Below are positions 1 through 64,000 of a stretch of DNA of 64,000 nt, piece by piece (position 1 is the stretch's first letter; every line of letters begins with the position of its first letter). The stretch is taken from contig QHVB01000025.1 of the NCBI GenBank assembly GCA_003222195.1, forward strand, positions 372,001 to 436,000, written 5' to 3'. The translations under genes were made by a program, and so were the position numbers. The notes under the pieces are model-generated. The model was not told the DNA's origin, searched no databases, and worked only from the letters and a program-made list of their open reading frames with translations. The stretch is from Gemmatimonadota bacterium. GTDB lineage: Bacteria > Gemmatimonadota > Gemmatimonadetes > Gemmatimonadales > GWC2-71-9.

Positions 1-777
1 ATCTTCATTCCCGAAGACCTCGAGGCGGCCAAGATCGTCGGGACCGCAGTGTACGGCGCGCGGCTGGTCCGCGTGCGCGGTCACTACGACGACGTGAATC
101 GTCTCTGTGCGCAGGTGGCCGACCTGTTCGGCTGGGGCATCGTCAACGTCAACCTGCGCGGCTATTACGGCGAAGGCTCGAAGACGATGGCGTTCGAGAT
201 CGCCGAGCAGCTGGGATGGCGCCTGCCGACCGCGGTCGTTGCTCCGATGGCGGGTGGCTCGCTCGTGACCAAGCTGCGGAAAGGCTTTCGGGAGTTCAGC
301 GCCGCGGGGCTGGTCACTGGAGGCGCGCCCCGGATTTTCGGCGCGCAGGCGGCGGGGTGCGCACCGATCGTGCGGCTGGTGCGCGAGAATGCCGATGCGG
401 TGACACCGGTGATCCCTCACACGATTGCTCGTTCGATCGCGATCGGAAATCCCGCCGATGGGTTGTTCGCCAAGCGTGCAATTCTCGAGTCGGGCGGCTG
501 GGTCGCTGCGGTCTCGGATGCCGAGTTGGTGGCGGGAATCCGGCTGCTGGCCGAAGCGGTCGGGATCTTCACCGAGACGGCCGGCGGCGTCACGGTCGCC
601 GCCGCCCTGGCGCTGGCGGGCGAGGGCCGGTTTTCAGCGGATGACGATGTGGTGCTGTGCATCACGGGAAATGGCCTGAAGACTATCGACGCCGTCGCTC
701 CGGTGTTGCGTGCGGCGCCCGTCATTGCGCCACGTGTGGCCGAAGTGCGCGCGCTGGTCAAGGGCGCCGAATCATGA
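1..777 (+). CDS. thrC: threonine synthase, C-terminal part (5' end outside window)
   Basis: PLP-dependent fold type II enzyme that converts O-phosphohomoserine to threonine in the cytoplasm. The reading frame is already open at base 1 (Ile-Phe-Ile-Pro-Glu-Asp) and runs 258 codons to TGA, so the N-terminus with the PLP lysine lies outside the window. Visible family features are the substrate-binding stretch around NVNLRGYYGEGSKTMAFEI, the glycine-rich APMAGGSLVTK loop and the CITGNGLKT motif near the C-terminus. The homoserine kinase start codon overlaps the stop (ATGA), and the two enzymes catalyse consecutive steps, which supports threonine synthase over a cysteine synthase. A related role acting with the downstream sulfur carrier cannot be excluded from sequence alone. 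Confidence 0.88.
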   Translation: MFIPEDLEAAKIVGTAVYGARLVRVRGHYDDVNRLCAQVADLFGWGIVNVNLRGYYGEGSKTMAFEIAEQLGWRLPTAVVAPMAGGSLVTKLRKGFREFSAAGLVTGGAPRIFGAQAAGCAPIVRLVRENADAVTPVIPHTIARSIAIGNPADGLFAKRAILESGGWVAAVSDAELVAGIRLLAEAVGIFTETAGGVTVAAALALAGEGRFSADDDVVLCITGNGLKTIDAVAPVLRAAPVIAPRVAEVRALVKGAES

Positions 778-1742
778 CCGCGTGCGTTCGCGTACCGGCC
801 AGCTCCAGCAATCTGGGCGCCGGTTTCGACTGCATCGGCGTCGCCGTGGACCGCTGGCTCGCCGCGTCCGTGATGCTCGAGAGGGCGGGGGGCTTCTCGA
901 TCCGTCGGCACGGGAGACTGCGCGCCGTGAGGGTACGGCCCGATCAAGATCTCTTCACGCGGGGGTTCCGTGCCGCATGCGCCGCCGGCGGCGCCGTCAC
1001 ACCCGCGGGCGTGACGATCGACGCCACCTCTGACATTCCGGTCGGTTGTGGTCTCGGCTCGTCAGCGGCGGCAATCGTGGCCGGCGCCATGCTCGCGGAT
1101 GCCGCGCTGGGATTGGGTCTGTCGCGCGCTCAGGTGCTGGAGATCGGCACGACGGTCGAAGGCCATCCCGACAACATTGCGCCGGCCATCTACGGTGGCG
1201 CCGTGTTGAGCGTGCGGACACCGGCGGGACTCGTGTCGACGTCGCTGAGCGTCGCTGAGGGCCTCGAGCTGCTGCTCGTGGTCCCGCCCTTTCCCTCCGA
1301 TACGAAGGCCGCGCGTGCCGTTCTGCCCAGGACGCTGCCACATAGCGACGCGGTGTTGGCGGCGAGCCGAGCGGCGGCGCTGGTGCACGGGCTGGCGTCG
1401 GGCGATGGCGCGCTGCTTGGCGCGGCGCTCGACGACGTGCTGCACGTACCGTTCCGGCGCGGGCGGATTCCGGGCTACGATGCAGTTGTCGCCGCGGCGC
1501 AAACCGCCGGTGCGTTCGGTGCGACGTTGTCGGGCGCCGGCTCTGCAATCGTCGCGATCGCGCCGCGCGAGCGGTCCGGTGCCGTCGGTGCCGCCATGAT
1601 CGCGGCGTGGCGCGAGATTGGCATTGAGGCCGAATTGATCAGGTGCTCGAGTACCGTAGCGGGTGCAACGGTTGCGGCCTCCCCGCGGACCACGCACCGC
1701 GCACCATTCACGATTCATCCCGTTTCCACGGAGTTATCATGA
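774..1742 (+). CDS. thrB: homoserine kinase
   Basis: GHMP-superfamily kinase (322 aa) that phosphorylates homoserine with ATP, giving the substrate of ThrC. The start ATG overlaps the thrC stop by 4 nt; the protein opens with VRVPASSSNLGAGFDC, the conserved N-terminal strand of the family. The ATP-binding motif PVGCGLGSSAAA is at about residues 89-100 and the third GHMP motif ATLSGAGSAI is near residue 245. The last ~25 residues are Thr/Pro/His-rich, look poorly structured and are encoded by a degenerate repeat-like stretch (about 1683-1725), so the C-terminus may be an appended tail. The stop overlaps the next ATG, so all four genes here are probably translationally coupled. Confidence 0.9.
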   Translation: MTACVRVPASSSNLGAGFDCIGVAVDRWLAASVMLERAGGFSIRRHGRLRAVRVRPDQDLFTRGFRAACAAGGAVTPAGVTIDATSDIPVGCGLGSSAAAIVAGAMLADAALGLGLSRAQVLEIGTTVEGHPDNIAPAIYGGAVLSVRTPAGLVSTSLSVAEGLELLLVVPPFPSDTKAARAVLPRTLPHSDAVLAASRAAALVHGLASGDGALLGAALDDVLHVPFRRGRIPGYDAVVAAAQTAGAFGATLSGAGSAIVAIAPRERSGAVGAAMIAAWREIGIEAELIRCSSTVAGATVAASPRTTHRAPFTIHPVSTELS

Positions 1743-2014
1743 GCGTTACACTGCAGCTGCCCACCGTACTCGCAAAACTCGCCGACGGCCGGCGGTCTCT
1801 CGAAGCCCAAGGATCGACGTTGGGCGATGTGGTGGCCGACGTCGCGGCGCGATTCCCCGGGCTGGCGCCGCGGCTGCGCGACGCCGCCGGCAAGCCCTAT
1901 CCCTTCGTGACGTTCTACGTGAACGACGACGACGCCAGACTCCAGGGCGGATTCGCGGCGAGCGTGCGCGACGGTGATGAGATCATTGTCGTCCCCGCCA
2001 TCGCAGGAGGTTGA
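1739..2014 (+). CDS. MoaD/ThiS-family ubiquitin-like sulfur carrier
   Basis: A 91-residue beta-grasp protein ending in Ala-Gly-Gly, the C-terminal di-glycine that is adenylated and turned into a thiocarboxylate in MoaD, ThiS, CysO and TtuB. It starts ATG inside the thrB stop and is followed by AGGAGG and the E1-like activator 4 nt after its stop, a typical carrier-activator pair. No molybdopterin or thiazole genes lie nearby; the neighbours are thrC and thrB, so the carrier may serve amino-acid sulfur transfer (as CysO in mycobacteria or HcyS in Wolinella) rather than molybdopterin or thiamine synthesis. That role is inference. Confidence 0.85.
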   Translation: MSVTLQLPTVLAKLADGRRSLEAQGSTLGDVVADVAARFPGLAPRLRDAAGKPYPFVTFYVNDDDARLQGGFAASVRDGDEIIVVPAIAGG

Positions 2015-2017
2015 GCG

Positions 2018-3166
2018 ATGACGACTCTCGCCCAGGCCGAGCTGGTGCGCTACAGCCGGCACCTCATTCTCCCGGACGTCGGCATCACGGGTCAGGAAAA
2101 GCTGAAAGCCGCCCGGGTGCTGCTCATCGGTGCAGGCGGGCTCGGCTCCCCCGCGGCGCTCTATCTCGCCGCGGCCGGCGTCGGCACACTCGGCCTGGTG
2201 GACTTCGACAATGTCGACGTCACGAACCTGCAGCGGCAAATCCTGCACGGCACGAAGGACGTCGGCCGGCCCAAGCTGCAGTCGGCGCGCGAGCGCATCG
2301 CCGACGTGAACCCGCACGTGCGGTTGGAGACATACGAGACCGCGCTCACGTCGAAGAACGCGCTCGACATCCTGAGTGGGTACGACATCGTCGTCGACGG
2401 GACCGACAACTTCGCGACGCGCTACCTCGTCAATGACGCCTGCGTGTTGCTGGGCAAACCCAATGTGTACGGCAGCATTTTCCGCTTCGAGGGTCAGGCG
2501 TCGGTCTTTGCGCTGCCCGACGGTCCGTGCTATCGCTGCCCGTTTCCGGAACCGCCGCCGCCGGGACTGGTGCCGAGCTGCGCCGAAGGCGGCGTGCTGG
2601 GAGTGCTGCCGGGGCTGGTGGGGACGATTCAGGCGACGGAGGCGATCAAGCTGATCGTCGGCGTCGGCGAGCCGCTCGCCGGACGGCTACTGCTCATCGA
2701 CACCCTCGGGATGCAGTTCCGCACGGTCAACATTCGAAAAGACCCCATCTGTCCCGCGTGCGGCACGCGCGAGATCCAGGCGCTCATCGATTACGAGCAG
2801 TTCTGCGGCGTGCGCGCCGCCGACGCGGAGCCACGCGCGGTCGCCGGATTCGTGGAGATGTCGCCGCGGGAGTTGGAGGGCCGGCTGTCGCGCGGTGAGC
2901 AGTTGCAGTTGATCGACGTGCGGGAGCAGTTCGAGTGGGACATCGCCCGCATTCCGGGTGCGCGGCTCGTGCCGTTGGCGACATTGCCCGACGTCGTCGA
3001 GACGCTCGACCGCGACCGCGAGGTCGTCGTCTACTGTAAGGGCGGCAGCCGCAGCCGGGCGGCCGCGACGCATCTCGCCGATGCGGGATTCGCGCGCGTG
3101 GCCAATTTGACGGGGGGCATTCTGCGCTGGCGGGAGGAGGTGGACCCGGCGCTGTCGCGTTATTGA
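2018..3166 (+). CDS. moeZ: ThiF/MoeB-type adenylyltransferase with C-terminal rhodanese domain (MoeZ-like)
   Basis: Activates the C-terminal glycine of a sulfur carrier with ATP and loads sulfur from its own rhodanese domain (382 aa). N-terminal E1-like domain (about 1-245): nucleotide loop LLIGAGGLGSPA, the NLQRQILH arginine segment, DGTDNFATR, and two CxxC pairs (CYRC near 173 and CPAC near 247) for zinc. The conserved CAEGGVLGVLPG loop carries the usual E1 cysteine. The rhodanese domain (about 270-380) has the active-site loop YCKGGSRSR. Start ATG is 7 nt after a perfect AGGAGG (2005-2010). It is the last gene of the thr operon and presumably acts on the preceding carrier. Confidence 0.93.
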   Translation: MTTLAQAELVRYSRHLILPDVGITGQEKLKAARVLLIGAGGLGSPAALYLAAAGVGTLGLVDFDNVDVTNLQRQILHGTKDVGRPKLQSARERIADVNPHVRLETYETALTSKNALDILSGYDIVVDGTDNFATRYLVNDACVLLGKPNVYGSIFRFEGQASVFALPDGPCYRCPFPEPPPPGLVPSCAEGGVLGVLPGLVGTIQATEAIKLIVGVGEPLAGRLLLIDTLGMQFRTVNIRKDPICPACGTREIQALIDYEQFCGVRAADAEPRAVAGFVEMSPRELEGRLSRGEQLQLIDVREQFEWDIARIPGARLVPLATLPDVVETLDRDREVVVYCKGGSRSRAAATHLADAGFARVANLTGGILRWREEVDPALSRY

Positions 3167-3224
3167 GAGCCTCGCGGCGGCAGAATGGTGACGATGATCA
3201 CGCGCGTACGGCTAGCGTGCTGGC

Positions 3225-3476
3225 ATGCCTCCCCCGTACGAGTCGGTGTTGGTGGTGCTCGCAACCGGTGGCGCGACGCTCGAACGTGACGCGCTCGACG
3301 CGTTGCCGGAGACGACCGTCACATGGTGTCGCATCGAACGGGAGGGACGGGTAGGCTGTCTCGCCGCCCGAGTGTGTCACCAGGACGCTGTTTCTGAGTT
3401 CCGAGTCAGAGTTCGGCAATGGAGTGCGGCACGCGGATGGGGTGTAACTGTTGCGCCGTGCGGGCCGTGTTGCTAA
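3225..3476 (+). CDS. small hypothetical protein with CGPCC C-terminus
   Basis: An 83-codon frame not recognised as any family. The call rests on a -10-like TAGCGT at 3213-3218 exactly 6 nt before the ATG, the spacing seen at other genes here, and on there being no competing gene between moeZ and lepB. The product starts MPPPYESVLVVLATGG and ends in a cysteine-rich CGPCC. Its stop lies inside the lepB -10 box. No Shine-Dalgarno sequence is visible. It may be spurious. Confidence 0.35.
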   Translation: MPPPYESVLVVLATGGATLERDALDALPETTVTWCRIEREGRVGCLAARVCHQDAVSEFRVRVRQWSAARGWGVTVAPCGPCC

Positions 3477-3479
3477 GAT
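3451..3479 (+). promoter_or_regulatory. lepB promoter, leaderless arrangement
   Basis: TTGCGC (3451-3456), 17-bp spacer, TAAGAT (3474-3479). The ATG at 3487 follows the -10 box by 7 nt, about where transcription should start, so the mRNA would have essentially no 5' leader. There is no ribosome binding site before this ATG. Confidence 0.55.
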
Positions 3480-3486
3480 AAGTCGC

Positions 3487-4257
3487 ATGCATGACTTGGG
3501 GGCCTCGCCTGGTGAAACCGGCGCAGATTCGCTACGGCCCCCGGTACGGCGGCCACCGCGCCGTTCCGTATTAGCCCGATGGTTCGACAGCTGGATGCGA
3601 TCGCTCGGCATGGCGCTCGTGCTGTTCTTGATCATTCGCACCTTCCTCCTCGAAGCATTTCAGATCCCCTCCGGCAGCATGGAACGCACGCTCCTGGCGG
3701 GGGATTTTTTGTTTGTGAACAAGGCGGTGTATGGCGCGCAGATTCCCGGCACCTCCGCGCGCCTGCCGGCATTTGAATCGCCGCACCGCGGCGACGTGAT
3801 CGTGTTCGCGTATCCCAAGGACCCGACGATCACGTACGTCAAGCGCGTGATCGGCGTGGGCAACGACGTCGTCGAGATGCGGGACGGCCAGACCTTGGTG
3901 AACGGCCGGGCGATCGAGGAGCCGTACGTGCAACGGATCGATCCGCTGCACGATGGATACGATCCCGACTTCACCTGGCAACGGCAGTTCCTCGTGCAGC
4001 GCAACGAAGAGCAGCGGCGCCGCTATCATCCCACGCGCGACACGTGGGGGCCGCTGCGGGTGCCGGCCAGCAAGTATTTCGTGCTGGGTGACAATCGCGA
4101 CAATTCCGCCGATTCACGCTACTGGGGTTTTGTCGATGCGAGTGCCATCAAAGGCCGCCCGCTCGTGGTCTATTTCAGCTACGACCGGGCGACACGCGAT
4201 GCGCTTCCCTGGCTAACCGATATTCGCTGGAGCCGGCTCGGTTCGCTGATTCATTAG
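3487..4257 (+). CDS. lepB: signal peptidase I
   Basis: Inner-membrane Ser/Lys protease that removes signal peptides from exported proteins (256 aa from this start). One N-terminal membrane helix (about 40-56, ALVLFLIIRTFLLEAF) is followed by the catalytic serine in PSGSM (S64), the catalytic lysine in TYVKRVIG (K119) and box E, GDNRDNSADSRYWG, near residue 203. The ATG at 3487 is preferred over an upstream TTG at 3451 because that TTG is part of the predicted -35 box. The ~35 residues before the membrane helix are Pro/Arg-rich and cytoplasmic. No operon partner is evident. Confidence 0.95.
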   Translation: MHDLGASPGETGADSLRPPVRRPPRRSVLARWFDSWMRSLGMALVLFLIIRTFLLEAFQIPSGSMERTLLAGDFLFVNKAVYGAQIPGTSARLPAFESPHRGDVIVFAYPKDPTITYVKRVIGVGNDVVEMRDGQTLVNGRAIEEPYVQRIDPLHDGYDPDFTWQRQFLVQRNEEQRRRYHPTRDTWGPLRVPASKYFVLGDNRDNSADSRYWGFVDASAIKGRPLVVYFSYDRATRDALPWLTDIRWSRLGSLIH

Positions 4258-4290
4258 GCAGGTAGCTTCCCCGAGAGGAGTCGCGACCCC

Positions 4291-5148
4291 ATGCAATTGA
4301 ATACGGCGAAGCGCGCATCATTCGACGAGGGTTCTCTGGATCAGTATTTGCGGGAAATCAGCCAGTATCCGCTGATTACGCGAGAGGAAGAGGTCACCCT
4401 CGCGCAGCGGATCAAGCAACAAGATCCGGAGGCGCTCGACAAGCTCGTGCGCTCGAACCTGCGGTTCGTCGTGTCGGTCGCGAAGAAATATCAGAATCAG
4501 GGTGTCTCGCTCTCCGATCTGATCAACGAGGGCAACCTCGGCTTGATCCGCGCGGCCCACAAGTTCGACGAGACCAAGGGCATCAAGTTCATCTCGTACG
4601 CGGTGTGGTGGATCCGGCAGGCGATTCTGCAGGCGCTCGCCGAGCAGTCGCGCATCGTTCGGGTGCCGCTGAACCGCGCCGGTACGCTGCACCGGATCGG
4701 CAAGCGCTCGGCGTCGCTGCTCCAGGAGCTCGGGCGCGAGCCCACCGTCGAAGAAATCGCCGAGGGGATGGATATCTCGGAGGAAGAAGTCGCGAAGACG
4801 CTGTCGATTTCGCAGGCGCACCTGTCGCTCGACGCGCCGCTGACGCCGGGCGAAGACAACAAGCTGCTCGACTATTTGCCCGATACGCAGAACCCGGGTC
4901 CGGATGACGAGATCTTCGAGCACGCGCTCACCGAGTCGATCGAGTCGGTGCTGGCGACGTTGAAGGAGCGCGAAGCGCGGATTCTGCGTCTCTACTTCGG
5001 GCTTGAAGGCCAGGAGCCGATGACGCTCGAGGAGATCGGCTCACAGCTCGGCATCACGCGCGAGCGGGTGCGGCAGCTCAAGGAGAAGGCGCTGGCGCGC
5101 CTGCGCCACGTTTCCCGGGCGCGCGCACTGGAAAGCTTCCTGTCCTAG
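4291..5148 (+). CDS. rpoD: primary-type RNA polymerase sigma-70 factor (short RpoD/SigA)
   Basis: Sigma-70 factor of 285 aa, the short form without the long region 1.1 and non-conserved insert, like the housekeeping sigma of Bacteroidota. Region 1.2 is LDQYLREISQYPLIT (about 10-24); regions 2.1-2.4 include LINEGNLGLIRAAHKFD and KFISYAVWWIRQAI (about 72-113); region 3 covers RSASLLQELGREPTVEEIAE; region 4.2 is the helix-turn-helix LEEIGSQLGITRERVRQLKE (about 247-266). ATG has a GAGGAG 10 nt upstream. The recognisable TTGACA/TATAAT-like promoters in this window (crp, sigma operon at 53776) match what such a sigma reads. Confidence 0.93.
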   Translation: MQLNTAKRASFDEGSLDQYLREISQYPLITREEEVTLAQRIKQQDPEALDKLVRSNLRFVVSVAKKYQNQGVSLSDLINEGNLGLIRAAHKFDETKGIKFISYAVWWIRQAILQALAEQSRIVRVPLNRAGTLHRIGKRSASLLQELGREPTVEEIAEGMDISEEEVAKTLSISQAHLSLDAPLTPGEDNKLLDYLPDTQNPGPDDEIFEHALTESIESVLATLKEREARILRLYFGLEGQEPMTLEEIGSQLGITRERVRQLKEKALARLRHVSRARALESFLS

Positions 5149-5160
5149 CCCCGGGGCGGG

Positions 5161-5166
5161 TAGATT
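5161..5166 (+). promoter_or_regulatory. -10-like box of yajQ
   Basis: TAGATT lies 9 nt upstream of the yajQ ATG, immediately after the rpoD stop; no clear -35 box and no ribosome binding site are seen. It fits the short or absent leader pattern of other genes here but is weak alone. Confidence 0.3.
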
Positions 5167-5175
5167 ACCCGCCCT

Positions 5176-5679
5176 ATGGCCTCCACCGCATCGTTTGACG
5201 TTTCCACCGGCGCCGACCTCCAGGAAGTCGACAACGCCGTCAATCAGGCCCAGAAAGAGATCATCCAGCGCTACGACTTCAAAGGCTCGAAGGCGTCGCT
5301 CGCGTTTGATCGTGCCAAGGCGACGCTGACGTTGATCGCCGACGACGACTTCAAGATGAAAGCGCTGTTCGACGTCCTGCAGTCGAAAATGATCAAGCGC
5401 GGCGTGCCGGTGAAAAACATGGAGCTCGGCACCATCACGCCGGCCGCGAACGATACCGTGCGGCGCGAGATCACGCTCACGCAGGGCATCCCGCAGGAAA
5501 AAGCGAAAGCGATCGTGAAGGCGATCAAGGACAAAAAGTTCAAAAAGGCCCAGGCGTCGATTCAGGGCGAAGAAATCCGCGTCCAGGCGCCGTCGAAAGA
5601 CGAGCTGCAGGAAGTCATCGCGTTCCTGCGGTCGCAAGACTTCGGCATCGAGCTCAGGTTCGGGAACTACCGCGGATGA
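5176..5679 (+). CDS. yajQ: YajQ family nucleotide/cyclic-di-GMP binding protein
   Basis: Small cytoplasmic protein (167 aa, family usual ~160) with two ferredoxin-like folds; family members bind nucleotides, and some bind cyclic-di-GMP. Diagnostic segments are the N-terminal SFDVSTGADLQEVDNAVNQA, the EIIQRYDFKGSKA segment, and C-terminal ELQEVIAFLRSQDFG. The stop overlaps the rimO ATG by 4 nt, so the two may be co-translated. The exact role here is unknown; the HD-GYP protein at 16676 is the only other c-di-GMP-related gene in the window. Confidence 0.9.
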   Translation: MASTASFDVSTGADLQEVDNAVNQAQKEIIQRYDFKGSKASLAFDRAKATLTLIADDDFKMKALFDVLQSKMIKRGVPVKNMELGTITPAANDTVRREITLTQGIPQEKAKAIVKAIKDKKFKKAQASIQGEEIRVQAPSKDELQEVIAFLRSQDFGIELRFGNYRG

Positions 5680-6983
5680 AGCTCGGCGTCATCTCCTTGG
5701 GTTGCGACAAGGCGACCGTGGATTCGGAGCGTCTGGTCGGCGAGCTCGTCGGACACGGCGCCGTCGTCACGCCCGATCTGCAGGCGGCCGACGTGATCCT
5801 CGTTAACACCTGCGGCTTCATCGACGCCGCCAAGCAGGAGTCGATCGACGCGATGCTGGAAGCCGCAAAACTAAAGACAACTGCGGCGGTCAAGGCGGTC
5901 GTGGCGGTCGGTTGTCTCGTGCAGCGATACAAGCATGAGCTGCAAACTGAGATTCCCGAAGTCGATCTGTTTCTCGGGTTCTCGGAGCTTCATCATCTCG
6001 TGCCCGAGCTCGCGCAACGCGGCTTGATTGCCGACCCGGTCGCTGCGCACCCCGGTGTCCGGCAGTTCCTCGGCGATCAGCCGCACGTGCGCTACCTCAA
6101 GATCTCCGAAGGCTGCGACCACACGTGCGCGTTCTGCGCGATCCCCTTGATGCGCGGCAAACATCGCTCCGAGCCCCTCGCCCGCCTCGTGCGCGAAGCG
6201 CAGCAGCTCGAGGCCCAGGGGGCCAAGGAGATCAATCTGGTCGCGCAGGATCTGGGGCATTGGGGAAGGGATTTGGGACTCGGTGGGCCCAAGTTGCCCG
6301 ACCTGCTGGAGACGTTGCTGCGCGAGACGAGCGTCCCATGGTTCCGCCTACTGTACGTCTACTCGGCGGGGATCAACGAGCGGCTGGTCGAGTTGATTGC
6401 CCGTGAATCGCGTATCGTCCCCTACATCGACATGCCGATTCAGCACGCGACCGACCGGATGTTGGAGCGGATGCGGCGCCCCGAGCGCCTGCGCACGCTG
6501 CGCGAGAAGCTCGCGTGGCTGCGCGGCGCGATTCCCGATCTCGCCATCCGCACGACCTGTCTCGTCGGCTTCCCCGGCGAGACGGAGGACGATTTCCGCG
6601 CGCTGCTCGCGTTTCTCGAAGAGGCGCAGTTCGACCGCATGGGCGCGTTTGCGTATTCGCCGCAGGAGGGCACGCGCGCGATGCTGTATCCCGACGACGT
6701 CCCGGACGAGGTCAAGCGCGACCGGCTCGAGGAAATTGTCGAAGTGCAGCGGGCAATCTCGGGCGAGCGGCTGGCGCGATTCGTGGGACGCGTTGTCGAC
6801 GTGCTCGTGGACCGGCTCGAAGCGGAAGCCGGAATCAAGGTCGGCCGCGTCCAGTGGCAGGCGGACGATGTGGATGGCGTGACGTATCTCGAGCAGGGCG
6901 GATGGGCGCAGCCGGGCGGCTTCGTGCGGGCGCGCATCACGGCGAGCGAAGACTACGACTTCCAGGCCGCCGCGCTGACGTGA
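5676..6983 (+). CDS. rimO: ribosomal protein S12 methylthiotransferase
   Basis: Radical SAM enzyme (435 aa) that methylthiolates the conserved Asp of ribosomal protein S12. The N-terminal UPF0004 domain carries three cluster cysteines (in LGCDKAT, NTCGF and VGCLVQ), the radical SAM motif is CDHTCAFCAIP (about 147-157), and a TRAM domain forms the C-terminus (about 360-430). MiaB-type motifs such as NLVAQDLGHWG, in place of the usual QDTTxYG, fit RimO. The ATG overlaps the yajQ stop, and the TGA overlaps the hemL GTG. Confidence 0.93.
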   Translation: MKLGVISLGCDKATVDSERLVGELVGHGAVVTPDLQAADVILVNTCGFIDAAKQESIDAMLEAAKLKTTAAVKAVVAVGCLVQRYKHELQTEIPEVDLFLGFSELHHLVPELAQRGLIADPVAAHPGVRQFLGDQPHVRYLKISEGCDHTCAFCAIPLMRGKHRSEPLARLVREAQQLEAQGAKEINLVAQDLGHWGRDLGLGGPKLPDLLETLLRETSVPWFRLLYVYSAGINERLVELIARESRIVPYIDMPIQHATDRMLERMRRPERLRTLREKLAWLRGAIPDLAIRTTCLVGFPGETEDDFRALLAFLEEAQFDRMGAFAYSPQEGTRAMLYPDDVPDEVKRDRLEEIVEVQRAISGERLARFVGRVVDVLVDRLEAEAGIKVGRVQWQADDVDGVTYLEQGGWAQPGGFVRARITASEDYDFQAAALT

Positions 6984-8266
6984 CCCGATCGAGCGAGCTC
7001 TTCGACCGGGCGAAACGGGTGCTGCCCGGTGGCGTGAATTCACCCGTGCGGGCGTTCCGAGCTGTTGGCGGGACGCCCTTTTTCGTGGCGCACGGCCATG
7101 GCTCGAGTCTCGCCGACGTCGATGGCCACGAGTATCTCGATTACGTCTGCTCGTGGGGGGCGTTGATTCTCGGCCACGCGCATCCCGCGGTGCTCGACGC
7201 GGTCCGCGCGGCCGCGGCGCGCGGGTGGACCTACGGCGCGCCGTGCGAGGCGGAGGTCGATCTCGCCGAGGAGGTGCGGCGCCGCATCCCGTCCCTGGAG
7301 ATGATGCGGTTCGTGAACAGCGGCACGGAAGCCACCATGGCCGCCGTGCGGCTCGCGCGAGCGGTCACCGGGCGCGAGCTCATTCTGAAATTCGAGGGCT
7401 GCTATCACGGGCACGCCGACAGTTTTCTCGTGAAGGCGGGCTCCGGCGTCGCGACGTTGGGCCTTCCCGACAGCCCGGGCGTGCCGGCCGGACTGGCGAG
7501 CCTCACCTTGACGGCGCCGTTCAATGACGCGCGAGCCGTCGCCGATCTCTTTCGTGAGCATGGGGGCCGCATCGCGGCGATCATCGTCGAGCCGTATGTC
7601 GGCAATGCGGGTTTCATCGCCCCCGAGTCCGACTTTCATCCGGCGCTGCGGGACGTGTGCGACCAATACGGCGCGCTGTTGATCTTCGATGAGGTCATGA
7701 CCGGCTTTCGCGTCGCCGCGGGGGGCGCGCAGGAGCGGCTCGGCGTGAAACCCGATCTCACGACGCTGGGCAAGATCGTGGGTGGCGGATTTCCGGTCGG
7801 CGTATACGGCGGGCGTGCCGATCTGATGAAGCGCGTGGCCCCAGAGGGACCGGTCTATCAGGCCGGCACGCTGTCCGGGAATCCGGTCGCGATGGCGGCA
7901 GGTCTCGCCACGCTGCGGGAAACGAGTCGTCCGGGCTTTTACGAGGCCTTGGAGAAACGGACCGCGCGTCTCGTCGCGGGGCTGCGGACCGCGGCGGAGC
8001 GTCGCGGGATCGCGATCACGGCCGCATACACCGGCTCGATGTGGGGCGCGTACTTCACGGCCGGCCCGGTCAACAATTACGGGGAGGCGCAGCAGAGCGA
8101 CGCGGCGTTCTTTGCGCGCTGGCACAAGGCCGCGCTCGCGCGAGGAGTCTTCCTGGCACCCTCGGCGTTCGAGGCGGGCTTCGTGTCGAGCGCGCATTCG
8201 GATGCCGATATCGATTTCACAATCACCGAGCTCGATGCGGCGTTGGGCGAAGCGCGCGGGCGTTAG
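6980..8266 (+). CDS. hemL: glutamate-1-semialdehyde 2,1-aminomutase
   Basis: Class III PLP aminotransferase fold enzyme (428 aa) that makes 5-aminolevulinate in the C5 haem pathway. The start is the GTG overlapping the rimO stop; the protein opens TRSSELFDRAKRVLPGGVNS, the standard HemL N-terminus. The PLP lysine lies in TTLGKIVGGGFPVG; NSGTEATMAA, CYHGHADSF and FDEVMTGFRV are further active-site motifs. It overlaps the next gene by 32 nt. No other haem gene is in the window. Confidence 0.95.
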   Translation: MTRSSELFDRAKRVLPGGVNSPVRAFRAVGGTPFFVAHGHGSSLADVDGHEYLDYVCSWGALILGHAHPAVLDAVRAAAARGWTYGAPCEAEVDLAEEVRRRIPSLEMMRFVNSGTEATMAAVRLARAVTGRELILKFEGCYHGHADSFLVKAGSGVATLGLPDSPGVPAGLASLTLTAPFNDARAVADLFREHGGRIAAIIVEPYVGNAGFIAPESDFHPALRDVCDQYGALLIFDEVMTGFRVAAGGAQERLGVKPDLTTLGKIVGGGFPVGVYGGRADLMKRVAPEGPVYQAGTLSGNPVAMAAGLATLRETSRPGFYEALEKRTARLVAGLRTAAERRGIAITAAYTGSMWGAYFTAGPVNNYGEAQQSDAAFFARWHKAALARGVFLAPSAFEAGFVSSAHSDADIDFTITELDAALGEARGR

Positions 8267-9500
8267 CGTCGCGCTTTGGGCAGCCCTGGGTTGTCCGGGA
8301 AACGCTCCCCGCCCGGCGCCGGCCACGGGCGAGCCCGAGCTGCGGATCGCCATTGCGGTCGGCACGGCGAACGCGTCCATCGGTGGGCCCGAGAGCGGCG
8401 AGTTGTTCATCAGTGACGCGACCACCGGTGTGCCCGTGGGATCCGTGCCGCCCGGCGTGCGCTGGGTGATCGTCGTTGATTCCGCCGATCCGTCGCGGCT
8501 GCGTCTGGTACGACCCGACAGCACGCCGACCGCGCCGCTGCGCGGCATCGCGGTCGTCAACGTCACCGAAAACCGGTTCGTCGTTGCGAACGGTCGTCGC
8601 TACCGCGGCCGCATCACCGTCACAGCGGGACGCGGCGGGCTGACCATGGTGAATCGCGTCGGCGTCGAGAGCTATATCGCCGGCGTCGTCGGGCCGGAGA
8701 TCGGTGTACGCCGTCCCGACGAAATGGACGCCGTGCTGGCCCAGGCCGTCGTGTCACGCAGCTTCGCGGTCAAGAATCGCGGACGCTGGGATGCGTTCGG
8801 CTTTGACGCCTATGCCGACACCCGCGATCAGGTTTACCTCGGAGTCGCGGTCGAGACCAATCAGGTCTGGGATGCCGTGCGCCGCACGGCGGGGCAGGTG
8901 CTCGAGTACGACGACGGCGTCATCGACGCCTATTTCCACTCGACGTGCGGGTTCAGCACGGCGGGAGTGGAAGAGGCATTCGCCACGGCCCGCGCGCGTC
9001 CCTACTTGCGACCAGTGTCGGACGACCGCGGCGGTGGGCATTACTACTGCGACATTTCGCCGCGCTTTCGTTGGCGCGAAGAATGGGATGCGCTCAAACT
9101 GCGCGCTATATTGTCGCGAACCCTGTCCACCGTGATGCCGGTGGCGGGCGACGGCTTGCCGCGCATCACGGACGTCACGGTGAGTCGCACGACGCGATCG
9201 GGTCGCGTGGGCGAGCTGCGGATCGTGTTCGAGCGCGGCGACATTCGCATCCCGGGTCCCGATGTCCGCTCCGTGCTGCGCCCTGACCCCGACCGCACCC
9301 TGTCGAGCGCCGCGTTTCAGCTCGCGGTGACCAAGGGCGCCGGCGGCGCGGTCGACAAGGTTGTGGCGGTAGGCGCCGGATCGGGTCACGCCGTCGGGAT
9401 GTGCCAGTGGGGCGCGATTGGTCGCGCGCGCGCCGGGCAGGACTATCGCTCGATCTTAACTACCTATTTCCCAGGAACCAAGATTGAACGGCTGTACTAG
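8235..9500 (+). CDS. SpoIID/LytB-domain lipoprotein (amidase-enhancer-like)
   Basis: Predicted exported lipoprotein (421 aa). The ATG at 8235 lies inside hemL; it gives a compact signal peptide MRRWAKRAGVSVALWAALGC with a lipobox ending at Cys20, which decides the start. The SpoIID domain (about 150-420) contains NRVGVESYIAGVVGPEIG, AQAVVSRSFAVKN, YFHSTCGFSTAGVEEAF and the terminal GHAVGMCQWGAIG. SpoIID proteins cleave or remodel peptidoglycan glycan strands; family knowledge suggests a division or wall-turnover role in this non-sporulating context. Its stop overlaps the TTG start proposed for the next gene. Confidence 0.88.
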   Translation: MRRWAKRAGVSVALWAALGCPGNAPRPAPATGEPELRIAIAVGTANASIGGPESGELFISDATTGVPVGSVPPGVRWVIVVDSADPSRLRLVRPDSTPTAPLRGIAVVNVTENRFVVANGRRYRGRITVTAGRGGLTMVNRVGVESYIAGVVGPEIGVRRPDEMDAVLAQAVVSRSFAVKNRGRWDAFGFDAYADTRDQVYLGVAVETNQVWDAVRRTAGQVLEYDDGVIDAYFHSTCGFSTAGVEEAFATARARPYLRPVSDDRGGGHYYCDISPRFRWREEWDALKLRAILSRTLSTVMPVAGDGLPRITDVTVSRTTRSGRVGELRIVFERGDIRIPGPDVRSVLRPDPDRTLSSAAFQLAVTKGAGGAVDKVVAVGAGSGHAVGMCQWGAIGRARAGQDYRSILTTYFPGTKIERLY

Positions 9501-10194
9501 AGCGGTTCGGCGGTTCGACGGTTGGGCGATTAGGACGGTTGTGATTGTGGCGGTTTTTCTAACTGCGCAACCGCTAAACCGCCTAACCGCGCAGGGTGTC
9601 CTCAACCAATTCTCCTACGAGAATCTCCGCTTCTCCGGCATTCAGCTCGATGCCGGGCTCCTCGGCGCGTCCGAGCTCGTCGGCACGACTGTGGGAGGAG
9701 TGCGGGTCGACTACGGGCGCATCGCGCCGCGCGTCCGGTTGCTCCTCGGCCTTTCCTACTTTCATTCGGAATTCGATCAGGCGTCCCGCAACCGGTTCGA
9801 GCGGCGGCTCGATAGCATCGTGAATCCGTCCAAGCCTGACAGCATCAATCTCGGACGGATCTCGCTCAGCGACGTCATCGGCGACATCGATTTCCAGCTC
9901 GTATTTCCGCAGGGGCATGGGATCACCGTGTACCTCGGCACGGGCGTGAGCATCCACGCGCGGAACGGCAGCGGGGCGGCGATCAATGGCACATTCGTCG
10001 AAGACGCCCTCGACGTGATCACGGCGGGCCTCAACGGCACGATGGGGTTCGAGTTCAATCTGTCGCACGCGTGGCGCTTCACGGTGGATGGACGCGGCGT
10101 GCTGTCGAGTGGACTCAAGACGGTGAGTCTCCGAACCGGGATCATGTACCGGCTGCGAGGGGGCAGGGAGCAGGGGGCGGGGAGCAGGAAGTGA
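9484..10194 (+). CDS. hypothetical outer-membrane beta-barrel protein
   Basis: A 236-codon frame (TTG start; GTG at 9541 is an alternative) encoding an exported protein: a hydrophobic core VVIVAVFLT followed by Ala-Gln-Gly is the likely signal peptide, then alternating polar/hydrophobic strands rich in Gly, Tyr and Asn (for example VRLLLGLSYFHSEF and ITVYLGTGVSIHA), ending GIMYRLRG plus a short charged tail. This is the pattern of a small eight-stranded barrel. No named family is recognised. Both ends are encoded by degenerate short repeats (9500-9592 and about 10158-10190). The stop overlaps the next gene's GTG. Confidence 0.65.
   Translation: MNGCTRAVRRFDGWAIRTVVIVAVFLTAQPLNRLTAQGVLNQFSYENLRFSGIQLDAGLLGASELVGTTVGGVRVDYGRIAPRVRLLLGLSYFHSEFDQASRNRFERRLDSIVNPSKPDSINLGRISLSDVIGDIDFQLVFPQGHGITVYLGTGVSIHARNGSGAAINGTFVEDALDVITAGLNGTMGFEFNLSHAWRFTVDGRGVLSSGLKTVSLRTGIMYRLRGGREQGAGSRK
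9500..9592 (+). repeat. inverted pair of drifted short-period repeats around a signal-peptide core
   Basis: Arm 9500-9523 is built from CGGTT words spaced about 8-9 nt; arm 9569-9592 is its reverse complement in 19 of 24 positions. The 45-nt loop encodes the hydrophobic core of the barrel protein's signal peptide. Similar constructions occur at 12879-12951 and 27347-27426 with different words. Confidence 0.6.
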
Positions 10195-11198
10195 ACGACC
10201 CAATCCGCGTCGGGGTGCTCGGAGCCGGTGCGATCGCCCAGGTCGCGCACCTCCCCGTGCTGCGGCGGCTGCCCGGTGTGGAAGTGGCCGCCATCTGCGA
10301 TAACGACGTCAGCAAAGCCCAGGCGCTCGCCTCGCGCTTCGAGGTGAAAGACACCTACGACGACATCGAAGAGGTGCTGCGCTACGCGAACGTCGACGTC
10401 GTGGTGATCTGCACGCCCAATCACCTGCATGAGATTCACGTCACGGCGGCGCTGGCGGCGGGGGTGCATGTGCTGTGCGAGCGTCCGCTCGCCCTGACCG
10501 TCGCCGGCGTCGAGCGTGCGCTGGCGGCCAGCGACCGCTACGGCAAGCGCGTCATGGTCGGGATGAACCACCGCTTCCGGTCCGACGTGCAGGCGGTCCG
10601 CGGATTTCTCGCCGGTGGCGACCTCGGCCCCTTGCAGGCGGTGCGTGGCGGGTGGTACACGTTCCAGCCCAGCCGCCAGATGTTGGGATGGCGGCTGCGG
10701 CGCGAGCAGGCGGGCGGTGGCGCCGTGCTCGACCTTGGCCTGCCGCTCGTCGATCTCGGACTGTGGCTCGCCGGCTGGCCCGCGCCCAAGCGCATTTCCG
10801 CGCACCTGACGCGCCCGGCGAAAGATGCGGTCGAGGACATGGGCTCCGCGCTCATCGTGTGCGAGAACGGCGTCTCGATCACCATGGACGTGAGTTGGCG
10901 CCATCTGGGCGAGGGCGAGCGTTTCTGGTTCGATATCGTCGGAGCGAAGGGCTCGGCGATGATCCAGCCGTTGCGCATCTTCAAGGAGCAGCACGGCGTC
11001 GCCGTGGACGTCACGCCGACCGGCGCCGTTGGGCGCGAAACGCAGTTCACGCAGTCCTACCGTGCCGAATGGATGTATTTCCTGGCCGTCATCAAGGGCG
11101 ACGTGAACGCGCCGCCCCCCCGCGACCAGCTCGCGCTGCAGCGCGTGCTGGACGCGATTTACCGGTCGGCTGAGGAAGGACGCGACGTCTTGTTGTGA
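10191..11198 (+). CDS. Gfo/Idh/MocA family oxidoreductase
   Basis: NAD(P)-dependent oxidoreductase of 335 aa; substrate unknown. The start is the GTG overlapping the preceding stop and gives IRVGVLGAGAIAQVAHLPVL, the Rossmann dinucleotide fold (GxGxxA). The family lysine of the EKP motif is replaced: the sequence here reads CERPLALT, so Arg stands where Lys usually contacts NAD and substrate. MNHRFRSDVQAV and the C-terminal alpha/beta domain are typical. The change could alter or abolish classical dehydrogenase activity. The stop overlaps the lnt GTG. Confidence 0.85.
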   Translation: MNDPIRVGVLGAGAIAQVAHLPVLRRLPGVEVAAICDNDVSKAQALASRFEVKDTYDDIEEVLRYANVDVVVICTPNHLHEIHVTAALAAGVHVLCERPLALTVAGVERALAASDRYGKRVMVGMNHRFRSDVQAVRGFLAGGDLGPLQAVRGGWYTFQPSRQMLGWRLRREQAGGGAVLDLGLPLVDLGLWLAGWPAPKRISAHLTRPAKDAVEDMGSALIVCENGVSITMDVSWRHLGEGERFWFDIVGAKGSAMIQPLRIFKEQHGVAVDVTPTGAVGRETQFTQSYRAEWMYFLAVIKGDVNAPPPRDQLALQRVLDAIYRSAEEGRDVLL

Positions 11199-12742
11199 GT
11201 CCGCGCCGGGTGGTCCTGCTCGTCGCGCTGGGAGCCATCGCGCTCACCCTCAGTTACCCGCCGTTTCCACTTCCCATCCTGAGCTTCTTCGCGATCACGC
11301 CCGCCGTCCTCCTCATCCGGGAGGCAGTGACCGACGCCAATCCCACGGGGGCCGCCTTTCGCTGGGGCTGGTGGTACGGCCTGGCCTCCAACGCCTTGGT
11401 GCTTTACTGGCTGGTGGTGGCCCTGTGGCATTTCACGCCGTTTTCGGCGCTCGGCTATCTCGCGACGATCGCGATCATTGGTCTGCTGACCGGCGTCATG
11501 TTCTGGTTTGTGGTGCGGATGCGGCTGAGCGCCCCAACGGTTCCGCTGTGGGTCGTCCTCCCCGTTGCGTGGACGGCGCTCGAATGGCTCATCGGCCACA
11601 TCGGCGATATCCGGTTCCCCTGGCTCGGGCTTGGGACATCATTGGCGGACGCGCCCGTGCTCGTGCAGTGGGCCGACATCGCCGGGGCGCGCGGCGTCAC
11701 CCTGTGGCTGGCGTGGTGCAATGTCGCGATCGTCGAAGCAGCAACCGACGTGCGCGGTGCGCGGTTCGCGCTGCGCGGGTTGGCAGTTGTGGTTGCTACG
11801 GTGGTCCTGGCGCTTGGCTACGGCGCGTGGCGGATGAAGACGCTGCCCATTCGGGACGTGGGTGTCGTCGGCATGGTCCAGCCAAACGAAGGCTTCCAGG
11901 AGAAGGGGGATCCCGCGCATGCGGACAGCGTTGTCGGCAAGCTCTTGGGGCAGTCGCAACAGCTGCTCGCCAAAACACCGCGACCGCAGCTCATCATCTG
12001 GCCCGAAGCCGCAATTCCCGATTTCCTGTGGCGGCGGCCGCGCTGGGAGGCCGCGATCACGAGCCTCGCGCGCGACAATCATGTTCCGATCTTTACGGGC
12101 GTGTTCTGGGCCGATCCGACGTGGCGCACGATTCAGGACCCCTACTACAACGCGGCGCTGCTGATCGACTCGACGGGGCAGTGGCGCGGCGGCCCCGTGT
12201 ACGCGAAGCACTATCTCGTGCCCGTCACCGAGCGTGTGCCCTTTGTCCCGGTGAGCGTGTTTCGGGCGATTCCCGGAATCCGGAACTGGTCGGGCGGGTT
12301 CACTCCCGGCAAAGACCTGCCGGTCTATGAGACGGCGCTCGGCCGGTTCGGCGTCATCGTCTGTTACGAGTCGGCGTTCGAGGACCTGCCTCGCGAGTAC
12401 CGCGCGAAGGGCGCCAATTTCCTCACAAACATCACCAATGACGCGTGGTTCGGGAGCACGAGCGCGCCGCGGCAACACGCCTCCCACTTGGTTCTGCGCG
12501 CGATCGAAACGCGCATGGGCATCGCGCGCGCCGCAAATTCCGGCATCACCGAGTTCGTGGATCCCCTGGGCCGCACCTACGACGAGACGCACCTCGATCA
12601 GGACACAATCGTCACGGACGTCCTGCGGACCAGCGACGTGATTCCGTTGTACGTGCGGCTGGGCGACTGGGTGGGTACACTCGTTGTTGTGCTCACGCTC
12701 GCTGGTGCCGGGTTTCTCCTCAAGCGCCGCTTCCGTCCATGA
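11195..12742 (+). CDS. lnt: apolipoprotein N-acyltransferase
   Basis: Integral inner-membrane enzyme (515 aa) that adds the third acyl chain to lipoproteins, a step of diderm bacteria. Six to eight N-terminal membrane helices (about 1-215) precede a nitrilase-like periplasmic domain with the catalytic triad Glu in IIWPEAAIPD, Lys in YAKHYLVPVTE and Cys in GVIVCYESAFED. WFGSTSAPRQH and RAANSGITEF are further conserved loops. The many predicted lipoproteins in the window (8235, 36292, 50292, 58463, 61441, 62688) are its likely substrates. Start and stop both overlap neighbours by 4 nt. Confidence 0.93.
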   Translation: MSPRRVVLLVALGAIALTLSYPPFPLPILSFFAITPAVLLIREAVTDANPTGAAFRWGWWYGLASNALVLYWLVVALWHFTPFSALGYLATIAIIGLLTGVMFWFVVRMRLSAPTVPLWVVLPVAWTALEWLIGHIGDIRFPWLGLGTSLADAPVLVQWADIAGARGVTLWLAWCNVAIVEAATDVRGARFALRGLAVVVATVVLALGYGAWRMKTLPIRDVGVVGMVQPNEGFQEKGDPAHADSVVGKLLGQSQQLLAKTPRPQLIIWPEAAIPDFLWRRPRWEAAITSLARDNHVPIFTGVFWADPTWRTIQDPYYNAALLIDSTGQWRGGPVYAKHYLVPVTERVPFVPVSVFRAIPGIRNWSGGFTPGKDLPVYETALGRFGVIVCYESAFEDLPREYRAKGANFLTNITNDAWFGSTSAPRQHASHLVLRAIETRMGIARAANSGITEFVDPLGRTYDETHLDQDTIVTDVLRTSDVIPLYVRLGDWVGTLVVVLTLAGAGFLLKRRFRP

Positions 12743-14778
12743 CCCGCGTCGGTGTTGACGTCGGCGGGACGTTCACCGATCTCGTCGCAGTCAGACCCGA
12801 CGGCAGTCTCGACATCCGCAAGGTCGCCAGCACACCCGCGGACCCGAGCATCGGCTTGTTCCGAGCGATCGATGCTCTGGGGACGGGGGACGGGGGAGGG
12901 GGGACGGGTGAATCCGATCGACCCGTCCCTCGTCCCCCGTCCCCCGTCCCCATCGATGTTCTCGTCCATGGCACGACCGTGGCCACGAACGCGCTGCTCG
13001 AGCGCCGCGGCGCGCGTGTGGCACTGGTGACGACGGCGGGCTTCGAGGACTTGCTCTGGCTCCGGCGGCAGGACCGCCCCGCACTCTACGATCTGGCGCG
13101 CGATCACCCGCCGCCCCTCGTCGCGCGTCAAGACGTCATCGGCGCGCGCGAACGGATGGGACCCGATGGGGTCATTGTCGCGCTCTCGGAAAGCGAAGTG
13201 ACGCGCGTGACGGAGGCAGTCCGGGCGCTCGCGCCCCCCCCGGAGTCGATTGCCATCGCGCTGCTCTTTTCTTTCCGGCATCCCGCTCATGAGCGCCGTC
13301 TGGCTGACGCCCTGCGCACCGCGTTGCCCGCTGTTCCGGTCGTGGCGAGTCATGAGATCCTGCCGGTGTTCCGCGAGTACGAGCGCACCAGCACGACGAC
13401 AGCTGAGGCGTACCTGCGCCCCAAAGTCGCGTCCTACGTCGAACGGACGGCCGACGCCAGCAAGGCACGAGGTGTTCGATCACTCCGAATCATGACCTCG
13501 AGCGGCGGCACGCTCGGGGCGGAGCAGGCGGCGCAACGGGCCGCGAGCCTGGCGCTCTCGGGGCCCGCCGGCGGTGTGGTCGGCGCACGGTTGATCGGGG
13601 CGGCGGTAGACGCCCGCGAGCTGCTCACGCTCGACATGGGTGGCACGAGTGCGGACGCCAGCCTGGTGAGCCGCGGCGTCGCGCTCAGCGAAGGCGCCGA
13701 GTCAGTCGCTGGTGTCCCAGTGGCACTGCCTGCGATCCTCATCGAGACCGTGAGCGCGGGCGGCGGGAGCATCGCGTCCGTGGATGAGGGTGGTGCGCTG
13801 CGAGTGGGGCCGCGTAGTGCCGGAGCCGAGCCAGGGCCGGCGTGCTACGGTCGCGGCGGCACCGAGCCCACTGTCACTGATGCGTGTCTCGTGCTCGGCT
13901 GGCTCGATCCAGCCTACCCGCTGGCCGATTCCGTGCAGCTCGATCGGGCTGCCGCCGAGCGAGCAGTCGCGGGGCTGAAATTACCGCGCGACGTGTGCGA
14001 AGTCTCGGCGGGCATCGTGCAGGTGGCGACGGCAGTGATGGCGCGCGCGCTCAAGCGGGTGAGTGTGGCCCGAGGGATCGATCCTCGTGGTATGGCGCTG
14101 CTTCCTTTCGGAGGTGCCGGGCCGTTGTTCGGTTGCGCGCTCGCGGATGCGTTGGGGATGTCTCGTGTCATCGTACCGCCGCACCCGGGCGTGTTGAGCG
14201 CGCTGGGACTCGCAGTCGCGCCCGAGCGCGTCGACGTGCTGGCGTCCTTGCACCGTTCGCTCACCGATCTGTCGGCTACCGAGCTCGCGGCCGCATACGC
14301 ACCGCTCCTCGCCGCTGCCGCAAGCGCGCTGCCTGATGCGGCCCTGACGCGTTTTGCGGACTGCCGATTTGCGGGGCAGGGCTACGAAGTCACTGTCCCG
14401 GCGCGCGATGATCCGCCGGCACTTGCGACCGCCTTCCGCACGGCCCATCGCGCGCGTCACGGGTACGGGGACGCCGACGATGTCCCCCCAATCGAGCTCG
14501 TGAACCTGCGCGTCGTGGCCGAGCGTGGGGTAGCGGCTGCGCCGCTTGGCGGGCGCAGAGGACTGGGAATCCCCAGCGCGGGACGCCGCATGATCGTGAC
14601 CCGCGACGGCAAGCGCGTGCGCGCGGATGTCTGGCCGCTGGGCGAGCTGCCGGCGGGCAAGCAGCTCAATGCGCCGGCGATTCTCGCGGGTCAGGACGCA
14701 ACAGGGCTCATCGAGCCGGGCTGGCGTGGCGTCGTACACGACTCGGGCGCCGTGATTCTCGAGCGGGGTGGGGCGTGA
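12739..14778 (+). CDS. hyuA: hydantoinase/5-oxoprolinase A subunit family protein
   Basis: ATP-dependent amidohydrolase subunit (679 aa) of the HyuA/OplA family, acting on hydantoins or 5-oxoproline together with a B subunit. The N-terminus TRVGVDVGGTFTDLVAV is the actin-like phosphate-binding motif; further motifs are VHGTTVATNALLER, SGPAGGVVGARLIG, TLDMGGTSAD and LPFGGAGPLFGCALAD. Residues 48-71 (Gly/Asp then Arg/Pro-rich) are an in-frame insertion encoded by a long hairpin repeat (12879-12951), between a helix and the VHGTT motif. The gene overlaps lnt and the B subunit gene by 4 nt. Confidence 0.9.
   Translation: MTRVGVDVGGTFTDLVAVRPDGSLDIRKVASTPADPSIGLFRAIDALGTGDGGGGTGESDRPVPRPPSPVPIDVLVHGTTVATNALLERRGARVALVTTAGFEDLLWLRRQDRPALYDLARDHPPPLVARQDVIGARERMGPDGVIVALSESEVTRVTEAVRALAPPPESIAIALLFSFRHPAHERRLADALRTALPAVPVVASHEILPVFREYERTSTTTAEAYLRPKVASYVERTADASKARGVRSLRIMTSSGGTLGAEQAAQRAASLALSGPAGGVVGARLIGAAVDARELLTLDMGGTSADASLVSRGVALSEGAESVAGVPVALPAILIETVSAGGGSIASVDEGGALRVGPRSAGAEPGPACYGRGGTEPTVTDACLVLGWLDPAYPLADSVQLDRAAAERAVAGLKLPRDVCEVSAGIVQVATAVMARALKRVSVARGIDPRGMALLPFGGAGPLFGCALADALGMSRVIVPPHPGVLSALGLAVAPERVDVLASLHRSLTDLSATELAAAYAPLLAAAASALPDAALTRFADCRFAGQGYEVTVPARDDPPALATAFRTAHRARHGYGDADDVPPIELVNLRVVAERGVAAAPLGGRRGLGIPSAGRRMIVTRDGKRVRADVWPLGELPAGKQLNAPAILAGQDATGLIEPGWRGVVHDSGAVILERGGA
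12879..12951 (+). repeat. in-frame 31-nt inverted repeat inside hyuA
   Basis: Left arm 12879-12909 (GGGGACGG-type words) and right arm 12921-12951 are complementary in 29 of 31 positions with an 11-nt loop. It keeps the reading frame and adds about 24 residues to HyuA. The transcript could form a very stable hairpin within the coding region. Confidence 0.85.
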
Positions 14779-16319
14779 GACTCGACGCCGTCGGCCTCGA
14801 GGTGATGGCTCATGCCTTCGCGTCCGTCGCCGAAGAGATGGGCCTGGTGCTGGTGCACAGCGCACTCTCGCCCAACATCCGCGAACGACGCGACGCGTCG
14901 GCAGCGCTGTTCGCCACGGATGGTGAGATGATCGCCCAGGCGGCCCACATTCCCGTGCACCTCGGCGCCCTCGCCGATGCGGTGGCGGCGGTGCGGGCCC
15001 TCGAGCCACAGCCTGGCGAATTGTTCATCCTCAACGATCCCTACGCGGGTGGCAGTCACCTCCCCGATCTCACGCTCATCGGCGCGATCGAGATCGATGG
15101 CCACCTGGGTGGCTACAGCGTCGTGCGCGCCCACCATTCCGATGTCGGTGGGATGACGCCGGGGAGCATGCCCGCGGGCGCGCGGGAATTGTATCAGGAA
15201 GGCTTCATCATTCCGCCGACCCGCCTGACGCCAGACATCGAGCGGCTGCTCTTTGCCAACGTGCGAACGCCCGCGATGCGTCGCGGCGATCTCGCGGCGC
15301 AGCGCGCGGCCGTCGAGCGAGGAGCACAAGGGCTGAGCGCGCTCGCCCGGCGGCACGGCTGGGCGGTATTGCGCGACGCAGCGCACGAGCTGCTCGACTA
15401 CGCCGAACGGCGGACGAACGCTCTGCTCGCGAGGCTCCCGGCTGGGCCAATGACGGCCGTGGATTGCCTGGAAGGTGATGGAGTCGTCGATGAAGAACTG
15501 GAGATTCGAGTCAAGATCACGATCGGTGATGGGATGTTCCGCGCCGACTTCACCGGCACGCGCGACGCGGCGCCGGGCAACGTGAATTGTCCGATCGCCG
15601 TCACGCGCTCGGCGGTGCTCTTCGTGGTGCGCACGTTGCTGCCCGACGACGTGCCGATGAACGGCGGCGTGTCGCGGGCCATCGCGGTGACGGCGCCGCC
15701 GGGCTGTCTCGTCAACGCGCGCCCGCCGAGCGCGGTTGCCGCGGGCAACGTCGAGACATCGCAGCGGATCGCCGACACCGTGTTTCGCGCGCTCGCGGCC
15801 GGCGGCTGTATCGTGCCCGCCCAGGGGCAAGGGACGATGAACAATGTGACATTCGGCGGGCTGGGGGTTGGGGGCTTGGGCCTAGGGGAAGGCTGGACAT
15901 ACTACGAGACGATTGGCGGAGGCCAAGGCGCGAGTCAGGGTGCCAACGGACCGTCCGGCGTGCATGTCGGGATGTCGAACACGTTGAACACGCCGATCGA
16001 AGTACTGGAGATGGAGCACCCGCTGCGCGTGCGAACTTATGCGCTACGGCGCGGAAGCGGAGGGAAGGGGCAGTGGACGGGTGGTGACGGCGTGATCCGC
16101 GAATTCGAGGCACTCGCGCCCATGGAAGCGACATTGCTGACCGAGCGGCGGCGACACGGGCCTGCAGGCGGCGCGGGTGGGTCTGACGGTCAGCCCGGCG
16201 CGAATCAGCGCAACGGTGTGGGATTGGCGTCGAAGACGACGCTCCAACTGGCTGCGGGGGACATCCTCCGCATCGAAACCCCGGGCGGTGGCGGCTGGGG
16301 GAAAGGAACAAACCAATGA
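14775..16319 (+). CDS. hyuB: hydantoinase/5-oxoprolinase B subunit family protein
   Basis: Partner subunit (514 aa) of the preceding protein. Start GTG overlaps the hyuA stop. Conserved HyuB features: ILNDPYAGGSHLPDLTLI, VRAHHSDVGGMTPGSMP (metal/substrate region), ARPPSAVAAGNVETSQRI, and C-terminal ETIGGGQGASQGANGPSGV, LRRGSGGKGQWTGGDG. Between the NNVTFGG and YYETIGGG segments sits a glycine/leucine-rich stretch encoded by a drifted short repeat (about 15855-15894), which looks inserted relative to the family. The stop overlaps the next ATG. Confidence 0.9.
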   Translation: MRLDAVGLEVMAHAFASVAEEMGLVLVHSALSPNIRERRDASAALFATDGEMIAQAAHIPVHLGALADAVAAVRALEPQPGELFILNDPYAGGSHLPDLTLIGAIEIDGHLGGYSVVRAHHSDVGGMTPGSMPAGARELYQEGFIIPPTRLTPDIERLLFANVRTPAMRRGDLAAQRAAVERGAQGLSALARRHGWAVLRDAAHELLDYAERRTNALLARLPAGPMTAVDCLEGDGVVDEELEIRVKITIGDGMFRADFTGTRDAAPGNVNCPIAVTRSAVLFVVRTLLPDDVPMNGGVSRAIAVTAPPGCLVNARPPSAVAAGNVETSQRIADTVFRALAAGGCIVPAQGQGTMNNVTFGGLGVGGLGLGEGWTYYETIGGGQGASQGANGPSGVHVGMSNTLNTPIEVLEMEHPLRVRTYALRRGSGGKGQWTGGDGVIREFEALAPMEATLLTERRRHGPAGGAGGSDGQPGANQRNGVGLASKTTLQLAAGDILRIETPGGGGWGKGTNQ

Positions 16320-16672
16320 CCTGGGTACTCGTGTCGGTGCTTGGTCTTGTCGCAGGCGTCATTTCCGGGCTCTTCGGCGTAGGCGGAGCGGTCGTCATCA
16401 TTCCGGGACTCGTCTTCATCACGAAGATGCCGCAGCACACGGCACATGGCACATCACTCGCCGCGCTGCTCCTGCCGGTTGGATTGCTGGGCGTGCTCGA
16501 GTACTCCAAGCGCCAGCAGGTGAATTGGGCCTATGCCGGAGTCGTTGCCGTCGGGTTGCTGATTGGCGCGTACTTCGGCGCGCGGTTGGCGGGATCGATT
16601 CCGGATGCGACGCTCCGGAAGCTCTTTGGCGGGTTTCTGCTGCTGGTCTCCGTGAAGCTGCTGCTGTCGTAG
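16316..16672 (+). CDS. half-size TauE/SafE-type membrane transporter
   Basis: A 118-residue protein with four predicted membrane helices and the TauE/SafE repeat signature GLVAGVISGLFGVGGAVVII; family members are usually ~250 aa with two such repeats, so this would work as a dimer. GAAAGGA lies 9 nt before the ATG. Family members export sulfite, sulfoacetate or other organic anions; the link to the hydantoinase genes is only positional. It converges with the HD-GYP gene, with only 3 nt between stops. Confidence 0.82.
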   Translation: MTWVLVSVLGLVAGVISGLFGVGGAVVIIPGLVFITKMPQHTAHGTSLAALLLPVGLLGVLEYSKRQQVNWAYAGVVAVGLLIGAYFGARLAGSIPDATLRKLFGGFLLLVSVKLLLS

Positions 16673-16675
16673 CGG

Positions 16676-18628
16676 CTAGTCCTCTGCGACCTGTTGTCGT
16701 TGGAAGACCTTTCCGTCGATGAACAGCTTGAAGAGATCGGCGTCCAGCTGGCCCTCTTTCACTTCTGTGGTGAGAATGTCGATCGCACGGTCGATGGACA
16801 CCGCCCGCTTGTAGGGCCGATCCTGCGCCGTGAGGGCATCGTAGATGTCGCTGATCGTCATCATGCGCGTCTGAATGGGAATCGCGTCCGCCGTCACCCG
16901 CCGCGGGTAGCCGCGGCCATCCATCTTCTCGTGATGACCGTACGCGATGAGCGGGATCTGCTGCAGCTCGCGCGTCCACGGGATCCGCTGTAAGAACTGA
17001 TAGGTGTGGCTCACGTGGCTCTCGATCTCGTGCCGCTCCGCGTCGTCCAGGCTGCCCTTGCGGATCGTGAGAAAACGCATCTCGTCGGGTGAGAGGAACG
17101 CCTCGGCCGCGCCATCGAGACCCAGATAGTTCCGTTGCGCCCACGCTTTCAGCTCTTCGAAGCTGCCCTCGTCGTGCAGGATAGTCGGCTCATTCGCCTG
17201 CAAGACGATCTCGAGGAATTGATCGAGCTCCTTGAGCTCCTGCTGGTGCGCGGCCTCGAGCTCCTTGCTGAAGCTGTCGTAGCCGTTCTTCCCGTTCTGC
17301 TCGAGGAACTCAGCCCGCTTCCTCCAGAATTCGCGCTCGGCGGTGCGGCGGATGAACGCGTGGCGATGCCGCACCAGACTCAGGTCCGACGGGTAGAGCT
17401 TCTTCGCCTTGATGAGGACCTGCTCGCGCACGCCGACCTTGCCGAAGTCGTGCAGCAGGGCGGCGTAGCGAATTTCCTTGAGCTGCTCGCGCGAGAATTT
17501 CAGGCCGCGATAGGGACCGTCGCCGGCGCGGTCGACCACCTCCGCCAGCCCGACGGTCATGCCGGCGACGCGGCCGCTGTGGCCGTAGGTCGTCGGATCG
17601 CGCTGCTCGATCGCATGCACCGCGGCGAGGACGAACCCCTCGAACAGCTTTTCGATGTCTTCGTATAGCCGGCCGTTTTCGATGGCCACCGCCGCCTGGC
17701 CGGCCAGCGCGGTCACCATTTCGACCGTCCGTTTGGAGTAGGGCACGACCTGCTTTTCCACGTCGACCGGCGTCGCGAGAATGGCGTCGAGGTTGCGCTT
17801 GCGGTTGATGAGCTGCAGCACGCCGATGATCTCGTCTTTGTGATCCTTCATCGGAATCACGAGCATCGACTTCGAGCGATACCCGTAGCGTTCGTCGAAC
17901 GAGCGATTGATGGTGTACTCGACGTCGGGCGGGAGGAAATACGCGTCGTCGATCACGAGCGGATCGCCCGTCACGGCGCAGTAGCCGGCGAGGCTGCCGC
18001 GATCGACGGGAATCGTGTGCTCGACGAACGGCGCTTCGGGCTTGGAGTAGGTCTGCGCCAGACGAAACCGCAGCCGCTTGTCGCCATGCTGATTGATCTC
18101 GACGAGGTACAGGCTGCCCGCGTCCGACTGCGTGATGCGACGCGCCTGCGTGAGGATCAAATCGAGCAGCGTCTTGATGTCGCGCTCGGTGCCGAGCGCG
18201 ACCCCGATGCGCGTCAGCTCACCGATCTCGCGCGACCGCTGCGCGGCTTCCCCGCGGGCGCGCGCCGTCTCGGCCCGTGCCGCGGCTTCCCGGAATCCGG
18301 CGCGAATCGCGACCAGCAGGCGCCGGGGGCTCGTCGGCTGCGTCAGGAACCCCGACAGGAACTCGGTGGGCAGCCCTTCCGGGACGTCCGTCTCGCCGTT
18401 GCGTCCCAGCGCGACGATCGCGCCTCCCGCGTCGACGAACGCGCGCATGACGTCCACCGGAAACACGGACCGGCTTTCGGCATCGAGCAGGAAGACGGTC
18501 GGCCGGTCGTCGGCGACCACGAGGTCTCTCGCCAGGCGCACCGGTCGCGCCTCCACCTGCGACGTCTCGAGCGCCGGCGCGACCGTGTCCGGACGCCACA
18601 TCGGCGGATGCAGCAGGACGTATCTCAT
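16676..18628 (-). CDS. GAF and HD-GYP domain protein, putative cyclic-di-GMP phosphodiesterase
   Basis: Cytoplasmic 650-aa signalling protein. N-terminal ~130 residues resemble a response-regulator-like fold without a clear phospho-acceptor context; a GAF domain follows (about 140-310, with YCAVTGDPLVIDDAYF and GVLQLINRKR); the HD-GYP domain covers about 320-640 with the HD motif LLHDFGKVGV and HHEKMDGRGYP, plus SDIYDALTAQDRPYK. A helical, charged insertion of roughly 100 residues separates the HD motif from the rest of the domain. Metal-binding His/Asp residues are kept, so c-di-GMP hydrolysis is likely. It follows the CsgG/TPR gene with an 84-nt gap. A 6-bp inverted repeat (18641-18654) lies just before the start. 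Confidence 0.88.
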   Translation of the reverse strand: MRYVLLHPPMWRPDTVAPALETSQVEARPVRLARDLVVADDRPTVFLLDAESRSVFPVDVMRAFVDAGGAIVALGRNGETDVPEGLPTEFLSGFLTQPTSPRRLLVAIRAGFREAAARAETARARGEAAQRSREIGELTRIGVALGTERDIKTLLDLILTQARRITQSDAGSLYLVEINQHGDKRLRFRLAQTYSKPEAPFVEHTIPVDRGSLAGYCAVTGDPLVIDDAYFLPPDVEYTINRSFDERYGYRSKSMLVIPMKDHKDEIIGVLQLINRKRNLDAILATPVDVEKQVVPYSKRTVEMVTALAGQAAVAIENGRLYEDIEKLFEGFVLAAVHAIEQRDPTTYGHSGRVAGMTVGLAEVVDRAGDGPYRGLKFSREQLKEIRYAALLHDFGKVGVREQVLIKAKKLYPSDLSLVRHRHAFIRRTAEREFWRKRAEFLEQNGKNGYDSFSKELEAAHQQELKELDQFLEIVLQANEPTILHDEGSFEELKAWAQRNYLGLDGAAEAFLSPDEMRFLTIRKGSLDDAERHEIESHVSHTYQFLQRIPWTRELQQIPLIAYGHHEKMDGRGYPRRVTADAIPIQTRMMTISDIYDALTAQDRPYKRAVSIDRAIDILTTEVKEGQLDADLFKLFIDGKVFQRQQVAED

Positions 18629-18712
18629 GGCTTGGCCACGCAGTTGTTCAACTGCCCCAATGCCTCATTGAGATTCGCGACCGTCCAGCGGAGAGGCGCG
18701 TGATCGGTTCCG

Positions 18713-19414
18713 TTAAGACGACTTCACCCGCTGCAGGCCTTCCTGCGCCTCAGCGTAACCCGGGAGGATAGCCAGCGCGCGGTTGAACATCTCCACCGCT
18801 TTGTCCTTCTGGCCGTGGTCGGCGTAGAGCAGCGCGCGCGAGTAATAGGTCAGCGCCTCGGTCGGAATCTGGCGCCCCATGCGCTGATCCGACGCCTGCC
18901 GCTGGAGCGCGGGCAGATTGGCGTCCTTCATGAGCCGGCTCGCGATGTTGCGGATGATGTCGAACATGTGATCGCGCTGCATCCGCTCCGACTCGGTCTT
19001 CACGATCTCGCTCGTCTCGGTGTTGACGAGCCGGACGTCCACCCGGAAATCACCGTAGAAATCGATGAAGGTGCCCAGCACGACGTAGTGGGCGCCGACG
19101 AGCTTACCGACCTTGGCGGCGGTCTGGGGATCGACGCGACCCTGGGCGCCCAGGTTTTGCTCATCGATCAAGTGCTGGACTTCCTGGCGCTCGACGACGC
19201 GCGCCGCGGGATTCTGCGACAACTCGGAGATCATCATGCCGGCTATGCCGCGCTCGAGGGCGTCGAAATCCTCTTTGCCCTGCCCGTAGGAGCCACCGTT
19301 GGTGAAGGGGAGAACGGCGATACCCGGGCGGGTATCCTGGTTGCGCCCTCCCTGCTGGGCACCCAGAAGCACCGGCACCAGGGTCAGCACCGTCAGTACG
19401 GCACGCGCGCGCAT
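18713..19414 (-). CDS. exported CsgG/FlgO-like protein with C-terminal TPR
   Basis: A 233-aa protein with a Sec signal peptide (RARAVLTVLTLVPVLLGAQQ) and no lipobox. The middle resembles the CsgG/FlgO nucleotide-free fold: IAVLPFTNGG, MISELSQNPAARVVERQEV, AKVGKLVGAHYVVLGTFI. The last ~45 residues form one TPR unit (TYYSRALLYADHGQKDKAVEMFNRAL). The ATG at 19414 is chosen because AAGGAG lies 5 nt upstream; a GTG at 19432 overlapping the preceding stop is an alternative. Likely a periplasmic or outer-membrane associated assembly factor; specific role unknown. Confidence 0.75.
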   Translation of the reverse strand: MRARAVLTVLTLVPVLLGAQQGGRNQDTRPGIAVLPFTNGGSYGQGKEDFDALERGIAGMMISELSQNPAARVVERQEVQHLIDEQNLGAQGRVDPQTAAKVGKLVGAHYVVLGTFIDFYGDFRVDVRLVNTETSEIVKTESERMQRDHMFDIIRNIASRLMKDANLPALQRQASDQRMGRQIPTEALTYYSRALLYADHGQKDKAVEMFNRALAILPGYAEAQEGLQRVKSS

Positions 19415-19428
19415 AGCTGCTCCTTCGG

Positions 19429-20295
19429 TCACAGGGTCACCTTCATGCCTTCCTCGGCGGCAACCACTTCGAGCGAACTTCCGCGCGCCTTGGCAAACTT
19501 CCGCGCGGCCGCCAGCAAGCCATCCATTTCTTTATCACCGTGCTCGGGCTCGTGGTGAAACAGCACGAGCTGCTTGGCGCCGGCATCCTGGGCCAGGGTC
19601 GCTGCTTCTTCGTAGGTCGAATGCCCCCAGCCACGGTGTTGCTCGAGCTCTGCCGGCGTGTACATCGCGTCGTGAATCACGAGATCGACGCCTTTCAAGA
19701 AGCTCACGAAATCGTGCCGCCAGTTCTTCGAGACTTCGTACCGCCCACCGCTGCCCAACTCGTTGTCCGTCACGTAGGCGATGCTCGGTCCACCCTTCGC
19801 GGGTGTGAGCCGGAAGCCCAATGTCGTTCCCGGATGCCGCAGCTTGATCGTGCGGACTCGGAACTCCCCGATCGAGAACTCTTCCATATCCACCTGTTGC
19901 ACCGTCAACGACGCGGACAGCGCGTCGAGCGGCACGGGGAACACCGCCGGATCCATCTGCTGCCGGAGAATCGCTTCCAGCGAGGCCGTCCCCTGGCGAG
20001 TCCCCCAGATGCGGACGGTATTGCCAGGCGCGAAGAACGGTTTGAAGTGCGGCAGCCCCTGGATGTGGTCCCAATGCGCGTGCGACAACAGGATTTCTAC
20101 TTTTACCGCGCCGTTCTGTTTCTCGACCAGCTCCAGCCCCAGCGCACGGATGCCCGTCCCAGCATCGAGCACGACCAGCTCACCCCCGGCGCCTTCCACG
20201 GCGACGCACGGCGTGTTCCCGCCGTAGCGCGCGGTTGCGGCGCCAGGAGTAGGAATACTCCCGCGGGTTCCCCAAAAGGTCACCGTGTAAGCCAT
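19429..20295 (-). CDS. metallo-beta-lactamase fold hydrolase
   Basis: Cytoplasmic 288-aa hydrolase. Metal motif LLSHAHWDHIQGLPHF (HxHxDH) is near residue 72, further ligands are in YVTDNE, VIHDAMYTPAE (Asp) and LFHHEPEH. The opening FWGTRGSIPTPG is typical of the subgroup often annotated as cyclic-nucleotide phosphodiesterase-like or PhnP-like. It sits directly downstream of a Crp/Fnr regulator that keeps cyclic-nucleotide contact residues, which makes a cNMP phosphodiesterase role attractive but unproven. It has its own promoter (20320-20349). Confidence 0.82.
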   Translation of the reverse strand: MAYTVTFWGTRGSIPTPGAATARYGGNTPCVAVEGAGGELVVLDAGTGIRALGLELVEKQNGAVKVEILLSHAHWDHIQGLPHFKPFFAPGNTVRIWGTRQGTASLEAILRQQMDPAVFPVPLDALSASLTVQQVDMEEFSIGEFRVRTIKLRHPGTTLGFRLTPAKGGPSIAYVTDNELGSGGRYEVSKNWRHDFVSFLKGVDLVIHDAMYTPAELEQHRGWGHSTYEEAATLAQDAGAKQLVLFHHEPEHGDKEMDGLLAAARKFAKARGSSLEVVAAEEGMKVTL

Positions 20296-20319
20296 GCGTT
20301 TCGGCGCGCCGATCGGGCT

Positions 20320-20349
20320 AAGTTACTGGCAGTTAGTGACGTAGAACAA
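20320..20349 (-). promoter_or_regulatory. promoter of the metallo-hydrolase gene
   Basis: On the minus strand TTGTTC (20344-20349), 18-bp spacer, TAACTT (20320-20325). The ATG at 20295 is 24 nt further on. No Shine-Dalgarno sequence is visible in the short leader. The region between the boxes contains the imperfect palindrome ACTGGCAGT. Confidence 0.45.
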
Positions 20350-20381
20350 GTTGCCGCCTCACCCGCGCGTCGTGACGCGTC

Positions 20382-21056
20382 TCACGCACCCCGCCCGGCA
20401 GCTTGCTCCAGGGCGCCACGATCGCGGATGACGATGTCTTTGCGGCTCACGTCGATCATTCCTTTATCAACGAGCTCTCGCATGGTGCGGGATACGGTTT
20501 CCCGCGACGATCCGATCATCTGGGCGATGGTGTGGTGGGTCAGCCGGCGCGTAATGCGCTGGCCGTCGGTCTCGTCGGCGAGGTCGAGGAGCAGCTGGGC
20601 GACGCGGCCGTGCACGTCGAGCAGGACGAGGCTGCCGACTTTTTCGTCGACGCGCCGCAAGCGGCGCGACAGTTCTCGCAGCAGCGCGAGTCCGATGCCT
20701 GGCGAGTGCTCGAGGATGCCCTGAAAATCCTCGCGGCGCAGGACGTACAGCGTTGAGTCTTCCATCGCGATGACGTGCGCTGAGCGCGGTTCGTCGTCGA
20801 TCAACGCCATCTCGCCGAAGAACTCGCCTTCGCCGAGCACGGAGAGAATGACTTCGCGCCCGTCTTCACCGATGAGGACGACCTTGACCTGGCCTTTGGC
20901 GACGACGTAGAGCGCGTCGCCGGGATCGTCCTCGAACAGGATGACGGAGTTCTTGGGGTAGGCACGGTCGCGGGCGACGTCCACCACCCGCTGCAGGTCG
21001 GCGGCGGAGAGCTGGCTAAAGAGCGGTACCTTTTGCAGCACGTCGGCAGCAGACAC
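20382..21056 (-). CDS. Crp/Fnr family transcription regulator
   Basis: A 224-aa regulator: N-terminal cyclic-nucleotide-binding beta-roll (about 10-125) and C-terminal winged helix (about 150-220). The phosphate-binding cassette [17 protein letters not shown] keeps the Gly-Glu and Arg-Ser that contact cAMP in CRP. No Fnr-type N-terminal cysteine cluster is present. The recognition helix is in [15 protein letters not shown]. Start is GTG, 6 nt after a consensus -10 box. The divergent rpmE and the downstream metallo-hydrolase are neighbours; targets are unknown. Confidence 0.92.
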
Positions 21057-21062
21057 GCGAAC

Positions 21063-21091
21063 ACTTTACGCCGTGTCGCAAGCGGTGTCAA
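21063..21091 (-). promoter_or_regulatory. consensus promoter of the Crp/Fnr gene, leaderless
   Basis: On the minus strand: perfect TTGACA (21086-21091), 17-bp spacer, TAAAGT (21063-21068), then 6 nt and the GTG start. Transcription would begin at or one base before the start codon, so translation must begin on a leaderless mRNA. Confidence 0.8.
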
Positions 21092-21111
21092 ATGAAGCCG
21101 ATGTCGAAGCC

Positions 21112-21141
21112 TTGCCCCCAAGTTCGTGCGCCAGCTATATT
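21112..21141 (+). promoter_or_regulatory. promoter of rpmE-prfA-prmC operon
   Basis: TTGCCC (21112-21117), 18-bp spacer, TATATT (21136-21141). It is divergent from the Crp/Fnr promoter, with 20 bp between the two -35 boxes. The predicted leader of about 37 nt has AAGGA before the rpmE GTG, in contrast to the leaderless neighbour. Confidence 0.55.
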
Positions 21142-21184
21142 TCCGCACTTCGTTCAGTCCGACAATCAGGCAAGGATGTGTGTA

Positions 21185-21397
21185 GTGAAACCCGGAATTC
21201 ACCCGAGATACCAGCGGGCGACCGTCCAATGCGCGTGTGGCAACACGTTCGTCACGCGCTCGACGACGCCCATGATTCACGTGGAAGTCTGCGCCAAGTG
21301 TCATCCCTTCTTCACTGGCAAGCAGAAGCTCCTCGACACCGCGGGCCGCGTGGAGCGCTTCCGCCAGAAGTACGGAACCAAGGCCGGAGCGAGCTAA
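21185..21397 (+). CDS. rpmE: 50S ribosomal protein L31, zinc-binding type
   Basis: A 70-aa ribosomal protein beginning KPGIHPRYQ, as in most L31. Four cysteines (CAC and CAKC) form the zinc site of the C+ type, which is usually expressed under zinc sufficiency. The GTG at 21185 is preferred to an ATG at 21176 because it gives the canonical N-terminus and has AAGGA 8 nt upstream. It heads an operon with prfA 4 nt after its stop. Confidence 0.93.
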
Positions 21398-21401
21398 TCC
21401 C

Positions 21402-22460
21402 GTGGAGACCCGACTCCGCCAGGCGCTCGCGCGGGCGGAGGAGGTCGCCCGGCAGTTGGCCGACCCCGCCACCGCGCGGAATCCAGCCAAACTGAAGCAG
21501 CTTGGGCGCGAGAGCGCTCAGCTCGAGGCAGTGCGCCGGGCCCACGAGCGCCTGGAGCGGCTCCACGGCGAGCTGGCCCAGGCACGCGAAGTGCTCGCCG
21601 ACAAGGACCCGGAGCTGTCGCAGCTGGCGCGCGCCGACGTCGAACGGCTGCGCCCGGAGATCGACCGGCTCGAGGCGGAGCTCGCCGAGCTGCTCACCCC
21701 CAGCGATCCGTTCGACGATCGCGACGCCATCGTCGAGATTCGCGCCGGCACCGGTGGCGACGAGGCCGCGTTGTTCGCCGCCGACCTGTTTCGCATGTAC
21801 ACGCGATTCAGCGAGCGGCGCGGCTGGAAGGTCGACATCCTGTCGCTGTCCGAAGGCACCCTCGGCGGTCTGAAAGAAGCGGTGTTTGCGGCGCACGGAC
21901 CCAAAGCGTACGGCACCCTGCGCTATGAGTCAGGGGTGCATCGCGTGCAGCGCGTCCCCGTCACCGAGCAGCAGGGCCGGATCCATACCTCTGCGGCGAC
22001 AGTCGCCGTCCTGCCAGAAGCGGAAGAGGTCGACGTGAAGATCGAGGACAAGGATCTTCGCATCGACGTGTTCCGTTCCGGCGGCCCCGGCGGTCAGAGC
22101 GTGAACACGACGGACAGCGCGGTGCGCGTGACGCATCTCCCCACCGGCCTCGAAGTGAAATGCCAGGACCAAAAATCCCAGCTGCAAAACAAGATTAAGG
22201 CGCTCGAGATCCTGCGCTCGCGGTTGCTCGACCGGAGGGTGGCCGAGCAGGAGGCGGCGCGGGCGCGCGACCGGCGCGCCCAGGTCGGGACGGGCGATCG
22301 CTCGCAGAAAGTCCGGACGTACAACTTTCCGCAGAACCGCGTCACCGATCATCGGATCCACCTGACGACGCACAACATCGATCAGGTGATGGACGGCCGG
22401 CTCGACGAGCTGATCGCGGCGCTGAAGACCGCGCAGGAGAAGGAGCGGCTGAGTGCCTGA
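21402..22460 (+). CDS. prfA: peptide chain release factor 1
   Basis: Reads UAA and UAG in the ribosomal A site (352 aa). The peptidyl-tRNA hydrolysis loop [14 protein letters not shown] is near residue 230; the stop-codon recognition tripeptide of the RF1 type is PVT in [18 protein letters not shown]-like context [18 protein letters not shown] identifies the family. GTG start 4 nt after rpmE. The 3' end overlaps prmC, whose product methylates the GGQ glutamine, a common gene pair. Confidence 0.95.
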
Positions 22461-23271
22461 CACACTGCGGCGGTCAAGCGACAGCGGCAGCGGTCGAGAA
22501 ACGACTGCGGCGGTCTGGGCGGCCGTATCGGGCATGACCATCGGCGAAGCGTGGCTGCGGCGTGACGAGGCCAGGTCACCGGAACTCGTGGCGAGATATG
22601 AGCACGCGGTTGCACAGCTGAAACGGGGTGTCCCCTTGGCCTACGCGGTGGGCTCAGTCGGATTCAGGACACTGGATTTGGCAATCGATCCCCGCGCGCT
22701 GATTCCGCGGCCTGAGACCGAGGGGTTGGTTGAGCTGGTGCTGGGCCGTTGCTCGACCGGACTGGTGGCCGACATCGGTACGGGCTGCGGCTGCATCGCG
22801 CTGTCGCTCGCGGTCGAAGGCCACTTCGACAAGGTCGTCGCCGTGGAGCGGTCGCCCGCCGCGGCCGCACTCGCGCGTGAGAATGTGAAACGGATCGCGC
22901 CGAGCACGCCGGTGGAAGTTCGCGTAGGGAACCTGCTCGCGCCGCTGGCGGACAAGGCAGAGCGGTTTCGGGCGATCCTGTCCAACCCTCCGTATCTCTC
23001 CTCCGCCGATCACGCCCATCTCGATACATCCGTCGCGGCTTTTGAGCCGCGCGAGGCGCTCGTCAGCGGTAGCGACGGCCTCGATGCGACGCGCGAACTC
23101 TTTGCGGCAGCGGGGGCATTACTCCAACCGGGAGGACTGCTGGCACTGGAGATCGATGAACGGCGAGCCGATGCGGTTCGAAACGTCGGCCGGCGCTTTG
23201 GGTGGAACGTTGAGATTTACGACGATGTGTTCGGTTGTCCGCGTTACGCGCTCTCTATAAAGGAGGCTTAG
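22453..23271 (+). CDS. prmC: release factor glutamine methyltransferase
   Basis: SAM-dependent enzyme (272 aa) that N5-methylates the GGQ glutamine of release factors. SAM-binding motif [16 protein letters not shown] is near residue 103, catalytic NPPYLS near 179, preceded by the PrmC hallmark [12 protein letters not shown]. Start GTG overlaps prfA by 8 nt. The N-terminal ~35 residues are Ser/Thr/Arg-rich and less conserved; a GTG or ATG further in (for example ATG at 22534) cannot be ruled out. Confidence 0.92.
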
Positions 23272-23624
23272 TGCTCGAAGAGAAGGCGGAAGACCTGGGG
23301 CGCGTGCTCGGCCAAACTGAAGAGTACAAGGCGTTACGTCGCGCGACGGAAGGATTGCGCGAAGACCAGGCGGTTCAGAAAGTGCTCGCGGAAGCGGAAC
23401 GGCTCGCGCAGGAAATCGAGCGCGTCGCGCAACAGGGCAAGGAACCGACCAAGGAGCAGGTCGAGCAATACGACCAGGCACTCCAAAGCGTGCAGGGAAA
23501 TCCGGTGTATCAACAGATGGTCGCGGCGCAGGCCAATTTCGAAAAACTGATGGCCCGCATCAATGCCCGCATCTACGAGGGCATCAAGAAGGGCGCCGCG
23601 AGCCCGATCATTACGCTTGGATAG
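23271..23624 (+). CDS. YlbF/YmcA family protein
   Basis: A 117-residue all-helical protein (EEKAEDLGRVLGQTEEYKAL and later VYQQMVAAQANFEKLMARIN) matching the YlbF family. In Bacillus the related YlbF-YmcA-YaaT complex works with RNase Y in mRNA maturation; here the function is unknown. A perfect AGGAGG (23261-23266) lies 4 nt before the GTG start, which overlaps the prmC stop by one base. Confidence 0.8.
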   Translation: MLEEKAEDLGRVLGQTEEYKALRRATEGLREDQAVQKVLAEAERLAQEIERVAQQGKEPTKEQVEQYDQALQSVQGNPVYQQMVAAQANFEKLMARINARIYEGIKKGAASPIITLG

Positions 23625-23634
23625 GGACTCGGGA

Positions 23635-24276
23635 TTGGGGCCTAGGGCCTCGGGCCGGTTCGTCGTGATCGAGGGGCCCGAAGGAGCCGGGAAGTCCACG
23701 CTCGTGCGCTGGCTTGCTGGTCAGCTCCGGGCGGAAGGCCACCACGTCACCACTGTGCGCGAGCCTGGCGGGACGCCGATCGCCGAGGCGGCGCGCAAGT
23801 TGGCGCTGAAATCGCGCCATGACCGGGCGTTCGGTGCCGAGCTGTTTCTGTTTCTCGCGGCGCGCGCCGATCTGGTGGAACGCGTGATTCGCCCGGCGCT
23901 GGAGAACGGGCAAGTCGTCATCGCCGATCGGTTCGGCCTGTCGACGCTGGCCTATCAGGTGGCTGGGCGGGGCCTGCCGCGCGCCGATGTCGAAGCGGCG
24001 TTGCGGGTCGCGACGGGAGGCCTGTCTCCCGACCTTACCCTGATCCTCGACGTCCCAGTGACGGTCGGGCGCGAGCGCCAGCGGACGGCCGGCAAGGTCA
24101 AAGACCGCATCGAGCGTGAAGATGACACGTTTCACGCACGGGTCCGTGAGGCCTATCGCAGCGCATTTGGACCCGGAATTGCTCATATTGATGCCAGTCA
24201 GTCAAAGAAGGCCGTCCAGGATGCCGCCTGGCGGGAAGTGGCGGCAATAACGGCTTTATCCATGCGAGGGGCATGA
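23635..24276 (+). CDS. tmk: thymidylate kinase
   Basis: Phosphorylates dTMP to dTDP (213 aa from this TTG). P-loop VVIEGPEGAGKST, then TVREPGGTPIAE (DR[E/Y]-type substrate loop) and VIADRFGLSTLAYQ; the LID region has RERQRTAGKVKDRIERED. The start is uncertain: TTG codons at 23617 and 23635 or GTG at 23665 are possible. The region 23625-23657 is a drifted GGG-word repeat that encodes the extra N-terminal residues, and no ribosome binding site is clear. The stop overlaps the S41 protease start. Confidence 0.88.
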   Translation: MGPRASGRFVVIEGPEGAGKSTLVRWLAGQLRAEGHHVTTVREPGGTPIAEAARKLALKSRHDRAFGAELFLFLAARADLVERVIRPALENGQVVIADRFGLSTLAYQVAGRGLPRADVEAALRVATGGLSPDLTLILDVPVTVGRERQRTAGKVKDRIEREDDTFHARVREAYRSAFGPGIAHIDASQSKKAVQDAAWREVAAITALSMRGA

Positions 24277-25904
24277 TGATTCGTCATAAAGGATCCGTGG
24301 CAGCCGTCGTCGTGTTGGCCGCGCTGGTCTCGGGCGGCTGGTTCCTCCAGCGGGAGACGGAGCCCGCGGGCTCGGTCTACCAGCAGGCACGGCTGTTCGA
24401 CGATGTGCTGGCGCACGTAGCCGACTATTACGTCGATTCGCTGGACGAGCGCCAGTTGTATCAGATGGCGATCGACGGCATGCTGGATCAGCTCAAAGAT
24501 CCGTACTCGGTGTTTTTGAGGCCGGACGACTTCCGCCAGCTGTCCGAAGCCACGACGGGGAACTACTCGGGCCTTGGCATTCAAATCGATGTCCGCGGGG
24601 GCTGGATCACCGTGGTCGCCCCACTGCCGGATACGCCCGCGGAGCGCGCCGGCATCCAGACCGGCGACCGCATCGTGGCGCTCGACGGCAAGTCCACGGA
24701 AGGCTGGAAACAGGACTCGGCCGTCAAGGCGTTACGCGGACCGGCGGGGACGACGGCCGATCTGCAGATTCGACGCGCGGGCATCGACAAGCCGATCGCC
24801 TACAAGCTGACGCGGGCCACGATCCACATCCGGTCGGTCGATCCCCGTCTGACGATGATGCTCACTGACCGCGTCGGCTTCATCTCGCTCAATCCGGTCA
24901 GCGAGAGCTCGGCCCGCGAAGTGGCGCAGGCAATCGACACACTGCTGAAGCAGGGCATGAAATCGCTGATCTTCGATCTGCGCGGGAACCCCGGTGGATT
25001 GCTGGACCAGGGCGTCGCCGTGTCCGATCTGTTCCTCGATCCCGGCAAAGCGATCGTGGAGACGCGCGGGCGCGCGCCCGGCTCCTCGCACGAGTTCAGC
25101 GATGCCAAGCCGCAGCAGTGGCCGCATCTGCCCATCGTCGTGATCGTGAACGGTGGATCGGCGAGCGCGGCGGAGATCATCGCCGGCGCGCTGCAGGATC
25201 ACGACCGCGCCGTGCTCATCGGCACGCCGACGTTTGGGAAGGGCCTCGTGCAGTCGTTCTGGCGGCTCACGCCCGAAACCGGGCTCAAGCTCACGACGGC
25301 GCGCTGGTATACGCCGAGTGGCCGGACGATTCAGCGGATCACGCACAGCGAGGCGGAGCAGGAAGCCCAGGTCATCGCGGCGCAGCGCGGGCAGGACACC
25401 AAAGTGGATTCGTCAGCGCTGTTCCACACGGATGCGGGCCGCACGATCTACGGCGGCGGCGGCATTCGACCCGACATTTACGTCGTCGCGGACACGTTCA
25501 CGACCGCGGAGCGCGCGTTCATCAAGGCGCTGGGCGACAAGATTCCATGGTACCGCGATGCCCTCGCGACCTACGCGCTCGAGCTGAAGGAGGGCAACCG
25601 GCTGGCTTCCCCGAACTTCACCGTCACTCCGGGAATGGTGGATGAGATTGTGCGCCGGTTGCGTGCCAAAGGTGCCGACCTGCCTGATACGGTGATCGCC
25701 GGCGCGCGCACGCTGATCAGTCAGGAGCTGGGATACGAAGCCGCACGGTACGTCTTCGGGCGCTCCGCGGAATTCCGCCGCCGGATGGCGGATGACGAGC
25801 AGGTGAAACGCGCCCTGGCCCTCGCCGATCGCGCGCGGTCGCCGCAGGATCTGCTGACGCTGGCCAACACGCAGCCCGCTCCGTCGACGGTCCGCAATCG
25901 GTGA
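24273..25904 (+). CDS. S41 family C-terminal processing peptidase
   Basis: Periplasmic membrane-anchored serine protease (543 aa) of the CtpA/Prc type. An N-terminal membrane anchor (about 8-25) is followed by a PDZ domain (about 95-175, LGIQIDVRGGWITVVAPLPD) and the protease core with the Ser/Lys dyad: serine in VNGGSASAAEII and lysine in TPTFGKGLVQSF. About 150 residues after the core form a C-terminal helical region of unknown function. The ATG overlaps tmk and the stop overlaps the DUF2520 gene. Confidence 0.92.
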   Translation: MMIRHKGSVAAVVVLAALVSGGWFLQRETEPAGSVYQQARLFDDVLAHVADYYVDSLDERQLYQMAIDGMLDQLKDPYSVFLRPDDFRQLSEATTGNYSGLGIQIDVRGGWITVVAPLPDTPAERAGIQTGDRIVALDGKSTEGWKQDSAVKALRGPAGTTADLQIRRAGIDKPIAYKLTRATIHIRSVDPRLTMMLTDRVGFISLNPVSESSAREVAQAIDTLLKQGMKSLIFDLRGNPGGLLDQGVAVSDLFLDPGKAIVETRGRAPGSSHEFSDAKPQQWPHLPIVVIVNGGSASAAEIIAGALQDHDRAVLIGTPTFGKGLVQSFWRLTPETGLKLTTARWYTPSGRTIQRITHSEAEQEAQVIAAQRGQDTKVDSSALFHTDAGRTIYGGGGIRPDIYVVADTFTTAERAFIKALGDKIPWYRDALATYALELKEGNRLASPNFTVTPGMVDEIVRRLRAKGADLPDTVIAGARTLISQELGYEAARYVFGRSAEFRRRMADDEQVKRALALADRARSPQDLLTLANTQPAPSTVRNR

Positions 25905-26833
25905 CGCAACAGTCTCCCCGCGCGATCGGGCTCATCGGGCCCGGTCGCGCGGGCGTTGGACTGGCTCTCGCACTGGCCCAGGCAGGTTATTCGGTCCGCC
26001 TCCACGGGCGAAACAAGAAAAGCGTACCGGCAGCGCTCACCCTGACGGTGGGCGACGGGCGCAAGCCGCCGCCCTGGATTGGTGACGTCGCGGTCGTCGT
26101 GCTGACGGTTCGTGACGACGCGATCACGCCGCTCGCGACCTCGCTCGCGAACGCTCAGGCCATCACCGCAGACCATGTCGTGCTTCACCTGTCGGGCGTG
26201 CAGGGCCAGGAGGCCCTCGGTCCTCTCGTGACGAGCCGCGCCGGGCTGGGCTCATTTCACCCCCTGCAGACCATCGTCGAACCCGAATTGACGCCCGGTC
26301 GTCTCAAAGGGGCATGGGCCGCGGTCGAAGGAATGCCGCGCGCGGTCGAAACTGGCGAGCAGATCGCGAAGGATCTCGGCATGCGGCCGTTCCGCATCGC
26401 CACCAAGTCGAAACCGATCTATCACGCGGGCGCGGTGTTCGCCTCGAATTACCTGGTGGTGGTCGAGGCCGTCGCGCAGCGCCTGTTACGCCATGCGGGA
26501 TTGTCCGACGCCGACGCGTGGGCGGCGCTGCGGCCCCTCGTGGAGGGGACGTTCGAAAACCTGACCCGGCACGAGCCGCGCGAGGCGCTCACCGGGCCGG
26601 TGGTGCGCGGAGACACCGCCACGATCGTCCGGCATTTGCAATCGCTGGCCGTGGATGACGCCAAGTTGTACCGCGCGCTCGGCCGGGCGGCGCTCGAGCT
26701 GGCGCAAAAGCAGGGGATGGATGAGTCGACGGCGGAGAAAGTCGCGGAAGCGCTGGCTACTGATCTACCACCCGTACTCCGGACGTCGGGGAAAACCGGA
26801 ATTCACGGGCGGCGATCGCCCGATTCACCGTAA
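25901..26833 (+). CDS. Rossmann-like and DUF2520 domain protein
   Basis: A 310-aa protein resembling F420-dependent or ketopantoate-type reductases: N-terminal Rossmann fold with IGLIGPGRAGVGLALALAQA, mid-region FHPLQTIVEPE, and a C-terminal helical DUF2520 domain (SKPIYHAGAVFASNYLVVVEA). A substrate is not known for this family. GTG start overlaps the preceding stop. The 3' end overlaps the convergent lolA-like gene by 77 bp. Confidence 0.82.
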   Translation: MTQQSPRAIGLIGPGRAGVGLALALAQAGYSVRLHGRNKKSVPAALTLTVGDGRKPPPWIGDVAVVVLTVRDDAITPLATSLANAQAITADHVVLHLSGVQGQEALGPLVTSRAGLGSFHPLQTIVEPELTPGRLKGAWAAVEGMPRAVETGEQIAKDLGMRPFRIATKSKPIYHAGAVFASNYLVVVEAVAQRLLRHAGLSDADAWAALRPLVEGTFENLTRHEPREALTGPVVRGDTATIVRHLQSLAVDDAKLYRALGRAALELAQKQGMDESTAEKVAEALATDLPPVLRTSGKTGIHGRRSPDSP

Positions 26834-27443
26834 CATTGCGGAGCATGATCGTCCGCCGCTGGCCTGAATTCTCCACGATCTCGATCCGCCGCACCAAGCC
26901 ATCCCGCCTCGCAATCCAGATCGTCGCTGCCGAGTAAGGAAGGTCCCGCGCGCGCGGCGTCAGCGTGACGACATCGACCGCGCCGTCCGCGGTCGAGTCG
27001 CTGCGGTCGTACCGAGCCGTGTACCGCTCGCGCGGATGCTCGACGAATTGCCCGATGAGATTGGGCCCGGTCGTCCCCGTGCCCGGGATCGCCGTCCGGA
27101 TGACCTGACCGGGCGTCGTGCTCGGCGTGTAGAGCCAGAGGCGGCGTCCGTCGGCGACGACGCGGTCGTTGTTCGGGTCGGTGAACCGCATCGCGAAGTA
27201 ACTCGGGCGCCGCTGAAACAGCTTGCCGCGCGTCGTGTCGGGATCGCCGACCATCGGGTTGTCGACGATCTGGACGAAGTCGGCCTGGAGCGTGCGGACG
27301 GTATCGAACGACGCACTGGCGCGGTCGAGGATCGGTGCGGGATCCTGGGCGGATGGGCGGATGGGCGGATGGGCGGATGGAAGAACAAGCATCAGCATCA
27401 ACCATCCGCCGATCCGGCGATCCGCCGATCCGCCGCCGATCAC
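26757..27443 (-). CDS. lolA: LolA-like outer-membrane lipoprotein carrier
   Basis: Exported 228-aa protein of the LolA/LolB-like half-barrel fold: [44 protein letters not shown] and [15 protein letters not shown]. LolA shuttles lipoproteins from the inner to the outer membrane. Start taken as the GTG overlapping the aroF stop (GTGA); TTG/ATG codons inside the hydrophobic core are alternatives. The signal peptide (h-region LMLMLVL) is flanked on the DNA by complementary repeat arms (27347-27426), so its N-terminal and post-core parts are repeat-encoded. It overlaps the convergent DUF2520 gene. Confidence 0.8.
27347..27426 (-). repeat. tandem (GGGCGGAT)x4 with complementary second arm in the lolA signal-peptide region
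   Basis: Plus-strand 27347-27378 is four exact copies of the 8-mer GGGCGGAT. The arm 27356-27380 pairs with 27402-27426 in 22 of 25 positions; the second arm uses the drifted word GATCCGCC. The 21-nt loop encodes Leu-Met-Leu-Met-Leu-Val-Leu, the signal-peptide core of the lolA-like gene. Confidence 0.85.
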
Positions 27444-28480
27444 GCGCCCACCGCTGCCGGCTCCGCCACCCGTCGCCCGATAGCCTCCGCGATGATCCGC
27501 ACTTCGCGCATCAACTGCGCAAACTGATCCGGAAAGAGGGACTGCGCGCCGTCCGACAGCGCCTCCTCGGGATTCGGATGGACCTCCACCATGATGCCGT
27601 CGGCGCCGGCGGCGATTGCCGCGCGCGCCATCGGGATCACCTTGTCCCGCAGCCCGGTGCCGTGGGACGGGTCGGCGATGATCGGGAGATGCGACAGCTT
27701 GTGCACGACCGGGATCGCGGTGAGGTCGAAGAGATTGCGCGTCGCCGTGTCGAAGCTCCGCACGCCGCGCTCGCACAGAATCACGTCGTGATTTCCTTCC
27801 GCCAGTAAGTATTCCGCGGAGAGGAGCAGCTCCTGCACGGTCGCGCTGATGCCGCGCTTGAGCAGGACCGGTTTGCCGCAGCGCCCGGCGAGCTTGAGCA
27901 GCGAGAAGTTCTGCATGTTGCGCGCGCCGATCTGCACGATGTCCGCGGTCTCCGCGACCCAGCCGAGGCCACTCTCATCCATCGCCTCGGTGCAGATCAA
28001 GAGTCCCGTCTCTTCACGCGCTTTGGCGAGCAGGCGGAGAGCGGGCTTGCCGAGGCCCTGGAAAGAGTAGGGGGAGCTGCGCGGCTTCCAGGCCCCCCCG
28101 CGGAGCACGACGGCGCCCGCCTCCCTGACCTGGCGAGCGGCGTCGATGATTTGCCGTTCGCTTTCGACGGAGCAGGGGCCGGCGATCGCCACGACTTCCG
28201 TATTGCCGAACGCCACGCCGCCCGAGAGGCGGACCACGGTCGATTCCGCTTTCCACTCACGGCTGACTTGCTTGTACGGCTGCGAGACGTGGATGACCTC
28301 GTGAACGCCGGGCAGACCTTCGAGCCGCGACGCATCGACGCGCCCGTCGTTGCCGATCAACCCGACCGCGGTGCGCTGCGCTCCCGGCATGGGCTGCGCC
28401 TGATAGCCCATCTCCTGGATAACGGAGATGACCTTTTCGACCTCTTCGGGCGTTGCGCCATGCCGCATCACGATCAGCAC
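27440..28480 (-). CDS. aroF: 3-deoxy-7-phosphoheptulonate synthase (DAHP synthase, type I-beta)
   Basis: First enzyme of the shikimate pathway (346 aa), joining phosphoenolpyruvate and erythrose-4-phosphate. An N-terminal ferredoxin-like regulatory extension (about 1-70, [18 protein letters not shown]) as in Thermotoga-type enzymes precedes the barrel: [59 protein letters not shown] and [13 protein letters not shown]. The extension usually mediates tyrosine or phenylalanine feedback. GTG start 3 nt after the metallo-hydrolase stop. Confidence 0.94.
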
Positions 28481-28483
28481 GAC

Positions 28484-29257
28484 TTATCGTCTCCCGTCAC
28501 CAATGGTGAAGCGATCGCCGTCCTTGGCCGCGGACACCGGCCCGCGAAAGCGAGTCCCGGCAAGTTTGGCCGGGTCCGAAGTTTCTACCGGAGGATAGAA
28601 GTGCGTCAAGACTAATCGCTTGGCCCCCGCGTCCTGGGCCAACGTTCCAGCCTGTTGAGGAGTCAAGTGAGTGTCCATTGCCCGCTCCTCCGGCAGCGAG
28701 CACTCGGCCAGCAGCAGATCGCACGCCGTCGCCCAGCGTGCCAGCTCGGTGCTGGGCCCGGTATCGCCGGTGTAGACGAGGCGCCCTTCGGGCGCGACCA
28801 GGGAGACGGCCACACTCTCGTCCGTATGCGGGACGGGGAACGTCTCGAGGTTCACGTCGGCATTGAGGGGGAACGGCTCGCCGTCGCGCACGTCGAGAAT
28901 GCCGATGGGAAACCCCGGATCGAGCAACCACGCGCCGTAGCCTTCGGCGAGGGTGCGCAGCAGCTGCACGACCCCCGGGGGCCCGAGGATGACAAAGGGG
29001 TCCCGGCGCGGCGGCTCCGTCGTGTATTTGAGCGCGTACACGAGCATCGGCAGCTCGCCCCAGTGGTCGGGGTGGAAGTGCGTCAGGATGACGTGCGTCA
29101 CCTGATGCCAGGGCAACCCGAACTCCGCGAGCCGGTGCAGCGAGCCCGCGCCGCAGTCGAGCAGCACGCGCAAATCCCCGCGCGCTACCCAATGACAGGG
29201 ACAGGTGCGGCGGGCGGAGGGTGCGACCGTGCCGGTGCCGACGGTGACGAGTTCCAT
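28484..29257 (-). CDS. metallo-beta-lactamase fold hydrolase, RNase Z/AtsA-like
   Basis: A 257-aa hydrolase with LTHFHPDHWGELP (HxHxDH), VPHTDESVAVSL, VYTGDTGPS and LTHFYPP at the expected ligand positions. Similar to RNase Z-like proteins, but it lacks the exosite arm expected of tRNase Z. The ATG at 29257 is preferred (AGGA 8 nt upstream) to the GTG at 29263 that overlaps the S8 protease stop. Substrate unknown. Confidence 0.8.
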   Translation of the reverse strand: MELVTVGTGTVAPSARRTCPCHWVARGDLRVLLDCGAGSLHRLAEFGLPWHQVTHVILTHFHPDHWGELPMLVYALKYTTEPPRRDPFVILGPPGVVQLLRTLAEGYGAWLLDPGFPIGILDVRDGEPFPLNADVNLETFPVPHTDESVAVSLVAPEGRLVYTGDTGPSTELARWATACDLLLAECSLPEERAMDTHLTPQQAGTLAQDAGAKRLVLTHFYPPVETSDPAKLAGTRFRGPVSAAKDGDRFTIGDGRR

Positions 29258-29259
29258 GC

Positions 29260-31545
29260 TCACTTTCCTCGAAAGACGATCCGCTTGAAGACAATTAATC
29301 CTGTCGCCTTGAGCTTGGCGAGATACACGCCGGCCGGCAACGGGTGTCCATCATCGGCGCGGCCGTCCCACATCAGCCGGGGATCGCAGATCCCGCCGCC
29401 GGTGGAGCCGCGCCCATACCGCCCCGGGGGCAAAACACCGGGAAAATCAGGCCCCGGAACGAAGTGGCGTACCGGATTGCCGCGCAGGTCCAGGATATCG
29501 AGCTCGACAGTGCCGGCAATCGGCAAGTCGAACCAGAGACACGTCGAGTCCCGGCCGGCGGCGGGGAAGGGGTTCGGGAAGTTCTGGTAGAGCAGCGTGG
29601 ACGTGGGCAGGCCGAGGTCCACGACGAGAAATGAGCCCTGGCTCTTGATGATGCTGGTGTCCGGTCCGGCGTGCACGGTGAGGAACCAGCGATAGGCCGT
29701 GTTCCGCTCGAGCGGCTGTGTGAGTCGAAAGGTCGTGTCGATCAAGTTCGCGACGTTGAAGTCGGTAATGCCGGTCGCCGCTCGCTGCACATCCAGGTCG
29801 AACGTCAGCGGCCCCGGAGGCGTCGCAACACCCACCGGTCGCCAGGTGAGCGTTGGCTGCGCCGTATCGATCACCAGCCCCGCCGGATTGCTGAGGGATG
29901 TGAGCGTGGCCCATGCGGGCACCACGACGGGACCGATCCGGCCAGTCGTGGCGGTTTCGCCGCTGGCGGCTGTCGCATCGACGCGCCAGAAAAAGGAACC
30001 CGCCTTCAGAGGAACAGAGAGACTGAGCATCTCCGCGGTGAGCAGCGTGTCGACGAGCGATGCCGCGAATGTGCTGTCACGGCTCACGCGCACGCGGTAA
30101 CGCACCGGCGTCGCTGCTGGCGGTACGGTGCCCACCGTCCAGGTGAATGTCGGTGTGATCGTGGCCAGTGGGCCGGCCGCCGGCAGCGGCGCCGTCGCCG
30201 TCACACCGGCGGGGAAAACGGCGGCAGTGGCGACATCCGGCCGGCCCCAGCCGTAGATCGAGTCTGGGGCAGCGCGTTTGCTTCCCGCGCTGCGGAACGC
30301 GGCCCGCAGCTCGATCGGTGTGAGCGTCGGGTGCATTTGCTTGATCAACGCAGCGCTCGCGGCAACCAGCGGCGTGGCAAACGAGGTGCCGTCACCCCGC
30401 CCTACCTGACCCGTTCCCGTGAGGACACACACGGCGACGCCCGGTGCCGTGAAATCGGGTTTGAGCCGGCCATCCGCGGTCGGACCGCGCGACGAGAAGA
30501 AGGCGATCGTGCCGAGCGAGTCCTCCGCACCGATGGTGAGCACGGAATCGGCATCACCGGGCGTCGAGAGTGTTCTGAAGCCGGGTCCGTCGTTCCCGGC
30601 CGCCGTCACGACGAGGATGCCCCGCTGCGCCGCCTGCTCGGCGCCCACGCTGGTGACCGCGATGTCGCCGTTCAATTGCGACGGCGTGTAGCTGAAGCCG
30701 TTGTCGAAGGAGAAGTAGCCGAGACTCGAGGAGACGATGTCTACGCCGATCGAATCGGCCCACTCGAGCGCGGCGACGTAGTTGTCTTCTTCGACCCGCG
30801 TCTCACTGCGGACATCCTCGGTCTTCGCGAGCAGATAGTGAGCGCCCCGCGCGATCCCGCGCAGCCGGCCCGGAACGTCTCCCGCGAACAGCGACCACGT
30901 CGAAGTCCCGTGAGACTCCGCCCCCGCGACGTCCTTGCCAGGCTCATCCCTCACGATGCTGTCGTTGAACACAAAGTCATGTTGCGCAGTGACCGTGATG
31001 CCGTTGAACGCCGGGTTCGCGGTATCGAAGCCGGTATCGAGGAGAGCGATCCGCACGCCCGTCGCGTCGATGCCCTGATCGGTGAGCGGTCGCAGATGCA
31101 GCTGGCGATACGGCATGGCCGATGGGCCCAGCACCGGATCGTCACCCGGTGACACGCCGCAGGTGTCGCCGGGTCCCGCGGCCGGTGCGAACGTGACGCG
31201 CGGCGCGAGATCGAGAACCGGAAGCCCGGGTCGAGTCTTGAGCTTGAAGCGGCCCAGTGGCTGCACACGTTTCAGGTCGCGGTCCCGCAACAGCTGCCGG
31301 AGCGCGGTCGCGGGGACGTCGGCGCTGACGGCGTGGAGCCAGCGGCTGCGGACGCGGACACGCGCGCCGGCCGCGGCGACTCGATCAGCAACCGCATCGA
31401 GCGATGCCCATGGTTGAACGAAGAGCCAGACCGAAAAGGTGGTGTCCTGGACGCGGGCCAAGGCTCTCGGCAGAACCGGCGAAACCGCGGGTTGCTGCGC
31501 TGCCAACCCAGCAGGCAGCAGGATAAGCCAGATGAGGCGCCGCAC
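29260..31545 (-). CDS. secreted subtilisin-like S8 peptidase with C-terminal FlgD/T9SS-type sorting domain
   Basis: Exported serine protease of 761 aa. Signal peptide RRLIWLILLPAGLAAQQ; a propeptide-like region to ~140; S8 domain (about 160-440) with catalytic Asp in ALLDTGFDT, His in ESHGTSTW and Ser in GDGTSFATPLVA, plus oxyanion Asn in VTAAGNDGPG. Two Fn3-like modules follow, then a C-terminal domain with LYQNFPNPFP and LPAGVYLAKLKA, the signature of FlgD-Ig or type A T9SS sorting domains. That domain holds an unusual Gly-rich insertion with a cysteine before the WDGR motif. GTG start without a ribosome binding site. Confidence 0.9.
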   Translation of the reverse strand: MRRLIWLILLPAGLAAQQPAVSPVLPRALARVQDTTFSVWLFVQPWASLDAVADRVAAAGARVRVRSRWLHAVSADVPATALRQLLRDRDLKRVQPLGRFKLKTRPGLPVLDLAPRVTFAPAAGPGDTCGVSPGDDPVLGPSAMPYRQLHLRPLTDQGIDATGVRIALLDTGFDTANPAFNGITVTAQHDFVFNDSIVRDEPGKDVAGAESHGTSTWSLFAGDVPGRLRGIARGAHYLLAKTEDVRSETRVEEDNYVAALEWADSIGVDIVSSSLGYFSFDNGFSYTPSQLNGDIAVTSVGAEQAAQRGILVVTAAGNDGPGFRTLSTPGDADSVLTIGAEDSLGTIAFFSSRGPTADGRLKPDFTAPGVAVCVLTGTGQVGRGDGTSFATPLVAASAALIKQMHPTLTPIELRAAFRSAGSKRAAPDSIYGWGRPDVATAAVFPAGVTATAPLPAAGPLATITPTFTWTVGTVPPAATPVRYRVRVSRDSTFAASLVDTLLTAEMLSLSVPLKAGSFFWRVDATAASGETATTGRIGPVVVPAWATLTSLSNPAGLVIDTAQPTLTWRPVGVATPPGPLTFDLDVQRAATGITDFNVANLIDTTFRLTQPLERNTAYRWFLTVHAGPDTSIIKSQGSFLVVDLGLPTSTLLYQNFPNPFPAAGRDSTCLWFDLPIAGTVELDILDLRGNPVRHFVPGPDFPGVLPPGRYGRGSTGGGICDPRLMWDGRADDGHPLPAGVYLAKLKATGLIVFKRIVFRGK

Positions 31546-31577
31546 GTGAGGAGGTTGGCGTCGCGTGCGACGGTGCG

Positions 31578-34500
31578 CTAGACGGGTTCCAGATGACCGA
31601 GGCGCACACCGACGATAGTTGAAACGCCGGGCTCCTGCATCGTGACGCCATAGACGGCATCCGCGGCCTGCATCGTGCGCGGGTTGTGCGTGATCACGAT
31701 GAACTGCGTCTGGTCCTTGAACTCGGCGAGCAAGCGGACGTACCGGCCCACGTTCGCGTCATCGAGCGGGGCGTCGACCTCGTCCAGCAGGCAGAAGGGG
31801 CTCGGCTTCGCGAGGAAAATCGCGAACAGCAGCGAGACGGCCACGAGTGTGCGCTCGCCCGAGGACAGGAGATGAATCCGCTGGGTGCGCTTGCCGCGCG
31901 GCGCGGCATGGATTTCGATCTCGCTCTCGAGCGGCTCGTCCTCGTTCGCCAGCCGCACGTCGCATTCGCCACCGCCGAACAGCGTCTGGAACACGGACCG
32001 GAAATGATCTCGGACCTTGGAGAAGGACTCGAGGAACAGCGCTTTGGCGGTCTGATCGATTTCCCGCGCCGCCTGCTGGAGCGAGTTGCGGGCGGCCACC
32101 AGGTCGTCGCGCTGAGTTTGTAGAAACTCGAGGCGCTTGGTTTCCTCCGCGTGCTCCTCCACGGCGAGCGCGTTCACCGGTCCGACCGCGTCGATGGCGC
32201 CGCGGAGTCGCTCATTTTCCTGCCGCAGCCACTCGAGATCGCCCGCGACCTCCGGCGCGTCGGTGAGCAGGGTTGCGAGCGGCTTGCGCCATTCCGTCTC
32301 CACGCGCTCGACGAGCCCCCGCTTGCGGCCTTCGATCTCGGTGCGCTCGAGCTGCTGGCGGTGCTCGTCCTCGCCCAGGGCGGCGAGGGCTTTGCGCGCC
32401 TGATCGAGCGCGCCTTCGGCCTGGCCGAGGTCGGCGTCGGTCATCTCGACGTGCGCCTCAGCGTCTGTGGCCGCCGCTTCGAGCTCGGTCAGCGAGAGGC
32501 GGCGTTCCTGCAGCGTATCCTCCCACTGGGTGCGCTGGGTCGTGACCGCGGCGGTCTCGTGCTCGATCCGCGCTATTTCCTCGGCTCGCGCACTGGCCTG
32601 TTCGCGTGACGCTGCCGCGTCGGCGTCCGCGCGCGTGGCGCGCTCCGTCGCGGCCGCGAGGCGTGCTTCGACCTGCGCCGCCTCGACCTGCCAGCGCACG
32701 CGCTGCTCGCGGGCCGCTTCCTGCTGTGCCTCCAGGTCCGCGAGCCCGGCGCGCTCGGCGCCAAGCTGCTCCGCCGACCGCACGCGTTCGACTTCGCGCT
32801 CCTGCAGCTCGACGTGCACCGCGCCGAGCCGTGCTTCGACCTCCGCGAGGCGCTTGGTCAGCCGCTCGACCTGCGCGGCGGATTCTTCGGCCTGCCGGCG
32901 CGCGTGAATGAGCCCGCGGTCCGCTTCACCCCGCTTCGCCCCGGCTTCGAGCTCCAGGTGGCGCGCCTGTTCCGCCGCCTGGCCGGCGGCCGTCAGCGCG
33001 GCCTCGGCGGCCGCCAGCTCCTTCGCCCCCGACTCCTCGGCCGCCCGTGCGCGTTCGCGATTCGATTCGGCGTCGCGCACTTCCTTCTCGAGCGCTTCGA
33101 GCTCGGCACGCCGCTGGAGCGGGCCGGCGGTGGGCGTGCTGCTGTCGAGGAACACGGCGCCGTTCGCCCGGCGCAGCGCGCCCGCGCCAATCACCTCGTG
33201 GCCGGCGAGCAACGCCCGCACCCACGCGGCGGCCGCTCCATCGACGCGCAGCTCATCCTCGAGTGGATGGCCGTCGGCGGCGAGCCGCGGCCCGGGTACG
33301 GCGGGCAACAACACGAGGGGCCCCGGCTCCGATTCCGCATGCCAGGCGCGGATCGCATCGATGACGGAGGCGTCGCGCACCAGCACGGCGTGCAGCCATT
33401 CGCCCAGCAACCGCTCCGCGAGCGCCGCATCGCGGCGGCTGGTGCGCACGAAGTCCGCGAGCGGGCCGAGCACGCCGTCGCCGAAATGGTTGCGGACCTT
33501 GAGCAACGCCTGCGCGCCCGGCGCGAGGCCGACGTGCTCCCGGTCGAGCTCGCTGAGCGCATCGCGACGCGCCTCGAGCTGCGCGAGGGCCGCCTCGGCC
33601 TGCCGCCGGGCGGAGCGCGCGCTCAGCTCCTGCTCATGCAATGCCGCGACATGGCGCCGCGCGTGCTGCAACATCTCCACCGCCCGGACCGCAGCCTGCG
33701 CGTCGCGGCTCGCGCGTTGCACCGCGGCCTCGGCCGAGTGCGCCGCGGCATGTGCGGCCGCCTCGCGCTCCCGCCGCTCGTCGCTCGCCAGGGACAGCTG
33801 CTCGCGCAGCTCGCTGCGCTCGCGATCCAGGGCGCCGCCCTCGATCTCGAGTGCGCGCGCCGTCTCGGCGCGGCGCTGCAGCACTTCCTCGAGCTCGCGC
33901 ACCGCGAGCCGCTCCGCCGTGAGACGGCCGCGCACCGTGTCCTCTTCGCCGGTGCGCGTGCCGAGCTCGCCCTGCACCGCCGCGAGGTCCCGGTCGGCAG
34001 CGGCGCGCTCCGCCGCCGCAGCCTCGTGCTCGCGCTTCGCCTGGGCGGCGCGCCGTTCCGCCTGTACCCGCTCATCCGCCGCCGTCTGGCGCCGCTGGCT
34101 CGCGTTGCTCAGGCGCTCCGCCGCCAGGGCGAGATCGTTCTCCAACCGTCCCACTTCGAGCTTCGCGTCACCGAGGCGACGCTCGACTTCGGTGCGGCGC
34201 GCCTCGGCCGTGTGCCGCGCCTGCACGCGCGCTTCGCGCTGGTGCTCGGCATCGCTGAGTCGCGCCCGCGCCGCCGGCAGCGCTTCCGCCAGCTCGCGTG
34301 CCCGAACGCCGAGCGCCCCGAGCGAGATATCGAAATCCTCGAGCTCGCGCCGCACGAGCGTCATCGCAATCCCGAAGCGCTCCTCGATCATCTTGCCGTA
34401 GCGCTCCGCACGGCCGCGCTGCCGCGCGAGACTCCGGACCTGCGTCTGCACCTCGGCGATCAGGTCCTCGAGCCGGCCAAGATCCGTGGCCGTTTCCTCG

Positions 34501-35042
34501 AGCCGCCGTTCCGTGCTCGTCTTGCGGTCCCGATACAAGCCGATCCCGGCCGCTTCCTCGAACAGCGCGCGCCGCTCTTCGGCTTTTTCCGACAGGAGCG
34601 CCTCGATCATCTTCGCTTCCATGACGACCGCGGCGTCGGCGCCGAGGCCGGTTCCGCGGAGCAGATCCTGGATGTCGCGGAGGCGCACTGGCGAGCGGTT
34701 GAGCAGGTAGTCGCTCTGGCCCGAGCGCGAGAGCCGCCGCGTCACCACGACTTCCAGATAGGCGATTGGCAGGCTGCCGTCGGAGTTGTCGAAGACGAGC
34801 GACACTTCCGCGACGTTCACCGGCCGGCGACCAGTCGATCCCTGGAAGATCACGTCTTCCATTTTTCCGCCGCGCAGCAGGCGAGGTGACTGTTCGCCCA
34901 ATACCCAGCGGACCGCGTCCGAGATGTTCGACTTGCCACACCCGTTCGGCCCCACGATCGCGGTTACGCCTTGATCGAAGGGCAACTCCGTCGATCCGGC
35001 AAACGATTTGAATCCGGAGAGGTCGAGCCTGCTCAGTCTCAT
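31578..35042 (-). CDS. smc: chromosome segregation ATPase SMC
   Basis: Condensin subunit (1154 aa). Walker A GPNGCGKSN at 31-39, long coiled coils (about 170-480 and 640-990) around a hinge (about 500-620, GDGVLGPLADFVRTS), C-terminal ABC signature HLLSSGERTLVAVSLL and Walker B with PFCLLDEVDAPLDDAN. The ATG at 35042, overlapping the SPOR gene stop, gives the canonical N-terminus MRLSRLDLSGFKSFAG; longer in-frame extensions upstream lie within that gene. Partners ScpA/ScpB are not in the window. Confidence 0.96.
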   Translation of the reverse strand: MRLSRLDLSGFKSFAGSTELPFDQGVTAIVGPNGCGKSNISDAVRWVLGEQSPRLLRGGKMEDVIFQGSTGRRPVNVAEVSLVFDNSDGSLPIAYLEVVVTRRLSRSGQSDYLLNRSPVRLRDIQDLLRGTGLGADAAVVMEAKMIEALLSEKAEERRALFEEAAGIGLYRDRKTSTERRLEETATDLGRLEDLIAEVQTQVRSLARQRGRAERYGKMIEERFGIAMTLVRRELEDFDISLGALGVRARELAEALPAARARLSDAEHQREARVQARHTAEARRTEVERRLGDAKLEVGRLENDLALAAERLSNASQRRQTAADERVQAERRAAQAKREHEAAAAERAAADRDLAAVQGELGTRTGEEDTVRGRLTAERLAVRELEEVLQRRAETARALEIEGGALDRERSELREQLSLASDERREREAAAHAAAHSAEAAVQRASRDAQAAVRAVEMLQHARRHVAALHEQELSARSARRQAEAALAQLEARRDALSELDREHVGLAPGAQALLKVRNHFGDGVLGPLADFVRTSRRDAALAERLLGEWLHAVLVRDASVIDAIRAWHAESEPGPLVLLPAVPGPRLAADGHPLEDELRVDGAAAAWVRALLAGHEVIGAGALRRANGAVFLDSSTPTAGPLQRRAELEALEKEVRDAESNRERARAAEESGAKELAAAEAALTAAGQAAEQARHLELEAGAKRGEADRGLIHARRQAEESAAQVERLTKRLAEVEARLGAVHVELQEREVERVRSAEQLGAERAGLADLEAQQEAAREQRVRWQVEAAQVEARLAAATERATRADADAAASREQASARAEEIARIEHETAAVTTQRTQWEDTLQERRLSLTELEAAATDAEAHVEMTDADLGQAEGALDQARKALAALGEDEHRQQLERTEIEGRKRGLVERVETEWRKPLATLLTDAPEVAGDLEWLRQENERLRGAIDAVGPVNALAVEEHAEETKRLEFLQTQRDDLVAARNSLQQAAREIDQTAKALFLESFSKVRDHFRSVFQTLFGGGECDVRLANEDEPLESEIEIHAAPRGKRTQRIHLLSSGERTLVAVSLLFAIFLAKPSPFCLLDEVDAPLDDANVGRYVRLLAEFKDQTQFIVITHNPRTMQAADAVYGVTMQEPGVSTIVGVRLGHLEPV

Positions 35043-36295
35043 GGTGTCCCCATGCGAGGGAGTAGGTTCGCGCGCACACCGGCGCGCTTGAGTGCGGCTT
35101 TCGTGTAGGCCGCCTGTTCGGGTGCTTCGAACGCGCCGAGCAGAATGACGCCGGTGGACCAACGCACCGCGGGCAGACCGCGGCGGCGCAGCTGGTCGAG
35201 CGAGGCGCCGGCCGGCGCGTGATAGGAGTACGGCGCGAGCAACAGGTCACCGACTCCCTCCGCCGCGAGTCCCCGACGCCACAGCTCCGCGCGCGCGGTG
35301 CCGGCGGCGGCGCGCGTCCCGTACGAACCGGCCAACACGCGGTACCACATGGGCCCGTTCCCGACCTGCGGCACCGGCGTGACCAGGGCCGGGACCCCGG
35401 CGTCGGCCGCCAAGCGATCGGCGTGCGCGAGCGCCTTGTCGAGCGACGCATACGCGGCGAGCTGGATGGTCCAGCCGAGAGTGTCGCGACGGGCGGCGAC
35501 CGCCTTCCGAGGAGCGTTAGTGGTGGTCGTCGAGGGTGCGGAGGTCTTCGCTGTCGTCGGGGCAGGGGGAGGGGGAGGCGGAGCGGCGGGCGGTGCCACA
35601 AACGCCTCGCGCGCTCGCGCGAGCAGTGCCCATCCTCCCACCGCCAGGGCGGCGACCACAAGCGCCGCCAGCGCCACCCGGAGCCCGCGGCGTGGCCGAT
35701 CCGCCACCGGGATCGGCAGAGGCGGCGGCGACACGCGGGGACTGGACGGCAACCACCGATCGCGCACGACACCGAGCAGCGGCACGTCATGCGGCATGGC
35801 AAAGTCTGCGAGGCCCTCAGGCGCGAGCACGATGACCCCATCCGGCGTCGCGGAGAACTGCGCGAGACCAGCCGGTGGGAGCAGGGCGAGCAACAGCGCA
35901 CCCTCGGAGCGAAAGCCGGCTTGCAACTTCGGCCAGCGGGCGTGGGCGTAGACCTCGGCGGGCTTTGCCGTGTCCGAGCCCGCCGGAATGATGAATACGC
36001 CCGTGATTTCGTGCGCCGCCTTGTTCAACGAAACGCCATACTCGAAAGCATCCACGATCCCTTCGGTGACGTTCAGCCCCACGACTTCATGGAGCGCCGG
36101 ATGCTCGAGACAGAGATCCACGAGGGCGACGCGGCGCCCGTCGCGCGCGGCGATGCGGGCAATGTCCCACGCGGCCTTCGCCGCCCACGGCAGATCATTC
36201 GTGAACGGCACGAGCCCGACCAGCGCCGCGTCGTTCACGAGGGGCGGGACCAGGTGGCCGAGCCGCGAGAGCGGCAGTTGGCGGGCTGTGCTCAC
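35039..36295 (-). CDS. membrane SPOR-domain protein with degenerate ParA/MinD-like N-terminus
   Basis: A 418-aa protein. Residues ~20-190 resemble a ParA/MinD/CpsD-like domain (LVPFTNDLPWAAKAAWDIAR, RVALVDLCLEHPALHEVVGL), but the Walker A lysine loop is absent. One membrane helix (about 205-225, VALAALVVAALAVGGWALL), a Pro/Thr-rich linker, then an SPOR domain (TIQLAAYASLDKALAHADRL) and a second SPOR-like stretch to the end. SPOR domains bind denuded peptidoglycan at division sites. Overlaps smc downstream and the propeller-SPOR gene upstream by 4 nt each, suggesting a link of division with chromosome segregation. Confidence 0.78.
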   Translation of the reverse strand: MSTARQLPLSRLGHLVPPLVNDAALVGLVPFTNDLPWAAKAAWDIARIAARDGRRVALVDLCLEHPALHEVVGLNVTEGIVDAFEYGVSLNKAAHEITGVFIIPAGSDTAKPAEVYAHARWPKLQAGFRSEGALLLALLPPAGLAQFSATPDGVIVLAPEGLADFAMPHDVPLLGVVRDRWLPSSPRVSPPPLPIPVADRPRRGLRVALAALVVAALAVGGWALLARAREAFVAPPAAPPPPPPAPTTAKTSAPSTTTTNAPRKAVAARRDTLGWTIQLAAYASLDKALAHADRLAADAGVPALVTPVPQVGNGPMWYRVLAGSYGTRAAAGTARAELWRRGLAAEGVGDLLLAPYSYHAPAGASLDQLRRRGLPAVRWSTGVILLGAFEAPEQAAYTKAALKRAGVRANLLPRMGTP

Positions 36296-37722
36296 TGTCC
36301 CGGTTGGTAAATCCAGAAGGGCCGTCCCAGGCGGCGGCCGGTGGCTTCGGCTTGCTCCCGCGTGGCGTACGGACCGAGCACGACGCGATACCCATCGTCG
36401 GGATGTTGCGGCGGCAGTACGCGCGCGGCTAACCCGGCGCGCGTGAGATCGTCAGCCAGGTGGCCGGACCATTCGGGATTTTGCGACGTGGACACCTGCA
36501 CATACAGCGGGCCTTCGGCACCTGTGCCACCGGCGCCGCTGTCGGCGGACGCCGTGCTCACAGGGCTGGCGACGACGCCGCGGGGCAGCCAGGAGGTGAG
36601 CACCCACAGGTCCGCCGCTCCGTTCGTGACCTTGCCAACGTCGCTCAACGAGTCGGGCCGCGCCGACACGACGTCCTTGCCGCGCCGATAGATCAGCATC
36701 CCGTCGGGAGAAATCGCCGGCAAGTCCGCGTGCCATTGCGTTGGGACGATGCCCGTGTGTCGCTTGATCGGCAGATCGACGAGCCACGCCGAATCACCGA
36801 TCGCCGGCCGCGCGAGGAGCCAGCGGCCGAGTGGGTCCAGGCGCAGTGTGGCGACGGTCCCCGGGAGTGCGACGCCGTCGAGCTCCTTGCGCTCGTAGCG
36901 ATCCACGACCGCCAGCCCGGGGACGTTGCGTCGCGCCACATAGATCCGATGACCCGACGGCGAGAACGCGAGGGCACGCGGTGCATCGGCCAGTTTCACG
37001 AACGCGGGGTCGCGCCGCCCCAACGGATCGTACAGCGTTACCCCCGAGTCGCTCGCGACCGCGACGAGATCACCCCAACGCGTCGCGGCGACATCGCCGC
37101 CCGCCGCTATCGTACGGACAGTTGGAGGTTGGTCGGCTGCGGCGACGAGCAGCTTATCCTGAGGGATGACGCCAACCAGATGCTGATCGGTCGCTCCAAA
37201 CAGATCGCGCGGCAGCGCGGTGAGCGCCTGCGGCCAAGCGAATCGAGTCCGGCGCGAAAGCGAAATGACATGTCGCGACGAGTCGACCGCGTAGAGCGTG
37301 CCGTCCGGTCCGAGCGCCGCTTGCCTGACGTTGGTGCCAACGGTATCAACCCGCCCGCTGCCGAGATCGAGCCCTAACAGCTCGTGCTTGGCCGTCGTGA
37401 CAAACAGAAACTCGGATTCGGGGTCCAGGCCGACGACCCGCTCCACGGCGGGGAGTCTGCCCCTCAGGACGCCGTCGACCGCGGTGAGCCGAGGCAACTT
37501 GTACAGCTGTGGGACACCGCCCTTGGCCGGGAGGCGGATAGCCACACCAGGTGTGCGCGCCAAAACTTGGAGCCTGCTAACTCCTTGCGGCGATTGATGT
37601 TGTGACGATTCGGCCGCCGGCGCTCGGGGTCCACAACCCCAGAGCGCGGGGCAGGCAATCAGAAGGAAGCGGGCGATACGCAAGTGGCCTCGCCGGACAA
37701 AATAGACAACCGGCTGGGCCAT
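36292..37722 (-). CDS. lipoprotein with beta-propeller repeats and C-terminal SPOR domain
   Basis: A 476-aa predicted lipoprotein: signal sequence ARFLLIACPALWGC with a lipobox cysteine near residue 30. Middle (about 60-390) shows propeller-like repeats (VVGLDPESEFLFVTTAKH, ALAFSPSGHRIYVARRN). C-terminal SPOR domain (about 400-476: LYVQVSTSQNPEWSGHLADD, VVLGPYATREQAEATGRRL). ATG lies 24 nt after the barrel gene stop; a TAAAAC box 7 nt before it suggests a leaderless internal promoter. Directly followed by the second SPOR gene; likely envelope/division function. Confidence 0.78.
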   Translation of the reverse strand: MAQPVVYFVRRGHLRIARFLLIACPALWGCGPRAPAAESSQHQSPQGVSRLQVLARTPGVAIRLPAKGGVPQLYKLPRLTAVDGVLRGRLPAVERVVGLDPESEFLFVTTAKHELLGLDLGSGRVDTVGTNVRQAALGPDGTLYAVDSSRHVISLSRRTRFAWPQALTALPRDLFGATDQHLVGVIPQDKLLVAAADQPPTVRTIAAGGDVAATRWGDLVAVASDSGVTLYDPLGRRDPAFVKLADAPRALAFSPSGHRIYVARRNVPGLAVVDRYERKELDGVALPGTVATLRLDPLGRWLLARPAIGDSAWLVDLPIKRHTGIVPTQWHADLPAISPDGMLIYRRGKDVVSARPDSLSDVGKVTNGAADLWVLTSWLPRGVVASPVSTASADSGAGGTGAEGPLYVQVSTSQNPEWSGHLADDLTRAGLAARVLPPQHPDDGYRVVLGPYATREQAEATGRRLGRPFWIYQPGQ

Positions 37723-37746
37723 TGCAACTGTTTTAGCGAAGCGGAG

Positions 37747-40700
37747 TTAGAACGTCGGACCTAAACTGATGGTCCAATACGAGTGCTGCCACGGCCGACT
37801 GAGCGGCTTGGTGTAGTCCAAGCGCATGATCACGAAGCCGAAGATGTTCGCGCGGATCGAGCCGCCCCAGCTCCGCAGCGGCGCGCGCACGAGGAGCGGG
37901 CTCTCGCTCGGGGAGCGGCTCCATTTGACTGTGCTCGCGTCGTCCCAGGCCATTCCGATGTCGTAGAACAGCGCGCCTTCAATCGGTGGGAAGCCCACCG
38001 GCAGGAATCCGAGCACAAGGCTGCGCGTGAGCGGGAAGCGCAGCTCGACGTTGCCGACCGCGATCTTTGATCCGATGAGCTGATCCAGCTCGGCGCATCC
38101 GGTCGGCGAGGGCGAGCGAGGATTGGCGAGACACTCGTGGTTTCGGAACGAGCCGGACGTATAGCCGCGAATCAGCTCCGTGCTGCCGAGGAAAACGGGG
38201 AAGCGATCGGCGTCGCGCCCGAACCGGCCGAACATGAAGCCCCGCACGGCGATCGTGAACGGCCGGAAGAAGATGTAACGCCGGTAGTCGATCAGCCCGG
38301 CGGTGAACTGCCAGCTCCCGAAGGCCGGCGAGACCGAAAACCGCGATCGCGCCCCGGCAAAGGGACCGACATAGCCGAACAAGGTGTTGTCGTGCACGTG
38401 CGCGATCGACGGTTGCACGAACGTCGCCGACGGACCGCCGCCCTGGATGAACTGCTGATCCACGAAGGCACCCGTGTTCGGTTCGTACGACGTCTCGAGC
38501 GCGAGCGTCGCTTCCGCAATGTTGACGGCGTGCATGCCCAGCTCGATGCGATTGAACCGGCTGAACGGATACGACGACTCCGCGAACAAATCTCGGACGA
38601 CAAAACGACGGATGCGGGTCGAATAGACGTCCAGGCTGTCACCGGGGGCCGGGGTGCGCTGATTGTCGATGCGCCTCCAGTCGCTGCCGCCGTAGAAATA
38701 CAGCGGTTCCTGCGAGAAGCCGCCGGCCCAGTTCAGGCGATGCGATTGGTTGGCGTAGAGTCCGAGGAATTGCGCTTCACTGATCCGGCCGTTGATCGAG
38801 CCGGCCAGGACGAGGGAATGATTCCCCAGAATATCGGAGAGCGCGATCGCGGTTCCGCCGAAGACGCCGCGGCCGAAGTTGTCGCGCGCGTATCCGACCA
38901 TGGGGCGCGCGATATAGTCTGCGGTGAATCGCACTTTGTACGGCCGGAACGTGAATTCGTTGGTGTCCGGCAGCGCGAGGGTCGCCGAGTCCAGCAGAGC
39001 CCGTACGCTAACCGCGGGAGGCGCCGCTGAAGATTCAGCGGCCTGCGGCCGGGCGGAGGGGCGGAATCCGCCCGATGAGCGGTAGATCGATGCGGCTGCG
39101 CCCGGCCGCGCCGGCAGCGCGCTATTCGGCAGGCCGGCCGCGGAGCCACCGCCCAATGTGTTGATCGCGGGAATCGGAATCAGCGGCGGGGCGGAAGCGG
39201 CGCTGTCGCGTTGCTCCGATTGCAGCAGCGTGACGACCGGCATGGTGGCCGGTCCGCGGTACGGCGCGCGGCGCAGAGAACGCGGGTTCTCCAGAGAATA
39301 CACGCTGTACTGACCGTCTTCGTAATAGACGAACGACATGCGGTCGGCTACCGGCGCCCAGGACAGAACTGGGGACAACGGCGTGATGCCCTGCACGCCG
39401 GTGAACATGTTCGTCAGCTGGTAGATCTGGTCATCGACCAGGTCATACAGAAAGACGTTGGCGATCCCGGTCCGGTCGGAGACGAATGCGAGTGAGCGGC
39501 CGTCGGGCGCCCACACGGGATTGATGTTCTTCCCGGTCTCCATGTTGCGCAGCAGCTCGGTGTTGCCGCTGTCGAGATGCAGCAGCGCGACTCGCAGATT
39601 ACCGAACCGCAACAGGTTGAAATCGGTCTCGCCGCCGCTGTCCGTCACGAACGCAATCGTCTTTCCGTCCGGCGACCACGAGGGATGGAGATCGGCGTAC
39701 TTGTCGTGGGTGAGGCGCCGCAGTCCCGTGCCATCGCGGTTGATGATGAAGAGATCGGTGAAGCCGTTGCTGAAGCCGCTGAACACGAGCTGCTGCCCGT
39801 CCGGAGACCACTGCGGGGTCTGCAGCCCGTTCAGGCCGACGTGGATCCGGCGCTCTTCGCGCCCGCGCTCGACGTCCAGAAGGACCAGGTCGTCGCGGTC
39901 TTTGCGCTTCGCGGCGATGGCGAAGTACCGGCCGTCGGGGGAGAACGCGCCGGCGGAATTGATGAAGCGCAGGCTTTCGTAATTGTTGTTCTGCGTCGAT
40001 TTGACGAGGTGGCGCTTGACGCGACCCGTCTCGACATCGGCGAGCCAGAGATCGACGAAGAACCCCCCCTCGTCGCCGAAGAACGCGATGGTCTTGCCGT
40101 CAGGCGTCAACGCTGGGGCGAGGAAAATGCGGCCCCGCGAGCGGCGCTGGGTGAGCGTCGGTTGCGCGATGCGACGGGCGCGATAGTGATCGCCCAACTG
40201 GGGCAAGAACGTCGTCTGGATGGCGTCGCGCCAGTCGTTGGAGAGGTCCTCGAGCGTCCGTCCGGTCGCGCGCTTGAACGCCGCCTCGAGCCCGGAGGTT
40301 GCGGAGGATTGCAGGATCTCGCCGATGACTTCGTCGCCCCACTTCTCACCGATGTAGGCCCACAGAGCGTGTCCGTACCGGTACGGGAAGATGTAGGGGT
40401 CGGCCGTCATCTCCTCGATCGAGGGCAGGTGCCCCTCGAGCGCGGCGTCGCGCAGCCACATCGCCGTCTCGGGATTGATCGGACCGAGCGACAGGTACTC
40501 GGCCATGCCTTCCATGAACCACAGCGGTGGATTGACGGTCACGAGCGTCTGCACGCCGGCGCCGGGCCGGCCGCGGCTGAACACATCGTACTGGAACTGG
40601 TGGACCATCTCGTGCTGGAGCACGTGCTCGAATTCGGCATACGACCCGGTGAAGGGGAGCACGGCGCGGTGCTTGAAGAATTCCGTGACGCCTCCCAGCC

Positions 40701-41019
40701 CTTCGCCAGAGGCGTCTACGACGTTGGTCTGCTGAAAGTCGGACTGTGAGGCATACAGGATGATCGGCTTCCGGCTCTGAAACTGATGGTGGAGGATGCG
40801 CGAGAGCCGGGCGTAGGCGCGTTCGGCCATGCGCGCCGCATCGAGCGCGCCGGGACGCTCATCCGGATAGTAGTAGATGTCGAAGTGTTCGGTCTGAATG
40901 GATTGGAAGTTGAAACTCCGGTACTGCACCTTGTTCTGACCGAAATACTGCGCGTCCCCACGCGCCGGTGTGGCGATGAGCATCAATGTCACTGCCGCCA
41001 GCCAACGACTGCGACTCAT
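37747..41019 (-). CDS. fusion of gluzincin-type peptidase, TolB-like propeller and outer-membrane barrel
   Basis: A 1090-aa exported protein with signal peptide WLAAVTLMLIATPARGDAQ. Domain 1 (about 40-260) is a peptidase-MA/M1-like domain with HEMVH at 136-140 and the third metal ligand in FMEGMAEYLS. Domain 2 (about 290-590) is a TolB/PD40 propeller with repeats such as WSPDGQQLVFSGFS and WAPDGRSLAFVSDRTG. A low-complexity Pro/Ala linker (about 600-690) leads to a C-terminal BamA-like barrel (about 700-1090) ending in Phe, as usual for Bam substrates. Combining protease, propeller and barrel in one chain suggests a surface-exposed or periplasmic protease anchored in the outer membrane; substrate unknown. 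Confidence 0.85.
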   Translation of the reverse strand: MSRSRWLAAVTLMLIATPARGDAQYFGQNKVQYRSFNFQSIQTEHFDIYYYPDERPGALDAARMAERAYARLSRILHHQFQSRKPIILYASQSDFQQTNVVDASGEGLGGVTEFFKHRAVLPFTGSYAEFEHVLQHEMVHQFQYDVFSRGRPGAGVQTLVTVNPPLWFMEGMAEYLSLGPINPETAMWLRDAALEGHLPSIEEMTADPYIFPYRYGHALWAYIGEKWGDEVIGEILQSSATSGLEAAFKRATGRTLEDLSNDWRDAIQTTFLPQLGDHYRARRIAQPTLTQRRSRGRIFLAPALTPDGKTIAFFGDEGGFFVDLWLADVETGRVKRHLVKSTQNNNYESLRFINSAGAFSPDGRYFAIAAKRKDRDDLVLLDVERGREERRIHVGLNGLQTPQWSPDGQQLVFSGFSNGFTDLFIINRDGTGLRRLTHDKYADLHPSWSPDGKTIAFVTDSGGETDFNLLRFGNLRVALLHLDSGNTELLRNMETGKNINPVWAPDGRSLAFVSDRTGIANVFLYDLVDDQIYQLTNMFTGVQGITPLSPVLSWAPVADRMSFVYYEDGQYSVYSLENPRSLRRAPYRGPATMPVVTLLQSEQRDSAASAPPLIPIPAINTLGGGSAAGLPNSALPARPGAAASIYRSSGGFRPSARPQAAESSAAPPAVSVRALLDSATLALPDTNEFTFRPYKVRFTADYIARPMVGYARDNFGRGVFGGTAIALSDILGNHSLVLAGSINGRISEAQFLGLYANQSHRLNWAGGFSQEPLYFYGGSDWRRIDNQRTPAPGDSLDVYSTRIRRFVVRDLFAESSYPFSRFNRIELGMHAVNIAEATLALETSYEPNTGAFVDQQFIQGGGPSATFVQPSIAHVHDNTLFGYVGPFAGARSRFSVSPAFGSWQFTAGLIDYRRYIFFRPFTIAVRGFMFGRFGRDADRFPVFLGSTELIRGYTSGSFRNHECLANPRSPSPTGCAELDQLIGSKIAVGNVELRFPLTRSLVLGFLPVGFPPIEGALFYDIGMAWDDASTVKWSRSPSESPLLVRAPLRSWGGSIRANIFGFVIMRLDYTKPLSRPWQHSYWTISLGPTF

Positions 41020-41025
41020 CCCGCG

Positions 41026-41388
41026 CTATCCTTTCGCGCCTGTTTGGCCCGCATCCCCGGCCGCGACGACGGGAGCATCGCCCCATAGCCGCTCGAGCTG
41101 GTAAAAATCCCGCAACTCCGGGTGAAAGACGTGCACGATGAAGTCCACGTAATCGAGCAGGACCCAGCGACCCTGCGACAACCCTTCCACATGATGCGGC
41201 TCGATGCCCGCGGGCGCGAGTGTCGCCACAAGGTGCTCGGCCATGCCCCGCACGTGAGCGTTCGATGTCCCCGAAACGATCACGAAATAGTCTGTGGCTT
41301 CGCAAAGGCCGCGTAGATCCAATACTACTGGATCGACCGCCTTACGGTCCAACAGGGCGTCCACAACCTGTGTGAGCTCAGTCTTCAT
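41026..41388 (-). CDS. rsfS: ribosomal silencing factor RsfS
   Basis: A 120-aa protein that binds L14 and blocks 50S-30S joining. Family motifs: ALLDRKAVDPVVLDLRGL, TDYFVIVSGTSNAHVRGMAE and GRWVLLDYVDFIVHVFHPEL. The ATG at 41388 gives the normal N-terminus; its first bases overlap the stop of a DegV-like gene relic. The ~15 C-terminal residues are an Ala/Gly-rich tail. The stop is 6 nt upstream of the barrel fusion gene. Confidence 0.92.
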   Translation of the reverse strand: MKTELTQVVDALLDRKAVDPVVLDLRGLCEATDYFVIVSGTSNAHVRGMAEHLVATLAPAGIEPHHVEGLSQGRWVLLDYVDFIVHVFHPELRDFYQLERLWGDAPVVAAGDAGQTGAKG

Positions 41389-41482
41389 TCTGAAAGAACA
41401 CGCCCCACGCCCCAATTCCAGTGTGCGCGGCAATCACCGGAGTGATCGGCGTCACCAGGCACTGTAACGGGCGGTACCGTCC
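41378..41482 (-). pseudogene. relic of a DegV family protein, C-terminal end only
   Basis: Directly after the rplI stop, in the same frame, about 34 codons read RPLQCLVTPITPVIAAHTGI then GAWGVFFQNED and a TGA that overlaps the rsfS ATG. This matches the C-terminal PVIxxHTGPG-type motif of DegV fatty-acid-binding proteins. No start codon or remaining DegV body exists upstream, so a deletion probably removed the rest and fused the tail to the space after rplI. Confidence 0.5.
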
Positions 41483-41926
41483 TTACTCCTTGACCACCGT
41501 CACTCGCACCTCGGGCCGCACCTCTGGATGGATCTTGATCCCGACCTTGAATTCGCCGAGCTCGCGAATCGGCTCGGCCAGGTCGATCTTGCGCTTGTCG
41601 ACGCGAATGCCCAGCTCTTCGAGCTTGCGTTGGATGTCGCTCGCCGTCACCGAGCCGTAGAGTTTTTCCTCCTCGCCCACTTTCACTTCGAACGTGAGCT
41701 GCACTTCGGCGAGCCGCGTGGCCTCTCCCTCGGCGGCGGTCTTCTCGACGGCGCGCTGCTTGGCGAGCCGCTCGCCTTCATAGGCGATCTTCTTCTTGTT
41801 GGCCTCGGTCGCCGGATAGGCGAGGCCCTTGGGCAGCAGGTAATTCCGGGCGTAGCCGTCTTTCACCTTCACCACCTCGCCGACTTTGCCCAGATGCTGC
41901 ACGTCAGCCCGCAAAATGATCTCCAT
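41483..41926 (-). CDS. rplI: 50S ribosomal protein L9
   Basis: A 147-aa ribosomal protein with the diagnostic N-terminus MEIILRADVQHLGKVGEVV and KDGYARNYLLPKGLAYPAT, a central connecting helix and a C-terminal domain LYGSVTASDIQRKL. GAGGTGGAG precedes the ATG. Placed last in the standard rpsF-rpsR-DUF2232-rplI block. Confidence 0.96.
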   Translation of the reverse strand: MEIILRADVQHLGKVGEVVKVKDGYARNYLLPKGLAYPATEANKKKIAYEGERLAKQRAVEKTAAEGEATRLAEVQLTFEVKVGEEEKLYGSVTASDIQRKLEELGIRVDKRKIDLAEPIRELGEFKVGIKIHPEVRPEVRVTVVKE

Positions 41927-41935
41927 CGCTCCACC

Positions 41936-42952
41936 TCAGGTTGTATTAGACCGCGGCCCTTGCCGAGCTGCAGCCAGGCGGCGGCGGTACTGGTACCAGG
42001 TATCGGTGATCCCGAGCGTGCAGAGCCCGGGGAGGACCAACAGGAGCGGGACGGCCAATGCCGCCGCTGCTGCCGCGATGAGCACCAAAGCCAGGGCCGA
42101 GACGCCGAATGCCTCCGCGAACGTGGCTACGATCGCGGCGCCACGAAGGACATAGAGCGTGCCCGCGACCAGTCCGACGTTCGCGCCCGCGATGTGCAGC
42201 GCGCTCGAGACGGGCAGAATCAGCACGCCCAACCAGGCGACGATCCCCCACACCCAGCCGTCGCCGATATTGAAATCCTTGAATCGCGTGAGCGGCGTCG
42301 CTGGCGCACGTTCTTCCGTTGGCGCCACGCCCGCCGAAATGCGCACGTACACCTGCCACGCGAGCGCCAGGCCCGCGATCGTCTGCAGCGCCAGCATCCC
42401 CGGCCAGGTGAGACTGATGAACCGCACCGTCGGCTCGTAAATCGGGAACGCATCGGGCGCCACTTCGACAATCGTCCGCATCGCGATGCTCGCCTGCCGC
42501 GTCGCTTCCCAGGCGAGGCCGGCCCACGCTTCCGAGCCCCACATCAGCTGAATCAGCAGGGCGCAGACCAGCCCAGCGGCGACCACGGATCGCAAGGCCT
42601 GGCGCAGAATGGCATCGGGCCTGAGCAACACCAGCGAGACGAACGCCGCGGTCGCGAGCACGATGTAGGCGCTCGTGACCGCGGCGAGCCGGCCGCCGCT
42701 ACCGCCGCCCACGACCAGCAATGCGGCGCTTACGGCGCCGATCATGCCGGCGATCGTCTGCGACAACCCTCCCCAGCCGCGCCAGCCCCCCGCGACGCCG
42801 CTCGCGCTCCCCGCCGTTCCGACGGATGGCTCGGAGGTCGGCGCGAGGATCAGCAGCGCCGCGCAGGGCAGACCGACCAGGCTCGCCGGCGCCCACAGCA
42901 CGAACGCCAGCAGCGCCAGGAGCAGACGCCACCACGACGGTTTCGGGTTTAT
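41936..42952 (-). CDS. DUF2232 (YybS-like) membrane protein with putative ATA start
   Basis: Polytopic membrane protein of ~338 aa with about eight hydrophobic helices (for example [59 protein letters not shown]). DUF2232/YybS genes often sit between rpsR and rplI, as here; function unknown. No ATG, GTG or TTG precedes the first membrane helix in this frame after the rpsR stop. The only sensible start is ATA at 42952-42950, overlapping the rpsR TAA as ATAA, the exact analogue of the ATGA junctions common here, with AAGGGG 9 nt upstream. A sequencing error turning ATG into ATA would also explain it. Confidence 0.75.
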
Positions 42953-43170
42953 GCGGTGTGCCCCTTGATGTACGGAATCAAGGCCAGCTGCCGGGCGCGC
43001 TTGATCGCCGTCGCGAGCTGCCGCTGGTGGCGCGCACACATCCCCGACAGGCGGCTCGGCAGAATCTTCCCGCGCTCGGTGAGAAAGCGGGCCAACGTCC
43101 GGTCGTCCTTGTAGTCCAGCACGCGCGCGCCGGACTCGCACACGGGACAGGTCTTGGCTGGGCGTCTCAC
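42949..43170 (-). CDS. rpsR: 30S ribosomal protein S18
   Basis: A 73-aa protein with the S18 core [18 protein letters not shown] and [20 protein letters not shown]. Cysteines in CPVC and CARH make it the zinc-binding (C+) form. GTG start overlaps the rpsF stop by 4 nt and has GAGGAGGAA upstream. Confidence 0.95.
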
Positions 43171-43529
43171 GCTTCCTCCTCCTCGAGCTCGTCTTCTTCA
43201 GGGGCGACGACCGCCGCGACCACCGGCTTCGGCTGCTCCCGCGACGCCTCGACGCACATGTACCGCAGCACACCTTCGTCGAGCTTCACCGCGCGCTCGT
43301 ATTCGGGCAACAGATCGCCCGTCGCCTGAAACTCGGCGACGACGTAGTAGCCGGTGTCTTTCTTCTTGATCTTGTACGCCATCGTGCGCTTGCCCCAATG
43401 GGACACGTTCGACAGCGTGCCTTTGCCGTCCTTGGTCAGAAGGGCGTGAAAGCGATTGAGTTTTTCGGTGATTGCCGGCTCGTCCAAGGCGCTATCAAAA
43501 ATGTAGACCGTCTCGTACCGACGATTCAT
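43167..43529 (-). CDS. rpsF: 30S ribosomal protein S6
   Basis: A 120-aa protein: [40 protein letters not shown] and [11 protein letters not shown] are S6 hallmarks; the C-terminus is an acidic Glu-rich tail, common in S6. Strong AGGGAGGTG before the ATG. It is first in its ribosomal block; the 156-nt leader region upstream is the largest untranslated space on this strand and may be regulatory. Confidence 0.95.
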
Positions 43530-43685
43530 GCCACCTCCCTTTGGTCATAGGTGACCCGGTGCGGTGGAAGGCACCGAGTAGGGGATATGTTTGCGCGGCG
43601 AAAGATCGTCACGGAGAGGCATCAAGCGCAAGGATGCGGGGCTGCCAGCCGCGGCGTCCTCTGGCCTGGTGGAGATCTGGACGCG
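43530..43685 (-). promoter_or_regulatory. rpsF leader region with hairpin (possible S6:S18 control element)
   Basis: No gene is seen in this gap between ychF and rpsF. In the transcript a 6-bp stem (CGGTGC, 43571-43576, with GCACCG, 43557-43562) has a CTTCCACC loop and lies just before the rpsF ribosome binding site. Autoregulatory S6:S18 leader motifs occupy this position in many bacteria. No confident promoter was found. Confidence 0.3.
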
Positions 43686-44789
43686 CTAGACGTTGAAGCG
43701 GAATAACAGAATGTCGCCGTCCTTCACCGGGTAGTCGCGTCCTTCACTTCTGACGAGACCTTGTTCGCGGGCAGCCTTGTAGCTGCCCGCTTTCACAAAT
43801 TCCGGAAATCCCACGGTTTCGGCGCGGATGAAGCCGCGCTGGAAATCGGAGTGGATCTCGCCCGCCGCATCGTACGCCGTTGCTCCGCGATGCATGGTCC
43901 AGGCGCGCACTTCATTCTCTCCGACGGTAAAGAAGGTTTGAAGGCCGAGCAGCCGGTAGCCGGCGTGAATCAGGCGGTCGAGCCCCGGCTCTGTGACGCC
44001 CGCGCTCGCGAGATACTCGCGGCGTTCCTCCCCGGCCAGCTCGCCGAGCTCGGCTTCGAATTTGGCGGAGAAGGCGACGATCTCCGCTTCTTCGTGATGG
44101 CTCTGCACGGCGGCTCGGAGCTTGTCGATCCATTTGCCGCCACCGGAGGCGAGGTCGTCCTCGTTCACGTTGGCCGCGTAGAGGATCGGCTTGGCGGTGA
44201 GCAAGCCGAGCGTGCGGAGGAACTTGATGGCGTCGGCGTTTTCACCCGCTTCACGCGCGCCGCGGCCGCCATTCAACTCCGCGACGACGCGCTCGAGCAA
44301 GACGAGCTCCTGCTGTGCCTCCTTGTCGCCGGCGCGCGCCGACTTGCGCGTCTTCTCGAGCCGCCGCTCGACGACCGCGAGGTCGGCCAGCGCGAGCTCG
44401 CTCGTGATGACGTCATGGTCGCGCACGGGGTCGACCGGACCCATCACGTGGACCACGTCGGGATCCTCGAAGCAGCGAATCACGTGCACGACGGCGTCGA
44501 CTTCGCGAATGTGCGACAGGAACTGATTACCGAGTCCTTCGCCCTGCGAGGCGCCCTTCACGAGGCCCGCGATGTCGACGAACTCGACGACGGCCGGAAT
44601 CTTTTTTTTGGGCTTGACCACCTCGTTCAGCTTGTCGAGCCGCGGATCGGGAACCTCGACCACCCCCACGTTCGGCTCCACGGTGCAGAACGGATAGTTC
44701 TCCGCGGCGGCCGCTTTCGAGGATGTCAGCGCGTTGAAGAGTGTCGATTTCCCGACATTGGGAAGGCCAACGATTCCGAGACGGAGCAT
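43686..44789 (-). CDS. ychF: ribosome-binding ATPase YchF/OLA1
   Basis: Obg-family P-loop protein (367 aa) that prefers ATP: Walker [12 protein letters not shown], switch motifs TVEPNVGVV and [20 protein letters not shown], and the non-canonical G4-type NVNEDD; C-terminal TGS domain with [14 protein letters not shown] and [14 protein letters not shown] run of eight A residues (44602-44609 on the minus strand) encodes Lys-Lys in KPKKKIPA, unusual in this GC-rich DNA. ATG overlaps the pth stop by one base. Confidence 0.96.
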
Positions 44790-45322
44790 CAGCTCTTAAG
44801 CCACTTCTCGACCGCCTCGATCATCTGCGGCAGGAGGGATTCGACCTGCTCGCGCTCTTCCGGCTCAAAGGGATTGAGGACGTAGTCGGCCCAGTCACCG
44901 ACTCCTTCCGGAAGCGGGCCCACCCCGATGCGGAGCCGCGCGTACTGCTGCGATTGCAAGGCGCCCTCGATGCTCTTGAGCCCATTGTGCCCGCCCGCCG
45001 ACCCCTCGGTCCGAACCCGGAACGTGCCGAGGGGGATTTGGAAATCGTCAACGAGGATGAGCAAATCGCGCGCGGGATCGAACGTGGGCTCGGCGCGCAG
45101 CGATGCGAGCGCCGTGCCGCTGCGGTTCATGAACGTCGTGGGCTTGAGAACGCGGACGGGAACGCCCAGGGCACTGCCTTCCGTCGCGCGTGCGCGCTCC
45201 GCGCGACGGAAGGGCGGGAGCTGCCAATGTTCGGCGACGGCGTCGGCGAGGAGAAAGCCGGCATTGTGGCGCGTCGCCGCGTATTCCGGACCCGGATTGC
45301 CCAGGCCGACGACGGCGCGCAG
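44789..45322 (-). CDS. pth: peptidyl-tRNA hydrolase with putative CTG start
   Basis: Recycles peptidyl-tRNA (177 aa). From a CTG at 45322-45320, 3 nt after the rplY stop, the frame gives RAVVGLGNPGPEYAATRHN, the conserved N-terminus, with catalytic Asn9 and His19; other key residues are in TTFMNRSG, VDDFQIPLG and GGHNGLKSIEG. No ATG, GTG or TTG exists between the rplY TAG and GLGNPG; the first ATG (45130) would remove the catalytic His. So a CTG start, coupled to rplY and served by AAGGA in its 3' end, is required unless a base is misread. Confidence 0.9.
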   Translation of the reverse strand: MRAVVGLGNPGPEYAATRHNAGFLLADAVAEHWQLPPFRRAERARATEGSALGVPVRVLKPTTFMNRSGTALASLRAEPTFDPARDLLILVDDFQIPLGTFRVRTEGSAGGHNGLKSIEGALQSQQYARLRIGVGPLPEGVGDWADYVLNPFEPEEREQVESLLPQMIEAVEKWLKS

Positions 45323-45325
45323 AAA

Positions 45326-46057
45326 CTACTCTTCCTTCTTGCCCTTGGGCTTCTCCTCCGCTTTCGGAGCAGCTTTCGCCTCGGGTGCCGCCGCCGCCCC
45401 TTCGACTTCCTCGCCTTCCTCGCCCTCGCGAACCTTGCGGATGAGCTCGGGCTCGGCGACTTCGGTCGGGGCCTCGGCCGCCGGCGCGGCCACTTCTTCG
45501 GCGCGCGGCGGGACGACGGTCGCGATCGTCAGATCGGCGCCGGTCAGGATGACGGCGTTCGGGATCGTCAGGTCACGCGTGTGCAGCGAGTCCCCGATCT
45601 TCAGCGCGGTGACGTCGAGCTCGACGCGGTCGGGAATGTGCTCGGGGAGCACTTCGATTTCGACTTCGCGGGTCACCTGATCGAGCACGCCGCCCGCGTT
45701 CCGCACGCCGTCGGGTGTGCCGACGAGGTGCACCGGAACCTTCAGCGTGACCTTCTCGTCCGCCTGGATCTCGTAGAAATCGACATGGATGATGTCGGGG
45801 CGGAGCGGGTGACGCTGGATCTCGCGAATCAGGGCGCGCGCCTTCTTGCCGTCGACGGTGAGGTCGATCAGCGTGCTCTCGGGTTCGATGCCCATGAGCG
45901 CCTTCTCGAGCGCGAGCGCGTCCACCATCAGGGGCTGGGTCGCGCGGCCGTGGCCGTAGATCACGGCCGGAATCTGTTTCTGGAAGCGCGCCTGCCGCGC
46001 CGCGCCCTTGCCTGTTTTCTCCCGCGCCGTCGCGGAGAGACTCACCGTTTGTGCCAT
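45326..46057 (-). CDS. rplY: 50S ribosomal protein L25/general stress protein Ctc
   Basis: A 243-aa long-form L25 (CTC type): N-terminal 5S-rRNA-binding domain with LSATAREKTGKGAARQAR, IPAVIYGHG and RHPLRPDIIHVDFYEI, C-terminal TL5 domain with VPVHLVGTPDGV and VTREVEIEVLPEHIPD, and a Glu/Ala/Lys-rich tail of ~60 residues. AAAGGA is 7 nt before the ATG. It lies between prs and pth, the usual order. Confidence 0.94.
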   Translation of the reverse strand: MAQTVSLSATAREKTGKGAARQARFQKQIPAVIYGHGRATQPLMVDALALEKALMGIEPESTLIDLTVDGKKARALIREIQRHPLRPDIIHVDFYEIQADEKVTLKVPVHLVGTPDGVRNAGGVLDQVTREVEIEVLPEHIPDRVELDVTALKIGDSLHTRDLTIPNAVILTGADLTIATVVPPRAEEVAAPAAEAPTEVAEPELIRKVREGEEGEEVEGAAAAPEAKAAPKAEEKPKGKKEE

Positions 46058-46072
46058 ACGTCAGTCCTTTAT

Positions 46073-46100
46073 CGTGCGTCGTGCGTCGTTCGTCGTGCGT
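46073..46100. repeat. four-unit 7-mer tandem repeat between prs and rplY
   Basis: Plus strand carries four 7-nt units, CGTGCGT, CGTGCGT, CGTTCGT, CGTGCGT, starting 16 nt upstream of the rplY ATG and ending at the prs stop. It fills nearly the whole 42-nt spacer. Confidence 0.8.
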
Positions 46101-47053
46101 CAGTCGAACAGGGAACTCACCGACTGGTTCGAATGCTCATACCCGATCGCTTTGGCCATCAGACTCGCGATCGACAACACCTTCAGTTTTTCAAAGATCC
46201 GCTCGTCCGGAATGCGGATCGTGTTCGTCACCGTCACCTCTTCGATCGGCGCGGCGCGCAGCCGCTCGACCGCCGGGCCGGACAACAGCGCATGCGTCGC
46301 GAACGCAAAGATGCGCCGCGCGCCCAGCCGCTTCAGCGCCGCCGCCGCCTCGGAGATCGTCCCCGCGGTGTCGATCATGTCGTCGGGGATGAGGCAGTCC
46401 TTGTCCTCGACTTCTCCGACGACGTTCACGACTTCGGCGATATTCGCCGAGGGCCGCCGCTTGTCGATGATCGCGAGCGACGCGTCCAGCCGCTTGGCGA
46501 AGCCGCGGGCCATCTTGGCCGATCCGACGTCCGGCGCGACGATCACCGGCTGGTACAACTGCTTCGTCCGGTAGTGGCTCACGAACGCCGGAGCCGCGTA
46601 CAGGTGATCCACCGGAATGTCGAAGAACCCCTGCACCTGATGGGAATGAAAGTCCATTCCCAGCACGCGGTCCGCCCCGGCGTGCGTGATCAGATTGGCC
46701 ACGAGCTTGGCGCTGATCGCGACGCGCGGCTGGTCTTTCCGGTCCTGGCGCGCGTAGCCGAAGTACGGGAGCACCGCCGTGATGCGGGCCGCGCTCGCGC
46801 GCCGCGCCGCGTCGATCAGGAGCAGCAGCTCCATGTAGTTTTCCGCCGGCGGGTTCGTGGGCTGGATGATGAAGACATCCCGGCCACGCACGTTCTCGTC
46901 GATCTTGACGAAGATCTCGCCGTCGGCAAACCGCCGCATCGTCACCGCACACAGCGGCTGCCCCAAATGCTGGGCCATCTCCTCGGCGAGGGGCCGATTG
47001 GCCGTGCCGGCGAGGAGCAGCAATTGGCTGCGTGACAACGACAAGTCCCGCAT
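46100..47053 (-). CDS. prs: ribose-phosphate pyrophosphokinase
   Basis: Makes PRPP from ribose-5-phosphate and ATP (317 aa). Motifs: DVFIIQPTNPPAENYMELLL, VLPYFGYARQDRKDQPR (flexible catalytic loop context), GADRVLGMDFHSHQVQGFFD and PRPP-binding IPDDMIDTAGTISEA. The ATG at 47053 gives the normal N-terminus and follows a good promoter by 10 nt; a longer upstream frame is not supported. It heads the prs-rplY-pth-ychF operon. Confidence 0.95.
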   Translation of the reverse strand: MRDLSLSRSQLLLLAGTANRPLAEEMAQHLGQPLCAVTMRRFADGEIFVKIDENVRGRDVFIIQPTNPPAENYMELLLLIDAARRASAARITAVLPYFGYARQDRKDQPRVAISAKLVANLITHAGADRVLGMDFHSHQVQGFFDIPVDHLYAAPAFVSHYRTKQLYQPVIVAPDVGSAKMARGFAKRLDASLAIIDKRRPSANIAEVVNVVGEVEDKDCLIPDDMIDTAGTISEAAAALKRLGARRIFAFATHALLSGPAVERLRAAPIEEVTVTNTIRIPDERIFEKLKVLSIASLMAKAIGYEHSNQSVSSLFD

Positions 47054-47063
47054 CGGGCCCCGG

Positions 47064-47092
47064 AAAGTAGTCGGCAAAGCGCGTGTCGCCAA
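47064..47092 (-). promoter_or_regulatory. prs operon promoter
   Basis: Minus strand: TTGGCG (47087-47092), 17-bp spacer, TACTTT (47064-47069). The ATG at 47053 is 10 nt downstream of the -10 box, so the leader is only a few bases. No ribosome binding site is present. Confidence 0.6.
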
Positions 47093-47096
47093 GGCC

Positions 47097-47124
47097 TTAC
47101 CCCCGCGGCCGTATCCGATAAGTT
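47097..47124 (+). promoter_or_regulatory. promoter of the Ser/Thr kinase gene, leaderless
   Basis: TTACCC (47097-47102), 16-bp spacer, TAAGTT (47119-47124), then 7 nt and the GTG at 47132. Back-to-back with the prs promoter: only 4 bp separate the two -35 boxes, so one bound factor could affect both. Confidence 0.5.
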
Positions 47125-47131
47125 AGACCCG

Positions 47132-50100
47132 GTGGACGACCTCCACTCCCGCCTCGCGGATGGCCTCGGCGGTCGCTACACGCTCGAGCGCGAGCTCGGC
47201 CGCGGCGGCATGTCGATCGTCTATCTGGCGATCGACCACCGCAATCAACGCCGTGTCGCCCTCAAGGTGCTCCGGCCCGAGCTCGCCCAGTCGCTCGGAC
47301 CCGAACGCTTCCTGCGCGAGATCAAGGTCGCCGCCGGCCTCACGCACCCCCACATCCTGCCCCTATTCGACTCTGGTGTCGCGGGTGGTTTGCTGTTTTA
47401 CACGATGCCCTACGTCGAGGGCGAGACGCTGCGCCATCGCCTGATCCGCCAGCGGCGCCTGCCGGTCGCCGAAGCCGTGACGATCGCGCGCGACGTCGCC
47501 GATGCGTTGTCCTACGCGCACACGCAGAACATCGTGCACCGCGACATCAAGCCCGAGAACATCCTGCTCGAAGCCGGACACCCCGTCGTCAGCGACTTCG
47601 GGATCGCGCGCGCGATCAGCGTCGCCGACGCGTCCCGCATGACGGGCACCGGCATCGTCGTCGGGACCGTGGACTACATGAGTCCCGAGCAGGCGAGCGG
47701 CGAGGAAGTCGACGGGCGCAGCGACATCTACAGCCTGGGATGCGTCCTCTACGAGATGCTCATCGGGCGCACGCCCCTCCCGGGCGGCACGTCCACTGGG
47801 GAGACGCGGTCGGTCTCACAGGAGCGGCGGGAGATTCCGCTCGAGGTCGAGTATGCGATCGAGGTCGCGCTCGCGAAGCTCCCGAGCGAGCGGTTCGGGA
47901 CGGCGACCGAGTTTGCGGAGGCACTGGGCCCGAAAGACACGACCGCTTCTCCGCGACGAGGGTTTCTGCACGCAGCCCGTCGCTGGGCGGCGGGGGCGGT
48001 CGTGCTGGCGGGGCTGGCAACGATGGGCGTCATCGTGCTCCCCCGACTGGCTGCGGCAAAGTTGGACGCTTCGCTCTATGTGGTCGTGCCATTCGGGCAT
48101 CGGGGCGGCGCCGCCCCGGCACTGGTCAACGGCGATCAATGCGAGCTGCTGCTGTCGCAGGCGTTCGAGCGCTGGTCGGATGTGCGCCTGGCGGACCCCC
48201 TCCGAGTGCACGACGCACGCATGCGCCGCGGTGAGCAGGCAATGACGCTCGACGAAGCGAGAAGGCTCGCCCGCGACGTGGGTGCAGGCATGCTCGTCTG
48301 GGGCGATGTGTCCGCGGTGGGCGACTCCATTCAGGTTACCGCGGCACTGTACGACCTGCGGCGCGGGGGCAAGACGGTCCGCGATTACACCGTGCGCATT
48401 CACAAGGATGGAAAGCAGCTCGAGGCGAAATTCCGCGAGCTCGCCGATTCGATTCTGCTCGGCGGAGTCAATGCCGAGCGCCTGAGGCCGGACATCATCG
48501 GCACGGACGTGCTGGCAGCCTTCTATGCGTATGCCGAGGGCCGAGACGCGCTGGCGCGCTGGGATCTGCCCGCCGCCGAGCGGGCCTTTCATCAGGCGTT
48601 GGAGGATGATCCCACCTATGCGCAGGCGAATCTATGGCTTGCCCACACGCAGATGTGGGCCGACGAACTGCCTGTCGACTGGCAGGCGAGCACCGCGCGG
48701 GCGCTAACCAATCCGGAAAAACTGGGCGCGTCCGATCTCGCGCTCGCACACGCGCTGTCGGCGCTCGCGGCCGGGCGCTTCTCGGACGCCTGCGATCGGT
48801 ATCGCGAGATCATCGCCCGCCAGCAGAATGATTTCGTCGGGTGGTTCGGGTTGGGCGAGTGCCAGCGGCGCGACAAGCTCGTGGAGCCCGACCCGTCGAG
48901 CCCGTCACAGTGGCGGTTCCGTTCGAGCTACCGCTCCGCCGCCGCGGCGTATCGCCGCGCGCTCGAGCTGGTTCCAGCAGCTCATCGCGCCTTCACGGGA
49001 ATCGCGATTCAGCGCCTGCTCCACCTGTTCTACGCCGAGTCCTATCTCTACCGGTCTGGCTTCGCTCCGCGCGGCGATACGCTTCGCTTCGGCGCGTTTC
49101 CTTCGATCGATCACGATACGTTGGCATTCGTTCCTTGGCCTGTTGGCGATCTCTTCACTGCGAAGCCCGGCTCACATCCGTCTACAATGTCGGCGGCGGT
49201 CGCGCAGAACCGCGACGAGCTTCGCGGTCTGATCACGAAGTGGATCGCGGCCTTCCCCGCCAGTGCGGATGCGTACGAGGCGCTGTCGCTCGTGCTCGAG
49301 ACGACGGGGGAGCTGGACCTGGGGCCCATCGACCGATCGTCGCTGGCGGCCATACGTCGTGCCAGAGAGCTCACCCATGATCGCGAGCAGGCGCTGCGCG
49401 CCGCGATATCCGAGACTCGCCTGCTCTTCAAACTCGAGCGCTTCGCTCAGGCCACCGCAATCGCCGACTCCGTGCTGGCAGCCGCAGGGACCGAGCCCAG
49501 CGCGGTCGCGTCCCGGGGCGTGACGGGACTCGCATTACTCACGGGGCACGTCTACCGGGCGGCGCAGCTGCTGCAACGAGCGGCTCCGCTCGATACGCCG
49601 ATGACGTGGGATGGATTCGAAGTGGCGGACGCGCCCTTGCCCGTCAAGCAGGCGGGGCTCGAGCTCATGGCATATGCAGCGCTCGGCCAGCCCGCCGAGA
49701 GCCTGCGAGCCACCAAGCTCCGGGTTGAGCAGCGGGTGCGAAGCTGGGCAGGTCCGATGAATCGGGAACGCCTGCGGCTCGCTGTATTGGCTGTGCCGAT
49801 GACGCTCGCGTACGAGACGATCGGAGTGAGCGACGTGCATCGGCGAGACGCCGGGGGCAATTCCGTCCTTGGGATGCAGTGGGCCATCGCGCACGGCGAC
49901 ACCGCTGCGGCGCGAGCCGAGCTCGTCCGCCAGGCGGGACTGCGGACGCGCGCGCGCGCGGGCGATGTGGCCATCAACGGCACGTACGGCGAAGCTCGTG
50001 TATTGTTGGCGTTGCACGATACCGGCGCTGCAGTCGCTGCGCTTGATCTCTCATTGCAGGCGTTGCCGACGCTGGGAACGTACTTGCTTGAACAGCCGGA

Positions 50101-50281
50101 ACAGGTGGGGTGCGCGATCCGCGCGATGGCGCTGCGGGCCGAGTTAGCGGCGCGCGCGGGTGATCGTGCACTCGCCGCACGTTGGGGCAATGCAGTCAGC
50201 ACCTTGTGGGGAAACGCCGATGCGCCACTGGCGCCGGTCGTCCAGCGGATGCGGGCCCTAGCCGCGTCCCATCGCAACTAA
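47132..50281 (+). CDS. membrane Ser/Thr protein kinase with CsgG-like and TPR sensor region
   Basis: A 1049-aa bacterial Hanks-type kinase. Kinase domain (about 15-270): ELGRGGMSIVYLA glycine loop, Lys45 in VALKVL, VHRDIKPENIL with catalytic Asp138, SDFGIARA with Asp155, and GTVDYMSPEQASG. One membrane helix (about 285-306) follows. The outer part begins with a CsgG/FlgO-like segment (LYVVVPFGHRGG, RLARDVGAGMLVWGDVSAVG) and continues as TPR-like helices to the end. No PASTA repeats. The PP2C phosphatase at 60402 could be an opposing enzyme. Start GTG without Shine-Dalgarno sequence. Confidence 0.93.
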   Translation: MDDLHSRLADGLGGRYTLERELGRGGMSIVYLAIDHRNQRRVALKVLRPELAQSLGPERFLREIKVAAGLTHPHILPLFDSGVAGGLLFYTMPYVEGETLRHRLIRQRRLPVAEAVTIARDVADALSYAHTQNIVHRDIKPENILLEAGHPVVSDFGIARAISVADASRMTGTGIVVGTVDYMSPEQASGEEVDGRSDIYSLGCVLYEMLIGRTPLPGGTSTGETRSVSQERREIPLEVEYAIEVALAKLPSERFGTATEFAEALGPKDTTASPRRGFLHAARRWAAGAVVLAGLATMGVIVLPRLAAAKLDASLYVVVPFGHRGGAAPALVNGDQCELLLSQAFERWSDVRLADPLRVHDARMRRGEQAMTLDEARRLARDVGAGMLVWGDVSAVGDSIQVTAALYDLRRGGKTVRDYTVRIHKDGKQLEAKFRELADSILLGGVNAERLRPDIIGTDVLAAFYAYAEGRDALARWDLPAAERAFHQALEDDPTYAQANLWLAHTQMWADELPVDWQASTARALTNPEKLGASDLALAHALSALAAGRFSDACDRYREIIARQQNDFVGWFGLGECQRRDKLVEPDPSSPSQWRFRSSYRSAAAAYRRALELVPAAHRAFTGIAIQRLLHLFYAESYLYRSGFAPRGDTLRFGAFPSIDHDTLAFVPWPVGDLFTAKPGSHPSTMSAAVAQNRDELRGLITKWIAAFPASADAYEALSLVLETTGELDLGPIDRSSLAAIRRARELTHDREQALRAAISETRLLFKLERFAQATAIADSVLAAAGTEPSAVASRGVTGLALLTGHVYRAAQLLQRAAPLDTPMTWDGFEVADAPLPVKQAGLELMAYAALGQPAESLRATKLRVEQRVRSWAGPMNRERLRLAVLAVPMTLAYETIGVSDVHRRDAGGNSVLGMQWAIAHGDTAAARAELVRQAGLRTRARAGDVAINGTYGEARVLLALHDTGAAVAALDLSLQALPTLGTYLLEQPEQVGCAIRAMALRAELAARAGDRALAARWGNAVSTLWGNADAPLAPVVQRMRALAASHRN

Positions 50282-50291
50282 GGAGCGCCCT

Positions 50292-50879
50292 ATGCCGACA
50301 CAACTCTTTTCATTCGTTCTCACGTGTCTGATGCTGTCCGCATGCGGCACGGCCCCGGCGCCAGGAAATCTGTCCGCGGCTGTCACGCAGACGCAGACGC
50401 CACGATTTCCTGAAATACCGCCACCGGGCGAGTTCGACACCATCCCTGAGCACGGGGACTTCCGCAGGCTGATGGTCGGGCCGCTCTGTCCCGATCGATG
50501 CCGGCCAGGTCCGCTGGCGTGGATCCAGCCGCGCGCGTCTGCGGCAACGTGGGGACGAGCTCGCCGTGAATCAGGAGAGGTCATCGCACGGATGATCAGC
50601 TCCGGCGCCTATCCGAAGTTCAATCTGCAAGATCGGGGCGCGGGCAGGGCGGATACGGTCTATTGGGCGGTCATGAAAGTTGGCGACTCCCTGGTGTCGA
50701 TATTTCGTTCCACCACACCTCGGACGCCGGATAAAATCGCGAGAACGGAAGTCATTGAGCACGGAGAAGGGTTCTTCCGCGGAGTAGCGTCGGCTCGCTG
50801 GGTCTGGAGTGATCAGGACGACATGGCCTGGGGGACGTGTGACGGTGGAGCGTGCTGCAAGAGCCCTGGGCGGCAGTAA
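50292..50879 (+). CDS. hypothetical lipoprotein
   Basis: A 195-aa protein with lipoprotein signal QLFSFVLTCLMLSAC (lipobox LSAC) and no recognised domain. The mature part begins with a Thr/Pro-rich linker and carries paired cysteines (CPDRC; TCDGGACC near the C-terminus), possibly disulfide-bonded. AAGGAG is 6 nt before the ATG and the gene starts 10 nt after the kinase stop, so the two are probably co-transcribed. Confidence 0.72.
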   Translation: MPTQLFSFVLTCLMLSACGTAPAPGNLSAAVTQTQTPRFPEIPPPGEFDTIPEHGDFRRLMVGPLCPDRCRPGPLAWIQPRASAATWGRARRESGEVIARMISSGAYPKFNLQDRGAGRADTVYWAVMKVGDSLVSIFRSTTPRTPDKIARTEVIEHGEGFFRGVASARWVWSDQDDMAWGTCDGGACCKSPGRQ

Positions 50880-50957
50880 CGCACCGAGCGTAATCAAGGT
50901 CTCAACAGGCCGGCTTATTCGGACGTATCAGCACGTACCCCAAAACGGAGCTTGCCC

Positions 50958-51446
50958 ATGCGTCGCTTTGCGCCTGTTGCGATCCTCTCCTTCATGCTCG
51001 CGATGCCTCTGGTCGCGCAATCACCACAGGGCCAGGCCGCCCCGGCCGGTCCGGGAATGGGCCGGTTCCAACCGCCGCCCGATCATTGGATGACGATCGA
51101 CTCACTCAACCAGGCCCTCGGCCTGAGTGCCGATCAGCGCACGAAAGTCACGCCCGCCTACACCGCATTGAATGGCGTGATGAAGGATGCCGCCGCGCGA
51201 CGCCAAGCCATCCGGCAGCAAATGCAGGCATCCGGCTCCACATTCACACCCGGTCAGGAGCCTACACCCGCGCAGCGCGCCAAGTTCGACAGCCTGCGCA
51301 CGGAAATGGAAGCGTTTCAGGCTGAAGCCGATCAGTGGTACGCCGCCATCCGCAATAATCTGACCGCGGCCCAGCAGGTGAAGTTCGACTCATTGCCCAA
51401 GCCCCGCGTCATGGGGCGCATGGGAGGCGGACCGCCCCGCCAGTAG
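50958..51446 (+). CDS. small exported Spy/LTXXQ-like protein
   Basis: A 162-aa periplasmic protein: signal peptide RRFAPVAILSFMLAMPLVAQ, then helical, Gln/Ala-rich sequence with two LTxxQ-like motifs (LGLSADQRTKV and LTAAQQVKFDSL), as in CpxP/Spy chaperones. CGGAG is 7 nt before the ATG. It has no cysteines and ends in a Gly/Pro-rich tail. Chaperone activity is inference from the motif. Confidence 0.65.
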   Translation: MRRFAPVAILSFMLAMPLVAQSPQGQAAPAGPGMGRFQPPPDHWMTIDSLNQALGLSADQRTKVTPAYTALNGVMKDAAARRQAIRQQMQASGSTFTPGQEPTPAQRAKFDSLRTEMEAFQAEADQWYAAIRNNLTAAQQVKFDSLPKPRVMGRMGGGPPRQ

Positions 51447-51482
51447 CTATCGTTCCGGACCACTCTCATCGGATCCGAAACG

Positions 51483-53765
51483 ATGCTGCGTCGTCTTTAT
51501 CTGCTTGCGCTTGTCAATGCCGGGCTGGGCAGCACGTTGGCTGCCCAGCGCCCGGCAGCCGACTCGAGCCTCCTCACCGTCGATCGCATCTTCGCGTCGC
51601 CCGAGTTTCGCGGTGGCTCGCTCACGGCGCTCGCCTGGCTGTCGGATGGCACTGGCTACACGACACTGGAGCGGGCGGCCGGCGGCAGGGCCGGTCAGGA
51701 TCTGGTGCGCTACGATGCCGAGACGGGCCTCAAGACGATTCTGGTGCCCGCGGCGCGGCTGGTGCCGCCGGGTGACACGACGCCGCTCAATGTCGAAGAG
51801 TACAGCTGGTCGGCCGACGGCCGCCGCCTGCTCATCTTCACCAACTCGCAGCAGGTGTGGCGCACGAATACGCGCGGCGACTACTGGGTGCTCGATCTCG
51901 CGGGCTGGACGCTCAAGAAGCTCGGCGGCACCGGTCCCGCCTCGACGCTCATGTTCGCGAAGTTCTCGCCCGACGGCGGGCGCGTGGGCTGGGTTCGCTA
52001 CGCCGAGTACAACCTCTACGTCGAGGACATCACGGGCGGCAAGATCACGCAGCTGACGCGCGACGGCTCCCGGACCACGATCAACGGCACGTTCGACTGG
52101 GTGTACGAAGAAGAGCTCGGCTTGCAGGACGGCTGGCGCTGGAATCCCGACGGGCGGTCGATCGCCTACTGGCAGCTCGATGCGACCGGCGTGCGCGACT
52201 TCCTCCTTTATAATGCCACGGACTCGTTGTACGCGTTCACGACCCCGGTGCAGTACCCGAAGGCGGGGCAGACGAACTCTGCCGGTCGAGCGGGCGTGGT
52301 GAGCGCCGCGGGTGGCGAGACGCGTTGGCTGAATATCCCCGGCGATCCGCGAAACAATTACATCGCGCGCTTGGAGTGGGTGCCCGCCAAGGGCGGGTCG
52401 AAGGAGCTCGTCATTCAGCACATGAACCGGCTCCAGGATACGCTGCATGTCATGCTGGCCGACGCGGAGACGGGGCAGGCGCGGACGCTGTTCACCGAAG
52501 CGGACGTGCCGTGGGTCGAGCATTTCGATCAGCTGCAGTTTTTGAACGGCGGGAAGGACATCCTCTGGATGTCGGAGCGCAGCGGCTGGTCGCAGCTGTA
52601 CCTGATACCGCGCGACGGCGGCGCGCCACGACCACTGACGAGCGGAGACTTCGACGTCTTTGGGGTGCAGCGCGTGGACACGATTGGGAAATGGGTCTAC
52701 TACGTCGCCTCACCGGACAACCCGACCCAGCGCTACCTCTATCGCATCAACTATGCGAAGCGTGGGCCCGCGCAACGCCTCACACCCCAGGGCGAATGGG
52801 GCTGGCACAACTACGCGATGTCGCCCGGGAGCCGCTACGCGGTGCACACGTACTCCCGCTTTGGCGTACCGCCGACAATCTCGCTCGTGAGTCTGCCGGA
52901 CAATCGCACGCTGCGTACGCTGGTGGACAACGCGGCGCTCAAGGCGAAACTCGCCGGGCTGCGGCTCGGCGCGACGGAGTTCCGGCAAATCGATATCGGC
53001 ACCGGCATCAAGCTCAACGCCGCCTTCATTAAGCCGCCGAATTTCGACTCCACGGCGCGCCATCCCGTCTTCTTCTATGTCTACGGGGGCCCGGGTTCGC
53101 AGACGGTGACCGACAACTGGGGCGGGCAGAACTACCTCTGGTATCAGATGCTCGCGCAGCGCGGCTACCTCGTGGCGAGCGTCGACAACCGCGGCACGGG
53201 CGCGCGCGGGAAAGCGTGGCGCAAGATCATTTACAAGCAACTGGGGGTCGTGGAGACGCAGGACCAAGCCGCGGCCGCACGGGCGATCGGGCGCTTGCCG
53301 TACGTGGACTCGACGCGCATCGGGATCTGGGGCTGGAGCTACGGCGGGTTCATGACGCTGAATGCGCTGACGCAGGCGCCGGATGTGTATCGCATGGGGA
53401 TCGCCGTCGCGCCGGTGACGCACTGGAAGTACTACGACACGATTTACACGGAGCGGTATAACGGGCTGCCGCAGGACAACGCCGCCGGCTACGACAAGGG
53501 CTCACCGCTCACGTATGCCAAGAACCTGCGAGGGCGTTTGCTCATCGTGCACGGCTCGGGCGACGACAACGTGCATTTCGAGAACACGCTGGCAATGGTC
53601 AACGCGTTCGTCGACGCGAACCGGCCGTTTTCGCTGATGGTGTATCCGAACCGCAATCACGGGATCTATGGCGGCAACACGCGCCAGCATCTGTACACGT
53701 TGCTGACGAAGTTTGTGGAAGACAATCTCCCGGCGACGACGAGAGGCCAAGCCCCCATGCCGTAA
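51483..53765 (+). CDS. S9 family dipeptidyl-peptidase IV-like protease
   Basis: Exported serine peptidase (760 aa) with signal peptide LRRLYLLALVNAGLGSTLAAQ. N-terminal eight-bladed DPP IV propeller (about 60-490, includes WVYEEELGLQDGWRWNPDG, the Glu-Glu helix that binds the substrate N-terminus), then alpha/beta hydrolase: nucleophile in GIWGWSYGGFMTL, Asp in GSGDDNVHFEN and His in YPNRNHGIYGG. Typically removes Xaa-Pro dipeptides from peptides in the periplasm. No partner genes; 36 nt after the preceding gene. Confidence 0.93.
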   Translation: MLRRLYLLALVNAGLGSTLAAQRPAADSSLLTVDRIFASPEFRGGSLTALAWLSDGTGYTTLERAAGGRAGQDLVRYDAETGLKTILVPAARLVPPGDTTPLNVEEYSWSADGRRLLIFTNSQQVWRTNTRGDYWVLDLAGWTLKKLGGTGPASTLMFAKFSPDGGRVGWVRYAEYNLYVEDITGGKITQLTRDGSRTTINGTFDWVYEEELGLQDGWRWNPDGRSIAYWQLDATGVRDFLLYNATDSLYAFTTPVQYPKAGQTNSAGRAGVVSAAGGETRWLNIPGDPRNNYIARLEWVPAKGGSKELVIQHMNRLQDTLHVMLADAETGQARTLFTEADVPWVEHFDQLQFLNGGKDILWMSERSGWSQLYLIPRDGGAPRPLTSGDFDVFGVQRVDTIGKWVYYVASPDNPTQRYLYRINYAKRGPAQRLTPQGEWGWHNYAMSPGSRYAVHTYSRFGVPPTISLVSLPDNRTLRTLVDNAALKAKLAGLRLGATEFRQIDIGTGIKLNAAFIKPPNFDSTARHPVFFYVYGGPGSQTVTDNWGGQNYLWYQMLAQRGYLVASVDNRGTGARGKAWRKIIYKQLGVVETQDQAAAARAIGRLPYVDSTRIGIWGWSYGGFMTLNALTQAPDVYRMGIAVAPVTHWKYYDTIYTERYNGLPQDNAAGYDKGSPLTYAKNLRGRLLIVHGSGDDNVHFENTLAMVNAFVDANRPFSLMVYPNRNHGIYGGNTRQHLYTLLTKFVEDNLPATTRGQAPMP

Positions 53766-53775
53766 CCGCCGCAAC

Positions 53776-53803
53776 TTGACACCCCTTCGTTCGCGGCTAT
53801 ATC
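53776..53803 (+). promoter_or_regulatory. promoter of the sigma/anti-sigma/CHAT/RCC1 operon
   Basis: Perfect TTGACA (53776-53781), 16-bp spacer, TATATC (53798-53803); the GTG at 53828 is 24 nt downstream, with GAGG as a weak ribosome binding site. It looks like a housekeeping promoter rather than an autoregulated ECF promoter. Confidence 0.7.
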
Positions 53804-53827
53804 CGCCTCACCCCCTCGAGGCCGGCC

Positions 53828-54613
53828 GTGGACGATTGGGTCGCCGAGTTGCAGCGGGACAGGTTCGACGCCGCATGGGACCTGTTCCTCGATCGGTACC
53901 GGCGTCTCATCTTCGCAGCGATCCGGCATTACGCCCAGGATTACGACGATGTGATGGACGTGTTCGCGCGCGCGTGCGAGGCGCTGCGCGCGGACGATCT
54001 CCGGCGGCTGCGGTCCTGGGTCGAGCAGCCCGAGCATCGTGCCCGGTTCTCCACCTGGCTCGTCACGGTCGTTCGCCACCTCACCGTCGATTGGTTTCGC
54101 CACCGCGATGGCCGCCGCCGACTGTCCGTCGTTGCCGAGGGACTGCCGCCACTGCGCCGCCGAATCTTCGAGCTCGTCTTCCTGGATCGGCGCAGTCACA
54201 TCGAAGCGTACGAGCTGATCCACGCCGGCGAGGCGCCCACCCTCACGTTTCGGGAATTCCTCAGCGAACTGCGCGCGACCTATCACGCGGTCTCGACGGG
54301 CCGGCGCGGACAGGTCCTCCGCGATCTCGCTCCCGCGTCAGAGGCTGTAGAAGATCTCCCGGCCGATCCCGCCGGTCCGAGCGCGACGGGCGTCGCTGAA
54401 CAGAGTCGACTGCTCGAGCGCGCGCTGGCCATGCTCACTCCAGACGATCGCCTCATCGTGGAGCTGTACGTCCTAGAGGAGCTTCCCGCGGAAACGGTCG
54501 CCAAGGTCCTCGGGCTAGCGAACGCGAAAGCGGTTTACAACCGGTCGTACCGGGCGTTGTCGCTGGTGCGTGAGCAGCTGGAACGCGCCGGCGTGCGGCG
54601 GGAGGACCTGTGA
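53828..54613 (+). CDS. ECF-like sigma-70 family factor with long inter-domain linker
   Basis: A 261-aa sigma factor. Region 2 (about 15-95): FDAAWDLFLDRYRRLIFAAI, DDVMDVFARACEAL and FSTWLVTVVRHLTVDWFRHR; region 4 (about 200-255): LTPDDRLIVELYVLEELPAE and an HTH around TVAKVLGLANAKAVYNRSYR. Between them lies a ~100-residue helical segment, much longer than in standard ECF factors (~190 aa total). GTG start. The anti-sigma gene overlaps its stop by 4 nt, so it is probably held at the membrane until a signal arrives. Confidence 0.85.
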   Translation: MDDWVAELQRDRFDAAWDLFLDRYRRLIFAAIRHYAQDYDDVMDVFARACEALRADDLRRLRSWVEQPEHRARFSTWLVTVVRHLTVDWFRHRDGRRRLSVVAEGLPPLRRRIFELVFLDRRSHIEAYELIHAGEAPTLTFREFLSELRATYHAVSTGRRGQVLRDLAPASEAVEDLPADPAGPSATGVAEQSRLLERALAMLTPDDRLIVELYVLEELPAETVAKVLGLANAKAVYNRSYRALSLVREQLERAGVRREDL

Positions 54614-55299
54614 GCAGTCGGGACCCAGAGGACCGTCTCATGATGCCTGACGAACCCTTCGAGGAGCTGAAGCGCGTGCTCGATACCCGGGTGCGGTCTG
54701 AAGCGCCAACACCGGACTGCCTGCAGGACGATGTCATCGCGGCGTTCGCGGAAGGCTCGCTCGCGCCGGACCTGAGAGCAACGGTGCTCCCACACATCGC
54801 GACGTGCGTGCGGTGCCGGGGGGCGGTGGCGTCGGTAGCGAGAGCGCTCGCCGATCCCGCGGTCGCCCGAGAGCTTGTCGTTTCTCCGACCGACCGCCGC
54901 TGGTACCGCATCGCTGTGCCGCTTGCCGCCGCTGCGGTCCTGCTCCTCCTGCTTGCATCCCCTGGGGCCGACCGGTCGCCCGGACACAGGGGACCGCCAC
55001 CGCCGCCGTCGTCAACGACGCCCGTTCCGCGATCGCCGCTGGGCCTGGTCGCCGCTGTTCGCGATCTCCGTTGGAGCCCGGTCGCGGGGGCGGACCGATA
55101 TCGCGTGACGGTGTTCGACGCCACGGGTGGCGTCGTGTACGCGGCCGAAGCCCCCGATACCGTCATCGCCCTCCCCGATTCTGTCACGCTCGTCCCGGGC
55201 ACTGCGTATCTGTGGAAGGTGGACGCCCGCACCGGCTTTGATCGGTGGGCGACGTCGGAGTTGACGGAATTCCGCGTCGCGGAACCGCGGCGGCGATGA
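54610..55299 (+). CDS. membrane anti-sigma factor with zinc-binding motif and periplasmic Fn3-like domain
   Basis: A 229-aa protein. N-terminal zinc anti-sigma motif: Cys in TPDCLQDDV, then HIATCVRC (His-x3-Cys-x2-Cys). One membrane helix (about 99-117, YRIAVPLAAAAVLLLLLAS), a Pro-rich linker, then a ~75-residue beta-rich domain (LRWSPVAGADRYRVTVFDA, AYLWKVDART) of the Fn3/Ig type outside. The GTG start and ATGA stop overlap both neighbours. It likely sequesters the preceding sigma and senses the periplasm. Confidence 0.82.
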   Translation: MSSRDPEDRLMMPDEPFEELKRVLDTRVRSEAPTPDCLQDDVIAAFAEGSLAPDLRATVLPHIATCVRCRGAVASVARALADPAVARELVVSPTDRRWYRIAVPLAAAAVLLLLLASPGADRSPGHRGPPPPPSSTTPVPRSPLGLVAAVRDLRWSPVAGADRYRVTVFDATGGVVYAAEAPDTVIALPDSVTLVPGTAYLWKVDARTGFDRWATSELTEFRVAEPRRR

Positions 55300-58200
55300 T
55301 CGTCGCTGGGCTTGGGGGTCTCCTCGCTGTTTTGCAATCGCCTGCCTCCGATTCCCTCCGACTGCTCGCTCGCAGCCTACCCCAGACCTCGCTCGTCCTC
55401 GAAGTGCGGCAGCGGCCGCTCGCGGTGCGCGACGCCGTCACCGAGTCGCTGCGGCGCGGGGAGCTGGATGCCGCGGGAAAGATCGCCGCGGCGTACGCGC
55501 TGGCGTGGCGCGACTCGTTTCTGGTGCGCGAGGTTGCGCGCTTTGTCGCGTGGCCGGTGGCGCGACGATCGGCGAAGGTGGCCGTCGACTCCATGCGGCG
55601 GGTGGGCATCAAAGCGTTTGGAGCAGAGGGCCCGCATGCCGCGGTCCTGCTCTGGCAGCGCGCGCTCACGCGCGCAGCGACGAACGGCGACTCGGCGGGA
55701 ATGGCGGCGCTGCTGGGCAACATCGGGGCAGGGTTGCTCGAGGACGGCCTGCTCGACAGTGCGACCACGTACCTCGAACGGGCTCGGGCGCTGGCCGTGG
55801 CGATCGGTGACCTCCGCGTCGAGGCGAATGCCGTTGGGGCCCTGGCCGGCGCACACGAAGAGCGGGGTGATCTCTCAGTAGCGCGCGACGACTACGCCCA
55901 GTCGCTGGCGCTGCGCGACCGCATCGGGGACACGCGGGGCACCGCGGCGGATCACAACAATCTCGGTCTGCTGGTGCAACGGCTCGGTGATCTCGAGGAA
56001 GCGCGGCGGCAGTTCGACACGGCACTGGCGCTCAATCGTCGCGACGGTCGCGACGACGTCGCGGCGACGAACCTGGTCAACCTCGCCGGTCTCGCGAGTC
56101 TCGCCGGAGAGTTCACGCGCGCGGAAGCGCTGTACCGCGACGCCCTCGCGACCTGGCGGGCCCACGAGTCGTGGGCCGATGCCGCGGTCGCGCTCCACGG
56201 ACTCGGCCAGCTCGAGCTGCGCCGCGGCGATTACCCGGCCGCTCGGATGGCGCTGCGCGAGGCGCTCGGGATCTACGCCCGCACCGGGCCTATAGCGGAG
56301 GAGCTGGGTGTGCGGCGCGATCTCGCGGGAGCGCTGGCGGCTGCGGGTGATTTGCAGGGTGCTCGCGACGAACTGAGTCGCGCGCAGCGCCGGGCCGATT
56401 CCACGCGGGCGCCGCCCGGCGCGCGGGCGGGCATCGCGCTGGCCCGCGCGGATCTGGCCTTCGAGTTGAACACGTTGGCCGAGGCGCAGCGCTTGTACGC
56501 GCGCGCGGAGGCGCTGTATCGACTGGGGGCCGAGCCAGTCGGGGAGGCGGCAGCGCAGGAGGGGCGCGCCTTACTGCTGCTGGCGCGGGACGACGCGATC
56601 CACGCCCAGTCGCTACTGGAAACCGCGCTGCGCACGCAGGTGGGAGCGGGAAGCGTGCGCTCCGCTGCTCTGACGCGCGTCTCGCTGGGGCGAGCGGTCA
56701 TGGCGCGTGGCGATACCGCCGCGGCTCGCGGTCATCTGGCGCGAGCAGCGGGCGATCTTGCGCGGGGTGGCGATCCGGTGGCGAGCGCGGCGGCGCTCGG
56801 CGAGTGGGCAGCGCTCGAAGCGCACGCGGGCGCGCCCATCGCCGCCGACTCTCTCTACCGCGCAGCGCTCGACCGACTCGGCGACCGCATCGCGCCGGAA
56901 GTCGCCTGGCAGCTGCATGCAGGCTGGGCGAGCGTGCTGCGCAGCCAGGGCGCGAGCGATCCGGCCGCGCGTGAGCTGCGCAGCGCGCTCACGGAGCTCG
57001 AGCGCCCCAGCCGCTCGCTCGTCCTGCCGGAGCGGCGCTCGGCGTTTCTCGCCGACAAGTGGGACGTGTACGCGCAACTCGCGCTCGTCGAGCGGGACCG
57101 CGGCCGCGTGGGAGCGGCGTTCGAGGCGAGCGAGCGGCTGCGGGCGCGCGAGATGCTGGAGTTGCTCGCACGGGGCCGCATCACGAGCCCGGCCGACACG
57201 GCCGAGGACGTCGTCGCTCGGGAGCAGGACCTGCGCCGCCGCATCGGCGAGCTGACGTACGACTTGGAGAATGCGGAGGCCTCCGACCAGACGCTCCGTG
57301 GATCCGACGTGGCGCTCAACGCCAGCACCACGCGCGAGTCGCTGCTGCGCGCACAAGAGACCTATGCCGACCTTCTGCTCGAAGCGCGCGAGCGTGTGCC
57401 CCGGCATGCTGCCCTGGTCGTGCCAGAAGTCGCCACTTGGCAGACCGTGGCGCGACGACTCGCGCCGCAGTCCGGGTTCATCGAGTACCTCGTGAGCGAG
57501 TCGGCGACGCTCGCCTTCGTCGTGACCCGCGATACGATCGCCGTATTGGATCTTGGCACACGACGGCAGGAACTCCGGCGACTCGTCGACTTCACTCGCG
57601 CGGTCCTCACGCCGCGCGGCGATTCCCTGTGGCGCGCGCCACTGCGACGTCTTTACGCCGCGCTGATCGCGCCGATCGTGCAGACGGGACTGGTCGCCGG
57701 CAAGACGAAATTAGTCCTCGTTCCCCACGCCGAGCTGCAGTACCTGCCATTTGCGGCGTTGATGGATAGCTCCGGTCATTTTCTCGTCGAGCGTTACGAT
57801 CTGGCGATGACGCCTTCTGCGTCGGTCTGGATCGCGCTCGGTGATCGACCGGCCGAGCCTTCTGACGGCGGTGTGTTGGCCTTCGCGCCCCAGGCCGCCA
57901 CTCTGCCCGGGTCGAGTCAGGAAGTGGCGGCGATTCGACGTCTCGCCGGTGCGGATGCCCAGGTCCTGAGCGGCAGCGCCGCGACGGAGTCGGCATTTCG
58001 TCGGCTCGCTCCCACCCGGCGTGTACTGCACCTCGCGACCTACGGCGTCCTCAACAAGCAAAATCCGCTGTTTTCGTTCGTGAAGCTCGCGGCTGAAGGC
58101 GCCGAGGACGGGCGTCTCGAGGTGCACGAGGTGTTTGGTCTGCACCTGGCGGCGGACCTGGTCGTGTTGTCAGCCTGTCAGACCGGGTTGGCGTCGGGTG

Positions 58201-58466
58201 CGCTGGCCGATGTCCCTGCGGGCGACGATTGGGTTGGTCTCACGCGCGCGTTTCTGCATGCTGGAGCCCGGCAGGTGGTGGCGACGCTGTGGCCCGTGGA
58301 TGACTGGGCGACGGCTGCGCTGATGGACCGGTTTTATGGAGTCGGCGATGTCGCGGCCGAGCCGGCGGGCGCGCTCGCTGAGGCACAGCGGGCGCTGATC
58401 AAGATGCCGGCGACGGCGCATCCGTTCTACTGGGCGGGGTTTGTGAGCACGGGGGGCGCGCGGTGA
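55296..58466 (+). CDS. TPR-CHAT domain protein with altered catalytic site
   Basis: A 1056-aa protein. N-terminal hydrophobic segment MIVAGLGGLLAVLQS fits a signal peptide, so export is likely. About 12 TPR-like repeats (roughly 120-580; for example TAADHNNLGLLVQRLGDLEE) lead to a helical stretch and a C-terminal CHAT domain (about 720-1056): KLVLVPHAELQYLPFAAL, HLATYGVLN (912-920), LVVLSACQTG (nucleophile Cys961) and VVATLWPVDDWATAALMDRF. CHAT proteases normally have His-Gly in HLATHG; here Tyr916 replaces that His, so protease activity may be lost or use His912. The ATG overlaps the anti-sigma stop. Confidence 0.88.
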   Translation: MIVAGLGGLLAVLQSPASDSLRLLARSLPQTSLVLEVRQRPLAVRDAVTESLRRGELDAAGKIAAAYALAWRDSFLVREVARFVAWPVARRSAKVAVDSMRRVGIKAFGAEGPHAAVLLWQRALTRAATNGDSAGMAALLGNIGAGLLEDGLLDSATTYLERARALAVAIGDLRVEANAVGALAGAHEERGDLSVARDDYAQSLALRDRIGDTRGTAADHNNLGLLVQRLGDLEEARRQFDTALALNRRDGRDDVAATNLVNLAGLASLAGEFTRAEALYRDALATWRAHESWADAAVALHGLGQLELRRGDYPAARMALREALGIYARTGPIAEELGVRRDLAGALAAAGDLQGARDELSRAQRRADSTRAPPGARAGIALARADLAFELNTLAEAQRLYARAEALYRLGAEPVGEAAAQEGRALLLLARDDAIHAQSLLETALRTQVGAGSVRSAALTRVSLGRAVMARGDTAAARGHLARAAGDLARGGDPVASAAALGEWAALEAHAGAPIAADSLYRAALDRLGDRIAPEVAWQLHAGWASVLRSQGASDPAARELRSALTELERPSRSLVLPERRSAFLADKWDVYAQLALVERDRGRVGAAFEASERLRAREMLELLARGRITSPADTAEDVVAREQDLRRRIGELTYDLENAEASDQTLRGSDVALNASTTRESLLRAQETYADLLLEARERVPRHAALVVPEVATWQTVARRLAPQSGFIEYLVSESATLAFVVTRDTIAVLDLGTRRQELRRLVDFTRAVLTPRGDSLWRAPLRRLYAALIAPIVQTGLVAGKTKLVLVPHAELQYLPFAALMDSSGHFLVERYDLAMTPSASVWIALGDRPAEPSDGGVLAFAPQAATLPGSSQEVAAIRRLAGADAQVLSGSAATESAFRRLAPTRRVLHLATYGVLNKQNPLFSFVKLAAEGAEDGRLEVHEVFGLHLAADLVVLSACQTGLASGALADVPAGDDWVGLTRAFLHAGARQVVATLWPVDDWATAALMDRFYGVGDVAAEPAGALAEAQRALIKMPATAHPFYWAGFVSTGGAR

Positions 58467-60304
58467 GCAAGCACGAATCGCTCGTCCGTCGAACGGGAGA
58501 GTCACGAAACGAGGCCGTTGTGCACTCGTACCTGAAAAACCGCTGTGTCGTGCTGATTCCCGCCCTCCTCGCGTGGACCACTGCCTGCGTGGAGAGCAGT
58601 GGGCCGAAGCAGACGCCAGTCGACACCCTTCCCAACATCGCTGGGCTCACGGTCTCGGCGCCCGTTCCGGTGCCTGCGGGCAGCGCTCATGCGTCCGCCG
58701 CTGTCGTGTCTGTCGACGAGAGTGTGGTCTACATCTCCTTGGCTCCCGGCTCAGTGCCTATGGGCATCAAGGCCACCGTCCGCGCGCTCTCGACTGGCGA
58801 CTCGGTCACCACTGCGGTTGTGAACGGCGGCTTCGATCCGGTTGCCATCTCTGCGAGCATCGGCGATACGATCGCGGTAGCCATCGAACGCTTCGGCTTC
58901 GCGGACCCGATCCGCGCGCTACAAGTCGTCGCAGCGAGACGCGCGCCGGTCGTGGTGCGCACTGACCCGCCGCCGCAAAAGAGGGATGTACCGCTGAACA
59001 GCGTCATGGTAGTCGTGTTCAGCACCCCGCTTGACCCCGCCACGTTGACCACCGGATCGGTTCAGCTCTGGCGCGATGCGACCCCGGTCGCGGGAACGGT
59101 GCGGTTCGCGGACGCCCTGCAGCTCATAGTCGAGTTTCAGCCGCTGAACGTCCTCGATCCTCAGACCGCGTACCATCTCGTCGTCACCCAGAGCATCCGG
59201 GATGTGAACGGTATCGGACTCGAATCGCCCGTTGCTGTGCCGTTTACCACCGCGACCGGTGGGTCAGCCGCGGGCTTGGCGTTCGCTAGCGTAACCGCGG
59301 GGGGCCTGGACGATGCGACAATATCATATGGACTGGCTTTTGGGCATACCTGCGCCCTCACGACAGACGGGGCGGCCTACTGCTGGGGATGGAACGGGTA
59401 CGGACAGCTCGGCGATGGATCGACCACCGACCAATCGGTGCCCATTGCCGTAACCGGTGGCCTCGCGTTCTCGTCGGTCGTCGCCCGCGGAGCGAGGACC
59501 TGCGGCCTCACACCCCGCGGCGCGGCGTTCTGCTGGGGAGGCCAGCCCGTGCTCCAAAGCGACATGAGTTTCGTCGCGCTCGCGGCTGGCGGTTATCACG
59601 ACTGCGGCCTCACCACGGGCGGAGAGGCGTATTGCTGGGGTGAGAACTACTCCGGTCAGCTTGGCAACGGCCGGTCCGGGCCACACCTCGGCAGTGATGC
59701 GGGCTTCGTAAGCGGGGGTCTCGATTTCGTCGCGTTGACGGCCGGGACGTATCACACCTGCGGTCTCGACACAACGGGAGCGGCGTACTGCTGGGGTGAC
59801 AATTTCTACGGCGAGCTCGGCGACGGTTCGAGCAGAGACAGCTCGATTGTCCCGGTGCCCGTAAGCCGTGGGCGCAATTTCGTTGCGCTCCAGGCCGGTT
59901 ACTACCATACGTGTGCCCTCACGGACGCGGGGGCAGCGTACTGCTGGGGGGAATTCTTCGGCTCCGATCCCGTTCTCGTTTCCGCTGGACTTAGCTTCGT
60001 CGCGCTGACTGCCGGGGAGTACCACACCTGCGCGCTCACCGCGGAGGGGGCAGCGTACTGCTGGGGGCGCAACGCACGCGGTCAACTGGGGGACGGCTCC
60101 AACACCGACGCCGCCGTTCCCGTTGCCGTGGCTGGCGGGTTGACTTTTAGTTCGGTCAGCGCGGGGAAGGCGCACACGTGCGGTGTGGCGACGACCGGGA
60201 TCGTCTATTGTTGGGGCGCCAACACCTTCGGGCAACTTGGAAACGGTGCGTTGGGGGTTGGCGTCAGTAGCAGCCGGCCTGTGAAGGTTGCTGGGCAGCC
60301 GTGA
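58463..60304 (+). CDS. RCC1-repeat lipoprotein with Ig-like N-terminal domain
   Basis: A 613-aa protein from the GTG overlapping the CHAT stop; a GTG at 58520 preceded by ACGAGG gives a cleaner signal peptide ending LLAWTTAC, whose Cys would be lipidated. About 60-270 are beta-rich, including a Big_5-like module (NSVMVVVFSTPLDPATLTTG). The C-terminal ~330 residues hold seven RCC1-type blades, most with HTCALT...AAYCWG and GQLGDGS. Each blade carries two cysteines about 10 residues apart. Propeller lipoproteins of this type are usually surface or outer-membrane proteins; here the operon suggests a part of an envelope signalling system. Confidence 0.85.
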   Translation: MSKHESLVRRTGESRNEAVVHSYLKNRCVVLIPALLAWTTACVESSGPKQTPVDTLPNIAGLTVSAPVPVPAGSAHASAAVVSVDESVVYISLAPGSVPMGIKATVRALSTGDSVTTAVVNGGFDPVAISASIGDTIAVAIERFGFADPIRALQVVAARRAPVVVRTDPPPQKRDVPLNSVMVVVFSTPLDPATLTTGSVQLWRDATPVAGTVRFADALQLIVEFQPLNVLDPQTAYHLVVTQSIRDVNGIGLESPVAVPFTTATGGSAAGLAFASVTAGGLDDATISYGLAFGHTCALTTDGAAYCWGWNGYGQLGDGSTTDQSVPIAVTGGLAFSSVVARGARTCGLTPRGAAFCWGGQPVLQSDMSFVALAAGGYHDCGLTTGGEAYCWGENYSGQLGNGRSGPHLGSDAGFVSGGLDFVALTAGTYHTCGLDTTGAAYCWGDNFYGELGDGSSRDSSIVPVPVSRGRNFVALQAGYYHTCALTDAGAAYCWGEFFGSDPVLVSAGLSFVALTAGEYHTCALTAEGAAYCWGRNARGQLGDGSNTDAAVPVAVAGGLTFSSVSAGKAHTCGVATTGIVYCWGANTFGQLGNGALGVGVSSSRPVKVAGQP

Positions 60305-60389
60305 TGACCACGTGGCTGGCCGTGACAGAACCTGGATGTCTTCCTGAGCACGCGGACACGGAGACCTGAGTAAGAAGCCGGTCGAGGAG

Positions 60390-60411
60390 AAAAAAGGACG
60401 CCTATACGTCC
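60390..60411 (-). terminator. intrinsic terminator overlapping the PP2C stop codon
   Basis: On the minus strand GGACG (60411-60407), loop TATAGG, CGTCC (60400-60396), then six T (60395-60390). The TAG stop of the phosphatase gene is in the loop. Confidence 0.7.
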
Positions 60412-61295
60412 CGGCGTTTGTTCTTGAGCCGCCCGATCACGACGGTCACGTTGTCTTCACCGCCGCGATCGAGCGCGAGCTGGATCAGCCGCCGACAGGA
60501 CTCCGGTGCCGTGCGGATCGCCTGGAGCTCGGCCTCGATCTCCTCATCTCGCACATGGCGGCTAAGGCCGTCGGTGCAGAGCAGCACGACATCGTCCCAG
60601 CGACAGTCGGTGGCGTGGATGCGCGGCGTCATGTCGCGTCCGCCGAGGGCGCTCGCGAGTCTGCCGCGGAGTGGGGAACGGCGCGCCTCCGTCTCGGTCA
60701 GGGCGCCCTGTTCGACCAGCGCGTGTGCGATCGTCTGGTCCTCGGTCATGCGCTCGAGCCGGCCGTCCCGCAACCGATAGCAGCGGCTGTCGCCCACCTG
60801 GATCACGTAGGCGTGCGGCCAGAGCGCAGCGATCATGGTGAGCGTGGTCGCCCCGCCGTGCCCGCCGTATTCCTTATTTCCTTCCTCGACCAGTACCTCG
60901 TGGCTCTTGAGCGCCGATTTCTCGAGCTCTGAGACGAAGATCGCTTCGTTGTTGGAGTCGAGCCGGCGATACAGATCCATCAGGTGCGTGACGTGGTGCG
61001 CGATGGTCTTGACCACGGTGCCACTCGCCGCCTGGCCGTCGGGCCGGCCGCCCACGCCGTCGGCCACGAGGAGGATATATCCCCGCGACTCGCTGATCAG
61101 GGTGGTGATGTCCTCGGGAGGCAGGCTCGACTGGTGCTTGTGCAGGCTCGCGATGAGAAACTGATCCTGATTGTCCGAGCGCACGCGGCCATGATCGCTC
61201 AGGCCGAATACATCGATGTCGGTCGACGTCGGGCGCGGTTCGGCGGCAGCGGGCGAGAAGGAGACCTGTCTCGGCTCAGACATCGCCGGAAACAT
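60402..61295 (-). CDS. PP2C-type Ser/Thr protein phosphatase
   Basis: A 297-aa cytoplasmic metal-dependent phosphatase. Motifs: LSDHGRVRSDNQDQFLI, LLVADGVGGRPDGQAAS (metal Asp), VIQVGDSRCYRLRDGRL, MTEDQT, LCTDGLSRHV and GGEDNVTVVI. About 35 Pro/Ser-rich residues precede the domain, and residues ~50-75 contain an insertion relative to short Stp-like enzymes. AAGGGA precedes the ATG. A likely antagonist of Hanks-type kinases such as the one at 47132. Confidence 0.93.
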   Translation of the reverse strand: MFPAMSEPRQVSFSPAAAEPRPTSTDIDVFGLSDHGRVRSDNQDQFLIASLHKHQSSLPPEDITTLISESRGYILLVADGVGGRPDGQAASGTVVKTIAHHVTHLMDLYRRLDSNNEAIFVSELEKSALKSHEVLVEEGNKEYGGHGGATTLTMIAALWPHAYVIQVGDSRCYRLRDGRLERMTEDQTIAHALVEQGALTETEARRSPLRGRLASALGGRDMTPRIHATDCRWDDVVLLCTDGLSRHVRDEEIEAELQAIRTAPESCRRLIQLALDRGGEDNVTVVIGRLKNKRRDV

Positions 61296-61440
61296 GCTGT
61301 CCCTTGCGCGGGCGGCCAGCGTCGGTGGGGCAGCGTCCGGGGGGGGACGGCGTCTCGCCGAGGGCTCAGCTAACGGCCATCAAACGCTGCGCAAACGCAT
61401 AGAGCTCATGTTATCGGCTATCCCGCTCCCGGAGGAGCCG

Positions 61441-62403
61441 ATGACCAGCGTACGTCGCTTTTGTAGAGCTGTTGCCCCGCTCATTGTATTGCTCGCCTGC
61501 CGGCCCGAATCTGACTCTATCGTTTCCGGACTTCTGGCCGATCGCTTCGCCAACTCCGAGTGGTCCGACCCGGTGAATCTCGGTCCCGTCGTGAACTCGA
61601 GCGCCCTCGACGCCAACGCCGGCCTCTCGTCCGACGCGCATACGCTCTTCTTCGTCTCGACACGCACCGGCGGTCTCGGCAACCTCGATATCTGGATGTC
61701 GCATCGCCGCTGTCTGGCGTGCGATTGGGAAGCCCCGGTGAATCTCGGTGCGCCGATCAACAGCGACGCGATCGACGCCGCCCCGACGATGTCTGACGAC
61801 GGCCGCCTCCTGTTCTTCTATAGTGCGCGCGCCGGTGGTTTCGGCCTCGGCGACGTTTACGTCTCCCATCGCGTGAGCACCGGCGCGGACGGGGACGTCT
61901 GGGCCCCTCCGGTGAACCTCGGACCGGATGTGAATACGGCGGCCAACGAGCAGGGTACGTTTTACGTGCATGAGCCGGGAGAGCCGAACGCCTTCGTGTA
62001 CTTTAATCGACCGACCGCCGGCGGCAGCATCGACGTCTATCGAGTCGCGGTGTCGAATGACGGCGACGCGCTCGGCCCTGCGGTCCTCGTCCCGGAGTTG
62101 AGCGACCCGACCACGTTCGACCAAAAAGTGGCGGTGAGCGCGGACGGTCACGAGCTGCTGCTGTCCTCGATGCGGGCGGGAGGCTTCGGCAACTTCGACA
62201 TCTGGCGCTTCACCCGCCAGTCCGCCCAAGACCCCTGGTCGAATCCAACCCATTTGGACGCGCCGATCAACACTCCGGACGTCGATTCGCAACCGCTGCT
62301 CTCGCGCGACGGGCGCACACTAATCTTCACGTCCATTCGCGCCGGCGGACACGGCGCGCAAGACCTCTGGATGTCGACGCGGAGGCCGAGTCCCAATAGC
62401 TAG
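61441..62403 (+). CDS. lipoprotein with PD40/TolB-like beta-propeller repeats
   Basis: A 320-aa predicted lipoprotein: AVAPLIVLLAC signal with lipobox cysteine near residue 19. Five or six repeats of the PD40 type: SSDAHTLFFVSTRTGGLGN, MSDDGRLLFFYSARAGGFG, SADGHELLLSSMRAGGFGNF, SRDGRTLIFTSIRAGGHG. The ATG at 61441 is chosen for GGAGGAG 4 nt upstream and the signal peptide; upstream in-frame codons overlap the divergent phosphatase gene. Repeats like these occur in surface proteins that bind peptidoglycan or partners; no specific role visible. Confidence 0.82.
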   Translation: MTSVRRFCRAVAPLIVLLACRPESDSIVSGLLADRFANSEWSDPVNLGPVVNSSALDANAGLSSDAHTLFFVSTRTGGLGNLDIWMSHRRCLACDWEAPVNLGAPINSDAIDAAPTMSDDGRLLFFYSARAGGFGLGDVYVSHRVSTGADGDVWAPPVNLGPDVNTAANEQGTFYVHEPGEPNAFVYFNRPTAGGSIDVYRVAVSNDGDALGPAVLVPELSDPTTFDQKVAVSADGHELLLSSMRAGGFGNFDIWRFTRQSAQDPWSNPTHLDAPINTPDVDSQPLLSRDGRTLIFTSIRAGGHGAQDLWMSTRRPSPNS

Positions 62404-62598
62404 GAGTGGAGGACGTCCTTCAGCGGACAGGTGAATCCCGGGAGGACGTCCTCGCCGTCGAGCGAGTCATCGCTCCCTAACACCGAGAGGCTGCCGTCTT
62501 GCCGGTAAACGCGGGCCTCTGCTTTCCGGGAGCGAAATCCGCTCGACATCCTCGGCCGTCAGCAACGCGGGAGTGCTCACGGGCACGAAACATAGCAT
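62400..62598 (-). pseudogene. relic of a Uma2 family endonuclease gene
   Basis: Reading the minus strand, the N-terminal part VPVSTPALLTAEDVERISLP is the standard Uma2 opening, but after about 22 codons the frame shifts and directly continues as EARVYRQDGSLSVLGSDDS then LDGEDVLPGFTCPLKDVLHS and TAG, the Uma2 C-terminus. About 130 central codons with the nuclease core are missing, so this is an internal deletion relic. Its end overlaps the stop of the PD40 lipoprotein gene. Confidence 0.7.
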
Positions 62599-62687
62599 GA
62601 CAAAGTGTGTACGCTCCATCAACGAGCGGTCAAACCGGCGTCGCTCCACCCGCCCCTCATGACCCGAATCACAGTACGGAGGTTTCA

Positions 62688-63563
62688 ATGCCGCCCCCAC
62701 GCGTGCGGACTGCAATTCTCGCCGTCACGCTCGTCGCCGCCTGCGAGCCCAGCCGCGCGCCGCCGAGCAACCAGCCAGCGACGTTCGGCCACGTGTTCAT
62801 CGTGACTGAGGAGAACCACGACTATGGGTCGGTGATCGGCAGCTCGGCGATGCCGTATCTGAACAGCCTCGCGCAGCAAGACGGGCTCGCCACGCAGTAC
62901 TACGCCAACACGCACCCGTCGATCGGCAATTACTTCATGCTGGCGACTGGGCAGATCGTCACGAACGACGACAACTATTCCACGATTGTCACAGTGGACA
63001 ACGTCGTCCGCCACCTACTCGCCGCGGGCAAGACCTGGAAGTCGTACGCCGAAGATCTGCCCGCGGTCGGATACACGGGGGGCGACGTGGGGAAGTACGC
63101 GCGCAAGCACAATGTCTTCGCGCTGCTGTCCGACGTCGCCAACGACTCGACGCAGCGGAGGAACGTCGTGCCGTTCACCCAGTTCGCGACCGACGTGGCG
63201 AACGGTACGCTGCCCGACTTTTCAAACATCGTCCCCAACCTGTGCAACGACGCACACGACTGCTCGCTCGACACGGCCGACACCTGGCTTCGGAACAACA
63301 TCGCGCCGCTGCTCGCGAGCCCGACGTTCCAGCGGGACGGCCTGCTCATCATCACGTTCGACGAAGCCGGGAGCGACAATAGCCACGGCGGGGGCCGGAT
63401 CGCCTGGGTCGTCGTGAGCCCGAAGGCCAGAACGGGCTACCAGTCGACCACGCTCTACCAGCATGAGAGTACGCTGCGCCTGATCCTCGAGGCGCTGGGG
63501 GTCACGCAGTTTCCGAGCGCGGCGGCGACGGCGCCGGGGATGGCGGAGTTCTTTGCGCCTTGA
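62688..63563 (+). CDS. phosphoesterase-family lipoprotein (acid phosphatase / phospholipase C-like)
   Basis: A 291-aa predicted lipoprotein with signal VRTAILAVTLVAAC and lipobox VAAC. Alkaline-phosphatase-superfamily phosphoesterase features: FIVTEENHDYGSVIG at the N-terminus of the domain, YANTHPSIGNYFML, and LLIITFDEAGSDNSHGGG (metal Asp/Glu). Family members hydrolyse phosphomonoesters or phospholipids outside the cell. ACGGAGG is 5 nt before the ATG. It stands alone downstream of the Uma2 relic and upstream of a tRNA gene. Confidence 0.85.
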   Translation: MPPPRVRTAILAVTLVAACEPSRAPPSNQPATFGHVFIVTEENHDYGSVIGSSAMPYLNSLAQQDGLATQYYANTHPSIGNYFMLATGQIVTNDDNYSTIVTVDNVVRHLLAAGKTWKSYAEDLPAVGYTGGDVGKYARKHNVFALLSDVANDSTQRRNVVPFTQFATDVANGTLPDFSNIVPNLCNDAHDCSLDTADTWLRNNIAPLLASPTFQRDGLLIITFDEAGSDNSHGGGRIAWVVVSPKARTGYQSTTLYQHESTLRLILEALGVTQFPSAAATAPGMAEFFAP

Positions 63564-63586
63564 TGCTCACGGTCTGCGGGATTGAA

Positions 63587-63657
63587 TTGGCCCCCTAGGA
63601 TTCGAACCTAGATTAACGGATCCAAAGTCCGCTGTCCTGCCATTGGACGAGGGGCCA
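63587..63657 (-). tRNA. tRNA-Gln (anticodon TTG)
   Basis: A 71-nt cloverleaf on the minus strand: acceptor TGGCCCC/GGGGCCA with discriminator A, D-stem GTCC/GGAC, anticodon stem GCGGA/TCCGT (four Watson-Crick pairs and a closing pair that is G-T) with loop CTTTGGA, T-arm CTAGG-TTCGAAT-CCTAG. The 3' CCA is not encoded. Confidence 0.93.
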
Positions 63658-63680
63658 GTGTCTCGCCGGGATGCAAGTTA

Positions 63681-63709
63681 ATGACGGCCGGCAGTCCATG
63701 CAGTAGCTT
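63681..63709 (+). promoter_or_regulatory. promoter of the aminotransferase gene, leaderless
   Basis: ATGACG (63681-63686), 17-bp spacer, TAGCTT (63704-63709), then 6 nt and the GTG at 63716. No ribosome binding site is visible. Confidence 0.5.
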
Positions 63710-63715
63710 TGCGAC

Positions 63716-64000
63716 GTGACCGCACACCGCTACCCGAACAGCCACGTCTTCTACCGCAAGCTGGGCTACGAGTACCCGAAGATCGTGCGGGGCGAGGGCT
63801 GCTGGCTCATCGACGAACGCGGCAAACGCTATCTCGACGCCGTCGGCGGTGCCTACGTCGCCAACATCGGCCATTCCAACCCGGAAATCGCCGACTCGAT
63901 CGCCAAGCAGTGCCGGCAATACGGCTACCTCTCCGGCACCATGTTCACCAACGGCCCCGTCGAGGACCTGGCCGATGAAATCGCCGCCACTCTGCCAGGT
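63716..64000 (+). CDS. class III PLP-dependent aminotransferase, N-terminal part (3' end outside window)
   Basis: The frame runs open to the window end (95 codons). The sequence VRGEGCWLIDERGKRYLDAV, then GGAYVANIGHSNPEIADSI and GYLSGTMFTNGPVEDLADEI, is the N-terminal domain of class III aminotransferases (ornithine, 4-aminobutyrate or adenosylmethionine-type). The PLP lysine lies beyond the window, so the substrate cannot be assigned. GTG start, leaderless promoter. Confidence 0.85.
   Translation, partial: MTAHRYPNSHVFYRKLGYEYPKIVRGEGCWLIDERGKRYLDAVGGAYVANIGHSNPEIADSIAKQCRQYGYLSGTMFTNGPVEDLADEIAATLPG

Follow-up and report, generated by a model that had tools for sequence, protein, structure and literature searches.

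We examined a 64,000-nucleotide stretch of Gemmatimonadota DNA (the window), in which four consecutive genes on the + strand encode an ECF-type sigma factor, a membrane anti-sigma, a TPR-CHAT protein and a propeller lipoprotein. The features of this operon are as follows.

53776-53804, + strand: promoter-like element TTGACA-N16-TATATCC, TTGACACCCCTTCGTTCGCGGCTATATCC, kept upstream of orthologous sigma genes
53828-54613, + strand: sigma gene, GTG start (TIGR02937 1.3e-15, Sigma70_r4_2 8e-10, r2 5e-5)
54610-55299, + strand: anti-sigma gene, GTG start (zf-HC2 0.0015, a weak match below the Pfam cut-off, which several homologues exceed)
54793-54816, + strand: zinc-site motif HIATCVRC of the anti-sigma, from the sequence, kept as HxxxCxxC
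54910-54957, + strand: predicted TM helix of the anti-sigma (hydropathy 2.59 over 17 residues)
55296-58466, + strand: TPR-CHAT gene, 1056 aa (CHAT 8e-63, TPR_12 2e-21)
55296-55346, + strand: short signal-peptide-like N-terminus of TPR-CHAT, MIVAGLGGLLAVLQSPA, like the hydrophobic N-termini of clade relatives, judged by eye
57636-58454, + strand: CHAT domain, residues 781-1053 (PF12770)
58041-58043, + strand: Tyr916, at the catalytic-His position of CHAT proteases (Csx29 H615), from alignment to Csx29 'LCHGE'
58176-58178, + strand: Cys961, at the catalytic-Cys position of CHAT proteases (Csx29 C658), invariant
58520-60304, + strand: lipoprotein gene, GTG start, with the frame open from GTG 58463 (Pfam)

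In the ORF list, 4-nt overlaps join all four genes between 53828 and 60304, as a preliminary description of this DNA had claimed, and Pfam and NCBIfam matches back the name given to each. The sigma and anti-sigma genes share four nucleotides, and the ATG of TPR-CHAT overlaps the anti-sigma TGA; a longer alternative start at GTG 55245 is simply the mechanical first start. A GTGA overlap at 58463-58466 makes 58463 a possible start for the lipoprotein, with GTG 58520 the better one. One strong promoter had also been proposed for the operon. A generic promoter scan of the region found no promoter, but the conserved element at 53776-53804 can be recognised by comparing upstream regions. Across operons its general form is TTGACR-N16-TATATCC, and the same motif lies 5' of the sigma gene in G008a, G005d, G024 (second sigma) and G035J, and with N17 spacing in G071. 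The element has a single exact match in the 3.5-Mb genome, and allowing one mismatch adds one more site; window shuffles put the number of matches expected by chance at 0. A looser form matches 16 times over the 102 family genomes, five times immediately 5' of one of this family's sigma genes. The element looks as much like a housekeeping sigma site as like a site for an ECF sigma.

The sigma factor has the ECF-type architecture of region 2, a spacer of about 95 aa and region 4, with Sigma70_r4_2 matching in two stretches. It and its neighbour look like an ECF sigma and class I (zinc-finger) anti-sigma pair, the one with regions 2 and 4, the other with a zinc domain and a single membrane span. 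HxxxCxxC and one TM span recur in nearly all of the anti-sigma homologues. The membrane span and zinc motif of the anti-sigma stand, but the Fn3-like domain said to lie outside the membrane is backed by weak similarity (3mpc, Fn3-like, E=0.04 for a relative), and Pfam Fn3 has no match in the anti-sigma.

Our searches covered 61 relatives, 102 genomes from the family and 395 from the phylum, and we read 54 loci; the relatives are draft genomes, and some loci meet contig ends. A related CHAT gene (E<=1e-80) was found in 36/395 of the phylum genomes. Upstream sequence was sufficient at 45 related CHAT loci: a sigma gene lies upstream on the same strand in 43 of these and an anti-sigma gene in 44; one of the 45, G005b, is an orphan CHAT gene. 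The synteny search that the preliminary description had put forward as a check thus came out in its favour, and a chance gene order can be rejected. Judging from gene order across these genomes, the four genes are a conserved unit. In a tree of 52 CHAT proteins there are two clades, the window's clade and a sister clade (SH-aLRT 100). Among the matches listed, a tblastn search of plasmids with a sister-clade CHAT query gave only distant TPR-CHAT proteins, at <28% identity and mostly cyanobacterial.

We moderately favour reading this unit as a split-gene extracytoplasmic sigma switch, in which the propeller lipoprotein would signal via a non-catalytic TPR-CHAT protein to the anti-sigma. The chain proposed earlier, in which the propeller senses a ligand, the TPR-CHAT scaffold relays or cleaves, and the anti-sigma releases the sigma factor, is kept in part: there is a conserved unit, a CHAT protein that is very probably extracytoplasmic and a recurring propeller partner, but cleavage by CHAT drops out for this copy.

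The lipoprotein consists of a signal with the lipobox TTAC, a conserved N-terminal domain, a Big_5 Ig-like domain (3e-14) and a seven-blade RCC1 propeller (RCC1_2 2e-57). Seven CWG blades can be counted and gene 4 recurs across operons, which confirms the seven-bladed propeller lipoprotein as a partner. Its N-terminal half (the small domain and Big_5) is orthologous to gene 4 in other operons, and 23/25 strong matches to the N-terminal domain, from 13 genomes, adjoin a CHAT gene of this family. The C-terminal part varies, being either RCC1 or PD40/TolB, and the sister clade too has lipoproteins at the gene-4 place, several of them with HAF or PQQ/BamB-type propellers. Because relatives carry other propellers, the RCC1 propeller is not essential to the design, and we reject RCC1 as an essential sensor. 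Gene 4 itself is not indispensable, since the subclade of G005b/c, G072 and G071/G066 lacks the canonical form and has an orphan CHAT gene, an Fn3 lipoprotein or an RCC1-only lipoprotein instead.

Such variability would also suit an alternative in which the sigma factor, anti-sigma and TPR-CHAT make up the switch and the lipoprotein is something that the sigma factor produces, a surface adhesin or binding protein, rather than the input. Gene 4 closes the operon, varies freely in propeller type and occurs at times as a tandem duplicate (L041, L003), and one subclade does without the canonical form. However, there are many loci in which gene 4 overlaps the stop of CHAT, and this overlap, together with an N-terminal domain that is near-exclusive to the CHAT neighbourhood, suggests tight stoichiometric coupling. 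We consider an output role credible but unlikely, and keep the lipoprotein on the input side of the favoured switch.

For the TPR-CHAT protein, N-termini and a gene fusion point to a place outside the cytoplasm. In the window's clade the N-termini have a brief hydrophobic segment, in many cases with AQ or QSP at its end; those of the sister clade, where readable, mostly have lipoboxes (LAAC, LSGC, LAGC and so on), so that the protein there is usually a lipoprotein; signal peptides were judged by eye, without a signal-peptide program. G022 (L060) has a natural anti-sigma::TPR-CHAT fusion in one 1442-aa open frame, with no signal stretch and no in-frame ATG, GTG or TTG start at the junction. Because this fusion is one polypeptide, anti-sigma and TPR-CHAT are physically linked in it, and because it has one membrane span with the zinc domain inside, its TPR-CHAT part must lie outside. 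The signal-like N-termini, the lipoboxes and the fusion together support the export that had been supposed for the window's protein, and we reject a cytoplasmic CHAT protein on the same evidence; the protein is very probably extracytoplasmic. The usual basic n-region is absent from its signal peptide.

Both the Pfam profile and the predicted structure identify the CHAT domain. Structure comparison matches the predicted TPR-CHAT fold to separase, Csx29 and DdvA, with a VIA Z of 32.6 between the CHAT half and Csx29 (8eey). The models have pLDDT 80.6 for the whole length and 83.1 for the CHAT half (48 rows), the latter being the better one. In the whole-length model, pLDDT is <50 at residues 915-949 and 959-989, around the active site, and because the model is poor there we left active-site geometry out of the argument.

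The active-site residues of Csx29 are H615 and E617 ('HGE') and C658, E659 and D661 ('CET D'), and its H615A/C658A double mutant is inactive (PMC10028731). The window's protein has the catalytic Cys of an active CHAT protease and lacks the catalytic His (HG motif). At the Cys961 position all 51 aligned proteins covering it have Cys. The His position separates the two clades: the window's clade has Tyr in 22 members, Phe in 3, Ser in 3, Ala in 2 and His in 1 (one not covered), that is, a residue other than His in 30/31 members having the residue with Cys kept in 31/31, versus His in 19/20 sister-clade members and Gln in one. The lone His of the window's clade, in G005c, is one base change from Tyr. 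Since the catalytic His is replaced in 30/31, we read the window's clade as most likely catalytically dead by the known mechanism. With Tyr in place of the catalytic His in this copy, and a residue other than His in nearly all of the clade, a non-catalytic scaffold or pseudo-protease relay is the more likely role. There is an invariant His four residues ahead of Tyr916, His912, which an active site of an unorthodox kind might conceivably use.

A protease relay would instead have an active, exported, caspase-like CHAT protein serve as the site-1 protease and cut the anti-sigma on a signal from the propeller lipoprotein. The CHAT protease Csx29 offers a precedent in cleaving the sigma inhibitor Csx30 (PMC10028731), and the sister clade, with its His-Cys pair intact in 19/20, its CHAT protein usually a lipoprotein and an anti-sigma gene adjoining, could work in this way; cleavage by sister-clade CHAT proteins is possible. 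For the window's copy, the cleavage of the anti-sigma suggested in the preliminary description was not borne out, as Tyr916 stands where Csx29 has His615, and an active protease is rejected here on the loss of the catalytic His. Against the Tyr, Phe, Ser or Ala of its clade and the inactivity of the Csx29 double mutant, we regard a protease relay as rather improbable for this operon and retain the non-catalytic scaffold.

Three known systems are similar in part. DdvS-DdvA of Myxococcus xanthus (PDB 8rot, 8rw5) also pairs a sigma factor with a transmembrane anti-sigma, the latter with a CHAT-fold C-terminal region. The match to DdvA is by fold alone (Foldseek 4e-13 for the whole model and 6e-11 for the CHAT half; VIA to 8rw5 Z 24.0, rmsd 3.6, 310 residues aligned, DdvA 663-991, 19% identity), with no sequence similarity detectable by profile. 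DdvA is one polypeptide, whereas the window has separate anti-sigma and TPR-CHAT genes, so that its CHAT-fold extracytoplasmic region comes as part of a two-gene set, and only the G022/L060 fusion has the single-chain form; the propeller lipoprotein is an addition of the window's set. From the predicted models, the set looks like a split, four-gene version of a DdvS-DdvA-type switch. The preliminary description had found an exported CHAT protein wired to a sigma factor surprising; the link stands, but the surprise needs amending, as DdvA with its CHAT-fold region is already solved. A 2024 Sci Adv study reportedly describes the DdvA periplasmic domain as a TPR-CHAT domain whose His-Cys site is incomplete.

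The type III-E craspase (Csx29, Csx30, CASP-sigma) likewise ties a TPR-CHAT protein to an anti-sigma/sigma pair, and the CHAT half of the window's protein is like that of Csx29. Csx29 works with Cas7-11 and target RNA and has an active His-Cys pair (PMC10028731), whereas the window's protein has an export-like N-terminus and no catalytic His. There is no ORF of Cas7-11 (gRAMP) size between 51 and 63 kb, where the longest ORF is the CHAT gene. Our literature search on CHAT with ECF or anti-sigma factors found only craspase papers. In FecI/FecR-type cell-surface signalling, too, a surface protein acts on an ECF sigma by way of a membrane anti-sigma. That type uses a TonB-dependent transducer, whereas the window's operon has a propeller lipoprotein for the surface, an extra TPR-CHAT protein between and no TonB-dependent receptor.

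CHAT proteins are common in immunity, and by analogy with DdvS-DdvA the module might regulate an antiphage or conflict programme, which would be compatible with a scaffold relay as well as with a protease relay or an output lipoprotein. We give this little credence: the DdvA fold is alike and DdvS controls an antiphage CBASS/CRISPR-Cas island (PMC12288465), but among the operon genes and the four neighbours tested PADLOC gave no clear defence protein, only generic TPR and phosphatase-type matches, and the exact promoter element occurs nowhere else in the genome, so that no linked defence regulon is visible.

For the split-gene switch, the gene order and its conservation, the domain content, the loss of the catalytic His, the fusion and the promoter element can be read directly from the sequences, and we can suggest how the parts would act. 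The zinc-binding anti-sigma, with its one TM helix and an outside Ig-like domain, would hold the sigma factor at the inner membrane. The exported TPR-CHAT protein may bind the outer part of the anti-sigma directly and set its state, in the window's clade most likely as a scaffold without catalysis (pseudo-protease). The propeller lipoprotein, with its lipid and Ig-like stalk as envelope anchor, would be an exchangeable head for reading ligands or binding partners. Ligand binding would then alter the complex of lipoprotein, TPR-CHAT and anti-sigma, the anti-sigma would become exposed to ordinary regulated proteolysis by housekeeping proteases, and the freed sigma factor would presumably raise the expression of its own operon.

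More tentatively, and with some doubt, these operons could represent a phylum-wide class of envelope signalling that couples exchangeable beta-propeller surface lipoproteins to dedicated sigma factors by way of an extracytoplasmic TPR-CHAT protein like separase and craspase. The ancestral CHAT protein would have been a lipid-anchored, active protease cutting the anti-sigma, and in one branch it would later have become a pseudo-protease. The link between CHAT and anti-sigma in DdvA and craspase is no one-off, since it recurs across Gemmatimonadota, with split genes and also in a natural fusion, and in both a His-Cys-intact and a His-less clade. With these two clades it becomes testable whether a CHAT protein passes its signal on by cleavage or by binding. 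Set on its conserved stalk, the exchangeable propeller is a candidate surface head for such systems, DdvA included. Several genomes have two to four copies, and a second set lies on contig C57 (L003) of the genome to which the window belongs.

The anti-sigma and TPR-CHAT genes are joined in the following locus:

L060 (genome G022), 5223-9548, minus strand: natural anti-sigma::TPR-CHAT fusion.

Neither a start codon nor a signal peptide is found at its junction. In L124 (G112), an insertion of about 3.3 kb separates the two; it consists of other genes, a few of them ending in GPGTVDIIVP.

The four-gene set is present a second time in the window's own genome:

L003, contig C57:1-8000: the additional set.

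The N-terminus of its CHAT protein is in a different frame from the remainder, so this CHAT gene may be frameshifted. The gene-4 lipoprotein is doubled there, with the two copies consecutive.

In the window's sigma factor (53828-54613), about 95 residues separate regions 2 and 4, and the Pfam match to region 4 is split over two stretches, looking in sequence as if there were an additional, degenerate region-4-like domain.

The other loci and genes of interest are:

L058, 1-1638: CHAT gene of G005c, in the window's His-less CHAT clade.
L041, 13167-19418: three tandem RCC1 lipoprotein genes after CHAT.
Window 60402-61295, minus strand: PP2C-type phosphatase gene, downstream of the operon.
Window 61216-62403, plus strand: PVNLGP-type lipoprotein gene, downstream of the operon.

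Despite its clade membership, the G005c protein has His back at the catalytic position. The lipoprotein downstream of this CHAT is a different one. At L058, L038 and L039, too, PVNLGP lipoproteins resembling the window's lie after the CHAT gene.
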